NCBI GenBank assembly: GCA_943349045.1
Contig: CALQZC010000004.1
Span: 1-46,594 of the forward strand
Direction: 5' to 3'
Origin: Candidatus Peribacteria bacterium
GTDB lineage: Bacteria > Patescibacteriota > Gracilibacteria > UBA1369 > UBA12463
Length of the DNA: 46,594 nt
Part shown: piece after piece, positions 1 through 46,594 of the stretch
Position numbering within the stretch: the stretch's first letter is position 1
Layout: every line of letters begins with the position of its first letter
The notes under the pieces: generated by a model
The model's input: the letters and a program-made list of their open reading frames with translations, nothing else
What the model was told of the DNA's origin: nothing
Database searches by the model: none
Position numbers and translations under genes: made by a program

Positions 1-300
1 AAATATAATAAGGAGACAGAAGTCGTGTACGTGACGGTTGCTGGAATGAGCAATGGCCTTTCGGGTGTGACGGCTGGTTCTGCCTATCATCCTGTGATTG
101 CTTGTCCACCATTTGCTGATTTGGATTCTTATCAGGTTGATATTCACTCAACGCTTCGAATGCCGAAGGATACGCCCGTTTTGACGGTTCTTTCTCCAAG
201 CAATACGGCTCTCTGTATCGCACGAATTTTTGCTCTTTCGCATCCAGAGTTACGAGAAAAAGTTATTGCCCGTATTCAAGAAGTGAAGGCCTCGTTCTAA
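1..300 (+). CDS. purE: Phosphoribosylaminoimidazole (AIR) carboxylase PurE, C-terminal part; truncated at window start
   Basis: Frame is open to nt 1 (KYNKETEVVYVTVAGMSNGL...); VAGMSNGL..HPVIACPP and TVLSPSNTALCIARIFALS resemble PurE; lies upstream of purB. Confidence 0.8.
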   Translation, partial: KYNKETEVVYVTVAGMSNGLSGVTAGSAYHPVIACPPFADLDSYQVDIHSTLRMPKDTPVLTVLSPSNTALCIARIFALSHPELREKVIARIQEVKASF

Positions 301-321
301 TTTTTTTAATTTTTCCTGCCC

Positions 322-1674
322 ATGTCTCAACTCACTGCGCTCTCTCCGCTCGATGGTCGTTACGCTGATAAAGTTTCCGAGCTTTCTGAATTTTTTTCCG
401 AACTAGCTCTGCAAAAGTATCGAGTGAAGGTTGAGGTTGAGTGGTTGATTTTCCTCTGCAATGAGCTGAAACTCAGTGGTACGAAAAAAATGAGTGCCGC
501 GCAAGTGAAGGTCGCACGTTCGCTGTATGAAAAATTTTCCGAAAAAGATGGGCAGCAAATTAAAGATATCGAAAAAACGACGAATCATGATGTGAAGGCG
601 GTTGAGTATTTCCTACGGGAAAAGCTGGAGAAGGGTGGAGTTAAGGGATATGAGTCATGGATTCATTTTGCCTGTACGAGTGAGGATATCAATAATCTCT
701 CGTACGCGATGATGATGCAGGATGCCGTGAAGGGACCGATTCGAAATTCCTATAACGAGCTCTTTGCGACGCTTGAGGATTTTGCGCAGACGCACAAGAG
801 TGTCTCGATGATGGGGCATACGCATGGTCAGCCAGCCAGCCCGACGACTGTTGGGAAAGAGGTGATGAACGTGGTGGCACGCCTGGAGCGTCAGACGGAT
901 TTGTTTGAGGACTCGATTGTGTTTCTGGGAAAGATGAATGGTGCTGTTGGAAACTATAATGCGCATGTTGTGGCATTCCCTGAGGTGGACTGGATAAAAG
1001 CTGGTCAGAAATTTATTGCCGGACTTGGATTGACCCCAAATATGTACACGACTCAGATCGAGCCCCACGACTGGAACGCTGAGCTCTTTGATCTGATCCA
1101 ACGCGTGAATGTTATTTTGACCGATTTTTCACGAGATATGTGGATGTACATCGGCATGGGCTACTTCAAGCAGAAAGTGAAAAAAGGGGAGGTTGGTTCA
1201 TCAACGATGCCACACAAGGTTAATCCGATCGACTTCGAAAATGCTGAGGGGAACTTTGGGCTTGCGAATGCGCTTCTTGGGCACTTTAGCGAAAAACTCC
1301 CGATCTCTCGTATGCAGCGTGATCTCACGGATTCGACGGTTATGAGAAATGTCGGTGTGGCGTTTGGGTATACGTTGATTGGGTTTAAGAGCTTACTGAA
1401 GGGGATGAGTAAGGTTGAGGTGAATGCCGGCGTGCTGGCTGATGATTTGGACAAGCACTGGGAAATTCTTGGTGAGCCGGTTCAGACCGTCTTGCGAAAA
1501 TACGGCGTGAAAAATGCCTATGAGCTCCTGAAGGAGATGACTCGAGGTCGCGACTTCGGTCGAGATGACTACGTGAAGTTCGTTGGAGGCTTGCCGATTC
1601 CTTCGAAGGAAAAAGCGAAGCTCGAAAAGCTTACCCCGGCGACGTATGTGGGGTTGGCGGTGAAGTTGGTGTAG
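322..1674 (+). CDS. purB: Adenylosuccinate lyase
   Basis: 450 aa; LSPLDGRYADK, TSEDINNL, GHTHGQPASPTTVGKE, GSSTMPHKVNPIDFENAEGN signature. Confidence 0.97.
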   Translation: MSQLTALSPLDGRYADKVSELSEFFSELALQKYRVKVEVEWLIFLCNELKLSGTKKMSAAQVKVARSLYEKFSEKDGQQIKDIEKTTNHDVKAVEYFLREKLEKGGVKGYESWIHFACTSEDINNLSYAMMMQDAVKGPIRNSYNELFATLEDFAQTHKSVSMMGHTHGQPASPTTVGKEVMNVVARLERQTDLFEDSIVFLGKMNGAVGNYNAHVVAFPEVDWIKAGQKFIAGLGLTPNMYTTQIEPHDWNAELFDLIQRVNVILTDFSRDMWMYIGMGYFKQKVKKGEVGSSTMPHKVNPIDFENAEGNFGLANALLGHFSEKLPISRMQRDLTDSTVMRNVGVAFGYTLIGFKSLLKGMSKVEVNAGVLADDLDKHWEILGEPVQTVLRKYGVKNAYELLKEMTRGRDFGRDDYVKFVGGLPIPSKEKAKLEKLTPATYVGLAVKLV

Positions 1675-1754
1675 TTTTTGCTTGCGATCTCTATCGTTAT
1701 GCTGCAACAATACAGCAGAACTTTATTTGAACTCCTACTTCTACTCTTATTCCT

Positions 1755-2357
1755 ATGATTCTCTCTGACCGCGACATTCATGCTCGAATTCAAAAGGGTG
1801 ATATCCAGGTGACGTGCCCGGAAAATGACTATCTTAAAAATGTGCATGCCTCTTCGATGGATATGCGACTTGGACGGTTTTTCAAGATTTATAATCATAA
1901 TGCATTTGCGGTGCTCGATCCGATGAAGCCTGAGTGTTTTGATGATGCGACTCGACTCGTAGAGCTCTCAGAAGATGGCAGAACACCATTTATCGTGCAG
2001 CCTGGTGAATTTGTGCTCGGTGTGACGCTCGAAAAAATTAAGATCGCGGATGATATTGTGGCTCGTGTCGAGGGGCGAAGTTCGCTTGGACGACTCGGTA
2101 TTATTATTCACTCGACGGCGGGATTTGTGGATGCTGGTTTCGAGGGGACGATTACGCTCGAGATTACGAACATCAACCGAATGCCGGTGGCGCTCTACCC
2201 GGGTATGCGTGTCTGTCAGCTCGCGTTTGAGCTCATGACGTCACCTGCGGATGTGCCATATCACAAAAAATCACACTCCAAATATCAGGGACAGGTTCTT
2301 CCAGAAGAGAGCCGAATTCATACCGATCCTGAATTTGTGAGCCTGAGGAGTAGATAA
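1755..2357 (+). CDS. dcd: dCTP deaminase
   Basis: 200 aa; EGRSSLGRLGIIIHSTAGFVDAGFEGTITLEITN signature. Confidence 0.93.
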   Translation: MILSDRDIHARIQKGDIQVTCPENDYLKNVHASSMDMRLGRFFKIYNHNAFAVLDPMKPECFDDATRLVELSEDGRTPFIVQPGEFVLGVTLEKIKIADDIVARVEGRSSLGRLGIIIHSTAGFVDAGFEGTITLEITNINRMPVALYPGMRVCQLAFELMTSPADVPYHKKSHSKYQGQVLPEESRIHTDPEFVSLRSR

Positions 2358-4187
2358 TTATTTGATAAATTTTCTACTCTTTTCTTCTTTCGCTCGTCTT
2401 ACGATTAGTTTTGCTAATTTGCCGCATGCTTCACCGTGCTGTTCTGGTGGCTGCACATTGTCCAGATCCCACATTCCTCCTGAAAAACTTCCATTTCCTT
2501 CGATGATGACTGGCTTTACTTTTCCGCCAGAAGCTTCTTCGAGAATAATATCCCATCCGTAAAAATCATTTGTGACTCCTTCCCTGGTGTTGTCGGGATC
2601 TACTGAGTCTTTTGCCTCTGCTTCTATTGCCTGCGTAGCCCGTATCGCGAGTTTCTCAATTTCTGCACAAACTTCTTCGTAATTTGGTATTTGATTTTGT
2701 ATATTTTTGATTCCTGTTACCTTTGCCGTTCGCGAGATATTGATTGGTGTGTCCCTTTCTCCGTATCGCACGATGATTCCTTTTTCTATGACTAATTCAT
2801 TAAGGTCATCTCGAGTTACGAAAACTCTCAGATTCCAGTCCACATCTTTTTCATCGATCTTTATGCCGTATGGCTGAATGAATCGTTCGCATGACATGGT
2901 GTGTCCTGCTTTTGTGTAGGCACGGATGTGGCGGAGTATTTTTTTACAGGCGGTGTTATTTTTTACAATGTCATCATACTTCACAATCATGACTCCGAGT
3001 CCGCCGCTACATTCGAGTGGCTTAATGACACATTTTCCGTTTGGCGATTTTTCGGTCATGGTGACGATCTGTGCTTGTATTGCCTCATCGTCATCTTCAT
3101 CGCTAAAGATGAGATAATTTTCACTAGAAATTTTGCCTTTTTCCTGTATCGAAGTTTCAATTCCCATTTTTAGAAGAGCCATTGCCGTGCTGAGTTTATT
3201 TTGGAGTGTTGCTTCGACTGCTGCATTTCCTATATTTTTTATTGTTCTACCAGAATGGCTCCATGAGAGCAGATCATTATCTACTACGAAGTCTGGTGAA
3301 ATTTGTTTTTTAAATTCTACGAAATAGATACCTCCCTTTTTGTAAACAAGTGATTTTGCTATTTCCCATAGTCCCGCACGCTCTCCTGCTCTGTATGCTA
3401 GAGGAAAAACAATGTTTACTCCTCCAATTTTATCGACCTCTCTTGCGATACTTAGCTGATCTTCTGATAGGTGTCCTATAAATATGGTTGGGTGCTCTTC
3501 ATCAAATACTTCCCACTCTTCCGCCTCCTCTACCTCAGGATATTTATATCGATGGGGTACAAGAAATGCATGAGGGTATTCCGGGTTCATCAGCGCCATT
3601 TTTATACTTTTTTTCACCGCTACTGATTTTATTTCTTGAACACTTTGACGTGTTTGTGCCTGTATATAAAATTGATGCATATACTGCTGCATACTTGCCT
3701 GAAGTTCAAACATATCCAATGTATTTTCTTCGCTATCCGTTGCCTGATTGTCGTAGGCCGGTGTGATGCATATGACTTCCGGAAAACTTATAATAAACTC
3801 TTCGATATCATCGATATCCCATCCGAGATGCTGTATTTGCAGTATTAGCAGCATTATTATGAGATTATTTATTTTTCGAAATCGATGGATTGAGTCGCCG
3901 TCATAATTGAGTGCGTGCAGTTTTTTTACTATTCTTTTTAATTTTTCATTCTTGCCATTCGCCACTTTGATTTGATCGATATAGTCCAGAATGTCATTTT
4001 TTATTTCCTCATCATATACTTCGTCCAGGTATTTTTTTATGTATTTTAGGTAGTTCTGATGAATGTTGTCATGATGACGCTGCCTCATTTCATGAATCAG
4101 GTCCCACATACTCGTCACGGTATTTGTATCTCCCATATCTCCGTTTTCACTTTCTGTACCCCAATCATTCACTATCTGGTAATCCAT
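2358..4187 (-). CDS. ATP-grasp-like domain protein with long uncharacterised N-terminus
   Basis: 609 aa; GKCVIKPLECSGGLGVMIV, DWNLRVFV and C-terminal VKPVIIEGNGSFSGGMWDLD resemble ATP-grasp nucleotide/metal-binding motifs; N-terminal half not recognised. Confidence 0.6.
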   Translation of the reverse strand: MDYQIVNDWGTESENGDMGDTNTVTSMWDLIHEMRQRHHDNIHQNYLKYIKKYLDEVYDEEIKNDILDYIDQIKVANGKNEKLKRIVKKLHALNYDGDSIHRFRKINNLIIMLLILQIQHLGWDIDDIEEFIISFPEVICITPAYDNQATDSEENTLDMFELQASMQQYMHQFYIQAQTRQSVQEIKSVAVKKSIKMALMNPEYPHAFLVPHRYKYPEVEEAEEWEVFDEEHPTIFIGHLSEDQLSIAREVDKIGGVNIVFPLAYRAGERAGLWEIAKSLVYKKGGIYFVEFKKQISPDFVVDNDLLSWSHSGRTIKNIGNAAVEATLQNKLSTAMALLKMGIETSIQEKGKISSENYLIFSDEDDDEAIQAQIVTMTEKSPNGKCVIKPLECSGGLGVMIVKYDDIVKNNTACKKILRHIRAYTKAGHTMSCERFIQPYGIKIDEKDVDWNLRVFVTRDDLNELVIEKGIIVRYGERDTPINISRTAKVTGIKNIQNQIPNYEEVCAEIEKLAIRATQAIEAEAKDSVDPDNTREGVTNDFYGWDIILEEASGGKVKPVIIEGNGSFSGGMWDLDNVQPPEQHGEACGKLAKLIVRRAKEEKSRKFIK

Positions 4188-4255
4188 ATTTTTTTGTAAA
4201 GGTTGTATATTACGTAATATTATATTTTTGTCAATATTGTCATTTTGTTTTTTTG

Positions 4256-4284
4256 TTGAGAAGCAGCTTTGAAGACGGTATAAT
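4256..4284 (+). promoter_or_regulatory. Sigma70-type promoter of ileS (TTGAGA-N17-TATAAT)
   Basis: TTGAGA 4256-4261, 17-bp spacer, TATAAT 4279-4284, 39 nt upstream of the ileS ATG. Confidence 0.75.
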
Positions 4285-4323
4285 CAACGGGCAATTTTAG
4301 GAATTTGTCACATATTCTCCTCT

Positions 4324-7300
4324 ATGTTTAAGCCAGTCAATCCCCGTCAGTCGTTTCCGGAGTTAGAGCATGAGATGCTCGATTTTTGGGAGCAGAATCA
4401 CACGTTTCAGAAGTCGGTAGAGCAGCGAAAGGGGCGAAAAAAGTATGTGTTTTTCGATGGGCCACCGTTTGCAAATGGGCTTCCGCACTATGGACATATT
4501 CTTGCGAGTTCCCTGAAAGATGCGGTCACTCGATACTGGACGATGAAGGGGTACTATGTACCGCGTGAAAATGGTTGGGACTGTCATGGTCTTCCTGTTG
4601 AGTATGAAATTGAAAAAGAGCTGAAACTTTCTGGACGAAAACAAATCGTCGATATGGGCATTGAGAACTTTAATAATGCCTGCCGTGAGAGCGTGTTTCG
4701 ATATACACATGAGTGGGAGAAGCTCATCAAGCGACTTGGTCGTTGGGTGGATTTTGAGAATAGCTATGCGACCCTCGACAATACTTACATGGAGTCGATC
4801 TGGTGGGTCTTCAGACAAATCTGGGATAAAAAGAAAGTCTACGAAGGTTATAAGTCGATGCATATCTGTCCTCGTTGCGAGACAACGCTCTCAAACTTTG
4901 AGGTGAGTCAGGGGTATAAAGACATTACTGACTTTTCGGTGGTGGCAAAATTCAAACTGAAAGATTTTGAAGATACCTATGTGCTTGCGTGGACGACGAC
5001 TCCTTGGACCTTACCGACGAATATTGCGCTTTGTCTGAATCCTGAGGTTGAATATGTGAAGGTTTCTGCCCTCAATGAGGCGGGGAAAAAAGAATTTTAT
5101 ATCCTTGCTCGTGCGCGAGTTGCTGCCATCTTCGATGAGCGAGACCATGAAATTGTTGGGGTGGTTGGTGCGACATCGCTTGAAGGAAAAGCATACGAGC
5201 CACTTTTTGATTTTTATACGGATCTTGTTGATAGCAAGGCGTACACCGTGGTTCTTGATCCCTATGTGACGACGGAGGATGGAACGGGTGTCGTGCATAT
5301 CGCACCGATGTTTGGTGAAGATGATCATCGAGTTGCCTTGAAATATGGCATGCAGGAGTCATTTTTTCAACATGTGAAGTTTGATGGAACCTTTGTGGAT
5401 CGCGTCACTCCTTGGGCTGGAAAATTTGCAAAGACCCAAGATTCGAATATCGTTACCTATCTCAAAGAGCGAAACTCGGTTTTTAATGCCTTCAATATTC
5501 GACATAGTTATCCACATTGCTGGCGCTGTGATACGCCGCTCCTGAATTATTTCACCACGTCCTGGTTTATTCGCGTGACGGATGTGAAGGATAATCTGAT
5601 TGTGAATAATAAAAAAATTGCCTGGCAGCCTCCTCATATTCAGGAAGGACGTTTTGGAAAGTGGCTGGAGGGTGCGCGTGATTGGGCTATTTCCAGAAAT
5701 CGATTCTGGGGATGTCCGATTCCGATTTGGAGATGCCCAAATGATGCATGTAAGCATACGGTTTGTGTCTCGTCCCGAGACGAGTTGTCGGAGCTTTCTG
5801 GTGGTAAGCTTCCGATGCGTGGTTTAGAAATTGACCTTCATAAGCCATATATTGACGATATCACGTTTCCTTGCGAGAAGTGCTCGAGCGAGATGCGTCG
5901 AATTTCTGATGTCTTTGACTGTTGGTTCGAGAGTGGATCTATGCCATATGCGCAGCTCCACTACCCATTCGAAAATAAAAAGGAGTTTGATGATAACTTC
6001 CCGGCGGATTTCATTGCCGAGGGTCTTGATCAGACTCGTGGATGGTTCTATACCCTCCATGTCATCTCGACGATTCTTTTCAACAAGCCTGCTTTCAAAA
6101 ATGTGATCGTTAATGGTATCTTGCTCGCCGCAGACGGCGAGAAGCTTTCGAAGCGAAAGAAGAACTATCCCGATCCTACTGAGCTTTTTGAGAGTCGAGG
6201 AGTTGATAGTGTTCGACTGTTCCTCTATACCTCGCCGGCGACCCTCGCGGATGATGTTCGATTTTCTGAGCGAAATGTTGATGAGATCGTGAAGCAGTTC
6301 ACCCTTACGGTCTGGAATGTGCACTCATTTTTTATGACCTATGCATCGCTCGACAAGTGGGTACCATTGAAGGACGATGAAAAATTTCGGCCAACACACA
6401 CCCTCGATCAGTGGATGCTCTCCGAGCTCAATACGCTCGTGCAGACCGTGACCAACTCGATGGATTCATACAACCTGATGGCCGCAACCCGACCACTCAT
6501 TACGTTCGCGGACGATCTCTCGAACTGGTATGTCCGACGCTCACGACGACGTTTCTGGAAGTCGGAGTCTGATGAAGATAAGCATAGTGCGTACCAGACT
6601 CTTTATACGGTCCTCCATACCTTGTCGCACTTGATGGCGCCGTTCATGCCGTTCCTCGCAGATGGTATCTACCGTGGCCTCACCCAGTGGCAGCCGGATA
6701 TGATTGAGTCGGTGCATCTACGTGACTGGCCGACTTTAAGTAAGGGATTGATCAAACCACTTCTCAATACTGAAATGCATATTGTTCGGCAAATTGTGAA
6801 TCTCGGACACTCGGCTCGCGCCGGCGCAAATATTAAAGTTCGTCAGCCGCTCGCCAGTGTGCAGGTTGCCTGTCCAGATAGCGTGACGGAGGGCGTTATT
6901 GAGAAATATCAGGACGTCATTGTCGAAGAGCTCAATGTGAAGTCGATCTCGTATATCACCAGTGTGGGTGATGCGGTGACGATGATCTATACCCCGAAGT
7001 CAAAGGTACTCGGTCCAAAGTATGGTAAAGACGTTCAGTATATCATTCAGATGGTGAAGGGCGGAAACGTGGAAGTGCGTCCTGATGGAACCTATCAGGT
7101 AGGGGAGTACGTGCTCACGAGTGAGGAGCTTGAGGTCGGATACCGAGGTAAGGAGGGAACGGGAGTTGCGAATGAAAATGGGTATACGATTATTCTTGAT
7201 ACGAATCTCACCCAAGACCTCATAGAAGAGGGGCTTTCTCGTGATGTGATCCGACTGATCCAGGATATGCGAAAAGAGGCGAAGTATCATGTGAGTGATC

Positions 7301-7479
7301 GTGTACGAGTCCGAATCGTAACGGAGAATCAGGAAGTTCTCGATGCCGTTCTGAAATTGTCTGATATCATTAAAAAGGAGACGCTGGTTGATGAATTGAT
7401 TCTCGATGGAGATCTCATCGATCCGGATTACACCTATGAAGATCTCGATCTCCAGGTTACATTTTCCATAAAAAAGTAA
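4324..7479 (+). CDS. ileS: Isoleucyl-tRNA synthetase
   Basis: 1051 aa; DGPPFANGLPHYGHILASSLKD, GWDCHGLPVEYEIEKEL, DGEKLSKRKKNYPDP (KMSKS-like). Confidence 0.98.
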   Translation: MFKPVNPRQSFPELEHEMLDFWEQNHTFQKSVEQRKGRKKYVFFDGPPFANGLPHYGHILASSLKDAVTRYWTMKGYYVPRENGWDCHGLPVEYEIEKELKLSGRKQIVDMGIENFNNACRESVFRYTHEWEKLIKRLGRWVDFENSYATLDNTYMESIWWVFRQIWDKKKVYEGYKSMHICPRCETTLSNFEVSQGYKDITDFSVVAKFKLKDFEDTYVLAWTTTPWTLPTNIALCLNPEVEYVKVSALNEAGKKEFYILARARVAAIFDERDHEIVGVVGATSLEGKAYEPLFDFYTDLVDSKAYTVVLDPYVTTEDGTGVVHIAPMFGEDDHRVALKYGMQESFFQHVKFDGTFVDRVTPWAGKFAKTQDSNIVTYLKERNSVFNAFNIRHSYPHCWRCDTPLLNYFTTSWFIRVTDVKDNLIVNNKKIAWQPPHIQEGRFGKWLEGARDWAISRNRFWGCPIPIWRCPNDACKHTVCVSSRDELSELSGGKLPMRGLEIDLHKPYIDDITFPCEKCSSEMRRISDVFDCWFESGSMPYAQLHYPFENKKEFDDNFPADFIAEGLDQTRGWFYTLHVISTILFNKPAFKNVIVNGILLAADGEKLSKRKKNYPDPTELFESRGVDSVRLFLYTSPATLADDVRFSERNVDEIVKQFTLTVWNVHSFFMTYASLDKWVPLKDDEKFRPTHTLDQWMLSELNTLVQTVTNSMDSYNLMAATRPLITFADDLSNWYVRRSRRRFWKSESDEDKHSAYQTLYTVLHTLSHLMAPFMPFLADGIYRGLTQWQPDMIESVHLRDWPTLSKGLIKPLLNTEMHIVRQIVNLGHSARAGANIKVRQPLASVQVACPDSVTEGVIEKYQDVIVEELNVKSISYITSVGDAVTMIYTPKSKVLGPKYGKDVQYIIQMVKGGNVEVRPDGTYQVGEYVLTSEELEVGYRGKEGTGVANENGYTIILDTNLTQDLIEEGLSRDVIRLIQDMRKEAKYHVSDRVRVRIVTENQEVLDAVLKLSDIIKKETLVDELILDGDLIDPDYTYEDLDLQVTFSIKK

Positions 7480-7483
7480 CACG

Positions 7484-7852
7484 ATGGTTAAATCTCTCAT
7501 TCTCCGTCTCGCCCTCAACGCAGCAACCCTCTGGTTGCTCATCTATCTTATGCCAAGTATCACCTATACGGGTGGTGTGGTGTTCTTCATCATCGCAGGT
7601 TTTTTTCTTACCATTCTCAATCTCTGCCTCAAGCCACTTCTCAAGATTCTAGCCTTTCCTTTTGTGATTGTGACCGCGGGTCTCTTCATGATCATCATCA
7701 ATGCCCTTCTGCTTTGGATTTTGACGTTACTCCTCAGTTCAGCAGCTTTTCAGGGTGTTTCACTTGTCATTCCGACGAAAGGAAGCTATCTTATAGCGGG
7801 CCTTCTTTTGGGTCTTCTCAACTGGGTCCTCAATAGTATCTTTCGAAAATAA
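7484..7852 (+). CDS. Small four-TM membrane protein (phage holin family 4 / YvlD-like)
   Basis: 122 aa, four hydrophobic segments; FFLTILNLCLKPLLKILAFPFVIVTAGLFMIIINALLLWI pattern. Confidence 0.7.
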   Translation: MVKSLILRLALNAATLWLLIYLMPSITYTGGVVFFIIAGFFLTILNLCLKPLLKILAFPFVIVTAGLFMIIINALLLWILTLLLSSAAFQGVSLVIPTKGSYLIAGLLLGLLNWVLNSIFRK

Positions 7853-7857
7853 TTTTT

Positions 7858-8073
7858 ATGCACACACTTCTCAAGTATTTTCAGCTTATTACGGCGCTCG
7901 TTATGATGCTCCTCATCCTCGCACAAGAGCGTGGAACGGGCCTCAGTCTCACCCTCGGTGGTATGGGTCACGTCTATCATAGTAAGCGAGGAGCTGAAAA
8001 AGTCATCGCGATTGCAACGGTTGTTGCTGCGGTATTCTTCGTTGTTTCTTCGGTGGCGCTCCACTTCGTCTAG
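7858..8073 (+). CDS. secG: Preprotein translocase subunit SecG
   Basis: 71 aa, two TM, LLILAQERGTGLSLTLGGMG. Confidence 0.75.
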   Translation: MHTLLKYFQLITALVMMLLILAQERGTGLSLTLGGMGHVYHSKRGAEKVIAIATVVAAVFFVVSSVALHFV

Positions 8074-8096
8074 CCTGCATCCTGTAATCTTTCCTC

Positions 8097-9743
8097 ATGT
8101 TTAGGGATTTTTTTCGTACCATTCGGTCGTATTCCCTGGGTGAGAGGCTGGCTTCGGTGGTTCTTGCTATTGTTTTCCTCGTCAGCACTTTGGCGGTTTT
8201 TTCTGGTGAGGGTGTTCGCGATGATGGTGCCTATGTCGAGGCGAATGTTGGAAGAATCTTTGTTCTGAATCCGCTCCTGAATGTGAATGAACTGGATCGT
8301 GATGTTTCCCAGCTTCTTTTTTCTGGACTCATGCGATACGATGCCGAGAAGGGGAAAATGGTTGAGGATCTTGCGAAGGTGACCCTGAATGAAGCGCAGA
8401 CGGTTTACACATTTACCCTGAAGGATAATATCTATTTTCATAATGGCGATCCGATGACGGCTGATGATGTCTATTTTACCTTTCATGATCTGATTCAGTC
8501 GGAGGAGTTTTCGAACTCTATTCTCAAGGCAAATTTTGGAGGGGTCTCGATCGTGAAAAAAGATGCGAAGACGGTGCAGTTTGAACTTGATCAGCCGAAC
8601 TCATTTTTTACGGCAAATATGAATGTGGGAATTCTTTCCAAGGCGGTCTATGGCGACGTTCCTGTGGGTGAACTCTTCACTCATGAGGTGAACAAGCGGC
8701 CGGTAGGAAGTGGTCCCTATCAGATGGAAGATGAATATGTCGTGAATAGCCGAGGCGATGGGAAACTCACACTTCGTCGATTTGAGACCTATCATGCGGG
8801 TGTTGCGAACATACGAACCATTGTCTATAAAACCTTTACGACGGCTGAGCGTCTCGTTGGAAATATTGATGAGGTGGATGCTATTGGGAAAGTATCTGGT
8901 GATATGGCTGATATTCTCGCAAATAACGACTCGGTCAAACTCCATTCCTACCAACTCCCTCAGTATAAGGCCGCTTTTTTCAATACGAGTACGGGATTTA
9001 TGAAGGAACGGAGCGTGAGATTAGCACTTCTGAAATCTTTGAAAAAAGAAGATCTTCTTAAGCTTCTTCCTCATAAAACCGAGGTGGATACGCCTCTCAT
9101 GGATCTCGATCAACTTCAGTGGGTGAATAAGGCGAGTCTTAATGAGGCGCAGGGAGCGCTGTTTGATGCGGGATACAAATATGATGATCCGAAGAAAAAA
9201 GGTATTCGAAAAAATAAGAAAGGTGTGCCGTTGAGGGTAAAACTCGTTTATTTTGAACGGGCGGATAAAGATAAGTCCGAGAACGAGGATGAGATAACCG
9301 CGCAGTTTTTGAAGACATCGTGGGAGGCGATTGGCGTGAGTGTCGATATCGTGGTTCATCCGGCTGAGAGTCGCACAGAGATTGTCAGTGCTCGTACCTA
9401 TGATGTGTTGTTGACGGGCGAGAGTCTCGGATACGACCTTGATACCTATTTTTTCTGGCACTCAACGCAAGCGACCGAGGTTGGCTCGAATCTCTCAAAT
9501 TATCGAAATTTTTCGGCTGATGCGCTCATTGAGGATATTCGTCGGTACGTGGATGATGCTCGAAAGACGAAGAGACTTCCCCAGCTTGCCCAGATTATTC
9601 AGGGTGATATTCCTGCTGTTTTCCTCTATCGACCTACCTATTTTTACGCCACTCGGGAGAAGTTTACCGGCTATAAGCTGAATCATCTGGCCTTTCCGGC
9701 AGATCGTTTCTACAATATTCAGCTTTGGACTCATACAAAGTAG
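8097..9743 (+). CDS. ABC transporter substrate-binding protein, family 5 (OppA/DppA-like), membrane-anchored
   Basis: 548 aa; N-terminal TM; DPMTADDVYFTFHDLIQSE and GSGPYQMEDE motifs; no permease or ATPase gene adjacent. Confidence 0.85.
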   Translation: MFRDFFRTIRSYSLGERLASVVLAIVFLVSTLAVFSGEGVRDDGAYVEANVGRIFVLNPLLNVNELDRDVSQLLFSGLMRYDAEKGKMVEDLAKVTLNEAQTVYTFTLKDNIYFHNGDPMTADDVYFTFHDLIQSEEFSNSILKANFGGVSIVKKDAKTVQFELDQPNSFFTANMNVGILSKAVYGDVPVGELFTHEVNKRPVGSGPYQMEDEYVVNSRGDGKLTLRRFETYHAGVANIRTIVYKTFTTAERLVGNIDEVDAIGKVSGDMADILANNDSVKLHSYQLPQYKAAFFNTSTGFMKERSVRLALLKSLKKEDLLKLLPHKTEVDTPLMDLDQLQWVNKASLNEAQGALFDAGYKYDDPKKKGIRKNKKGVPLRVKLVYFERADKDKSENEDEITAQFLKTSWEAIGVSVDIVVHPAESRTEIVSARTYDVLLTGESLGYDLDTYFFWHSTQATEVGSNLSNYRNFSADALIEDIRRYVDDARKTKRLPQLAQIIQGDIPAVFLYRPTYFYATREKFTGYKLNHLAFPADRFYNIQLWTHTK

Positions 9744-9824
9744 GCCTTTACATGCTTGGATTTTTTGTATAAAGTGGCTTTCGTAATTTTAGGATTATAT
9801 TTTAGGATTTTACGCACACTCCGT

Positions 9825-10277
9825 ATGAAAGTTGTCTTAACAAAAGCTGTATCAAAGATTGGTCGCCGAGGCGATGTGAAGAATGTTGCCGACGGTTTTT
9901 TCCGAAATTTTCTCTTTCCACGTGGCCTCGCGGCTGTGGCTACTCCAGGTCGTTTGAAGGAGGCTGAGGACCGACGAAAGCGCTCGACGCTTGAAGTTGA
10001 GCAGATTCGAAAGAATGCTGCTGAGGTTGCAAAGAAGCTCGCAAGTGGGCAGGTTTCTGTCATGGGCAAGGCAACTCCAAAGGGAAAGCTCTATGCTGCT
10101 ATTTCTACTGAAACGATTCTCAAGGCCGTTGAAGCCCAGCTTGGACTCAAGATTCTCGATAGCATGCTCATCTCAAATGAGCATATTAAGAGTGTTGGAA
10201 AGTTCACCCTTGGTGTACAGCTCTCTGATGAGGTCAAGTCTCAGATTACGATTGAGGTTACGGCTTCAAAAAAGTAA
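9825..10277 (+). CDS. rplI: 50S ribosomal protein bL9
   Basis: MKVVLTKAVSKIGRRGDVKNVADGFFRNFLFPRGLA; start moved from the ORF-track 9756 to the ATG at 9825. Confidence 0.95.
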   Translation: MKVVLTKAVSKIGRRGDVKNVADGFFRNFLFPRGLAAVATPGRLKEAEDRRKRSTLEVEQIRKNAAEVAKKLASGQVSVMGKATPKGKLYAAISTETILKAVEAQLGLKILDSMLISNEHIKSVGKFTLGVQLSDEVKSQITIEVTASKK

Positions 10278-10279
10278 TT

Positions 10280-10708
10280 ATGGTTGGTTCTGGTCGACCA
10301 GGGCGAATTCTGGCCCTCGATTACGGAGCGAAGCGAATTGGCATGGCCGTTACGGATGATATGCGGACCATGGTTTTTCCGCGTCCGGTTCTCGAGAACC
10401 ATGGATGGGAAAAGGTGGCGGTGGCGATTCGGGATTTTTGCGTGGCTGAGTCGGTGACGTTGATCGTGATTGGCTGTCCATTTGATGACGCGCATGTGGA
10501 GAATGAGCAGACCGAGCGAGTTCGCTCGTTTGGTGCGAAGATACAGGAGGTAGCTGGTCTGCCGGTCGTGTATGAAGATGAAAAGTATACGACGTCCGAG
10601 GCGGAGGCGATGCTCGATGCCGCTGGCTTCGATTTCCGCGATAAAAAAATGTCTCGTGATGGTGTCGCGGCGATGCTTATTTTGCAGTCTTGCCTCAGTC
10701 GGGTATAA
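10280..10708 (+). CDS. ruvX: Holliday junction resolvase-like protein RuvX/YqgF
   Basis: ILALDYGAKRIGMAVTD; YEDEKYTTSEAEAML. Confidence 0.92.
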   Translation: MVGSGRPGRILALDYGAKRIGMAVTDDMRTMVFPRPVLENHGWEKVAVAIRDFCVAESVTLIVIGCPFDDAHVENEQTERVRSFGAKIQEVAGLPVVYEDEKYTTSEAEAMLDAAGFDFRDKKMSRDGVAAMLILQSCLSRV

Positions 10709-10709
10709 T
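10682..10709 (+). promoter_or_regulatory. Promoter TTGCAG-N16-TATAAT inside the 3' end of ruvX
   Basis: TTGCAG 10682-10687, TATAAT 10704-10709; implied leader of ~13 nt to the ATG at 10729. Confidence 0.6.
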
Positions 10710-10728
10710 CCTCCTGTAATTCCTTTTT

Positions 10729-13341
10729 ATGGGCCTCACTCTTATTTTTTGGATCGTTGGCGTCTATGGACTTTTTGTCCTGATCGTTCTCTTTTTCAAG
10801 TGGTTTATTCGATTCCAGCAGTATCGGGTTCGCAAGAAACAGAAGTGGGTGGTTTTTGCCGTACGAGTTCCGAAGGAGAACGAACTTGGGCCGATTGCTG
10901 CTGAACAGATCCTGACGACCTTCCACAGTATCAATAAAGAGATCTCATTTTGGGATATGCTCATGGGACGAATGGGGGAGCAGGTGAGTCTCGAGATTGC
11001 GAATATCCAGAATGTGATGACCTTTTATGTGACCTGCCCTGCGCGGATCAGAAATCTCGTCGAGGGCCAAATGTATGCCCAGTATCCTGGAGTTGAGATT
11101 GAGCGAATTGATGATTATGCCGATGAGCGCTATGGGAAAATGGCTCGTGAAAAGGGAAATATTCACCAGGAGGCTCGCTACGCTTTTTTGCACAATGGCG
11201 TGGGTGTCGAGCTCGAACTTGAAGGTCCAGACTTTGATCCGATCAAACGGTATCCCCAGTTTGAGGATCGAATTGCTCGTGTCTATGTGGATCCGATGGC
11301 TGGTATTACCTCGGCGCTCTCGAAGTTGAACAACCCAAATGATCAAGTCTGGCTGCAGGTTATTTTGCGACCGCTTCACGATAAGTGGCGTCTCTGGTAT
11401 ACGCGAACGGCGTGGCTCATGAATCAGGGGATTTTCAGTAATATTGAAATTTTCCAGGATACCTATGCGAATATTCTGTGTACTCGCAAGATCTATCTTC
11501 GAATTATTTTCTTTCCCCTCTATTTCATTTTTTGGCTCCGAGCCGTATTTTCCGGTACGGGAAAAGATATTTTTTCTACCTCGCCTGAGGCTGCTGAACT
11601 TTCCGAGGAGGCGACATCAAAAATGCACGAGAAGGAGTCTGCCGACACGGCTCGTATGGATAAAATTGTGAAGCTCATGTACGAGGTGAACTTGCGCGTG
11701 GTCTATGTGCCAAAAGAAAAAGATGATGAGTCGAGTGGGGCCAAGCTTGAGGAAATTGTTGGCTCATTCAAGCAATTCAATCTGCCGTTCTTGAATGGGA
11801 TTACCGACCGTGAGTATGTGATGGATAATTCGATGGTCGAGAAGTTTCGTATGCGCTGGATGGAGACGCCATTCGTGCTGAATAGCGAGGAGCTTGCGAC
11901 GATCTGGCATCTTCCAAATCAACTCGTTCAGACACCGTCTATCTGCTGGGTTCGTTCACGGAAACTTGAGCCACCTTCTGATCTTCCGACTCCAAAAAAG
12001 ACTGACATTACGGAGCTTACCCTGATGGGAAAGACTGATTTTCGCGGGGTTCATGATGAGTTTGGTATTATGCACGCTGATCGCAGACGTCATGTGTATG
12101 TCATTGGTAAGACGGGCATGGGTAAATCTACCCTGCTTGAGAATATGATTTACTCTGATATTTATGCCGGAAAAGGTGTCGGTGTCATCGACCCGCACGG
12201 CGATCTCGCTGATCGTATCCTCGATTTCATTCCTTCACACCGAACCAATGATGTAGTGATTATCGATCCTTCTGATCGTGATTTTCCGGTCGCCTTCAAT
12301 ATGTTGGACAACCTTGACCCAAGTCTCAACTCGATTGTGTGTAGCGGACTTGTTGGTATTTTCAAAAAGCTGTATGGCGAGAGCTGGGGTCCACGTCTTG
12401 AGCATATTTTACGAAATACGATTCTCAGTCTTTTGGACTACTCGAATGCCACCATGCTTGGTATTACCCGTATGCTCCAGGATAGCGACTTCCGACAGCG
12501 CGTCGTGAGAAAAATTGATGATCCTATCGTGAAGGCCTTTTGGGCGAATGAATTTGAAAAACTGAGCGATAAACAGCGTATGGATGCGGTTTCTCCGGTT
12601 TTAAATAAAGTCGGTCAGTTCCTTTCGAGTCCGATTGTCCGTAACATTGTGGGACAGCCGAAGAGTGAAATTGATTTGCGATACGCGATGGATCACCAGC
12701 GAATTGTCATCGTGAAGTTACCGAAAGGAACGATTGGTGAGGATAACTCCGCGCTTCTTGGTTCGATGATTATTACGAAGTTTCAGCTCGACGCGATGAG
12801 TCGTGCGAATATCCCCGAGCGAGATCGTGTTGATTTCTACCTGTATGTGGATGAGTTCCAGAACTTTGCGACGGAGTCCTTCGCGATGATTCTCTCCGAG
12901 GCACGTAAGTATAAATTGAATATCACCATGGCCAATCAGTATATTGCTCAGATGCCCGAAGAGGTTCGTGATGCGGTGTTTGGGAATGTTGGGACGATTG
13001 TCTCGTTCCAGGTCGGATTCGATGACGCGGATCACTTGTCCTCCCAGTTCAGCGAAGAGGTGATGCCACCAGACCTCGTCTCCTTGAGTAAGTATACGGC
13101 GTACACGAAGTTATTGATCGATGGTATGCCCTCCAAGACATTTTCTATGGCCGCCTTGCCACCCGTCGAGATGGAAGCCGATCCAGCCCGTCGTGAAAAG
13201 GTTTTGAAAATCTCCCGAGAACGCTTCAGCAAGCCCCGTGAGATCGTCGAAGATAAAATTCGCCGCTGGTCAGTGAATACGGGGAAGGAGCGGGAGGATG
13301 GGGCTGGAGACAGTGCGTCGGAGGGAGAGGGTGCAGTGTAA
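10729..13341 (+). CDS. TraD/VirD4/DUF87-like type IV secretion ATPase with N-terminal TM
   Basis: 870 aa; VYVIGKTGMGKSTLLENMI (Walker A), GVGVIDPHGDLADRIL, VDFYLYVDEFQNFATESF (Walker B). Confidence 0.88.
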   Translation: MGLTLIFWIVGVYGLFVLIVLFFKWFIRFQQYRVRKKQKWVVFAVRVPKENELGPIAAEQILTTFHSINKEISFWDMLMGRMGEQVSLEIANIQNVMTFYVTCPARIRNLVEGQMYAQYPGVEIERIDDYADERYGKMAREKGNIHQEARYAFLHNGVGVELELEGPDFDPIKRYPQFEDRIARVYVDPMAGITSALSKLNNPNDQVWLQVILRPLHDKWRLWYTRTAWLMNQGIFSNIEIFQDTYANILCTRKIYLRIIFFPLYFIFWLRAVFSGTGKDIFSTSPEAAELSEEATSKMHEKESADTARMDKIVKLMYEVNLRVVYVPKEKDDESSGAKLEEIVGSFKQFNLPFLNGITDREYVMDNSMVEKFRMRWMETPFVLNSEELATIWHLPNQLVQTPSICWVRSRKLEPPSDLPTPKKTDITELTLMGKTDFRGVHDEFGIMHADRRRHVYVIGKTGMGKSTLLENMIYSDIYAGKGVGVIDPHGDLADRILDFIPSHRTNDVVIIDPSDRDFPVAFNMLDNLDPSLNSIVCSGLVGIFKKLYGESWGPRLEHILRNTILSLLDYSNATMLGITRMLQDSDFRQRVVRKIDDPIVKAFWANEFEKLSDKQRMDAVSPVLNKVGQFLSSPIVRNIVGQPKSEIDLRYAMDHQRIVIVKLPKGTIGEDNSALLGSMIITKFQLDAMSRANIPERDRVDFYLYVDEFQNFATESFAMILSEARKYKLNITMANQYIAQMPEEVRDAVFGNVGTIVSFQVGFDDADHLSSQFSEEVMPPDLVSLSKYTAYTKLLIDGMPSKTFSMAALPPVEMEADPARREKVLKISRERFSKPREIVEDKIRRWSVNTGKEREDGAGDSASEGEGAV

Positions 13342-13401
13342 TTGCGATGATTGCGCACAAGGGACGCGCTTCCTAGAGTGTGGTCGACCACAGATGTGCC
13401 C

Positions 13402-14586
13402 TTACCTATACAGCACCTCAATTCCCGGTAACTTTTTCCCGCTCAAGAATTCTAGAGAGGCACCTCCGCCGGTAGAAACATGCGAGAAATCTTCATCCTT
13501 AAATCCAAGAGTCTTCAGGACTTCGGCCGTGTCGCCGCCGCCGAGGACGGAGAAGGCGCCTGACTCAGCCACGGCTTTGGCGACGTCGCGGGTGCCGTTT
13601 TGGAAGGGGGTGAACTCGGTGAGACCGAGGGGGCCGTTCCAGAGAATGGTGGCGGAGTTTTTGATGATGTTGGTGAAGGCTTCGACGGTTGCTGGGCCGA
13701 CATCGAGGATCTTGGCGTCGGTTGGGACGGCATTGGCTGGCACGGTTTCGGTTGCTGCGGTTTCTGAGATTTCACGGGCGATGACGACATCGGTGGCGAT
13801 GATTATTTGATGAGGGAGTATCGCTTTTTTCATGAGCTCGTTCGCGAGGTCGAGTTTGTCTTTTTCGCAGAGGGACTGGCCGACTTCGTTGCCCTGTGCC
13901 GCGATGAAGGTGTTGGCGAGTCCGCCGCCGATGAGGATGTTCTGGGCTTTTCCGATGAACTGATCGATCATGCCAATCTTGTCTTTGATTTTTGCGCCGC
14001 CGAGAATAACCGTGAATGGCTGTTTCGGTTCGCCCATGAGTGGCTGGAGGGCGTTCATCTCTTTTTCGATAAGGAAGCCGGCGTACGCCGGAAGAACGCT
14101 TGCGAGGCCGGTTGAGCTGGCGTGAGCGCGGTGGCTGACGCCGAATCCATCACTGACGAATACTTCGCCGAGTTCTGCGAGTTGCTTAATGAACTCTGGA
14201 TCGTTCGCCTCTTCACCCGGATAGAACCGAGTGTTTTCGAGCATGATGATCTCACCGTCCTGAAGTTTTTCGACCTCTGCGTGTACCGATGGACCGATCG
14301 CCTCGTCGAGTTTTTTTACTGGTTTTCCGAGGAGTACTTCGAGGTGTTTTGCGATGGGCGTGAGGCGCATATTCTCGTTTACCTTTCCATCTGGACGTCC
14401 GAGGTGGCTCATGATGATGAGTTTTGCTCCTTTCTCGAGTAAGTACTGGATCGTCGGAAGTGCCTTCGTCATGCGGCTGTCATCCGTGATGGCGCCCTGC
14501 TCGTCTTGTGGAACGTTGAAGTCGACGCGGAGCAAAATTCGTTTTCCCTGTGGATTGAAGTCGCGAATGGTTTGAAGGGTGGGCAT
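13402..14586 (-). CDS. pgk: Phosphoglycerate kinase
   Basis: 394 aa; KRILLRVDFNVPQDEQG, SHLGRPDG, VILGGAKIKDKIGMID, VLGGGDTAEVLK, VSTGGGASLEFLSGK. Confidence 0.98.
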   Translation of the reverse strand: MPTLQTIRDFNPQGKRILLRVDFNVPQDEQGAITDDSRMTKALPTIQYLLEKGAKLIIMSHLGRPDGKVNENMRLTPIAKHLEVLLGKPVKKLDEAIGPSVHAEVEKLQDGEIIMLENTRFYPGEEANDPEFIKQLAELGEVFVSDGFGVSHRAHASSTGLASVLPAYAGFLIEKEMNALQPLMGEPKQPFTVILGGAKIKDKIGMIDQFIGKAQNILIGGGLANTFIAAQGNEVGQSLCEKDKLDLANELMKKAILPHQIIIATDVVIAREISETAATETVPANAVPTDAKILDVGPATVEAFTNIIKNSATILWNGPLGLTEFTPFQNGTRDVAKAVAESGAFSVLGGGDTAEVLKTLGFKDEDFSHVSTGGGASLEFLSGKKLPGIEVLYR

Positions 14587-14624
14587 GGAAAGAGGGGATA
14601 AGATTAATGGAGCTTGGTGATATT

Positions 14625-15050
14625 TTATACGTTGAACTGGGCCATCTCGACGGCTGCGTCAGCGAACTCGGCACCTTTGTTCATGCGGTTAGCACGAATT
14701 CGATCGAGTGCCTGTTTTTTATTTTCGACGGCGAGGACTCCAAAAATTACGGGGGTGTCTTCGTCGGTATTGATTTCCATGAGGCCCGCGTAGGTTTGTT
14801 CGCAGACGAGGTCGAAGTGTTTGGTCTCGCCTCGCATCACGAGTCCCAGGGCGATGATTGCGTCGTGCTTTTCTTTTTTTGCAACTTTCAGGACGGCAAA
14901 TGGAAGTTCGAGTGCGCCCGGAACACGGTAGAGGTCAATTTTTTTCACTCCGAGTTTTTTGAGTTGCTTGAGCGTGTTTTCGTAGAGCTCCATGCAGAGC
15001 TCGTCGTTGAAACGGGTGAGGACGATAGCGATACAAAATGATTTTTTCAT
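14625..15050 (-). CDS. ribH: 6,7-dimethyl-8-ribityllumazine synthase
   Basis: 141 aa; RFNDELCMELYENTL, VPGALELPFAV, IALGLVMRGETKHFDLVCEQ. Confidence 0.95.
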   Translation of the reverse strand: MKKSFCIAIVLTRFNDELCMELYENTLKQLKKLGVKKIDLYRVPGALELPFAVLKVAKKEKHDAIIALGLVMRGETKHFDLVCEQTYAGLMEINTDEDTPVIFGVLAVENKKQALDRIRANRMNKGAEFADAAVEMAQFNV

Positions 15051-15673
15051 ATGAGATTTCGTTCTTTAAGGAAATTATATTGTGTGTGGCCCTCTTTTTC
15101 ATCGACCATCCGCTCGAGGTAACGGGCGATGAGATCGATTTCGAGATTTACTTCGTTGCTCACGATGAGTTTTCCGAGATTGGTCTGCTCCAGTGTGAAA
15201 GGAATCAGCGAGACGACGAAACTCGTGTCGAGGAGTTTTGAGATGGTGAGACTGACGCCGTTGACGGTGACGGAGCCCTTGAAGGCGAGGAATCTGCTCA
15301 GTGCTTGAGGAAAGGTGATCTCTATTTCGTGCTGGTCGTTGATTGACGTTACCGTGCCGACTCCGTCGATGTGTCCCTGAACCAGGTGACCGCTGATGCC
15401 TTTCTGGAGGGTCAGGGTGGTTTCGAGGTTCACCTGAGTGCCTTCGGTGTAGTTTTTGATGATGGTTCGAGCTTGCGTCTCTGAGATGGCCTCAACCGTG
15501 AAGGTATCCGGAGTATGCGTTACCACGGTGAAGCAGGCGCCGTCGATGGCTATCGAGTCGCCTGGCGCTAGCTTTGGGGTTGTTTTTGGGGCGAGAACGG
15601 TGATTTCCAGAAGCTCTGCACGAGCTTCTTTTGCCTTAATAATGCCGATTTCTTCGATAATTCCAGTAAACAC
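15047..15673 (-). CDS. ribE: Riboflavin synthase alpha chain
   Basis: 208 aa; MFTGIIEEIG, duplicated half-domains, GHLVQGHIDGVG; GTG start; 4-nt overlap with ribH. Confidence 0.95.
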   Translation of the reverse strand: MFTGIIEEIGIIKAKEARAELLEITVLAPKTTPKLAPGDSIAIDGACFTVVTHTPDTFTVEAISETQARTIIKNYTEGTQVNLETTLTLQKGISGHLVQGHIDGVGTVTSINDQHEIEITFPQALSRFLAFKGSVTVNGVSLTISKLLDTSFVVSLIPFTLEQTNLGKLIVSNEVNLEIDLIARYLERMVDEKEGHTQYNFLKERNLI

Positions 15674-15764
15674 GGCGAAATTGTAATCTTTTTTTCAACT
15701 TTTGTTGAGAGAATTGTTAGAACGGCCTGCTAGGGTGAGGATATTATTTCTTAATCACTTCTCT

Positions 15765-16166
15765 ATGAAGTCATTCAATAAAGTGATGCTGATCGGCAAT
15801 CTGACCGCCGACCCAGAGTCACGAAGCACCCAGACGGGTGTGTCAGTCGCGTATTTCACACTTGCGGTCAATCGCAAGATACGCCCAGGTCAGGAAGAAA
15901 CTGCTGACTTTCACCGGGTGGTTGCCTGGGGTAAGTTCGCCGACCTCGTTGCTCGTTTGCTCAAGAAGGGCATGAGTATCTTTATGGTTGGTAACCTCCA
16001 GAGCCATAGCTTTGAGGGAAAGAACGGAAAGCAGTACGTCACGGAGATTGTGCTTCAGGATCTCAATATCCTGACGTGGAAGGGAAAGGAGAGCAAGATC
16101 GAGGAGCCTGAGGTTGAAGAAGTTGACCTGTCAGGTGAGGAGATCTCTGCTACAATGGCTGTGTGA
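15765..16166 (+). CDS. ssb: Single-stranded DNA-binding protein
   Basis: MKSFNKVMLIGNLTADPESR...; start moved from 15702 to 15765; ends with TGA. Confidence 0.95.
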   Translation: MKSFNKVMLIGNLTADPESRSTQTGVSVAYFTLAVNRKIRPGQEETADFHRVVAWGKFADLVARLLKKGMSIFMVGNLQSHSFEGKNGKQYVTEIVLQDLNILTWKGKESKIEEPEVEEVDLSGEEISATMAV

Positions 16167-17086
16167 TAAGCATTGTCATCCCTACCTACAACCGTGCTGA
16201 TATTCTCAAGGAGTGCCTTGAGCATCTCGCTCGTCAGACCTGCGCTCGAGAGGAGTTCGAAGTTATCGTTGTGAACGATGGCGGAAGCGACTCGACGGCG
16301 CAGGTTGTCTCTGAATTTGAAAAACAGCATCTCATGACTCTCAGATATTTTGAAAAAGAGAATGAGGGGCAGGGGATTGCGCGAAACTTTGGTGTTCAGC
16401 AGGCGAAGGGCGAGATCGTTGCTTTTATCGGAGATGATATTCTCGTTGATGAAACGTTTGCGGCGGAGCACCTGAAGATGCATGCGGCACATCCCGAGGA
16501 GCAGGCTGGCGTACTGGGATTTATCGAATGGGATCCGCGACTTCCGAAGACGCCGCTCTATGAATTTCTTACCAACGGTTCGATTATTCTTGGCCGGTAT
16601 GGTGGCCATCAGTTTGCCTATGAAAAACTAGAGGGCGCGACGGAGGCAACGTATGATTTTTTCTATACCTCAAATATTTCGCTCAAAACATCTCTCCTCA
16701 AAAAATTTCCATTTGATACCTCGTTTCTCAAATATGGCTGGGAAGATATCGCGCTCGGATATCAGCTCGTGAAGGAGGCTGGTTTTCGGCTTTTTTATAC
16801 CAAGCAGGCGTTTGCTTATCACTACCATCCGATGGACGAAGAGTCACTGAAAAAGCGCATGTATGCCATCGGGAAGGCGGCAGTACTCTTTGATCAGAAG
16901 TATCCGGAACTGCACAAAATTCCGACCGGAAAAAAACTTCTCGCGTTTCAAATCCTCGGTTCGGCACCGGTGGTTGGATTTTTTAAACTCCTTGCCAATT
17001 TTCTTGGTTGGTATCACTGGTACTACTTCGCCATTTCAAAAAAATATTTTCTGGAGGGGGTTAGCGGCAAGGCTTTTTCGGGGTAG
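16163..17086 (+). CDS. Family 2 glycosyltransferase
   Basis: GTG start overlapping the ssb stop; ISIVIPTYNRADILKECLEHLA, VIVVNDGGSDST. Confidence 0.93.
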   Translation: MISIVIPTYNRADILKECLEHLARQTCAREEFEVIVVNDGGSDSTAQVVSEFEKQHLMTLRYFEKENEGQGIARNFGVQQAKGEIVAFIGDDILVDETFAAEHLKMHAAHPEEQAGVLGFIEWDPRLPKTPLYEFLTNGSIILGRYGGHQFAYEKLEGATEATYDFFYTSNISLKTSLLKKFPFDTSFLKYGWEDIALGYQLVKEAGFRLFYTKQAFAYHYHPMDEESLKKRMYAIGKAAVLFDQKYPELHKIPTGKKLLAFQILGSAPVVGFFKLLANFLGWYHWYYFAISKKYFLEGVSGKAFSG

Positions 17087-17115
17087 TTCTGATTTAGAGT
17101 ATGAGATTTTTTATT

Positions 17116-18066
17116 TTATAATAGCTGTGGATTTTTTTCTATTTTTTCTCTATTTCCATTGAGGAATGTTTGTATGTCGATGATTCCTTTTCCCTCGAGT
17201 TGGATTTTGATTGGATAGATGGAGCCCTCTTTTGTTCCAACGGCAAGAGACTTTTCTTCTTTTGATATTTTCATCAGACCCGGTGTTATTTTTTCATCTC
17301 GATATTTCGCCTCGATGATTTTTAGACGCTTTCCATCCCAACTTGTGAAGCATGAGGGCCATGGTGTGAAGGCGCGAATTTGATTGAAAATTTCTTGGGC
17401 TGTTTGCTCTGTCCACCTGATTCGACCGTCGTCTTTTTCAATTTTACTACAGAAGGTTGCCTGTGCGTGATTCTGCGGAATGGGTCGAAGATGGCCGTCT
17501 ATGTAATCCAGGAGTACGGGTGTGATAAACTCACCTCCCATGACCCCGAGCTTTTGTCCGAGAGACTCAGCGGTGTCTTCATCACTGATGGGAAGTTTTT
17601 TCACAAACAAGATATCGCCTGCGTCCATCTTCTCGTTGATCTTGATAATCGTGATACCGGTGGCACTTTCGCCGTTCAGGAGAGCCTGCTGGATAGGGGA
17701 GGCGCCACGATACTTTGGTAATAGTGATACGTGGATGTTTAGCGCACCATGCTTTGGAATATTGAGAATTTTTTTTGGTATGATCTGACCGTATGAAATG
17801 ATCACGAAGGCATCGGGCTTCAGCTCACGAATGAGGTCCGTAAACTCTTCATTATCACGTAAACTTTCGGGCTGCAGGACAGGAATGCCGCTCTTTTCAG
17901 CGAGCACCTTAACGGCTGATTGGGTCATCTCTAGGTGCCTACCAGCTGGCTTATCCGGCTGCGTAACGACCGCGACGACCTCGATTTCTTCGCTTTCTGC
18001 TAAGGAATGGAGGGTGGGGAGGGCGATCTCTGGAGTCCCAAAAAATATAACTTGATATTTTTTCAT
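17116..18066 (-). CDS. fmt: Methionyl-tRNA formyltransferase
   Basis: 316 aa; QVIFFGTPEIALPTL, HGALNIHVSLLPKYRGASPIQQALLNGE. Confidence 0.97.
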   Translation of the reverse strand: MKKYQVIFFGTPEIALPTLHSLAESEEIEVVAVVTQPDKPAGRHLEMTQSAVKVLAEKSGIPVLQPESLRDNEEFTDLIRELKPDAFVIISYGQIIPKKILNIPKHGALNIHVSLLPKYRGASPIQQALLNGESATGITIIKINEKMDAGDILFVKKLPISDEDTAESLGQKLGVMGGEFITPVLLDYIDGHLRPIPQNHAQATFCSKIEKDDGRIRWTEQTAQEIFNQIRAFTPWPSCFTSWDGKRLKIIEAKYRDEKITPGLMKISKEEKSLAVGTKEGSIYPIKIQLEGKGIIDIQTFLNGNREKIEKNPQLL

Positions 18067-18079
18067 ATTACTTTACAAT
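18052..18079 (+). promoter_or_regulatory. Promoter TTGATA-N16-TACAAT for the DHH phosphoesterase
   Basis: TTGATA 18052-18057, TACAAT 18074-18079, 10 nt before the ATG at 18090. Confidence 0.6.
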
Positions 18080-18089
18080 TTTACCTTCT

Positions 18090-19115
18090 ATGAAAGAAGA
18101 TATCACAACTACATTTCGGGAGGCAAAGAAACTTATCGAGCGATCTGAAAAGATTTTGCTTATTTCGCACCGTCGTCCAGATGGCGATACGTTGGGTGCG
18201 AATCTTGCTATTCATTTTTACCTCCAGGCCATGGGAAAACAGACCACGCTTGCGTGTATCGATGAGCCCTCTGAACGGTACGACTTTCTTCCTGATATTC
18301 ACAAGTTCGTGAAGGATTTCACCTATACTGACTATGACCTCATTATCGTCTCGGATGCGGGGGCACACTACATGACGCAGTATCACACGATCTATCCGGA
18401 TATTTTTTCCGGAAAGGTTCCGGTTCTCAACATCGATCACCACGCTTCGAACGACAACTTCGGTACCTTGAATATGGTTGATCCTGACGCTCCATCAACC
18501 ACAGTTCTTTTACATCGCTGGTTTGCATTTCTTCGAATCACCATTTCGCCGTCGATGGCGACCGCACTCCTCACGGGAATTTATAATGATACGGGAAGCC
18601 TCATGCACTCGAATACCACTGAGGAGGTCTACCGCATGTGTGCCGATTTGGTTGCGAGGGGGGCACGTGTGAACTCTATTTCGCGTGGTATGTTCCGAAG
18701 TAACTCACTGAGTACGCTGAAACTCTGGGGACGTGTTCTTGAAAATATGAAGGTGACGGAAGACGGGGTGTGTATGTCGGTCCTCACGATGAAAGATTTC
18801 GAAGAGTCTGGTGCTCATCCCGATGAGTCGGGTGGCGTCATAGACCTCCTCAATGCGGTTCCGGATACGAAGTTCTCTGTGTTACTTGCTGAGGATGGAA
18901 AGGGGAATATCAAAGGTTCGTTTCGAACACGACGTGATGACATCGATCTCTCGGCGCTTGCTGCCAACTTCAATGGTGGTGGACATAAAAAAGCTGCAGG
19001 TTTCAGTATTCCTGGTCGCATTCATAAAGAAATTACCTGGAAGATCACTTCCGATAAACCATTCCCTGAGGGTCTCAGTAATCCGATTCAGGGTTTGACG
19101 ATTCAGAGCTCCTAG
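18090..19115 (+). CDS. nrnA: DHH/DHHA1 phosphoesterase, NrnA-like (oligoribonuclease / pAp phosphatase)
   Basis: SHRRPDGDTLGANLA, NIDHHASNDNFG, FNGGGHKKAAGF. Confidence 0.88.
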   Translation: MKEDITTTFREAKKLIERSEKILLISHRRPDGDTLGANLAIHFYLQAMGKQTTLACIDEPSERYDFLPDIHKFVKDFTYTDYDLIIVSDAGAHYMTQYHTIYPDIFSGKVPVLNIDHHASNDNFGTLNMVDPDAPSTTVLLHRWFAFLRITISPSMATALLTGIYNDTGSLMHSNTTEEVYRMCADLVARGARVNSISRGMFRSNSLSTLKLWGRVLENMKVTEDGVCMSVLTMKDFEESGAHPDESGGVIDLLNAVPDTKFSVLLAEDGKGNIKGSFRTRRDDIDLSALAANFNGGGHKKAAGFSIPGRIHKEITWKITSDKPFPEGLSNPIQGLTIQSS

Positions 19116-19124
19116 TGTTAGGAT
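19095..19124 (+). promoter_or_regulatory. Promoter TTGACG-N18-TAGGAT with extended TGt, ending 6 nt before the ATG (leaderless geometry)
   Basis: TTGACG 19095-19100; TGT-TAGGAT 19116-19124; ATG 19131. Confidence 0.65.
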
Positions 19125-19130
19125 CTAATC

Positions 19131-20126
19131 ATGCTCAGGAAAATTATTGCCTCACTTGTATTCGTTATTTTTGTGATAGCGAGTATTCCCTTCTTTTTTG
19201 GACTGGCGTTTGGTAAGACATTTCTTTCGGGAACGTTCTATAGCGGTACACTTTTGGATACCGCGTACACCCCGTTTGTTGATGTTGCGACACGGAGTGT
19301 GCATCAGCTTGATCCGGCGTTTCAGAAGCACTTTAGTGAGGATGAGATTCGTGAAAAAATTCGTACCCACTTTTCAAAAGATATTCTTAAACAGTCGATT
19401 GAGAACTCCGTTCAGGCATTTTCTGCTGCGTCACTTTCCCAGGAATCAAAACGAAGTACGAGTTTCCGGCTCAACCTTACGCCCATCGTCAACGCTTCTG
19501 GCGGTTTTGTTCGCGAGATGATTGGCCTGGTTTTTGACCGTATTCCTGCGTGTAAGACTGGAGAGACACCGGTTCTTAAAAGCTCGAAAGATATTTTCGA
19601 GAGCTGCATTCCGGCTGAGTTGGCCAAAGCAGATAGTAAACAAGAAGTTACGGCTCATTTCGAGCAGCTGTATAAAAAAATGCTTTTTAAAGAGTACTCG
19701 AGTTTCGGTGGTGGGTACTCATATGATGTTCCCGTACCTGGTTCTCGAACAAGCTATCTGCAGTTTGCCGGATTTCTTGATCAGGGATTATTATACTTGG
19801 CCTCTTTTCTTGTTGCCTTTACAATTTTACTCCTCCTCACCTGGGTGAAGCATTGGGATATCGGACTGAGATGGGTTGGCACCATGTGGATTACCTCGGC
19901 GGTACTTGGCGGCATCTTTGCTTTTTTTCTGCTCTTTTCTCATGTTTTCTTTCCTTCTGAGCTATTTGGCGTTCCGTCAGGGAGTGATGGATATGCCCAT
20001 CTTATGTCGTTTGTTCGTATTCTCTCTGCTGCGTTCGTAAAGGTGTATGCCTTTATACTTTGTATTCCGCTCGTTATTGGCATTATCTTCTATCTGTCTG
20101 GTCGACGCCTTGAATCTTCTCTGTGA
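19131..20126 (+). CDS. Hypothetical multi-TM membrane protein
   Basis: 331 aa; N-terminal TM plus three C-terminal hydrophobic segments; TGA stop. Confidence 0.75.
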   Translation: MLRKIIASLVFVIFVIASIPFFFGLAFGKTFLSGTFYSGTLLDTAYTPFVDVATRSVHQLDPAFQKHFSEDEIREKIRTHFSKDILKQSIENSVQAFSAASLSQESKRSTSFRLNLTPIVNASGGFVREMIGLVFDRIPACKTGETPVLKSSKDIFESCIPAELAKADSKQEVTAHFEQLYKKMLFKEYSSFGGGYSYDVPVPGSRTSYLQFAGFLDQGLLYLASFLVAFTILLLLTWVKHWDIGLRWVGTMWITSAVLGGIFAFFLLFSHVFFPSELFGVPSGSDGYAHLMSFVRILSAAFVKVYAFILCIPLVIGIIFYLSGRRLESSL

Positions 20127-20135
20127 TCCATCAAC

Positions 20136-20510
20136 ATGACCCATCAAAAGTATCTTTCCATCATTGGTCTGGCCGCACTCTTAAGTTGGATTGGTTGGTT
20201 TGTTGTCCTCTTCAAACTGACGCCCTTTGAGTCGACTGGTATGGCGCTTGGATTTTTCTTTATGACACTCTTTCTTGCCCTTTCCTGCACTTTTGCGATC
20301 TTTGGATTCTATATCCGACTCTGGCTCAACCGGAATGAGGTGTACTACCACCATATCAATATCTCACTTCGACAGGGGGTGCTGTTGAGTCTTCTTACCA
20401 TGGGTGCACTCGCACTTCAACTCGCTACCGTTCTCACCTGGTGGACGGGTATTCTTTTGATTACATCGGTTGTCTTGATTGAACTCTACTTTGCTATTAG
20501 TGCGAAGTAG
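20136..20510 (+). CDS. Hypothetical small membrane protein (about four TM)
   Basis: 124 aa, hydrophobic, in tandem with the previous gene. Confidence 0.75.
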   Translation: MTHQKYLSIIGLAALLSWIGWFVVLFKLTPFESTGMALGFFFMTLFLALSCTFAIFGFYIRLWLNRNEVYYHHINISLRQGVLLSLLTMGALALQLATVLTWWTGILLITSVVLIELYFAISAK

Positions 20511-21284
20511 TTATTTTTTTACGCTCTGGTCGTGTGGATTTTTGAGTCGTCCAAACTTTTCAAGTGGAAAGAGTACGAGGTACGCTTTTCCTTCGATGTG
20601 CTCCATGCTGATGTAGGCGTCGGTCTCGAATGAGCAGTTACTGACAATCGAGCTTCTGAAACAGCTGCGGGCATCTGTGGATACCGCTCTATTGTCACCA
20701 AAGACGAGATATCTGTCTGCGGGTACCGTGAACTTTGTTTTTCCAGGAATGAGTGGTTGGGTGTTTCCCTGGTTTGTTGGACTGAGGTATGGTTCGCTGA
20801 GCTTGAATCCATTCGGATGGTCTTTATTCGTGACGTATACTTGGCCATTTTTCAGCTCAACCGTTTCTCCCGGGAGGCCAATGATGCGCTTGATGAAGAA
20901 CTCTTGTTCATCAAGATGGAAGAGGGTTTTTATGAGGCTCTCAAGTTTGCCATACTGCGTATGTCCTGGTGGGCGGAAGACGACGATGTCACCGCGTTCT
21001 GGCTGACCCGTGATATAGCTGAGTTTACTGATGATGAGATATTCACCATATCCGGTGTTGCACACGTTGTTTTCATAATTAAGCGTGTTACACATTGAGG
21101 TTCCATGAACCTGAAATGGTGCAATTAAATAGGTACGAATAAGGAGTACCAACCCGACGATAATAACGGCGTCGAGCAATATCTCAGCGAGAAATTTGAG
21201 CCCAACCCTGAACGGATTCTTTTTTTTGTGGTGTACCGGTGGCTGGTCGAGTCGAATTACCTCTTCTTCCTTTTCGTGTTGCAT
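20511..21284 (-). CDS. lepB: Signal peptidase I, Cys-rich variant
   Basis: 257 aa; VHGTSMCNTL (catalytic Ser box), FFIKRIIGLPGETVELKNGQVYV (catalytic Lys box), FGDNRAVSTDAR. Confidence 0.9.
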   Translation of the reverse strand: MQHEKEEEVIRLDQPPVHHKKKNPFRVGLKFLAEILLDAVIIVGLVLLIRTYLIAPFQVHGTSMCNTLNYENNVCNTGYGEYLIISKLSYITGQPERGDIVVFRPPGHTQYGKLESLIKTLFHLDEQEFFIKRIIGLPGETVELKNGQVYVTNKDHPNGFKLSEPYLSPTNQGNTQPLIPGKTKFTVPADRYLVFGDNRAVSTDARSCFRSSIVSNCSFETDAYISMEHIEGKAYLVLFPLEKFGRLKNPHDQSVKK

Positions 21285-21292
21285 ATGAAGCT

Positions 21293-21321
21293 ATGGTAAT
21301 CCGATTTGCTTCAGTTTACAA
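21293..21321 (-). promoter_or_regulatory. lepB promoter TTGTAA-N17-TACCAT, 8 nt before the ATG
   Basis: Minus strand: -35 at 21316-21321, -10 at 21293-21298, ATG at 21284. Confidence 0.6.
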
Positions 21322-21343
21322 GCTGACTGACTGCGCGTATCAT
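21315..21343 (+). promoter_or_regulatory. Promoter TTTACA-N17-TATCAT, 8 nt before the ATG; -35 overlaps the lepB -35
   Basis: -35 at 21315-21320, -10 at 21338-21343, ATG at 21352. Confidence 0.65.
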
Positions 21344-21351
21344 GCAGATGC

Positions 21352-22005
21352 ATGAAATTTACCTACTATTTCTTCGGGGAGTATCTCGAAAAAGGGGAGA
21401 AGATTCACGCCGTGATTCATAGAAATCTCGCGGTGATGACGCCTCTATTTTTCAAAGTTTTTGTGGTAGGTTTTTTCCTTCCTATCGCTATTCTCTTCTT
21501 TTTTCCAACGCTCTTTTGGCCCATGATTGGCTGGATGATTCTCGGGTTTCTGGCTATTTTCTATCATCTTTATGACTGGTATTACTATGTCTGGCTCATT
21601 ACTGATCGTGCAGTCGTGGATGTTCGCTCACCGGGTCTCTTTGAGGTTTCAACAACCCGTATCGAGTACCACATGGTCGAAGGTGTCAGTTATACGATCT
21701 CTGGTTTCTGGCGTACTGTCCTTGGATATGGGGATGTCACGCTGGAAAAAGTTGGTGGGAGTTCGAGGATGTCGATGCCTGGTGCGAATAATCCGAAGCG
21801 CATTGAACGATTTATTTTGAAGTATCAGGAGGAGTACATGAATCACCACAATTACAGTAGTCACGATAATTTAAAGTCACTTCTTTCTGGTATGCTCTAT
21901 GAGCATATGAAAAAAATGGGTACGGAAAACCCTGAGGAGCTCGAGAAGGTTGAAGCCACTCCTGTTGAAAAGAAAAAGGTTATTAAGCGAGTTGTGCGCC
22001 GTTAA
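21352..22005 (+). CDS. PH (bPH2/YdbT-like) domain membrane protein
   Basis: 217 aa; two TM followed by DRAVVDVRSPGLFEVSTTRIEYHMVEGVSYTISGFWRTVLGYGDVTLE. Confidence 0.75.
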   Translation: MKFTYYFFGEYLEKGEKIHAVIHRNLAVMTPLFFKVFVVGFFLPIAILFFFPTLFWPMIGWMILGFLAIFYHLYDWYYYVWLITDRAVVDVRSPGLFEVSTTRIEYHMVEGVSYTISGFWRTVLGYGDVTLEKVGGSSRMSMPGANNPKRIERFILKYQEEYMNHHNYSSHDNLKSLLSGMLYEHMKKMGTENPEELEKVEATPVEKKKVIKRVVRR

Positions 22006-22014
22006 AACATTTCT

Positions 22015-22428
22015 ATGGAGCAAATTATTGTCTGGATTGCGGTATTCGTTGGGATTCTCTTTTTTGCGTTTTTATACCGAACTCTCCGTCGTCGGCGTCA
22101 AATTTTTTCGAAGTCAGAGCTGATGGTCATTCGCGGTCGTTTCAAGGATTTGGAAAAACGGGTGTATTGGGATCCGCGACATGCCATTCTGGAGGGTGAC
22201 AAGCTCCTCGATCTCTTGCTTCACAAGAAGGGATACCATGGCACACTGGGTGAAAAGTTAAAAAAAGCCGATCGGAATCTCGATGGTATTCAGGAGTTGT
22301 GGGATGCCCATAAGCTTCGAAATCGAATTGCCCATGAGCTGGATGTGAAGATTGATCCGCGAGATGCGAAACGTGCCCTTGCTTCTTATAGAAAGGCGTA
22401 TCATAGTTGGGGCGTTGATCTGGAGTAG
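22015..22428 (+). CDS. Hypothetical single-TM protein with HEPN-like LRNRIAHE segment
   Basis: 137 aa; N-terminal TM; LWDAHKLRNRIAHELDVKID. Confidence 0.65.
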   Translation: MEQIIVWIAVFVGILFFAFLYRTLRRRRQIFSKSELMVIRGRFKDLEKRVYWDPRHAILEGDKLLDLLLHKKGYHGTLGEKLKKADRNLDGIQELWDAHKLRNRIAHELDVKIDPRDAKRALASYRKAYHSWGVDLE

Positions 22429-22454
22429 CTTTATGAAGAGTAACCCGATGCTGC

Positions 22455-23063
22455 ATGAAGATAAAACCACTTATTGTCGGTATCTTTGGCCCACCCGGGA
22501 GTGGTAAGTCGACACTTCTTGAGTTTTTTCGGGAAAAAGGATTTCATGTTTGGAAGGCTGATCATGCGGTAAAGGAGCTTTATAAGGCTAATGGAGCTGG
22601 TGCGAAGCGAATAGGGGAGTACTTTGGGAAGAATTTTTTGGCGAGTGATGGCTCGGTCCTGATTCCACGTCTCTCCCGTATGGTGCTCTCGAAGTCCATG
22701 AAGCTAAAGATTCTCGAGTATATGATTCATCCGCTGGTCTTGAACGAGGCGGTTCAGTGGATTGATCAGCAGAAAAAACTCGGTCATGAGCAACTGGCTA
22801 TCGAGGCTGCTGCGTTTGAGTTTGATGGTATTGGAAAGCATACTGATTTGCTCGTCAAGGTGCAGGCGGATATGGAGATCTGTCGAGAGCGTGTTCTCGC
22901 ACGGGGTAAGACTGATGCCTATTTCAAGGCTCTTTATTCGGTTACTCGTAAGTACGAGACCCCTTATATCATCGAAAACTCGGGAACGATGGATGAGTTT
23001 AAAAACAGGTTTGAAAATCTGTACAGAGAGATTACAATGTCCCCGTATGTCGCAACTCTTTGA
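22455..23063 (+). CDS. coaE: Dephospho-CoA kinase-like P-loop kinase
   Basis: GIFGPPGSGKSTLLEFFREKGFHVWKADHAVKELY; IHPLV; HTDLLVKVQADMEICRERVLARGK. Confidence 0.75.
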   Translation: MKIKPLIVGIFGPPGSGKSTLLEFFREKGFHVWKADHAVKELYKANGAGAKRIGEYFGKNFLASDGSVLIPRLSRMVLSKSMKLKILEYMIHPLVLNEAVQWIDQQKKLGHEQLAIEAAAFEFDGIGKHTDLLVKVQADMEICRERVLARGKTDAYFKALYSVTRKYETPYIIENSGTMDEFKNRFENLYREITMSPYVATL

Positions 23064-24486
23064 AACGGTCATCGGCCTCGAAATTCACGCTCAGATCTCG
23101 ACTCAGTCGAAGATGTTTTGTAGCTGTTCGGCGAATGCCTATAATGCGGAGCCAAATGAGAACACCTGCCCGGTGTGCATGGGTTTCCCTGGCCAACTTC
23201 CCGTGATTAATGAAGAGGCAGTTCGGAAGGGGATTATGGCGGCTCTTGCCTTGAACTGTACGATTCCTGAAATTTCTAAGTTTGATCGAAAAAACTACTT
23301 CTATCCCGACCTTCCAAAAGGATTCCAGATTTCCCAGTTTGATAAGCCAGTTTCCGAGAAGGGTTCTTTGAATATCTTCGTCGAGGGCGTGGAAAAGACT
23401 ATTCGCGTGACGAGACTCCATCTGGAGGATGATGCTGGAAAGCTCTCCCATATTGAGCGCGGAACACTCTGTGACTATAATCGATCCGGCATTGGCCTCA
23501 TGGAAATTGTCAGTGAGCCAGATATTCGGTCGGCTGCTGAGGCTTCGGCCTATGCGAAGGAAGTTCAGATTGTGCTGCGGTATATCGGTTCCAGTGAGGC
23601 TGACATGGAAAAGGGTATGATGCGTTTCGATGCGTCGGTTTCGTTGCGGCCGGTGGGTGATGAGACGCTGTATCCCCGTGCTGAAATTAAAAATTTGAAC
23701 TCATTCAAGTCGCTGGAGAGTGCGATTGAATTTGAAGTTCGTAGACAGCGTAAGTTGTGGGAAGCGGGTAAACCTCAAGATAAAAATATTACGGTTGGCT
23801 GGAAGGAGGAAAAACAGGAGACCTACTTTATGCGTGAAAAGGAGGGCGCTGACGACTATCGATATTTTCCTGAACCGGATCTTCCGCCACTTCGTGCACC
23901 GAAAGAGATGGTTGATGAATATCGAAAATTACTCCCAGAGTTGCCGTATGTTCGACGTCTCAGATATGCGAAGGATTATGGTTTGAGCGAAGGCGATATT
24001 TATTTATTGAGCGAAAATCGACCGCTGGCAGAATACTTTGAGAACACTCTTTCTCTGACCAAGTGTGAACCGAAAAAAGTGGCGAGTTTTATGACGACGG
24101 TTTTGATCCGATTTCTCAATGAAGATGCGAAGGATATTGATGAGTCGCCGGTTTCACCTCAGCATCTTGCCGAACTTTTGGATGCGGTTGAGTCTGGTAA
24201 GGTCTCAAATAACATGGCAAAGGGTGAAATTTTTGAGGAGATGTACCTGAAGAGTATGGGTGCGGCTGAAATTATTAAAGAAAAAGGTCTTGAGCAGGTG
24301 AGCGATACTGGCGAGATTGAAAAAGTTGCCGCTGAAGTTTTGGCTGCAAATCCATCTATTGTCGAAGAGTACCGGTCGGGAAAAGTGAAAGTTTTTGGCT
24401 TTTTGGTCGGTCAAGTCATGGCGAAGATGAAGGGTCGTGCCAACCCAGGTGTGGTCAATGATTTGATGAAGAAGTTGCTGGGGTAG
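23047..24486 (+). CDS. gatB: Asp-tRNA(Asn)/Glu-tRNA(Gln) amidotransferase subunit B
   Basis: FETVIGLEIHAQISTQSKMFCSC, CPVCMGFPGQLPVIN, DDYRYFPEPDLPPL, GRANPGVVNDLMKKLL; start moved from 22762 to the ATG at 23047. Confidence 0.97.
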   Translation: MSQLFETVIGLEIHAQISTQSKMFCSCSANAYNAEPNENTCPVCMGFPGQLPVINEEAVRKGIMAALALNCTIPEISKFDRKNYFYPDLPKGFQISQFDKPVSEKGSLNIFVEGVEKTIRVTRLHLEDDAGKLSHIERGTLCDYNRSGIGLMEIVSEPDIRSAAEASAYAKEVQIVLRYIGSSEADMEKGMMRFDASVSLRPVGDETLYPRAEIKNLNSFKSLESAIEFEVRRQRKLWEAGKPQDKNITVGWKEEKQETYFMREKEGADDYRYFPEPDLPPLRAPKEMVDEYRKLLPELPYVRRLRYAKDYGLSEGDIYLLSENRPLAEYFENTLSLTKCEPKKVASFMTTVLIRFLNEDAKDIDESPVSPQHLAELLDAVESGKVSNNMAKGEIFEEMYLKSMGAAEIIKEKGLEQVSDTGEIEKVAAEVLAANPSIVEEYRSGKVKVFGFLVGQVMAKMKGRANPGVVNDLMKKLLG

Positions 24487-24523
24487 TTTTGAGGTTCGTT
24501 TGGAATTTTTTTTAAAAAAGTGG

Positions 24524-24529
24524 TATAAT
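24524..24529 (+). promoter_or_regulatory. -10 box TATAAT upstream of the small TM protein (-35 candidate TTGGAA, 18-bp spacer)
   Basis: TTGGAA-N18-TATAAT within the 24486-24556 gap. Confidence 0.5.
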
Positions 24530-24555
24530 TGGTGTACTCATTCACTCGTTCCTCC

Positions 24556-24828
24556 ATGTTTGCAACTTCACAAGATGTTCTCTTCATGTCACTGGCTCTC
24601 GGTTTTATTGTCCTCGTGATTTTTCTCTCGATCGCGCTGATGTATCTGATCTTCATTTTGCGTGATACCTCGATGATGACTCACGATGCCAAGGAGGTCA
24701 CCCATAAAGTGAACCAGGTGGTCATTAGCCCATTGCGTTTTTTGGGAAGTTTAACCGATCACTTGAAGCCGTTTATTGACTCTATCAAGCAGCGAAAGGG
24801 GAAGCATGATGAAGAGGATGAGGAATAA
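24556..24828 (+). CDS. Hypothetical single-TM protein
   Basis: MFATSQDVLFMSLALGFIVLVIFLSIALMYLIFI...; start moved downstream to 24556. Confidence 0.7.
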   Translation: MFATSQDVLFMSLALGFIVLVIFLSIALMYLIFILRDTSMMTHDAKEVTHKVNQVVISPLRFLGSLTDHLKPFIDSIKQRKGKHDEEDEE

Positions 24829-24850
24829 TAATGAATTTCTGTTGGTCTTT

Positions 24851-25639
24851 TTACTTTGATTTGAGAAACCTCCACGGGAAGACCATGGTGGCGTTTTTGA
24901 TGCGGGGCCAGCGTGCTGGTTCTTTTATGAGGCGGTAGAGCCACTCGAGGCCGGTTTTTTGAAGGAGGAGGGGAGCGCGCTTGATGTGGCCGGAGATGAA
25001 GTCGAAGGTTCCGCCGACACCGATCGCGACTTTGACCGAGGGTATTTTTCGGAGGTTTCGGGCGATCCACTTTTCCTGGGCAGGGGCGCCGTAGGCGATG
25101 AAGAGCATATCTGGTGAGGCGTCGTTGATGATGTCTTTGATTTTTTCTTGTTCGTGAATAGAAGGGGAGCCACTGTAGGTTCCTACAATCTGAATCGTTG
25201 GGTAGAGCTTTTTTAGCGCCTCCTTTGTTTTCTCTGCGACGCCCTGTTTAGCCCCGAGGAGAAATATTTTTTGCTGTTTTTCTGCGGCCTGTTTACATAT
25301 TTCCAGAAAAAGATCGACGCCAGTAATGCGCTCGGGGAGCGGAGATGTTGGTCGATATATTGGAAGTACTATTAGTTTGAGTATGGATTTCCATAGGGAA
25401 TCGTGTTGCGTATTGGCTGCCCACATAACTCCCATGCCATCTGGAGTATTGATGGAAGTTTGATGGAGGACATGGCGGAACTCTTCGTCGTGCTGCGCAT
25501 GGAGAAGCATTTCTGGATTTACGGTGGCCAGGTGATGCTGCTCAGTACCTTTAAGATATCTTTGAATGTGCTCGAGTACCTCACGTTCTGTGAGGATATT
25601 GAGTGGTACATTCATGATGATTATTCTCCTTTTTGGCAT
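24851..25639 (-). CDS. WecG/TagA/CpsF family glycosyltransferase
   Basis: 262 aa; TVNPEMLLHAQHD, TPDGMGVMWAAN, FIAYGAPAQEKWIARN, GVGGTFDFISGHIKRAP. Confidence 0.93.
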   Translation of the reverse strand: MPKRRIIIMNVPLNILTEREVLEHIQRYLKGTEQHHLATVNPEMLLHAQHDEEFRHVLHQTSINTPDGMGVMWAANTQHDSLWKSILKLIVLPIYRPTSPLPERITGVDLFLEICKQAAEKQQKIFLLGAKQGVAEKTKEALKKLYPTIQIVGTYSGSPSIHEQEKIKDIINDASPDMLFIAYGAPAQEKWIARNLRKIPSVKVAIGVGGTFDFISGHIKRAPLLLQKTGLEWLYRLIKEPARWPRIKNATMVFPWRFLKSK

Positions 25640-26292
25640 ATGATGACGATATTGTGCGAGGAGCCGACGGTAGTATTTATAATTTTGAATCTTTTTTTCA
25701 GGAGTCTACTGAGCTCTCCTTTTGTAAATGCGTGATAGTAGCGGAGGACTTTCTTGTTCCATGGGATGAAGAGGTCGTTGTATTCCAGATCGCCGAAGGT
25801 GATTTTTTCTTTGAGTGCCCTGAGGATACATTTCAAATATTTTCGCTGCCAGAGATTCCAGACGGTGATGATGCAATATCCACCTGGTTTGGTAATTCTT
25901 AGGAGTTCATCTACCGCCTTTTCACGGAGTTCTTTTGAGGGAATGTGATGGAGGGACGCGATACAGAAGGTTGTGTCGATTGAGCCAGACTCGATGGGAA
26001 TATCGAGAAGACTGCCTACGAGAAATGTTTTGTCGGGAAATATTTTTTTCGCTTGCTCGATGAGATTTTGGCTGATGTCGATACCTATATAGTTACTGTC
26101 ATCTGGAAGTGATGAAATGAGTCGTCCATTTCCACAGCCAATGTCGGCAATCGTCGATCCTGGAAATATGTATGGCTTGAAGTAGGCAAATTCATTCCAG
26201 GGTGCCTGCCGGGTTGCTGAAAACTCCTCGGCGATGGTGTCGTAGTCCAGCTTTACTTTGTCTAAAATTTCGTGAGCGATTTGGTCTTTCAT
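25621..26292 (-). CDS. Class I SAM-dependent methyltransferase
   Basis: IADIGCGNGRLISSL, GIDISQNLIEQAK, DTTFCIASLHHIPS. Confidence 0.9.
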   Translation of the reverse strand: MKDQIAHEILDKVKLDYDTIAEEFSATRQAPWNEFAYFKPYIFPGSTIADIGCGNGRLISSLPDDSNYIGIDISQNLIEQAKKIFPDKTFLVGSLLDIPIESGSIDTTFCIASLHHIPSKELREKAVDELLRITKPGGYCIITVWNLWQRKYLKCILRALKEKITFGDLEYNDLFIPWNKKVLRYYHAFTKGELSRLLKKRFKIINTTVGSSHNIVIICQKGE

Positions 26293-26312
26293 ATGGTAGA
26301 ATGGGCTTCGCT

Positions 26313-27911
26313 ATGGATATTATCACGAATAATTCGCTCAGGGAACTGGTTAAACAGGCATTAGCTCTTCCGGTTAAAGACGCAAAGGCGCTGCAGCACC
26401 TGAAGAATCAGTATTCTACTCATTATAAGCGACCGACTCCAACAAACATGGAGCTCATCGAGACCTATCGTGCCATGTGTGCGGATGGGGATATCGTGCA
26501 TGAAAAGGAGTTCATGAAGTTTCTTCGAAAAAGGGGAGTGCGCTCGATGTCGGGTATTGTCTCGATTACCGTGATTACAAAGGCGTTTCCCTGTCCCGGG
26601 AAGTGTATTTTCTGTCCGACGGAGCCAGGCATGCCGAAGAGTTATCTCTCCAATGAGCCGGCAATTATGCGTGCGATTTTAAATGATTTTGGTGGATACG
26701 AGCAGACGCGAAATCGACTCGATAGTTTGCAGCGAACGGGGCACGAGACAGATAAAGTAGAAATTATTGTCTCGGGTGGGACGTTTTCATTTTATCCACA
26801 CCCTTATCAGACCGCTTTCACTCGCCAGATTTTCAATGCGCTCAATTATCCGTTGCCGCCTGCACGGTCCTTGCTTGAGGCTCAGACACTCAATGAGACC
26901 GCTGAGAATCGATGTGTGGGTTTGTCGTTTGAGACTCGTCCTGATCATATTACTGAGGCGGAGGTGAAGCGACTTGGTGTGCTTGGGGCGACGAAGATTG
27001 AGATTGGTATTCAGTGTCTTGATGATGAGATTTATCGACTCAACGAGCGAGGTCACACGATCGCTGAGGTGGCGAGATGCATGCAGGTGCTTAAAGATGG
27101 CTGTTTCAAAATTAACGCCCACATGATGCCAAACCTCTATGGCTCGACGCCTGAGCGTGATTTTGAGATGACGAAGGAGCTCTTTGACAATCCTGACTTC
27201 CGACCTGACTGGATGAAAATTTATCCGACGATGGTGGTTCCCTGGTCTGTTCTCGAAAAAATGCATGCGCGTGGAGAGTTCAAGGCCTATTCTGACGAGG
27301 TACTCATCGATCTGATGTGTCGCATTAAACCTCTGATTCCTGAGTATGTGCGCGTAACCCGTCTTTATCGAGATATTCCAGCACCGACGATCGTGGATGG
27401 CTCGAAGATTTCGAATTTGCGGCAGGTCGTTCAGGAAGAAATGAAAAAGCGTGGATTGCCGTCGTGTCGCTGTATTCGCTGCCGTGAGGTGCGTGATACG
27501 GTCGTCGATCCGAAAGATTTGCGAATGCGGGTGACTGAGTACGATGCGTCCCATGGTAAGGAATTTTTTATTCAGTGGGAGGACCCTGTTTCTGATAAGA
27601 TCTGTGGATTTATTCGTCTGCGATTTCCTTCGCAGTATTACACTGGCAAAAAGCACTTTATTAAGGAGCTAGAAGGCTGTGCGTTGATTCGCGAGCTCCA
27701 TGTCTATGGCATGCATATTCCTTTGAACGATCGAGAGGAGGGGGCTCAGCAACACTTTGGGCTTGGAAAGACGTTGTTGGCCAAAGCTGAAGAGATTTCT
27801 CGGGCCGCCGGCTTCAAAAAAATGGCTATTATCAGTGGGGTTGGGGTTAGAGAGTATTATCGAAAATGGGGTTATCAGCTTCAGGGAACCTATATGGTGA
27901 AGGGGATGTAG
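26313..27911 (+). CDS. Elp3-like radical SAM / GNAT acetyltransferase (tRNA U34-modifying type)
   Basis: TKAFPCPGKCIFCPTEPGMPKSYLSNEPA cluster motif; VSGGTFSFYP; C-terminal GNAT-like HFGLGKTLLAKAEEISRAAGFKKMAIISGVGVREYYRKWGY; start moved to 26313. Confidence 0.93.
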   Translation: MDIITNNSLRELVKQALALPVKDAKALQHLKNQYSTHYKRPTPTNMELIETYRAMCADGDIVHEKEFMKFLRKRGVRSMSGIVSITVITKAFPCPGKCIFCPTEPGMPKSYLSNEPAIMRAILNDFGGYEQTRNRLDSLQRTGHETDKVEIIVSGGTFSFYPHPYQTAFTRQIFNALNYPLPPARSLLEAQTLNETAENRCVGLSFETRPDHITEAEVKRLGVLGATKIEIGIQCLDDEIYRLNERGHTIAEVARCMQVLKDGCFKINAHMMPNLYGSTPERDFEMTKELFDNPDFRPDWMKIYPTMVVPWSVLEKMHARGEFKAYSDEVLIDLMCRIKPLIPEYVRVTRLYRDIPAPTIVDGSKISNLRQVVQEEMKKRGLPSCRCIRCREVRDTVVDPKDLRMRVTEYDASHGKEFFIQWEDPVSDKICGFIRLRFPSQYYTGKKHFIKELEGCALIRELHVYGMHIPLNDREEGAQQHFGLGKTLLAKAEEISRAAGFKKMAIISGVGVREYYRKWGYQLQGTYMVKGM

Positions 27912-27922
27912 ATTCTTATTGC

Positions 27923-27951
27923 TTGACAATTCGCTAGCTTCGTTCTATATT
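27923..27951 (+). promoter_or_regulatory. Promoter TTGACA-N17-TATATT
   Basis: TTGACA 27923-27928, TATATT 27946-27951, ATG at 27975. Confidence 0.75.
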
Positions 27952-27974
27952 CTTCCTCCTATTATATTTTTTCT

Positions 27975-28316
27975 ATGACTGACATTCTTCAGCCCGCAAA
28001 TGTACCTCATTCTGAAGCACTAGAGGGGACTGCAACTTCTGTATCTGTAGCACCTGAAATTGCTCTTCGACTTGAGGAAGTTGCTCATGAGGTTTTGAGA
28101 CTTCTTAAGCTTCGTGAAAGAACGGATTATCAGGGTGTACAGTTTTCTGGTCCTGATACGGTTCAGCAGTACTTCGTGAAAATTGGACATTCAGTAGAGC
28201 TTCGAGATGGATGCGCCTTTTTCACCGGAAGTTCTGATTGTGTCGCTGCCTATGATCGTAATCGGGGATGGACCCTGACTCAGAAGGGTGTTGAGTTTAT
28301 GTGTAATGATCGGTAG
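27975..28316 (+). CDS. Hypothetical protein (113 aa)
   Basis: Complete ORF with near-consensus promoter; no family recognised. Confidence 0.65.
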   Translation: MTDILQPANVPHSEALEGTATSVSVAPEIALRLEEVAHEVLRLLKLRERTDYQGVQFSGPDTVQQYFVKIGHSVELRDGCAFFTGSSDCVAAYDRNRGWTLTQKGVEFMCNDR

Positions 28317-28344
28317 TGGTCGTGGTTTGAGAGGTTACTATAAT

Positions 28345-28364
28345 TTCAGCTTTGCAAAGCTGAA
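28345..28364. repeat. 20-bp perfect palindrome TTCAGCTTTGCAAAGCTGAA
   Basis: Exact self-reverse-complement just after the stop of 27975-28316. Confidence 0.85.
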
Positions 28365-28376
28365 TCTCTATTATAC

Positions 28377-28400
28377 TTTGTACAATGTATCTTGTACAAA
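28377..28400. repeat. Inverted repeat TTTGTACAA-N6-TTGTACAAA
   Basis: Exact 9-bp arms, 6-bp gap; each arm contains the palindrome TTGTACAA. Confidence 0.85.
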
Positions 28401-28760
28401 ATACTCTGGCTTTGGTTAGTCGGACCCTTGCGTAGTTTGAGTTTTATGTGTGATGTGTGTTTTTTGTTGGTGAACTTTTTGTGTGTTGTTTTTGTAGCTG
28501 TGCACGTGCAGATGTTTTTGAAATAATTTTTAGATACGACAAACCGTTGTCTGAATTATTCCTTGCCTTTGATCTTGACTCCCCCTTCCCTGCCTCAATC
28601 CGTATTTTTATGAGGTAATTGTGGATTATTACCCTTGTTTTTTGGCTTATTTAAGCCATTAATTTAGAAATATCCCCTAGGACGCGTTGGAGCTCTAGAA
28701 ACGGGGTTTTAGTCGTCTGGGTTGTGAAACTGTAGGGGGAATTCCCTCGAATGTTCGGTT

Positions 28761-29339
28761 TTATTCATGATATTTAGCATATCTGCTTTTAAGCTCTAGA
28801 AAATGCTCTCTCGTGAGGCCTTGGATGGAAGGAAGTGTTTGAGGGTTGGCGTTTGCGATTGAGCAAAACTTTGGTCTTTTTTGTAAAAGTTCTTGGAATG
28901 CTAGAGATGTATCAAGAGGCCAGTTTTTCAAGTCTCGAATTTGCGTTGCCATTGTTTCTGGATAACCATGTTCTTTTCTCACACTATCTTCGATTTCTAA
29001 TTTTTTTGCCATCCATTCTGCTGGTGGTAAATAAATTCCAGGAGCGAGATTTGTTGTATCCCACTGAAGCGTGAAAAATAGAAAAACATGGAAGCTATTC
29101 GTGTAATGCGAAATAGTTTCGTCTTTCATATGCTCCCACCAGTCGAGCCCTGCTGTTGGCTGCGGCTTGAGTCCTTTTCTATCTATACATACGTCTAAAT
29201 CTTTTATCGAAGCATCCACTTGATGGATATCTACTGCGTCTAACATTCGTTCGACGGTACTGCCGATAACGATACCGGAAAAACCATTTTTCGTGGCTTG
29301 CGATTCAGCCTTATCTATCAGCTCTAAGAGTAGGCTCAT
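28761..29339 (-). CDS. Hypothetical protein, tentatively nucleotidyltransferase-fold
   Basis: 192 aa from the ATG at 29339; GIVIGSTVERML...DASIKDLDVCID resembles a G-S...D-x-D pattern; weak. Confidence 0.55.
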   Translation of the reverse strand: MSLLLELIDKAESQATKNGFSGIVIGSTVERMLDAVDIHQVDASIKDLDVCIDRKGLKPQPTAGLDWWEHMKDETISHYTNSFHVFLFFTLQWDTTNLAPGIYLPPAEWMAKKLEIEDSVRKEHGYPETMATQIRDLKNWPLDTSLAFQELLQKRPKFCSIANANPQTLPSIQGLTREHFLELKSRYAKYHE

Positions 29340-29346
29340 TTGAAAA

Positions 29347-29994
29347 TTACTTCTTGGAAATTGCTTCCAATGTATATGTTCGTACAAGTGTATATGGAGC
29401 ACGGAGAAGATCTTCAGGCCTGCCTTGTGTGCCTGATAATCCGGTACGCACAGTGACACTGCCTTGTTTGAACTCAACTCCGATCACGAATGAAGTTGGG
29501 CTTTTTATCTCTGCATCTTTCTTTCCAGTCAATAGTGCTTGAATCATTGGCTCCCTGACTACATTGGCACATCTGTCCCTGTCAAATGTTCTAAAATTTG
29601 TTGCTTCTTCAATGAGCTCCTTGAATGCTGAGGCTTGATCTGCTGTAAGTAGAAATATATCTGATGAGTAATCTGTTGGCGGATAGAGATAATCTATCTT
29701 GATGAGATGAGTAGCTTCACGGACTGGTCCTGCAAGTAGCGTTTCTTTATGCTTTTTAAAGCTGTATTCACTCATTGTTCCATCCATGGTTATTTTTGGA
29801 TCTAAAGAGAAAAGCTCGGATGGGAGCCTGGTGGCAATCGTTTGTATTTTTGTGATGCTCGCTTGAGCATTTACTGTTTTTTGCGTTTCCGCCTCTTCTC
29901 TTTCTGCTTGTTGTCCTGCTTCATGATCTCTTTGTTGTTCAGCGAGAGTACTTGCTGCTTCTTTTGCGGCTATGGTAAGATTTGCTGTGGTCAT
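29347..29994 (-). CDS. Hypothetical protein with Glu/Gln/Ala-rich N-terminal helix
   Basis: 215 aa; own promoter; directly upstream of 28761-29339. Confidence 0.65.
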   Translation of the reverse strand: MTTANLTIAAKEAASTLAEQQRDHEAGQQAEREEAETQKTVNAQASITKIQTIATRLPSELFSLDPKITMDGTMSEYSFKKHKETLLAGPVREATHLIKIDYLYPPTDYSSDIFLLTADQASAFKELIEEATNFRTFDRDRCANVVREPMIQALLTGKKDAEIKSPTSFVIGVEFKQGSVTVRTGLSGTQGRPEDLLRAPYTLVRTYTLEAISKK

Positions 29995-30021
29995 ATCTAC
30001 AAGTAAATGATTTAAGACCGA

Positions 30022-30049
30022 ATGATAGCGTATTCTTTAGGGTTGTCAA
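30022..30049 (-). promoter_or_regulatory. Promoter TTGACA-N16-TATCAT for the 29994->28761 gene pair
   Basis: Minus strand: -35 at 30044-30049, -10 at 30022-30027. Confidence 0.7.
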
Positions 30050-30052
30050 AAT

Positions 30053-32098
30053 TTAGTCGTTTACATACACCTGTTCTGTCCGCTCCAGCTGGGCTTTGAG
30101 CTTTGGGAAGGTTTTGAGGTAGGGGTCTTTTTCGATGAGGAGGGTGGCGTATTGGCGTGCTTTTGAGATGGTGTGAGCGTCGGTGAGACTGGCCATTTTG
30201 AGGTCGGGGATGCCGGATTGGCGGACGCCGTAGAGTTCGCCGGGGCCGCGCATGGTGAGGTCGATTTCGGCGAGGGCGAAGCCTGATTGGTGCTGGACCA
30301 TGGCTGCCAGACGTTTCGTGGAGGTTTGGGATTCTTTGTTCGTGAAGAGGAAGCAGAAGGATTGGTGTTCGCCGCGGCCGACACGGCCGCGAAACTGATG
30401 GAGCTGTGAAAGTCCGAATCGTTCCGCACCTTCGATGATCATGATGGTTGCATTTGGCACGTCGATACCGACTTCGATGACGGAGGTTGATACGAGGACG
30501 TTCGTGTTATTGGCGCTGAACTCTGCCATAATTGAGTCTTTTTCTTCTTGCTTGAGTTTGCCGTGGAGGTACTGGACACTGAGTTCTGGGAAGATATGTT
30601 TGGAAAGTTCTTCGTAGGTTTGCATCACGGAGCGCACTTCGAGCTCGTCGGATTCATCAATTAACGGACAGACGACGAAGACCTGTCTCCCCTGCTCTAC
30701 TTGTTGCCGAATCCAATTATAGGCGTCTTTACGCTTTTTTTCGGGGACGATGTGGGTTTCAATGGGTTTGCGGCCGGGAGGAAGTTCGTCGATGATGGAG
30801 AGGTCCTGATCGCCGTAAATAGTCATGGCCAGGGTACGAGGAATAGGTGTTGCAGAGAGGCTGAGGAGGTGCGGCGTGCCGTGAGACTTGAGCGTATCCC
30901 GCTGTTTGACGCCAAAACGGTGCTGTTCGTCGATGATCGCGAGACCGAGTTTTTTGAATCCAATACTTTCTTGAATGAGCGCATGCGTGCCGACGACGAG
31001 ATCGCAGGTTCCGGTTTTGAGCTGAATAATGATCTCTTCTTTTTGTTTGGCAGGTGTGGATCCGAGGACTTGTTGGATGTTGATGCCGTACTGTTGGAAA
31101 AATTTATAGAGCGTCTTGTAGTGCTGTTTCGCGAGAATTTCTGTCGGGGCCATGATGGCTACTTGATGCTTGTTTTTGATCATGGAGAGCGCGGCAAGAC
31201 CGGCGATTACGGTCTTTCCTGAGCCAACATCGCCCTGCACGAGTCGAGCCATCGGAATATCTTTTTCGAGGTCGTCGATGATTTCGGTGAGGGTTTTTTG
31301 CTGTGCCCCGGTGAGTTTGAATGGAAGTTTTTCGAGAAGTGTGGCGAGGTGTTTTTTGTCGATTTCGTTACGCTTAATTTTTGACGTCGCGTCGTGCTGC
31401 CAGAGCCATTTTTTATGAATGGCCTTGAGCTGAAGGAGGAAGAGCTCGTCGAATGAGAGTCGTTTTTTGGCTTCGTCGAGGTCCTCTACGCGTATTGGAA
31501 AATGAATCAGCTCGATCGCTTCTTTGAGCGGCATGAGTTTTTCTTTTTTGAGAATGTCTTCCGGAATGTAATCTTCAATGTATTTGAGGAACTCGGTGAG
31601 TACGGGTCGCATTTTTTCTCGAATCCACTTAGAGTTGAGGCCCTCGGTTTCGTGATAAATCGGCACGATGCGTCCGGTGTGGAGCTGCTCTTCGCGTTTG
31701 TGTTCGATCGTTGGACCCGCGAGCGAAAGTTTCCGCATGTTCAATTTTGGCTTCCCCGTCACGAATACGTGCATGCCGGACTTGTACATGTGTGTGATGA
31801 ACTTCTGATTGAACCAGACGAGTTCGATGCTAGTTGAGTCATCAGTGAGCAGTGCCTTTGTGAATTGACGATTGTTTGGGAGTCTTTTTGTGAAAAAATT
31901 TGAGAGAATTCCGGAGAATGTTTGTGGCTCCCCTTCTTTGGCATCGCTAATCGGTGTGATTCCAGACGCGTCCGTATAGCTGCGCGGAAAGTAATAGATA
32001 AAATCCTCCACGGTTTTTACGCCTACACTCTGGAGCAGTTCCAAGTGCTTGGCGTTCGTCGAGAGAACCGTTTTGAGAAGGGTGGAGAGCGGTGGCAT
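30053..32098 (-). CDS. recG: ATP-dependent DNA helicase RecG
   Basis: 681 aa; RLVQGDVGSGKTVIAGLAAL, IDEQHRFGVKQR, SATPIPRTLAMTIYGDQDLSIIDELPPGRKPI, QFRGRVGRGEHQSFC. Confidence 0.98.
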   Translation of the reverse strand: MPPLSTLLKTVLSTNAKHLELLQSVGVKTVEDFIYYFPRSYTDASGITPISDAKEGEPQTFSGILSNFFTKRLPNNRQFTKALLTDDSTSIELVWFNQKFITHMYKSGMHVFVTGKPKLNMRKLSLAGPTIEHKREEQLHTGRIVPIYHETEGLNSKWIREKMRPVLTEFLKYIEDYIPEDILKKEKLMPLKEAIELIHFPIRVEDLDEAKKRLSFDELFLLQLKAIHKKWLWQHDATSKIKRNEIDKKHLATLLEKLPFKLTGAQQKTLTEIIDDLEKDIPMARLVQGDVGSGKTVIAGLAALSMIKNKHQVAIMAPTEILAKQHYKTLYKFFQQYGINIQQVLGSTPAKQKEEIIIQLKTGTCDLVVGTHALIQESIGFKKLGLAIIDEQHRFGVKQRDTLKSHGTPHLLSLSATPIPRTLAMTIYGDQDLSIIDELPPGRKPIETHIVPEKKRKDAYNWIRQQVEQGRQVFVVCPLIDESDELEVRSVMQTYEELSKHIFPELSVQYLHGKLKQEEKDSIMAEFSANNTNVLVSTSVIEVGIDVPNATIMIIEGAERFGLSQLHQFRGRVGRGEHQSFCFLFTNKESQTSTKRLAAMVQHQSGFALAEIDLTMRGPGELYGVRQSGIPDLKMASLTDAHTISKARQYATLLIEKDPYLKTFPKLKAQLERTEQVYVND

Positions 32099-32133
32099 GG
32101 CTCTAGTATATCATAGGAATTTGAAGCTAAGGA

Positions 32134-32162
32134 TTGACTTGAATTTTACCGTTTGCTATAAT
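32134..32162 (+). promoter_or_regulatory. Near-consensus promoter TTGACT-N17-TATAAT driving the candidate sRNA
   Basis: TTGACT 32134-32139, 17-bp spacer, TATAAT 32157-32162; no downstream + strand CDS. Confidence 0.8.
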
Positions 32163-32168
32163 GGTCTT

Positions 32169-32228
32169 GTTCACTAGGGGGAAACGATGTTATGACTGCG
32201 TGTCATAATGCTACGCCCCCCATTTTTT
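32169..32228 (+). ncRNA. Candidate small RNA (~60 nt): GGGGG / TTATGAC hairpin / CCCCC, then a T-run
   Basis: Begins ~7 nt after the -10; nested stem GGGGG(32177-32181)...TTATGAC-TGCGT-GTCATAA...CCCCCC(32216-32221), A, TTTTTT(32223-32228). Confidence 0.65.
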
Positions 32229-32751
32229 ATGCATTTCTTTCGATTTTGTCCCGATCTCTTACTAAGAATATTTTGTACGCTTGAAATTTTTTTAGTAGAG
32301 AAGATTCAGATTTTCTGTTCGGAATAATAATTTTTAACAATTTTTCTTTTGTTGCCAAATACTCATGTAAGCAGTAGAAATCTCCATCTCCAGAAACTAT
32401 GACTGCTTTATCGAAATTTACAAATTCTATCGCAGCTGAGTGAAGTACAAGTTCTGCGTCTACATTTCCCTTTGGCTTACCGTAACAATCCCTGATTGTT
32501 GGCTTGAAAATAATTTTATATCCTATCTCTCTAAGTTTTTCGTAAAATTTTTCGTTTTCATGAATGTAGCCTATGAACATAAACGCCTTCTGCACCCTGA
32601 ATTTATCACGAAGATATTGTCGGAATTTTTTAAGATCAAGCTTCCAGCCTTTGTATATCATTTTTCCGTTTCTATATACGTCCTTGCTCGTTCCAAGGTT
32701 TAAATTTTGTGCGTCAATAAATGCGAAGTTGTTTGTTCTGTGATTATTCAT
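32227..32751 (-). CDS. NYN/PIN-like (DUF88/LabA-type) domain protein, putative ribonuclease
   Basis: 174 aa; NFAFIDAQNLNLG, KGNVDAELVLHSAAIEF, AVIVSGDGDFYCLHEYL. Confidence 0.85.
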   Translation of the reverse strand: MNNHRTNNFAFIDAQNLNLGTSKDVYRNGKMIYKGWKLDLKKFRQYLRDKFRVQKAFMFIGYIHENEKFYEKLREIGYKIIFKPTIRDCYGKPKGNVDAELVLHSAAIEFVNFDKAVIVSGDGDFYCLHEYLATKEKLLKIIIPNRKSESSLLKKFQAYKIFLVRDRDKIERNA

Positions 32752-32900
32752 ACCTATATGTTACCGTTTTTTTAGGCTAACATATGCTGAAAATCTGATC
32801 AAGCGCTGTGCAGTTTTTTCATCTTTTTGTTAGAAATTTGTAATATGCAACCCTATTATTTATTGCTCAATAATCTTGTGATTCAATACAAGTTTTCGTC

Positions 32901-33053
32901 TTAGTGTTTGACCGGTTTCTTGAGCTTATTCGCCTTCTTTAAGTCGCTTTTTACTGCTTTTTTCTCGGACCAAATTTCGGTTTTGTATTCCTTGAGTCGT
33001 GACTTTTTGTCCGCTTCGATTTGGAGTTGTTTTGGGGATTTCTTGCTGACCAT
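32901..33053 (-). CDS. Very basic small hypothetical protein (50 aa)
   Basis: MVSKKSPKQLQIEADKKSRLKEYKTEIWSEKKAVKSDLKKANKLKKPVKH; start moved to 33053; TATAAT upstream on the minus strand. Confidence 0.5.
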   Translation of the reverse strand: MVSKKSPKQLQIEADKKSRLKEYKTEIWSEKKAVKSDLKKANKLKKPVKH

Positions 33054-33090
33054 AGTGAGGATGGTTAATAATTGTAGGATTATAGGTATA

Positions 33091-33825
33091 TTATTCTTCA
33101 AGCTCATCTGGACAACGACTTCTTCCCAGCATATTACCTGGTGAATAATAATATATACGTTGAATATTTCTTGGCGCTAAGCTTGTTGTAATTTTGTATG
33201 TGCACACAAGTGCACCTGAGCTATATTTTCCAAGATCTCCATAGTCATCAACTATAAAGGTTTCACCTGGATTTACCTTTTTTTCTGAAATTAGAGCATT
33301 TTTCTTAGGCGCTGTTTGTGTTTTTTCTTTTTGCGCTGGTTTTACTTCCACCTTCTCTTGCGTTGCAGATGTATCTTGAATTGTATTCGCCTCTTTTTGG
33401 ATTGTAGTTGCTTGTATTTTTCCATTTATAAGAATTGATGATAATAGCATTAAAAGGCTACTTATGAAGAGTGTGAATAACACTTCGACCCAATAATCAT
33501 TTTTTATTTCTTTTTTCGGAAGTGGCTTTGTTAAATCTAGATCGGCCACCTTCTTCATTTTTTCTATTAGTTTTTTTATGTCATTTCTCGTTATATAGAT
33601 ATATCTTCCCAGGCTAGTTATGGCTACAATTGTAGATAGTATTGCTGCAGCTACAAAATATATTGATGAATTTTTATCTAGTGCTGCAGCTATTCCTAAT
33701 AATGCCGCAGATTGTCCGCTAATAAATGTTAGAGTTTTGATTCTGTCTTGAATTGAATTTACTGCTAGGCTTGCAGTATTTTGCAAGATTTCCATTCTCA
33801 TTTCTCTTTCTTCGATTGGATTCAT
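33091..33825 (-). CDS. Hypothetical membrane protein (about 3 TM, extracytoplasmic C-terminal domain)
   Basis: 244 aa; hydrophobic segments followed by a K/T/Q-rich linker and a Cys-containing C-terminus. Confidence 0.7.
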   Translation of the reverse strand: MNPIEEREMRMEILQNTASLAVNSIQDRIKTLTFISGQSAALLGIAAALDKNSSIYFVAAAILSTIVAITSLGRYIYITRNDIKKLIEKMKKVADLDLTKPLPKKEIKNDYWVEVLFTLFISSLLMLLSSILINGKIQATTIQKEANTIQDTSATQEKVEVKPAQKEKTQTAPKKNALISEKKVNPGETFIVDDYGDLGKYSSGALVCTYKITTSLAPRNIQRIYYYSPGNMLGRSRCPDELEE

Positions 33826-33830
33826 GCCAA

Positions 33831-35012
33831 TTATTTTAATTTATAGAATTGTCTTTTTCCTACTTGCAAAATGGATTCCCCGCTTAATTTTATTACTTCA
33901 TTGATGTTTTCAATTTTTATTCCGTTATATTTAACTCCACCTCCTTCGATAAGTCTTCGACCTTCAGATTTTGATTTAACTGCATTTGCTACCATTAATA
34001 TATCTATAATATTACCTTCAATCGAGATAACAGTGGCGTTTACTGGAGTTTCTTTTTTTTGAAAGACTGTAATAAAGTATTCTTCGGCTTCTTGTGCGGC
34101 CTGCGTGCTGTGATAGATCTTCACGATCTCGCGGGCGAGACGCATCTTCAGGTTGCGTGGATTTTCGCCGCCGAGAAGTTGGCGGTTGATCTCGTTGATG
34201 TCTTCGAGCGGAACATTTGTGGTGAGTTCAAAATAACGAACAATCAAGTTATCCGGAATCGACATGGTTTTTCCATACATATCCTTTGGATCTTCCGTGA
34301 TGCCGATGTAGTTTCCCGTGGTCTTACCCATCTTCTTCACGCCGTCGGTACCTTCGAGAATTGGCACGGTGATCACGGACTGTGGTGTCTGGCCGTAGGC
34401 GCGTTGGATTTCGCGGCCTGCTAAGAGATTAAATGTCTGGTCGGTTCCGCCGAGTTCGACGTCGGCGTTGATGGCGACGGAGTCGTAGCCCTGCATAAGC
34501 GGGTACATGAACTCGTGGACGTAGATTGGGGCTTGGGCCTTGAGTCGGTCCTGAAACATGTCGCGTTCCATCATCTGCTGGACGGTGAACACTGAGGCGA
34601 GTCGTGTGACGTCGGAGAACGTGAGTTTTCCGAGCCAGTCGGCGTTCCAGACGACTTCGATATGGTCGATGTCGAGGACTTTGCTCGCCTGCTTGATGTA
34701 GTGCTTGGCGTTGTCTTCAAGTTCTTGTTGGGTTTTGAGAGGACGGGCTTCGGCTTTCCCTGATGGGTCTCCGATCTGTCCGGTGAAGTTTCCGAAGAGG
34801 AGCACGGCGGTATGGCCGGCGTCCTGGAACTGTCGCATTTTTCGAAGGGGCACCATGTGTCCGAGGTGAAGGTCGGCTCCGGTTGGATCGATGCCAAGTT
34901 TGACCCGGAGTTTTTTGCCGGATTTGAGCTTTTCTTCGAGCTCTTTTCGGACGATGACGTCGGCGACGCCTTTCTCGAGAATAGTCTGGATGTCTGATCT
35001 CATGGGAAACAT
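33831..35012 (-). CDS. tyrS: Tyrosyl-tRNA synthetase
   Basis: LGIDPTGADLHLGHMVPLRKMRQFQDAGH, ELGGTDQTFNLLAGRE, KMGKTTGNYI, C-terminal S4-like domain; start may be 35012 or 35003. Confidence 0.97.
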   Translation of the reverse strand: MFPMRSDIQTILEKGVADVIVRKELEEKLKSGKKLRVKLGIDPTGADLHLGHMVPLRKMRQFQDAGHTAVLLFGNFTGQIGDPSGKAEARPLKTQQELEDNAKHYIKQASKVLDIDHIEVVWNADWLGKLTFSDVTRLASVFTVQQMMERDMFQDRLKAQAPIYVHEFMYPLMQGYDSVAINADVELGGTDQTFNLLAGREIQRAYGQTPQSVITVPILEGTDGVKKMGKTTGNYIGITEDPKDMYGKTMSIPDNLIVRYFELTTNVPLEDINEINRQLLGGENPRNLKMRLAREIVKIYHSTQAAQEAEEYFITVFQKKETPVNATVISIEGNIIDILMVANAVKSKSEGRRLIEGGGVKYNGIKIENINEVIKLSGESILQVGKRQFYKLK

Positions 35013-35029
35013 TGATAGTCTTTGAGGAT

Positions 35030-35058
35030 ATTCTACTTGGCTTTGAAACGAGTGACAA
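35030..35058 (-). promoter_or_regulatory. tyrS promoter TTGTCA-N17-TAGAAT
   Basis: Minus strand: -35 at 35053-35058, -10 at 35030-35035. Confidence 0.65.
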
Positions 35059-35125
35059 GTAGCTTTGATGATGGGTGTGCTGGGTGGTGTCGGAGATTTC
35101 TGACGGCACTTTTACCATAAAAATG

Positions 35126-35154
35126 TTGACGATAAGCCACGAGAGGCAGATACT
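35126..35154 (+). promoter_or_regulatory. Promoter TTGACG-N17-GATACT for the TrmB-like gene
   Basis: Lies inside the over-extended ORF 35075-, supporting the ATG at 35174 as the true start. Confidence 0.6.
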
Positions 35155-35173
35155 CGGTTCTTCCCTACATTCT

Positions 35174-35953
35174 ATGTTACAACAGTCGTTAGCTCGGCTC
35201 GGCCTCAAGGATAAAGAAGTTACCGTCTTCTCTACCCTGCTGGAGCTGGGTCCACAGTCGGCTGGTGTAGTGGCTCGGTTCACTGGACTTACTCGTGGTA
35301 CGACGTATCTCATTCTCGATACTCTCGTGACCCAAGGGCTTGTTTCCCGTATTGAAAAGAGCGGCGTACTCTCATATGCGGCGATGACCCCTGAAGATCT
35401 TTTGAAAATGGTGCGTGCTAAAAAGCGTGAACTTGATTATCAAGAACAAGAAATCGAGAATATATTGCCCCATCTGAATATGATGATGAAGAAGCATATG
35501 GTTCGGCCAAAAGTCAGATACTTTGAGGGCGAGGATGGCGTGAAGGCGGTGATGAATGAGACGTTGACTTCGAAAGAGACGATCCTCTCATATGCCAATA
35601 TGGATGCCTGGAAAAACTCGTCGCATCTTCATGATTTCATTCGTGGATACTGCTATCGTCGATCATTTGAGGCAAAGATTCCGCTGAAGTGTCTCATGTA
35701 TGATACTCCTACGGCGAGAGAGCACTTTTCGACCGGGCACGCGAACTTTGAAATAAATTTCATTCCAAAGGAGGTCGTGTTTGAGTCGAGTATTATTAAT
35801 ATTTTTGATGACAAAATTGTCATGGTTTCACTTGAGGCCGGGAATCTGTGCGGAATTATCATCGAGAGTCAGGAAATAGCCTCTACCCAGAAGGCTATTT
35901 TTGAGCTTGCTTGGCGGGGTTGTGACCCTAAGTGTCTGGCTATTAACCGCTAG
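35174..35953 (+). CDS. TrmB-like winged-helix transcriptional regulator
   Basis: MLQQSLARLGLKDKEVTVFSTLLELGPQSAGVVARFTGLTRGTTYLILDTLVTQGLV...; C-terminal sensor-like domain. Confidence 0.8.
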   Translation: MLQQSLARLGLKDKEVTVFSTLLELGPQSAGVVARFTGLTRGTTYLILDTLVTQGLVSRIEKSGVLSYAAMTPEDLLKMVRAKKRELDYQEQEIENILPHLNMMMKKHMVRPKVRYFEGEDGVKAVMNETLTSKETILSYANMDAWKNSSHLHDFIRGYCYRRSFEAKIPLKCLMYDTPTAREHFSTGHANFEINFIPKEVVFESSIINIFDDKIVMVSLEAGNLCGIIIESQEIASTQKAIFELAWRGCDPKCLAINR

Positions 35954-35971
35954 GTCTGGTAGAGTGCCGGT

Positions 35972-36688
35972 ATGAAAATTCTCTTTGAAAATGATGATGT
36001 TTTGGTGGTCGAAAAGCCTTTTGGGATGGTCGTTCATCCGGGTGCTGGTGTCGAGATGGGTGATACGGTCGTCGGTGAGGCCTTAAAAAAATATCCAAGT
36101 TTACCTATTTCTAATGGTGAGGATCGGCCAGGTGTCGTGCATCGTCTGGATAAGGATACCTCTGGAGTTTTGTTACTTGCGAAGAGCGAGGAGGCTTTGA
36201 AATTTTATATTGAGGCGTGGAAAAAGCATCATGTTGAAAAAATATATCTGGCGATCGTTGCTGGAAAACTCGAACCCAAGACCGGAACGATTGAGGCCCC
36301 CGTTTCCAGAAGTGTGAAAGATCGAAAAAAAATGACCGCGAAATCTGGTATTGGAAAGATGGCGGTGACGCATTACGAGGTGGTTGAGTATTTCTCTGAT
36401 CTTGATTTTCCGGCTACTCTTGTCAGAATTCAGATTGAGACTGGGCGAACGCACCAGATTCGTGTTCATTTTTCAGCCATTGGGTTCCCTGTTGTTTGTG
36501 ACGACGTCTATGGAAATCGTCACGTGAATGCATTCTTTGCGAAGGAATTTGGTCTCAAGCGGCAGTTTCTTCATGCGCAGTCACTTGAGTTTCCACTCAT
36601 GGGTTCATCCGGAAGTTCTAAGAAAAAACAGAAGGTAGTATCAAAAATACCCTCTGAGTTGCAGAAGGTATTGGATGATTTGAGTTAA
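35972..36688 (+). CDS. RluA/RluD-family pseudouridine synthase
   Basis: VVEKPFGMVVHPGAG, PGVVHRLDKDTSGVLLLAKSEEA, IETGRTHQIRVHFSAIGFPVVCDDVYG. Confidence 0.95.
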   Translation: MKILFENDDVLVVEKPFGMVVHPGAGVEMGDTVVGEALKKYPSLPISNGEDRPGVVHRLDKDTSGVLLLAKSEEALKFYIEAWKKHHVEKIYLAIVAGKLEPKTGTIEAPVSRSVKDRKKMTAKSGIGKMAVTHYEVVEYFSDLDFPATLVRIQIETGRTHQIRVHFSAIGFPVVCDDVYGNRHVNAFFAKEFGLKRQFLHAQSLEFPLMGSSGSSKKKQKVVSKIPSELQKVLDDLS

Positions 36689-36711
36689 TTCTGTTGGGCT
36701 GACTCTGTGTA

Positions 36712-37020
36712 TTACGCGATGCTGGTAACTTCGAGTTTCGTAAGATTCTGTCGGTGACCCTTGTTTCGCATATAACGCTTCTTTGACTTCTTCTTGAAGA
36801 CACGGACTTTATCGTCCTTGAACTGCTCGAGAACTTTGCAGGTAACGACTGGACCCATCACGTATGGTTCACCAATTTTTACGCTTGCGCCATCCGCTAC
36901 GAGCAAGACTGTTTTGAAGGTTACATTTTCGCCCTCTGCTGCCTCAAGTTTCTGAACGTCGAGCTTTGTCCCTTTCTCAACTTTGAACTGCTGACCGGCG
37001 ATTTCTACTACTGCGAACAT
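36712..37020 (-). CDS. rplU: 50S ribosomal protein bL21
   Basis: MFAVVEIAGQQFKVEKGTKLDVQKLEAAEGENVTF...KVRVFKKKSKKRYMRNKGHRQ. Confidence 0.96.
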   Translation of the reverse strand: MFAVVEIAGQQFKVEKGTKLDVQKLEAAEGENVTFKTVLLVADGASVKIGEPYVMGPVVTCKVLEQFKDDKVRVFKKKSKKRYMRNKGHRQNLTKLEVTSIA

Positions 37021-37045
37021 AGTGCGTATGTGTTAAAGCGCGTGG

Positions 37046-37074
37046 ATATTACGGGATATAGAACCAAAAATCAA
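37046..37074 (-). promoter_or_regulatory. rplU promoter TTGATT-N17-TAATAT
   Basis: Minus strand: -35 at 37069-37074, -10 at 37046-37051. Confidence 0.6.
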
Positions 37075-37081
37075 GCTAAAT

Positions 37082-39036
<1,955 letters not shown>

Positions 39037-39149
39037 CTACCTTGGTTTTGGGCTTTAGGGAAGCCAAGATATTCGCAGTTTTGATTTTAGTCGTATAATT
39101 GCGTATCATTCCTTGGAAATAGGCTTTACTTTATCTACCCTCCCATCCT

Positions 39150-39944
39150 CTGAAAAAAATCACTCCCTATCTTGCTCTATTGATTGTATGTAGTATTTTT
39201 TCGACAACGGTATATGCTGAGTCAACGCCTCACTATCAGCCAAAACTGGGGACGAGTTGGCAACTTCAGCTCGATGGAAATATCAATACCAGTCATGACG
39301 TTGCGATGTACGACATTGATCTTTTTACAACTCCCCAGGCTACTATCGATCTGCTCCATGCTCAGGGAAGGAAGGTTATTTGTTATTTTTCAGCTGGTTC
39401 GTATGAAAATTTTAGAGATGATGCTGCAATGTTTCCGAAGAAAATTCTTGGAAAAAAGATGCAAGGATGGAATGATGAAAAATGGCTTGATGTAGGTCAT
39501 TTTAGTGTTTTTGCTCCAGTTATGCAGAAGCGTCTTGATCTTGCTGTCACAAAAAAATGCGATGGTGTTGATCCTGATAATATGGATGGTTATCAAAATA
39601 AGACAGGATTCAAGCTTACCTACAATGATCAATTACAGTATGCAAAATGGATCGCAAAGGAGGCCCACGCAAGAGGCTTAGCTGTAGGACTTAAAAATAA
39701 TATTGATCAGATAGCTGATCTCGTTATGGATTTTGATTTCGCCGTAAACGAGCAGTGTTTTCAGTATAAAGAGTGTGACAAGCTTCTTCCTTTTATCAAG
39801 CAAAATAAGCCTGTATTTGGTGTTGAATATCAGCTCAAACCTCAGAAATTCTGTAGTAAAGCCCTCGCTGCCCAATTCAGCACTCTGAAGATGGAGTTGG
39901 CCCTTAAGGGCAAGAGAATTGGTTGTGAAATATATGTCATGTAA
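39150..39944 (+). CDS. GH114-like (endo-alpha-1,4-polygalactosaminidase / TM1410) secreted hydrolase; probable non-ATG start
   Basis: VICYFSAGSYENFRDD, CDGVDPDNMDGYQNKTGF, HARGLAVGLKNNIDQ; a CTG at 39150 gives the signal peptide (M)KKITPYLALLIVCSIFSTTVYA; TTG at 39180 is the ORF-track alternative. Confidence 0.8.
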   Translation: MKKITPYLALLIVCSIFSTTVYAESTPHYQPKLGTSWQLQLDGNINTSHDVAMYDIDLFTTPQATIDLLHAQGRKVICYFSAGSYENFRDDAAMFPKKILGKKMQGWNDEKWLDVGHFSVFAPVMQKRLDLAVTKKCDGVDPDNMDGYQNKTGFKLTYNDQLQYAKWIAKEAHARGLAVGLKNNIDQIADLVMDFDFAVNEQCFQYKECDKLLPFIKQNKPVFGVEYQLKPQKFCSKALAAQFSTLKMELALKGKRIGCEIYVM

Positions 39945-39987
39945 TCTATACTGGCTTGCGAAAATCACTGTTTTTGGTGGTTTCTAT

Positions 39988-40073
39988 GCCGGAGTGGCGG
40001 AATGGCAGACGCGCTCGACTCAAAATCGAGTACTCGTAAGGGTGTGTGGGTTCGACTCCCACCCCCGGCACCA
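39988..40073 (+). tRNA. tRNA-Leu (anticodon CAA), CCA encoded
   Basis: Acceptor GCCGGAG/CCCCGGC, D-stem GCG/CGC, anticodon arm CTCGA-CTCAAAA-TCGAG, 15-nt variable arm, T-arm GTGGG-TTCGACT-CCCAC, A-CCA. Confidence 0.95.
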
Positions 40074-40081
40074 GGAATTAT

Positions 40082-42409
40082 TTATTTTTGCAATTGCTGT
40101 TTGAGCATGATGGCTGTTTTCTTCCCAGCTACTCTGGCGAGTTCGTCCATGGTGGCGTTTTTGATGGAGGCGAGGGAGCCGAAGTGTTTGAGGAGTTTTT
40201 TCTTGGTGAGTTCGCCGATGCCTGGGAGGTCGTCGAGTTCGGAGGTGATGAGCGTTTTGTTGTGGACGAGGTTGCTATATGAGACGGCGAAACGGTGGGA
40301 CTCGTCGCGAATGTGCTGGACGAGATGGAGGGTTTTTGAGTCTTTTGGAAGTTTGATGGACTCTTTTTGACCAGGGACAAAAATTTCTTCTTCTTGTTTG
40401 GCGAGTGAACAGATTGGAATATTGAGATTCAGTTCTTTGAGAACTTCGATGCCGATGCCGAGCTGTCCTTTTCCGCCGTCGAGAACGATGAGGTCGGGAC
40501 GGACGGTAAATTTACGGTACTGTTCCAGGGTTTTTGCTGCTTCGATCACGAGAAGTGTCTCGGGTCTGGTTTTCCCTGGTGTTGCCAGGAGGTGCGTGAT
40601 GAGTGAGTCGGGTTTTACTTTTACCTCTTTGAATCCTTGGGTCTCGAAGTACTCCTGCGTCTCGGGTGTAGTGAAGAGATACCACTTTTTGGTCTTCTTG
40701 TGCTTTTCGAGAAGTTTGTAGATGAGCTTATTTGTGAGTTCTTGGTCGTGGTACTCGGGATGTATCCAAAGATGGTCTATGATTGAGGTCTCGTGATTGA
40801 TGATTTCGTTGGTGACACATCCGACGAGTTTTTTGTCGTCACACATCGTCATGACATTTTCCGCAAGGGATGCTGCGCTATCCGAGTTGAGATTCTCGAG
40901 ATTGAGATTTTTTTTAATTTCTTCGAGGGTCTTTTTACTTGGTGATCGGTAACTGAACTGACTAATGGTCAGATACTTGAGACGGCGCGTGAGAACTTCG
41001 CGCATGGAGGCGTAGTCGTCGGGTTTTCCGTGGGGAATGGTGCGAAGTTTGAAACGTCGATATTCGCTATTTGATGGTTGGCCGTTCATGAGGACGACCA
41101 TCGAGGCGACGGTACCGGTACCGCCAAAATGCGAGATGTCGTAGCACTCGATGCGCTTGGGCGGTTTTGGGAGGTGTAGGGTTTCTGCCAGACTTGTGAG
41201 AGATTCCTTGGGAATAACTTCTTCCTTCATCCACTTCGCTTTTTGCTGGTGAGCGTAGCTGCGTGCGTTGGCGAGCGAGAGCTCGAGGAGTTTGTTTTTT
41301 TCGCCTTGTTGTGGCCAGAGAATGCGAACTTTTTTTCCCCGCTTTTCTGAGATCCATGACTCTTCCATTTCGGTATCTTCGAGAAGGTCGGGAATGAGAA
41401 TTTCGTCGGGAATATTGGTGGCGTTTTGGTAGTAGTCTCGAATAAATGCTTCGCAGATTTCACTCGTGGATGGAATGTCTTTGTCGTTCTGATTGTTGAG
41501 GATAAAATTTTCTTGTCCAATAATTCGACCATCGCGAATCTGAAATAAGTTTGAGTAAATGCGTGAGTTGTCGACAACAAAGTGAAATACATCCGTATCT
41601 TTTCTGGATGGATCGCTGATACGTTGCTTCTCGAACATTTCTTCCATCATCTTGAGTTTATCGCGTATGGATGCGGCTTTTTCAAATTTCTTCTGGGTTG
41701 CGTAAACGGCCATTTCATCCTTGAGCTGGTTCATGAGCTCCTCTGGTCGACCCTCTAAAAAGTTGATAACTCGGTTTATGATGCTGCCGTAGTTGGTTGT
41801 ATCAATTTTTCCAATGCAGGGTGCGGCGCAACGACGGATAAAGTGATAGAGGCATGGATACTTGATAACTTTATTGGTTACCTCGACGTCGTGCTCGTAG
41901 CCGTTTGGCTTGATATACTTGATGTCGAGATTGCAGTGGCGAAATGGGAGAACTTTTCGGAGAATATCAAGGGTCTGTTTCACTTTGTAGGCTGCGGTTT
42001 TTGGGCCGAAGTAGCGGGCTTTGTCTTTTTCTTTTTTTCTCACGATGGTGATGCGTGGAAAGTCTTCGTTAACCGAGACGCGGATGTAGACGTAATTTTT
42101 ATCATCCTTCATCAGCACATTGTACTTTGGCCGGAACTGTTTGATGAAGTTGGTTTCCAGAATAATTGCCTCGAGGTCGGTGCCAACTTCCATATATTCG
42201 ATATCGTCGATGAGAGCGACCATGCCTTCTTTTTTTGGTCCAAGTTCTGAAGTTCGCAAGAAATAACTCTTCACGCGGTTGCGAAGGTTTTTTGCTTTTC
42301 CAATGTAGAGAATTTTCCCTTCTGCATCCTTCATTTTATAGACGCCCGGCGTGACCGGAAGGGCGGCGAGAATTTTTTTGAGTTTAGGGTTTTCGAGATC
42401 CATTGTCAT
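40082..42409 (-). CDS. uvrC: Excinuclease ABC subunit C
   Basis: ALPVTPGVYKMKDAEGKILYIGKAKNLRNRVKSYF; RPDLIVLDGGKGQLG; C-terminal HhH LDDLPGIGELTKKKLLKHFGS; start could be 42403. Confidence 0.97.
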   Translation of the reverse strand: MTMDLENPKLKKILAALPVTPGVYKMKDAEGKILYIGKAKNLRNRVKSYFLRTSELGPKKEGMVALIDDIEYMEVGTDLEAIILETNFIKQFRPKYNVLMKDDKNYVYIRVSVNEDFPRITIVRKKEKDKARYFGPKTAAYKVKQTLDILRKVLPFRHCNLDIKYIKPNGYEHDVEVTNKVIKYPCLYHFIRRCAAPCIGKIDTTNYGSIINRVINFLEGRPEELMNQLKDEMAVYATQKKFEKAASIRDKLKMMEEMFEKQRISDPSRKDTDVFHFVVDNSRIYSNLFQIRDGRIIGQENFILNNQNDKDIPSTSEICEAFIRDYYQNATNIPDEILIPDLLEDTEMEESWISEKRGKKVRILWPQQGEKNKLLELSLANARSYAHQQKAKWMKEEVIPKESLTSLAETLHLPKPPKRIECYDISHFGGTGTVASMVVLMNGQPSNSEYRRFKLRTIPHGKPDDYASMREVLTRRLKYLTISQFSYRSPSKKTLEEIKKNLNLENLNSDSAASLAENVMTMCDDKKLVGCVTNEIINHETSIIDHLWIHPEYHDQELTNKLIYKLLEKHKKTKKWYLFTTPETQEYFETQGFKEVKVKPDSLITHLLATPGKTRPETLLVIEAAKTLEQYRKFTVRPDLIVLDGGKGQLGIGIEVLKELNLNIPICSLAKQEEEIFVPGQKESIKLPKDSKTLHLVQHIRDESHRFAVSYSNLVHNKTLITSELDDLPGIGELTKKKLLKHFGSLASIKNATMDELARVAGKKTAIMLKQQLQK

Positions 42410-42413
42410 TGGA

Positions 42414-42442
42414 TTGTATCATAGCAGAAGCTTCATTAGAAT
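42414..42442 (+). promoter_or_regulatory. Promoter TTGTAT-N17-TAGAAT, ending 6 nt before the ATG (leaderless geometry)
   Basis: -35 at 42414-42419, -10 at 42437-42442, ATG at 42449. Confidence 0.65.
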
Positions 42443-42448
42443 AGGCTC

Positions 42449-43291
42449 ATGAGCTCTTTTCTTGAACAGTCGGTGTATCAGACGATCGCTTTCTTCGATA
42501 AGCTCGATTTTTGTCTTACTGCTGAGGAAATTTCTGAGCGGTTACTGGGAAGTACTGCTGTTTTTGGTGAGATCGAGATGGTTCTCTCCTCGAGCACGCG
42601 GATCGGCTCGAAGGGTGGCTTTTATTTTTTATCGGGTCGAGATGTGTTGGTTCAGTTACGGAAGGATCGAGAGGGTATGCATGATGTTTTGATGCGAAAA
42701 GTCGAGAGGTATCGTTGGATATTTCGGATGGTACCTGGATTACGCGCGGTATACGTCTGTAACCGCTTGGCAATCGCCCAGGCGCGCGAAACGAGTGATA
42801 TTGATCTCTTCGTGGTTGTACGAGGCGGACGCATGTTTACCACGAGATTTTTTCTCTTATTTTTTCTTCAAATTTTTGGTTTACGAATTCATCCAAAAAA
42901 AAGATTTGGTCGTTTTTGTCCCAGTTTTTTCGTTGATGAGACACAGCTCAACTTCGAGTCGCTTCTTCTTCAACCGAGAGATCAGTACTTTGCCTATTGG
43001 GTTTTACTCTTGAAACCTGTTCTGGGTCGGATTGACCTGCGAGCTGCTAATCCGTGGCTTACCTCATATTTTTCTGAAGATGTACTTCGGCGATCACTCG
43101 GTGGTGTATGTGTTGATATGTCGCGTCGGGATGCGGTTTTTTTTGGCGGGGCGCTAGAGTCGTTTCTTCGGAGATGGCAGCTTAAAAAACTTTCACGTAA
43201 GTACCCAGATGGGGCTCGTCCAAAGGGCGTTGTTATCTCTGATGGTTGTTTGAAATTCCATGAAGATGATCGACGGCATCTGTACGTATGA
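42449..43291 (+). CDS. Nucleotidyltransferase-like protein with hydrophobic segment
   Basis: RETSDIDLFVVVRGGRMFTTRFFLLFFLQIFGLRIHPKKRFGRFCPSFFV. Confidence 0.7.
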   Translation: MSSFLEQSVYQTIAFFDKLDFCLTAEEISERLLGSTAVFGEIEMVLSSSTRIGSKGGFYFLSGRDVLVQLRKDREGMHDVLMRKVERYRWIFRMVPGLRAVYVCNRLAIAQARETSDIDLFVVVRGGRMFTTRFFLLFFLQIFGLRIHPKKRFGRFCPSFFVDETQLNFESLLLQPRDQYFAYWVLLLKPVLGRIDLRAANPWLTSYFSEDVLRRSLGGVCVDMSRRDAVFFGGALESFLRRWQLKKLSRKYPDGARPKGVVISDGCLKFHEDDRRHLYV

Positions 43292-43304
43292 TACGTATGA
43301 AATG

Positions 43305-44687
43305 TTAGCCTTTCTTCCGTTTATCGTGCTTCTTTTTTCGGTCCTTGCTGGTTTCACGAAGTACTCCTTCTGTTTTTTCTCGGTATCGGACATCGATACC
43401 CGTTCCTGAGAAACCGTACTTTTCACGAATGATGCGTTCAAGATATCGCTTGTAGGAGAAGTGAAATATTTTGGTTTCACTCACCATAAAGGTAAAGGTT
43501 GGTGGATTTTTTTGCGTGTATTCAACCTTGAAAATGGTTGCCTGACGGCCGTGAGAACGTGGTGGTGCGTGACGGTTCAAAGCGTCCTGGATGAGACTCT
43601 TGAGTTCGCCCACGGGAATGTCTTTTTCGCGTTCTGCCTTAATTTTCTTTGCGAGCTCCATGATTTTCTGAACATTTTTTCCTCGTATGGCTGACGTCAT
43701 GACGACTGGTGCCCATGGCAGGAACTCAAGTTTGTGCTGGATTTTGTGAACAATTTCTTCGGCATCACCCGGTGGGAGAAGGTCAATTTTATTCACGACG
43801 AGAATAAGTCCCTTTTTTTCATCTTTAATGTATCCGGCGATGTGCGCATCCTGACTCACGAGCCCTTCCTCTGCATCGATGACGAGTACGGCAATATCTG
43901 ATTCTTCCAGGGCGCGAATACCCCGCAATACACTCCAGAACTCAATTTCTCTTCCGATTTTTCCACGTTTACGAATACCCGCTGTGTCCTTCAGAATAAA
44001 TTTCTGATCTTCCCAGGTGAACTCCGTATCTATGGTATCTCGAGTGGTTCCCGCGATATTTGAGACGATCATTTTTTCCTCGCCGATCAGTGCATTGAGA
44101 AGGGATGATTTCCCAACGTTTGGACGACCAAGGATTGCCATAGAAATCACGTCCTTCTGTTGCTTTTGAACTGGTTCTTTTTTGAATCCATGCTTTTTGA
44201 GCGTTTTCTCAAGTTTCGTTGTGAGTTCATCGATACCCGTACCGTGTGCCGCTGAGACATTGATGACTTCATCGATTCCAAGCCGGTAGTATTCGCTAAT
44301 CTGGTGTTCATGTGCCTTTCGGTCTGTTTTATTGGCGACACAGAGGTATGGCTTTTTTGCCCGTAAAATTTGCTTGATGGCGCTTTCGTCTTCAATGGTA
44401 GGAGGATTGCTCGCATCAATCACGAAGAGAATCATGCTCGCCTCAGCGATGGCAAGCAGTGTTTGGCTGTAGATGTCTGCTTCGATGTTTAATTTTTTTC
44501 CATACTGGAGTCCGCCGGTATCGACGAGGATTACCTCGAGATTATCGAGTTCGCATTTCTGGTAGATTCGATCTCGAGTTGTTCCGGGAATGTCCGAGGT
44601 GATGGCAACTTTTTTCCCTACGATTCGGTTAAAAAGCGTAGACTTCCCCACATTTGGTTTTCCGACAATGGCAATAATTGGTTTCAT
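43305..44687 (-). CDS. der: GTPase Der (two G domains)
   Basis: MKPIIAIVGKPNVGKSTLFNRI and MAILGRPNVGKSSLLNALIGEE; C-terminal KH-like domain; start moved from 44705 to 44687. Confidence 0.97.
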   Translation of the reverse strand: MKPIIAIVGKPNVGKSTLFNRIVGKKVAITSDIPGTTRDRIYQKCELDNLEVILVDTGGLQYGKKLNIEADIYSQTLLAIAEASMILFVIDASNPPTIEDESAIKQILRAKKPYLCVANKTDRKAHEHQISEYYRLGIDEVINVSAAHGTGIDELTTKLEKTLKKHGFKKEPVQKQQKDVISMAILGRPNVGKSSLLNALIGEEKMIVSNIAGTTRDTIDTEFTWEDQKFILKDTAGIRKRGKIGREIEFWSVLRGIRALEESDIAVLVIDAEEGLVSQDAHIAGYIKDEKKGLILVVNKIDLLPPGDAEEIVHKIQHKLEFLPWAPVVMTSAIRGKNVQKIMELAKKIKAEREKDIPVGELKSLIQDALNRHAPPRSHGRQATIFKVEYTQKNPPTFTFMVSETKIFHFSYKRYLERIIREKYGFSGTGIDVRYREKTEGVLRETSKDRKKKHDKRKKG

Positions 44688-44689
44688 AC

Positions 44690-44718
44690 TTGCGGTATTG
44701 TGCATTATTTCTTATGAT
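44690..44718 (+). promoter_or_regulatory. Promoter TTGCGG-N17-TATGAT, ending 6 nt before the ATG (leaderless geometry)
   Basis: -35 at 44690-44695, -10 at 44713-44718, ATG at 44725. Confidence 0.65.
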
Positions 44719-44724
44719 ACGTCT

Positions 44725-45294
44725 ATGAAAAAGAATTTTCTTGCTTTGTCCCTCCTTATTTTTACGGTTATTTTCTCCTCTTTTTCCCCTGTTTTAGCTC
44801 AGGATGACGGTATTTTGCCGAATGAAAGTACTATTTTAGCCGATGGAGAGACGCTCGATTGTATTCGTTTTATGAAACTTTCGAAGGTGCAGAAAAAGGA
44901 CGGGGGCACCAAGATTACCCTTCGGGAGGCAGTTGTCCAGAATGCGCCTATTACTGTTACAAATATTGTTTTTGATGTTACTTCGGCGAGAATTGATGCG
45001 CAACGTACGGTTAATGCCCGGGATGCTGCTATGACGTGTGGATTCAAAAGTGGACGCGTACCACTCTGGCTTGTCCCCTTTTATATCGTGAGAGTTATTG
45101 ACTTTCTTCTGTTGGCTGGTGGACTCGTTTCTGTTGGGTTTGTCGTTATTGGTGGATACCATATGATCATTGGTGGTTTCTCGGAAGAGAAAGAGAAGGG
45201 AAAAAATACGATCAAGTATGCACTCATTGGATTGGTACTCATGCTTTTGGCTTATACTATCGTTAATCTTGTACTCCTTTTCCTCACCTCCTAA
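44725..45294 (+). CDS. T4SS-pilin-like protein with signal peptide and N-terminal extension
   Basis: MKKNFLALSLLIFTVIFSSFSPVLAQ; C-terminal two-TM hairpin GGLVSVGFVVIGGYHMIIGGFSEEKEKGKNTIKYALIGLVLMLLAYTIVNLVLLFL; start moved from 44590. Confidence 0.7.
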   Translation: MKKNFLALSLLIFTVIFSSFSPVLAQDDGILPNESTILADGETLDCIRFMKLSKVQKKDGGTKITLREAVVQNAPITVTNIVFDVTSARIDAQRTVNARDAAMTCGFKSGRVPLWLVPFYIVRVIDFLLLAGGLVSVGFVVIGGYHMIIGGFSEEKEKGKNTIKYALIGLVLMLLAYTIVNLVLLFLTS

Positions 45295-46523
45295 TGAAAC
45301 TCACTGATATTTTCAAAAAGACCAAGTCGATTGTCAGGAATTTTAAGGAGAGTGTTGAGGAGGCGAGTCGGGAACCGGCCTTTGAAAAGGTCGTCGTTCA
45401 TGAGAATACAAAAGATTCAGAGAAGCATGTCGTGGTTCATATTTCCGGTACCGGAGTTGCGAAGGCGATGATTATCATTCTGGGTCTTCTCACACTTGCC
45501 TATTTCATTATGGGCATGACGGATATTCTCGTTATTTTCTTTGTGGCCTTCTTGTTGGCTGCTGCGATGGAGCCAACCATCGATAGCCTCAGTAAGCGAA
45601 AAGTTCCTCGAGGTGTCGCGGTTATTTTGTTTTATATTCTTGCGATTGGCCTTTTCGCCTTCATGGTTTCGTATATGCTCCCGATTCTCGCCCAGCAGAT
45701 TTACGAACTTGCCGTGAACCTCGGCGTCTATCTCAAGCAACTTTCTGAGGGAAAGCAGTCACTTCCAATTCCTACGAAGTTTCAGCCATATGTGAATCAG
45801 TTTCTCAGTAGTATTAATGTGCACGATCTGGGCGGGCAGGTTGAGAGTAGTCTCAAGGTTCTCGCTGAGCAGCTCTTTGCGATTGGCGGTAACATCTGGG
45901 AGGTGATCAAGATTATCTCACACGGTTTGATTAATACCGTTCTCGTCTTGATTCTTGCGTACTTTATGGTGGTGGAAAAGCACGCGGTTGATAACTTTAT
46001 TTTCTCCTTTTTCCCCGTCAAACATGAGGAGTATATTGCGGCAAAAATTTCCCTGGTTCAGCGAAAAATTGGTTTCTGGTTGCGAGGTATGCTGATCATG
46101 ATGGTTTCGATGGGTGTCCTCGTCTATATCGGACTCACGATTCTTGGTGTGAAGTATGCCGTGGTACTTGCGATTATTGCCGGTTTTCTTGAGTTGATAC
46201 CTGTCGTTGGACCGGTGGTTGCTTGGGGACTTGCGATTCCTATTGTTCTTAATCAGTCCGCTTGGTCGATTGTTCCGGTGACGATTCTCTATACGGTTGT
46301 TCAACAGTTCGAGAGTCACGTGCTGGTGCCGGTGGTTATGAAGCGCGTGGTTGGGCTTAATCCAATTGTTATTCTGTTTGCTCTTCTCGTTGGATACCGT
46401 TTCTTGGGCGTTTTGGGTGCTATTCTCTCGGTTCCGGTGGCGACGATGGTCTCTATTTTTTCTGATGACTTTTTCGTACGACCAAAAAGCGAGGATGAAA
46501 AAGACGAAAAGGTAAGCGCCTAG
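45294..46523 (+). CDS. AI-2E family transporter (PerM-like permease)
   Basis: 409 aa; eight hydrophobic segments; MEPTIDSLSKRKVPRGVAVIL, GFLELIPVVGPVVAWGLAIP; TAATG overlap with the previous gene. Confidence 0.92.
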   Translation: MKLTDIFKKTKSIVRNFKESVEEASREPAFEKVVVHENTKDSEKHVVVHISGTGVAKAMIIILGLLTLAYFIMGMTDILVIFFVAFLLAAAMEPTIDSLSKRKVPRGVAVILFYILAIGLFAFMVSYMLPILAQQIYELAVNLGVYLKQLSEGKQSLPIPTKFQPYVNQFLSSINVHDLGGQVESSLKVLAEQLFAIGGNIWEVIKIISHGLINTVLVLILAYFMVVEKHAVDNFIFSFFPVKHEEYIAAKISLVQRKIGFWLRGMLIMMVSMGVLVYIGLTILGVKYAVVLAIIAGFLELIPVVGPVVAWGLAIPIVLNQSAWSIVPVTILYTVVQQFESHVLVPVVMKRVVGLNPIVILFALLVGYRFLGVLGAILSVPVATMVSIFSDDFFVRPKSEDEKDEKVSA

Positions 46524-46528
46524 ACTCT

Positions 46529-46594
46529 TTAGCGTTTGAACTGGTGCCACATATCTTCTACGTATTCGAGGAACTTTACCTTGAATGTCTCTGT
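46529..46594 (-). CDS. C-terminal fragment of an unidentified CDS running off the window end
   Basis: Minus frame ...TETFKVKFLEYVEDMWHQFKR* open to the window edge; convergent with 45294-46523. Confidence 0.35.
   Translation of the reverse strand, partial: TETFKVKFLEYVEDMWHQFKR

Follow-up and report, generated by a model that had tools for sequence, protein, structure and literature searches.

A structured small RNA convergent with an NYN-domain ribonuclease gene in a Peribacteria genome and, apparently, across many other phyla

Is the hairpin that follows a strong promoter between recG and an NYN-domain gene of a Candidatus Peribacteria bacterium a free-standing small RNA, as was originally predicted, or does it belong with the convergent nuclease gene that it abuts, and what might it do there? 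The window (the whole stretch of DNA analysed, 46,594 nt) contains the following features at this site.

32134..32162, + strand: small-RNA promoter, TTGACT-N17-TATAAT with a TG extended -10 (sequence, promoter scan, homologous loci)
about 32168..32228, + strand: structured small RNA of the "B type" (left-out covariance model, covariation, fold)
32177..32181, + strand: 5' arm GGGGG of the outer stem, partner CCCCC at 32217-32221 (fold, covariation, covariance model)
32190..32208, + strand: inner stem UUAUGAC/GUCAUAA, closed by the conserved loop UGCGU at 32197-32201 (fold, covariation, covariance model)
32223..32228, + strand: U-tract of the intrinsic terminator, sharing 2 nt with the NYN stop codon (sequence)
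32227..32751, - strand: putative NYN-domain ribonuclease gene, 174 aa (Pfam PF01936, AlphaFold model, conserved acidic residues)
32104..32898, strand not assigned: inserted islet of ~0.8 kb that comprises the promoter, the RNA and the NYN gene (alignment to sister genome G004, with ends placed to within a few bases)

Promoter, hairpin and nuclease gene in the window

The original prediction described a TTGACT-N17-TATAAT promoter, a ~60-nt hairpin RNA and a T-run lying over the NYN stop codon, and the sequence reads exactly so. The -35 element (32134-32139) and the extended -10 element (32157-32162) match the consensus at 11 of 12 positions and tie for best among 17 promoter-like matches in the 8 kb scanned; across the window genome TTGAC-N18-TATAAT occurs 13 times, compared to no occurrence of a reversed-pattern control. 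At two consensus promoters elsewhere in this genome (G000:C1:14021-14049 and C48:5655-5683), an operator-like inverted repeat, GGTGAGT...(A/G)CTCACC, lies between -35 and -10, and a similar motif is found upstream of the NYN gene at locus L050.

The RNA consists, in order, of a 5' tail (UUCACUA), a terminator-like outer stem, an internal loop, a 7-bp inner stem (arms 32190-32196 and 32202-32208), the loop UGCGU and a U-tract, with a CG/CG step at 32185-32186/32214-32215. Its predicted fold has a minimum free energy of -19.3 kcal/mol (z = -3.0 vs. shuffles), and because of the internal loop its terminator was overlooked by a simple terminator scan. The only match in an Rfam gathering scan of the window was a tRNA, leaving the hairpin without a family, and a relaxed Rfam scan of eight relatives gave no match to the RNAs themselves, in line with the original prediction, which did not recognize the RNA as a known family.

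The NYN domain of the convergent gene was likewise borne out by a PF01936 match (E=2e-13; 51 bits vs. a cut-off of 24), as was its 2-nt overlap with the T-run. NYN was the sole domain in a Pfam search of the protein, which gave no Abi_2 (AbiD/F) match. The AlphaFold model (mean pLDDT 93) has 2qip and the MARF1 NYN domain (5yaa) as its nearest PDB structures, and the acidic residues D13, D39, D98, D122 and D124 are conserved, with D13, D98, D122 and D124 invariant. RNase activity is likely, since a CRISPR-associated NYN protein is a Mn-dependent ssRNA nuclease that trims crRNA (PMC11346440).

A joint insertion and a constant RNA partner

The islet is missing from the site upstream of recG in sister genomes G004, G001 and G003, where a 68-aa gene and tyrS come directly after recG. 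The alignment shows promoter, hairpin and NYN gene as a joint insertion in the window genome. Homologous intervals without the promoter, which the original prediction had named as evidence against the RNA, thus do literally occur, but it is the whole RNA+NYN unit that is missing from them, which shows that a module was inserted, not that a hairpin without function was lost. We dropped conservation of the recG-upstream interval as a test, since the site is empty in the sisters and orthology there is uninformative; the useful comparison lies instead in what flanks the 3' ends of NYN homologues at other loci. A 244-aa gene (33091-33825, minus strand) between the 68-aa gene and tyrS is also missing in the sister genomes and is a second insertion at this hot spot. 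Elsewhere, direct repeats, AGGTCGACATTAAATTTTCGTTAAATAATTATAAA, seem by eye to flank the NYN-RNA islet at L039 (also L038) and might mark how it moves.

A DNA search with the window hairpin in 59 relatives gave chance-level matches only. The 3' flanks of NYN homologues in the same order carried, in genome after genome, a promoter and a conserved convergent RNA, which we call A type, with the pattern AAUCACGAYGA-stem-internal loop-GG-UUYCGU-CC-stem-UUUU. In an alignment of 22 such RNAs, 81% of paired cells were complementary vs. 67% in shuffles, the covariation score was 0.43 vs. 0.21 for shuffled alignments (none of 500 reached as high), and 13 of 15 pairs showed double changes. We searched the 89 genomes of the order for the RNA, with an A-type covariance model (R1), and for NYN genes, each independently of the other. 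Both were present in 30 genomes, NYN alone in 3, RNA alone in 2 and neither in 54 (Fisher p=5e-18). By locus, the RNA lay on the opposite strand within ~125 bp for 42 of the order's 49 NYN genes, and NYN relatives with weak matches only (E around 1e-3 to 1e-6) had no RNA beside them. NYN and RNA distances within the A type were correlated (Mantel r=0.62; 0 of 2000 permutations), as co-inheritance predicts. Model R1 did not match the window at 32168-32228.

The window's own type surfaced only after its closest NYN relatives had been located by a profile scan of 84,980 species genomes. These 29 relatives (59-71% identity; Microgenomates, CPR3, WWE3 and Dojkabacteria) all have a B-type RNA in the same convergent position, with the pattern AAUCACUAGGGAGAAACGACC-AUAUGAC-UACGU-GUCAUAU-UGCUACG-CCUCCC-A-UUUU, visibly the window RNA. 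Alignment A3 and covariance model R2 were built from 28 of the 29 B-type loci with the window left out. The B-type loci had been recognized by eye first and modelled second; independent tests of R2 come from the window and L187. In A3, 95% of paired cells were complementary and covariation was 0.41, compared to 0.14 in shuffled alignments (0 of 500 reached the score) and at most 0.13 in slid controls. Double changes occurred at 9 of 15 pairs. The inner stem shows free compensatory change (double changes among relatives at six of eight pairs of the inner helix), and the tail, the internal loop and the greater part of the apical loop stay unchanged. R2 located the window RNA at 32167-32231 (66.0 bits, E=1e-15; model E-values are rough) and had no other match in the window genome. 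The covariation is strong, and together with the left-out match it strongly supports a structured small RNA that has a promoter and a terminator of its own.

A sister RNA type is convergent to NYN genes of ~50% identity in many phyla. According to MAG titles, an approximate taxonomy in which some entries are perhaps misassigned (e.g., 'Rickettsia typhi'), the remaining 51 NYN loci come from Omnitrophota, Elusimicrobiota, WOR-3, Chloroflexota, Armatimonadota, Aerophobota, Nitrospirota, Myxococcota, Margulisiibacteriota, Caldisericota, Saccharibacteria and others. R1 or R2 matched 50 of the 51 at E<0.01, L242 being borderline (L237 and L238 are the same loci as L034 and L036), and L205, L219 and L224 are intermediates matched by both models alike. 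Together with the 29 B-type loci, the RNA is present at 79 of the 80 best NYN loci. Among the other-phyla RNAs all 15 pairs show double changes, and across phyla most positions of the tail and loop show 91-100% conservation. NYN genes elsewhere thus do carry such a hairpin, and the RNA, far from being free-standing, is the constant partner of this NYN subfamily across phyla.

In the NYN tree all B-type RNAs fall in one clade (support 98/86) that includes the window; other Peregrinibacteria NYN genes lie outside it, which shows that NYN gene and RNA arrived together by horizontal transfer. Judged from the tree, RNA type is shown to track NYN clade. Presence is patchy (e.g., 1 of 10 genomes of one order). 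No NYN relative was found in plasmid and phage collections, and few were found on viral contigs. We conclude that a conserved, covarying RNA with its own strong promoter lies convergent to, and nearly always adjoins, one NYN subfamily; from these sequences the pairing is well supported, and the RNA is apparently a member of a widespread, undescribed structured RNA family. The literature searched, whose coverage was partial, held no report of an NYN protein with a small RNA or antitoxin.

Locus anatomy and neighboring genes

Of 81 homologous loci, 88% have a promoter scoring at least 9 of 12 in the corresponding position, compared to 8% of shuffles. The -10 element mostly ends 6-9 nt ahead of AUCAC, placing the transcript start probably at the conserved 5' tail, AAUCAC. 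The NYN stop codon lies anywhere from -30 to +153 nt relative to the RNA start, so that overlap with the coding sequence is not the conserved feature. Most loci, like the window, have one RNA unit; two are found in L215, in G113 and at the window genome's second NYN-RNA pair (G000 contig C6:32403-32998, L145). In this tandem of A-type units the first unit has no terminator, a T-rich end following the downstream unit only, and at L045 and L048 the hairpin is followed by a separate terminator. Both observations indicate that the repeated unit is the hairpin and not the terminator. Orphan RNAs without an intact NYN gene were found at six loci (L135, L136, L137, L139, L140 and L257), some beside NYN remnants such as the 19-residue N-terminal scrap at L140; intact NYN genes without a recognizable RNA are rarer.

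Two ideas about the RNA itself were abandoned. Mimicry of 16S rRNA, prompted by CCGCGGUAA in A-type RNAs, was rejected when the words shared with the window genome's own partial 16S rRNA, the only one compared, proved no longer than those of shuffled RNAs. A tail-loop pseudoknot drawn by eye was dropped, as no covariation links the G/C at tail position 9 to the loop.

At seven loci from different phyla (L166, L167, L211, L213, L223, L226 and L236), with both RNA types represented, the pair lies inside an operon, between an SNF2-type helicase (DrmD/Snf2-like by PADLOC) and a type IIG restriction-methylase. PrrC is a known example of an RNase housed in a restriction operon, and these seven loci resemble it in their setting; the protein is unrelated, and the PrrC inhibitor is no convergent RNA. 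At seven further loci (L165, L168, L174, L179, L181, L183 and L185), all B-type CPR in Microgenomates-related genomes, the pair has ychF as its neighbor, which suggests that in those genomes it has been retained vertically at a single site. Beyond these, we found no notable recurring partner among 347 neighboring ORFs.

What the RNA may do

We lean slightly toward the view that NYN gene and RNA form a horizontally moving module in which the RNA restrains the RNase, like the RNA half of a toxin-antitoxin system. The RNA would be made in excess and, by means of its conserved 5' tail, loop and internal loop, would bind the NYN RNase and hold it inactive. If the short RNA were lost, e.g., through phage transcription shut-off or loss of the module, the stable RNase would be set free and would cut single-stranded RNA, cellular or phage. 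This is a toxin-antitoxin or abortive-infection logic that would be functionally akin to type III. Three observations lead us to infer that the RNA acts on the protein, as an inhibitor or antitoxin: both its sequence and its structure are conserved, beyond mere complementarity; it can occur in tandem; and it can persist after its partner is gone.

Type III toxin-antitoxin systems pair an RNase toxin with an RNA encoded upstream in the same operon as tandem repeats, with a terminator between (PMC5086642). Like ToxIN, CptIN and TenpIN, the NYN-RNA pair is a two-gene mobile module with an RNase fold and a small structured RNA, and RNA excess is presumed; tandem RNA units occur at some NYN loci. 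The pair may work like type III. However, the NYN fold stands in place of ToxN, and at the loci examined the RNA, usually a single unit, is convergent with its own promoter rather than upstream in an operon. Since the type III arrangement was not found and the fold differs, we do not class the pair as type III. In AbiF/RCd22, an Abi_2 protein is coupled with an ncRNA antitoxin that has a sigma-70 promoter and an intrinsic terminator and is encoded upstream and co-transcribed (PMC12373285). As in the NYN pair, an ncRNA with a sigma-70 promoter and an intrinsic terminator there adjoins an RNA-acting protein, toxic in that system; the families differ (NYN, not Abi_2), and our RNA is convergent instead of upstream and co-transcribed. 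The CRISPR-associated NYN ribonuclease (PMC11346440) and LabA/DUF88 proteins share the NYN RNase domain, but none is described there with a dedicated convergent RNA. We tentatively entertain, at somewhat less than even chances, that the pair represents a new class of RNA-controlled RNase, neither type I nor type III, serving as a mobile defense or addiction RNP. Held just as provisionally is the form this would take, a convergent small RNA from the 3' end of the gene that assembles with the NYN RNase in CPR bacteria and many other uncultured phyla, sometimes within restriction operons.

The RNA could instead be a substrate, cofactor or guide and not an inhibitor. A guide, cofactor or processed product that NYN trims or carries to act on other RNAs, forming an effector RNP, would fit the strict pairing, the conserved single-stranded tail and loop, the crRNA trimming by the CRISPR-linked NYN protein (PMC11346440) and the tandem units, which might be precursors. 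However, the tail is constant and no variable guide segment is present, matches to the host's own partial 16S rRNA were no better than those of shuffles, and the orphan RNAs fit an antitoxin better, making this reading unlikely.

Type I-like antisense control, in which the RNA would block translation of the convergent NYN mRNA, or trigger its decay, by pairing with its 3' end, seems to us less likely still. The tail-to-tail convergence has a precedent in known type I pairs whose antisense RNAs overlap at the 3' end. The overlap is convergent in every pair, and the NYN side of the hairpin has no T-run, so that the NYN mRNA probably runs into the complement of the RNA. Such complementarity arises by itself in this arrangement and demands no conserved sequence, but the tail and loop are highly conserved in sequence and structure, unlike a free antisense RNA; moreover, the NYN stop codon varies in position, tandem units extend beyond the gene, orphan RNAs persist without NYN, and the partner is an RNase of about 170 aa, not a small hydrophobic peptide.

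It is very improbable that the RNA is functionless and the site a mere terminator/promoter arrangement insulating NYN from neighboring transcription: the outer stem and U-tract do form a terminator whose T-run abuts the stop codon, but a consensus promoter is maintained just upstream, covariation and conserved loops go well beyond what a terminator needs, and L045 and L048 have a separate terminator after the hairpin. The competing 30-codon peptide (ORF 32192-32284) can be practically discounted, since the frame, although open, is not conserved (any ATG there in only 11 of 29 homologous loci, with frames ranging from 6 to at least 34 codons) and the stem varies by compensatory pairs, not by codon.

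The finding adds an apparently new RNA family, absent from Rfam, and two covariance models that provide a searchable marker for a mobile, probably defensive module, also in the form found within helicase/type IIG restriction operons. A family known mostly as "NYN domain, unknown role" acquires a nearly obligatory RNA partner, and with it comes a direct way into what NYN proteins do in CPR bacteria, Omnitrophota, Elusimicrobiota and other groups that are hard to cultivate. Should the RNA inhibit the nuclease, the pair would be an RNA-antitoxin system that differs from type III in both enzyme fold and gene arrangement.
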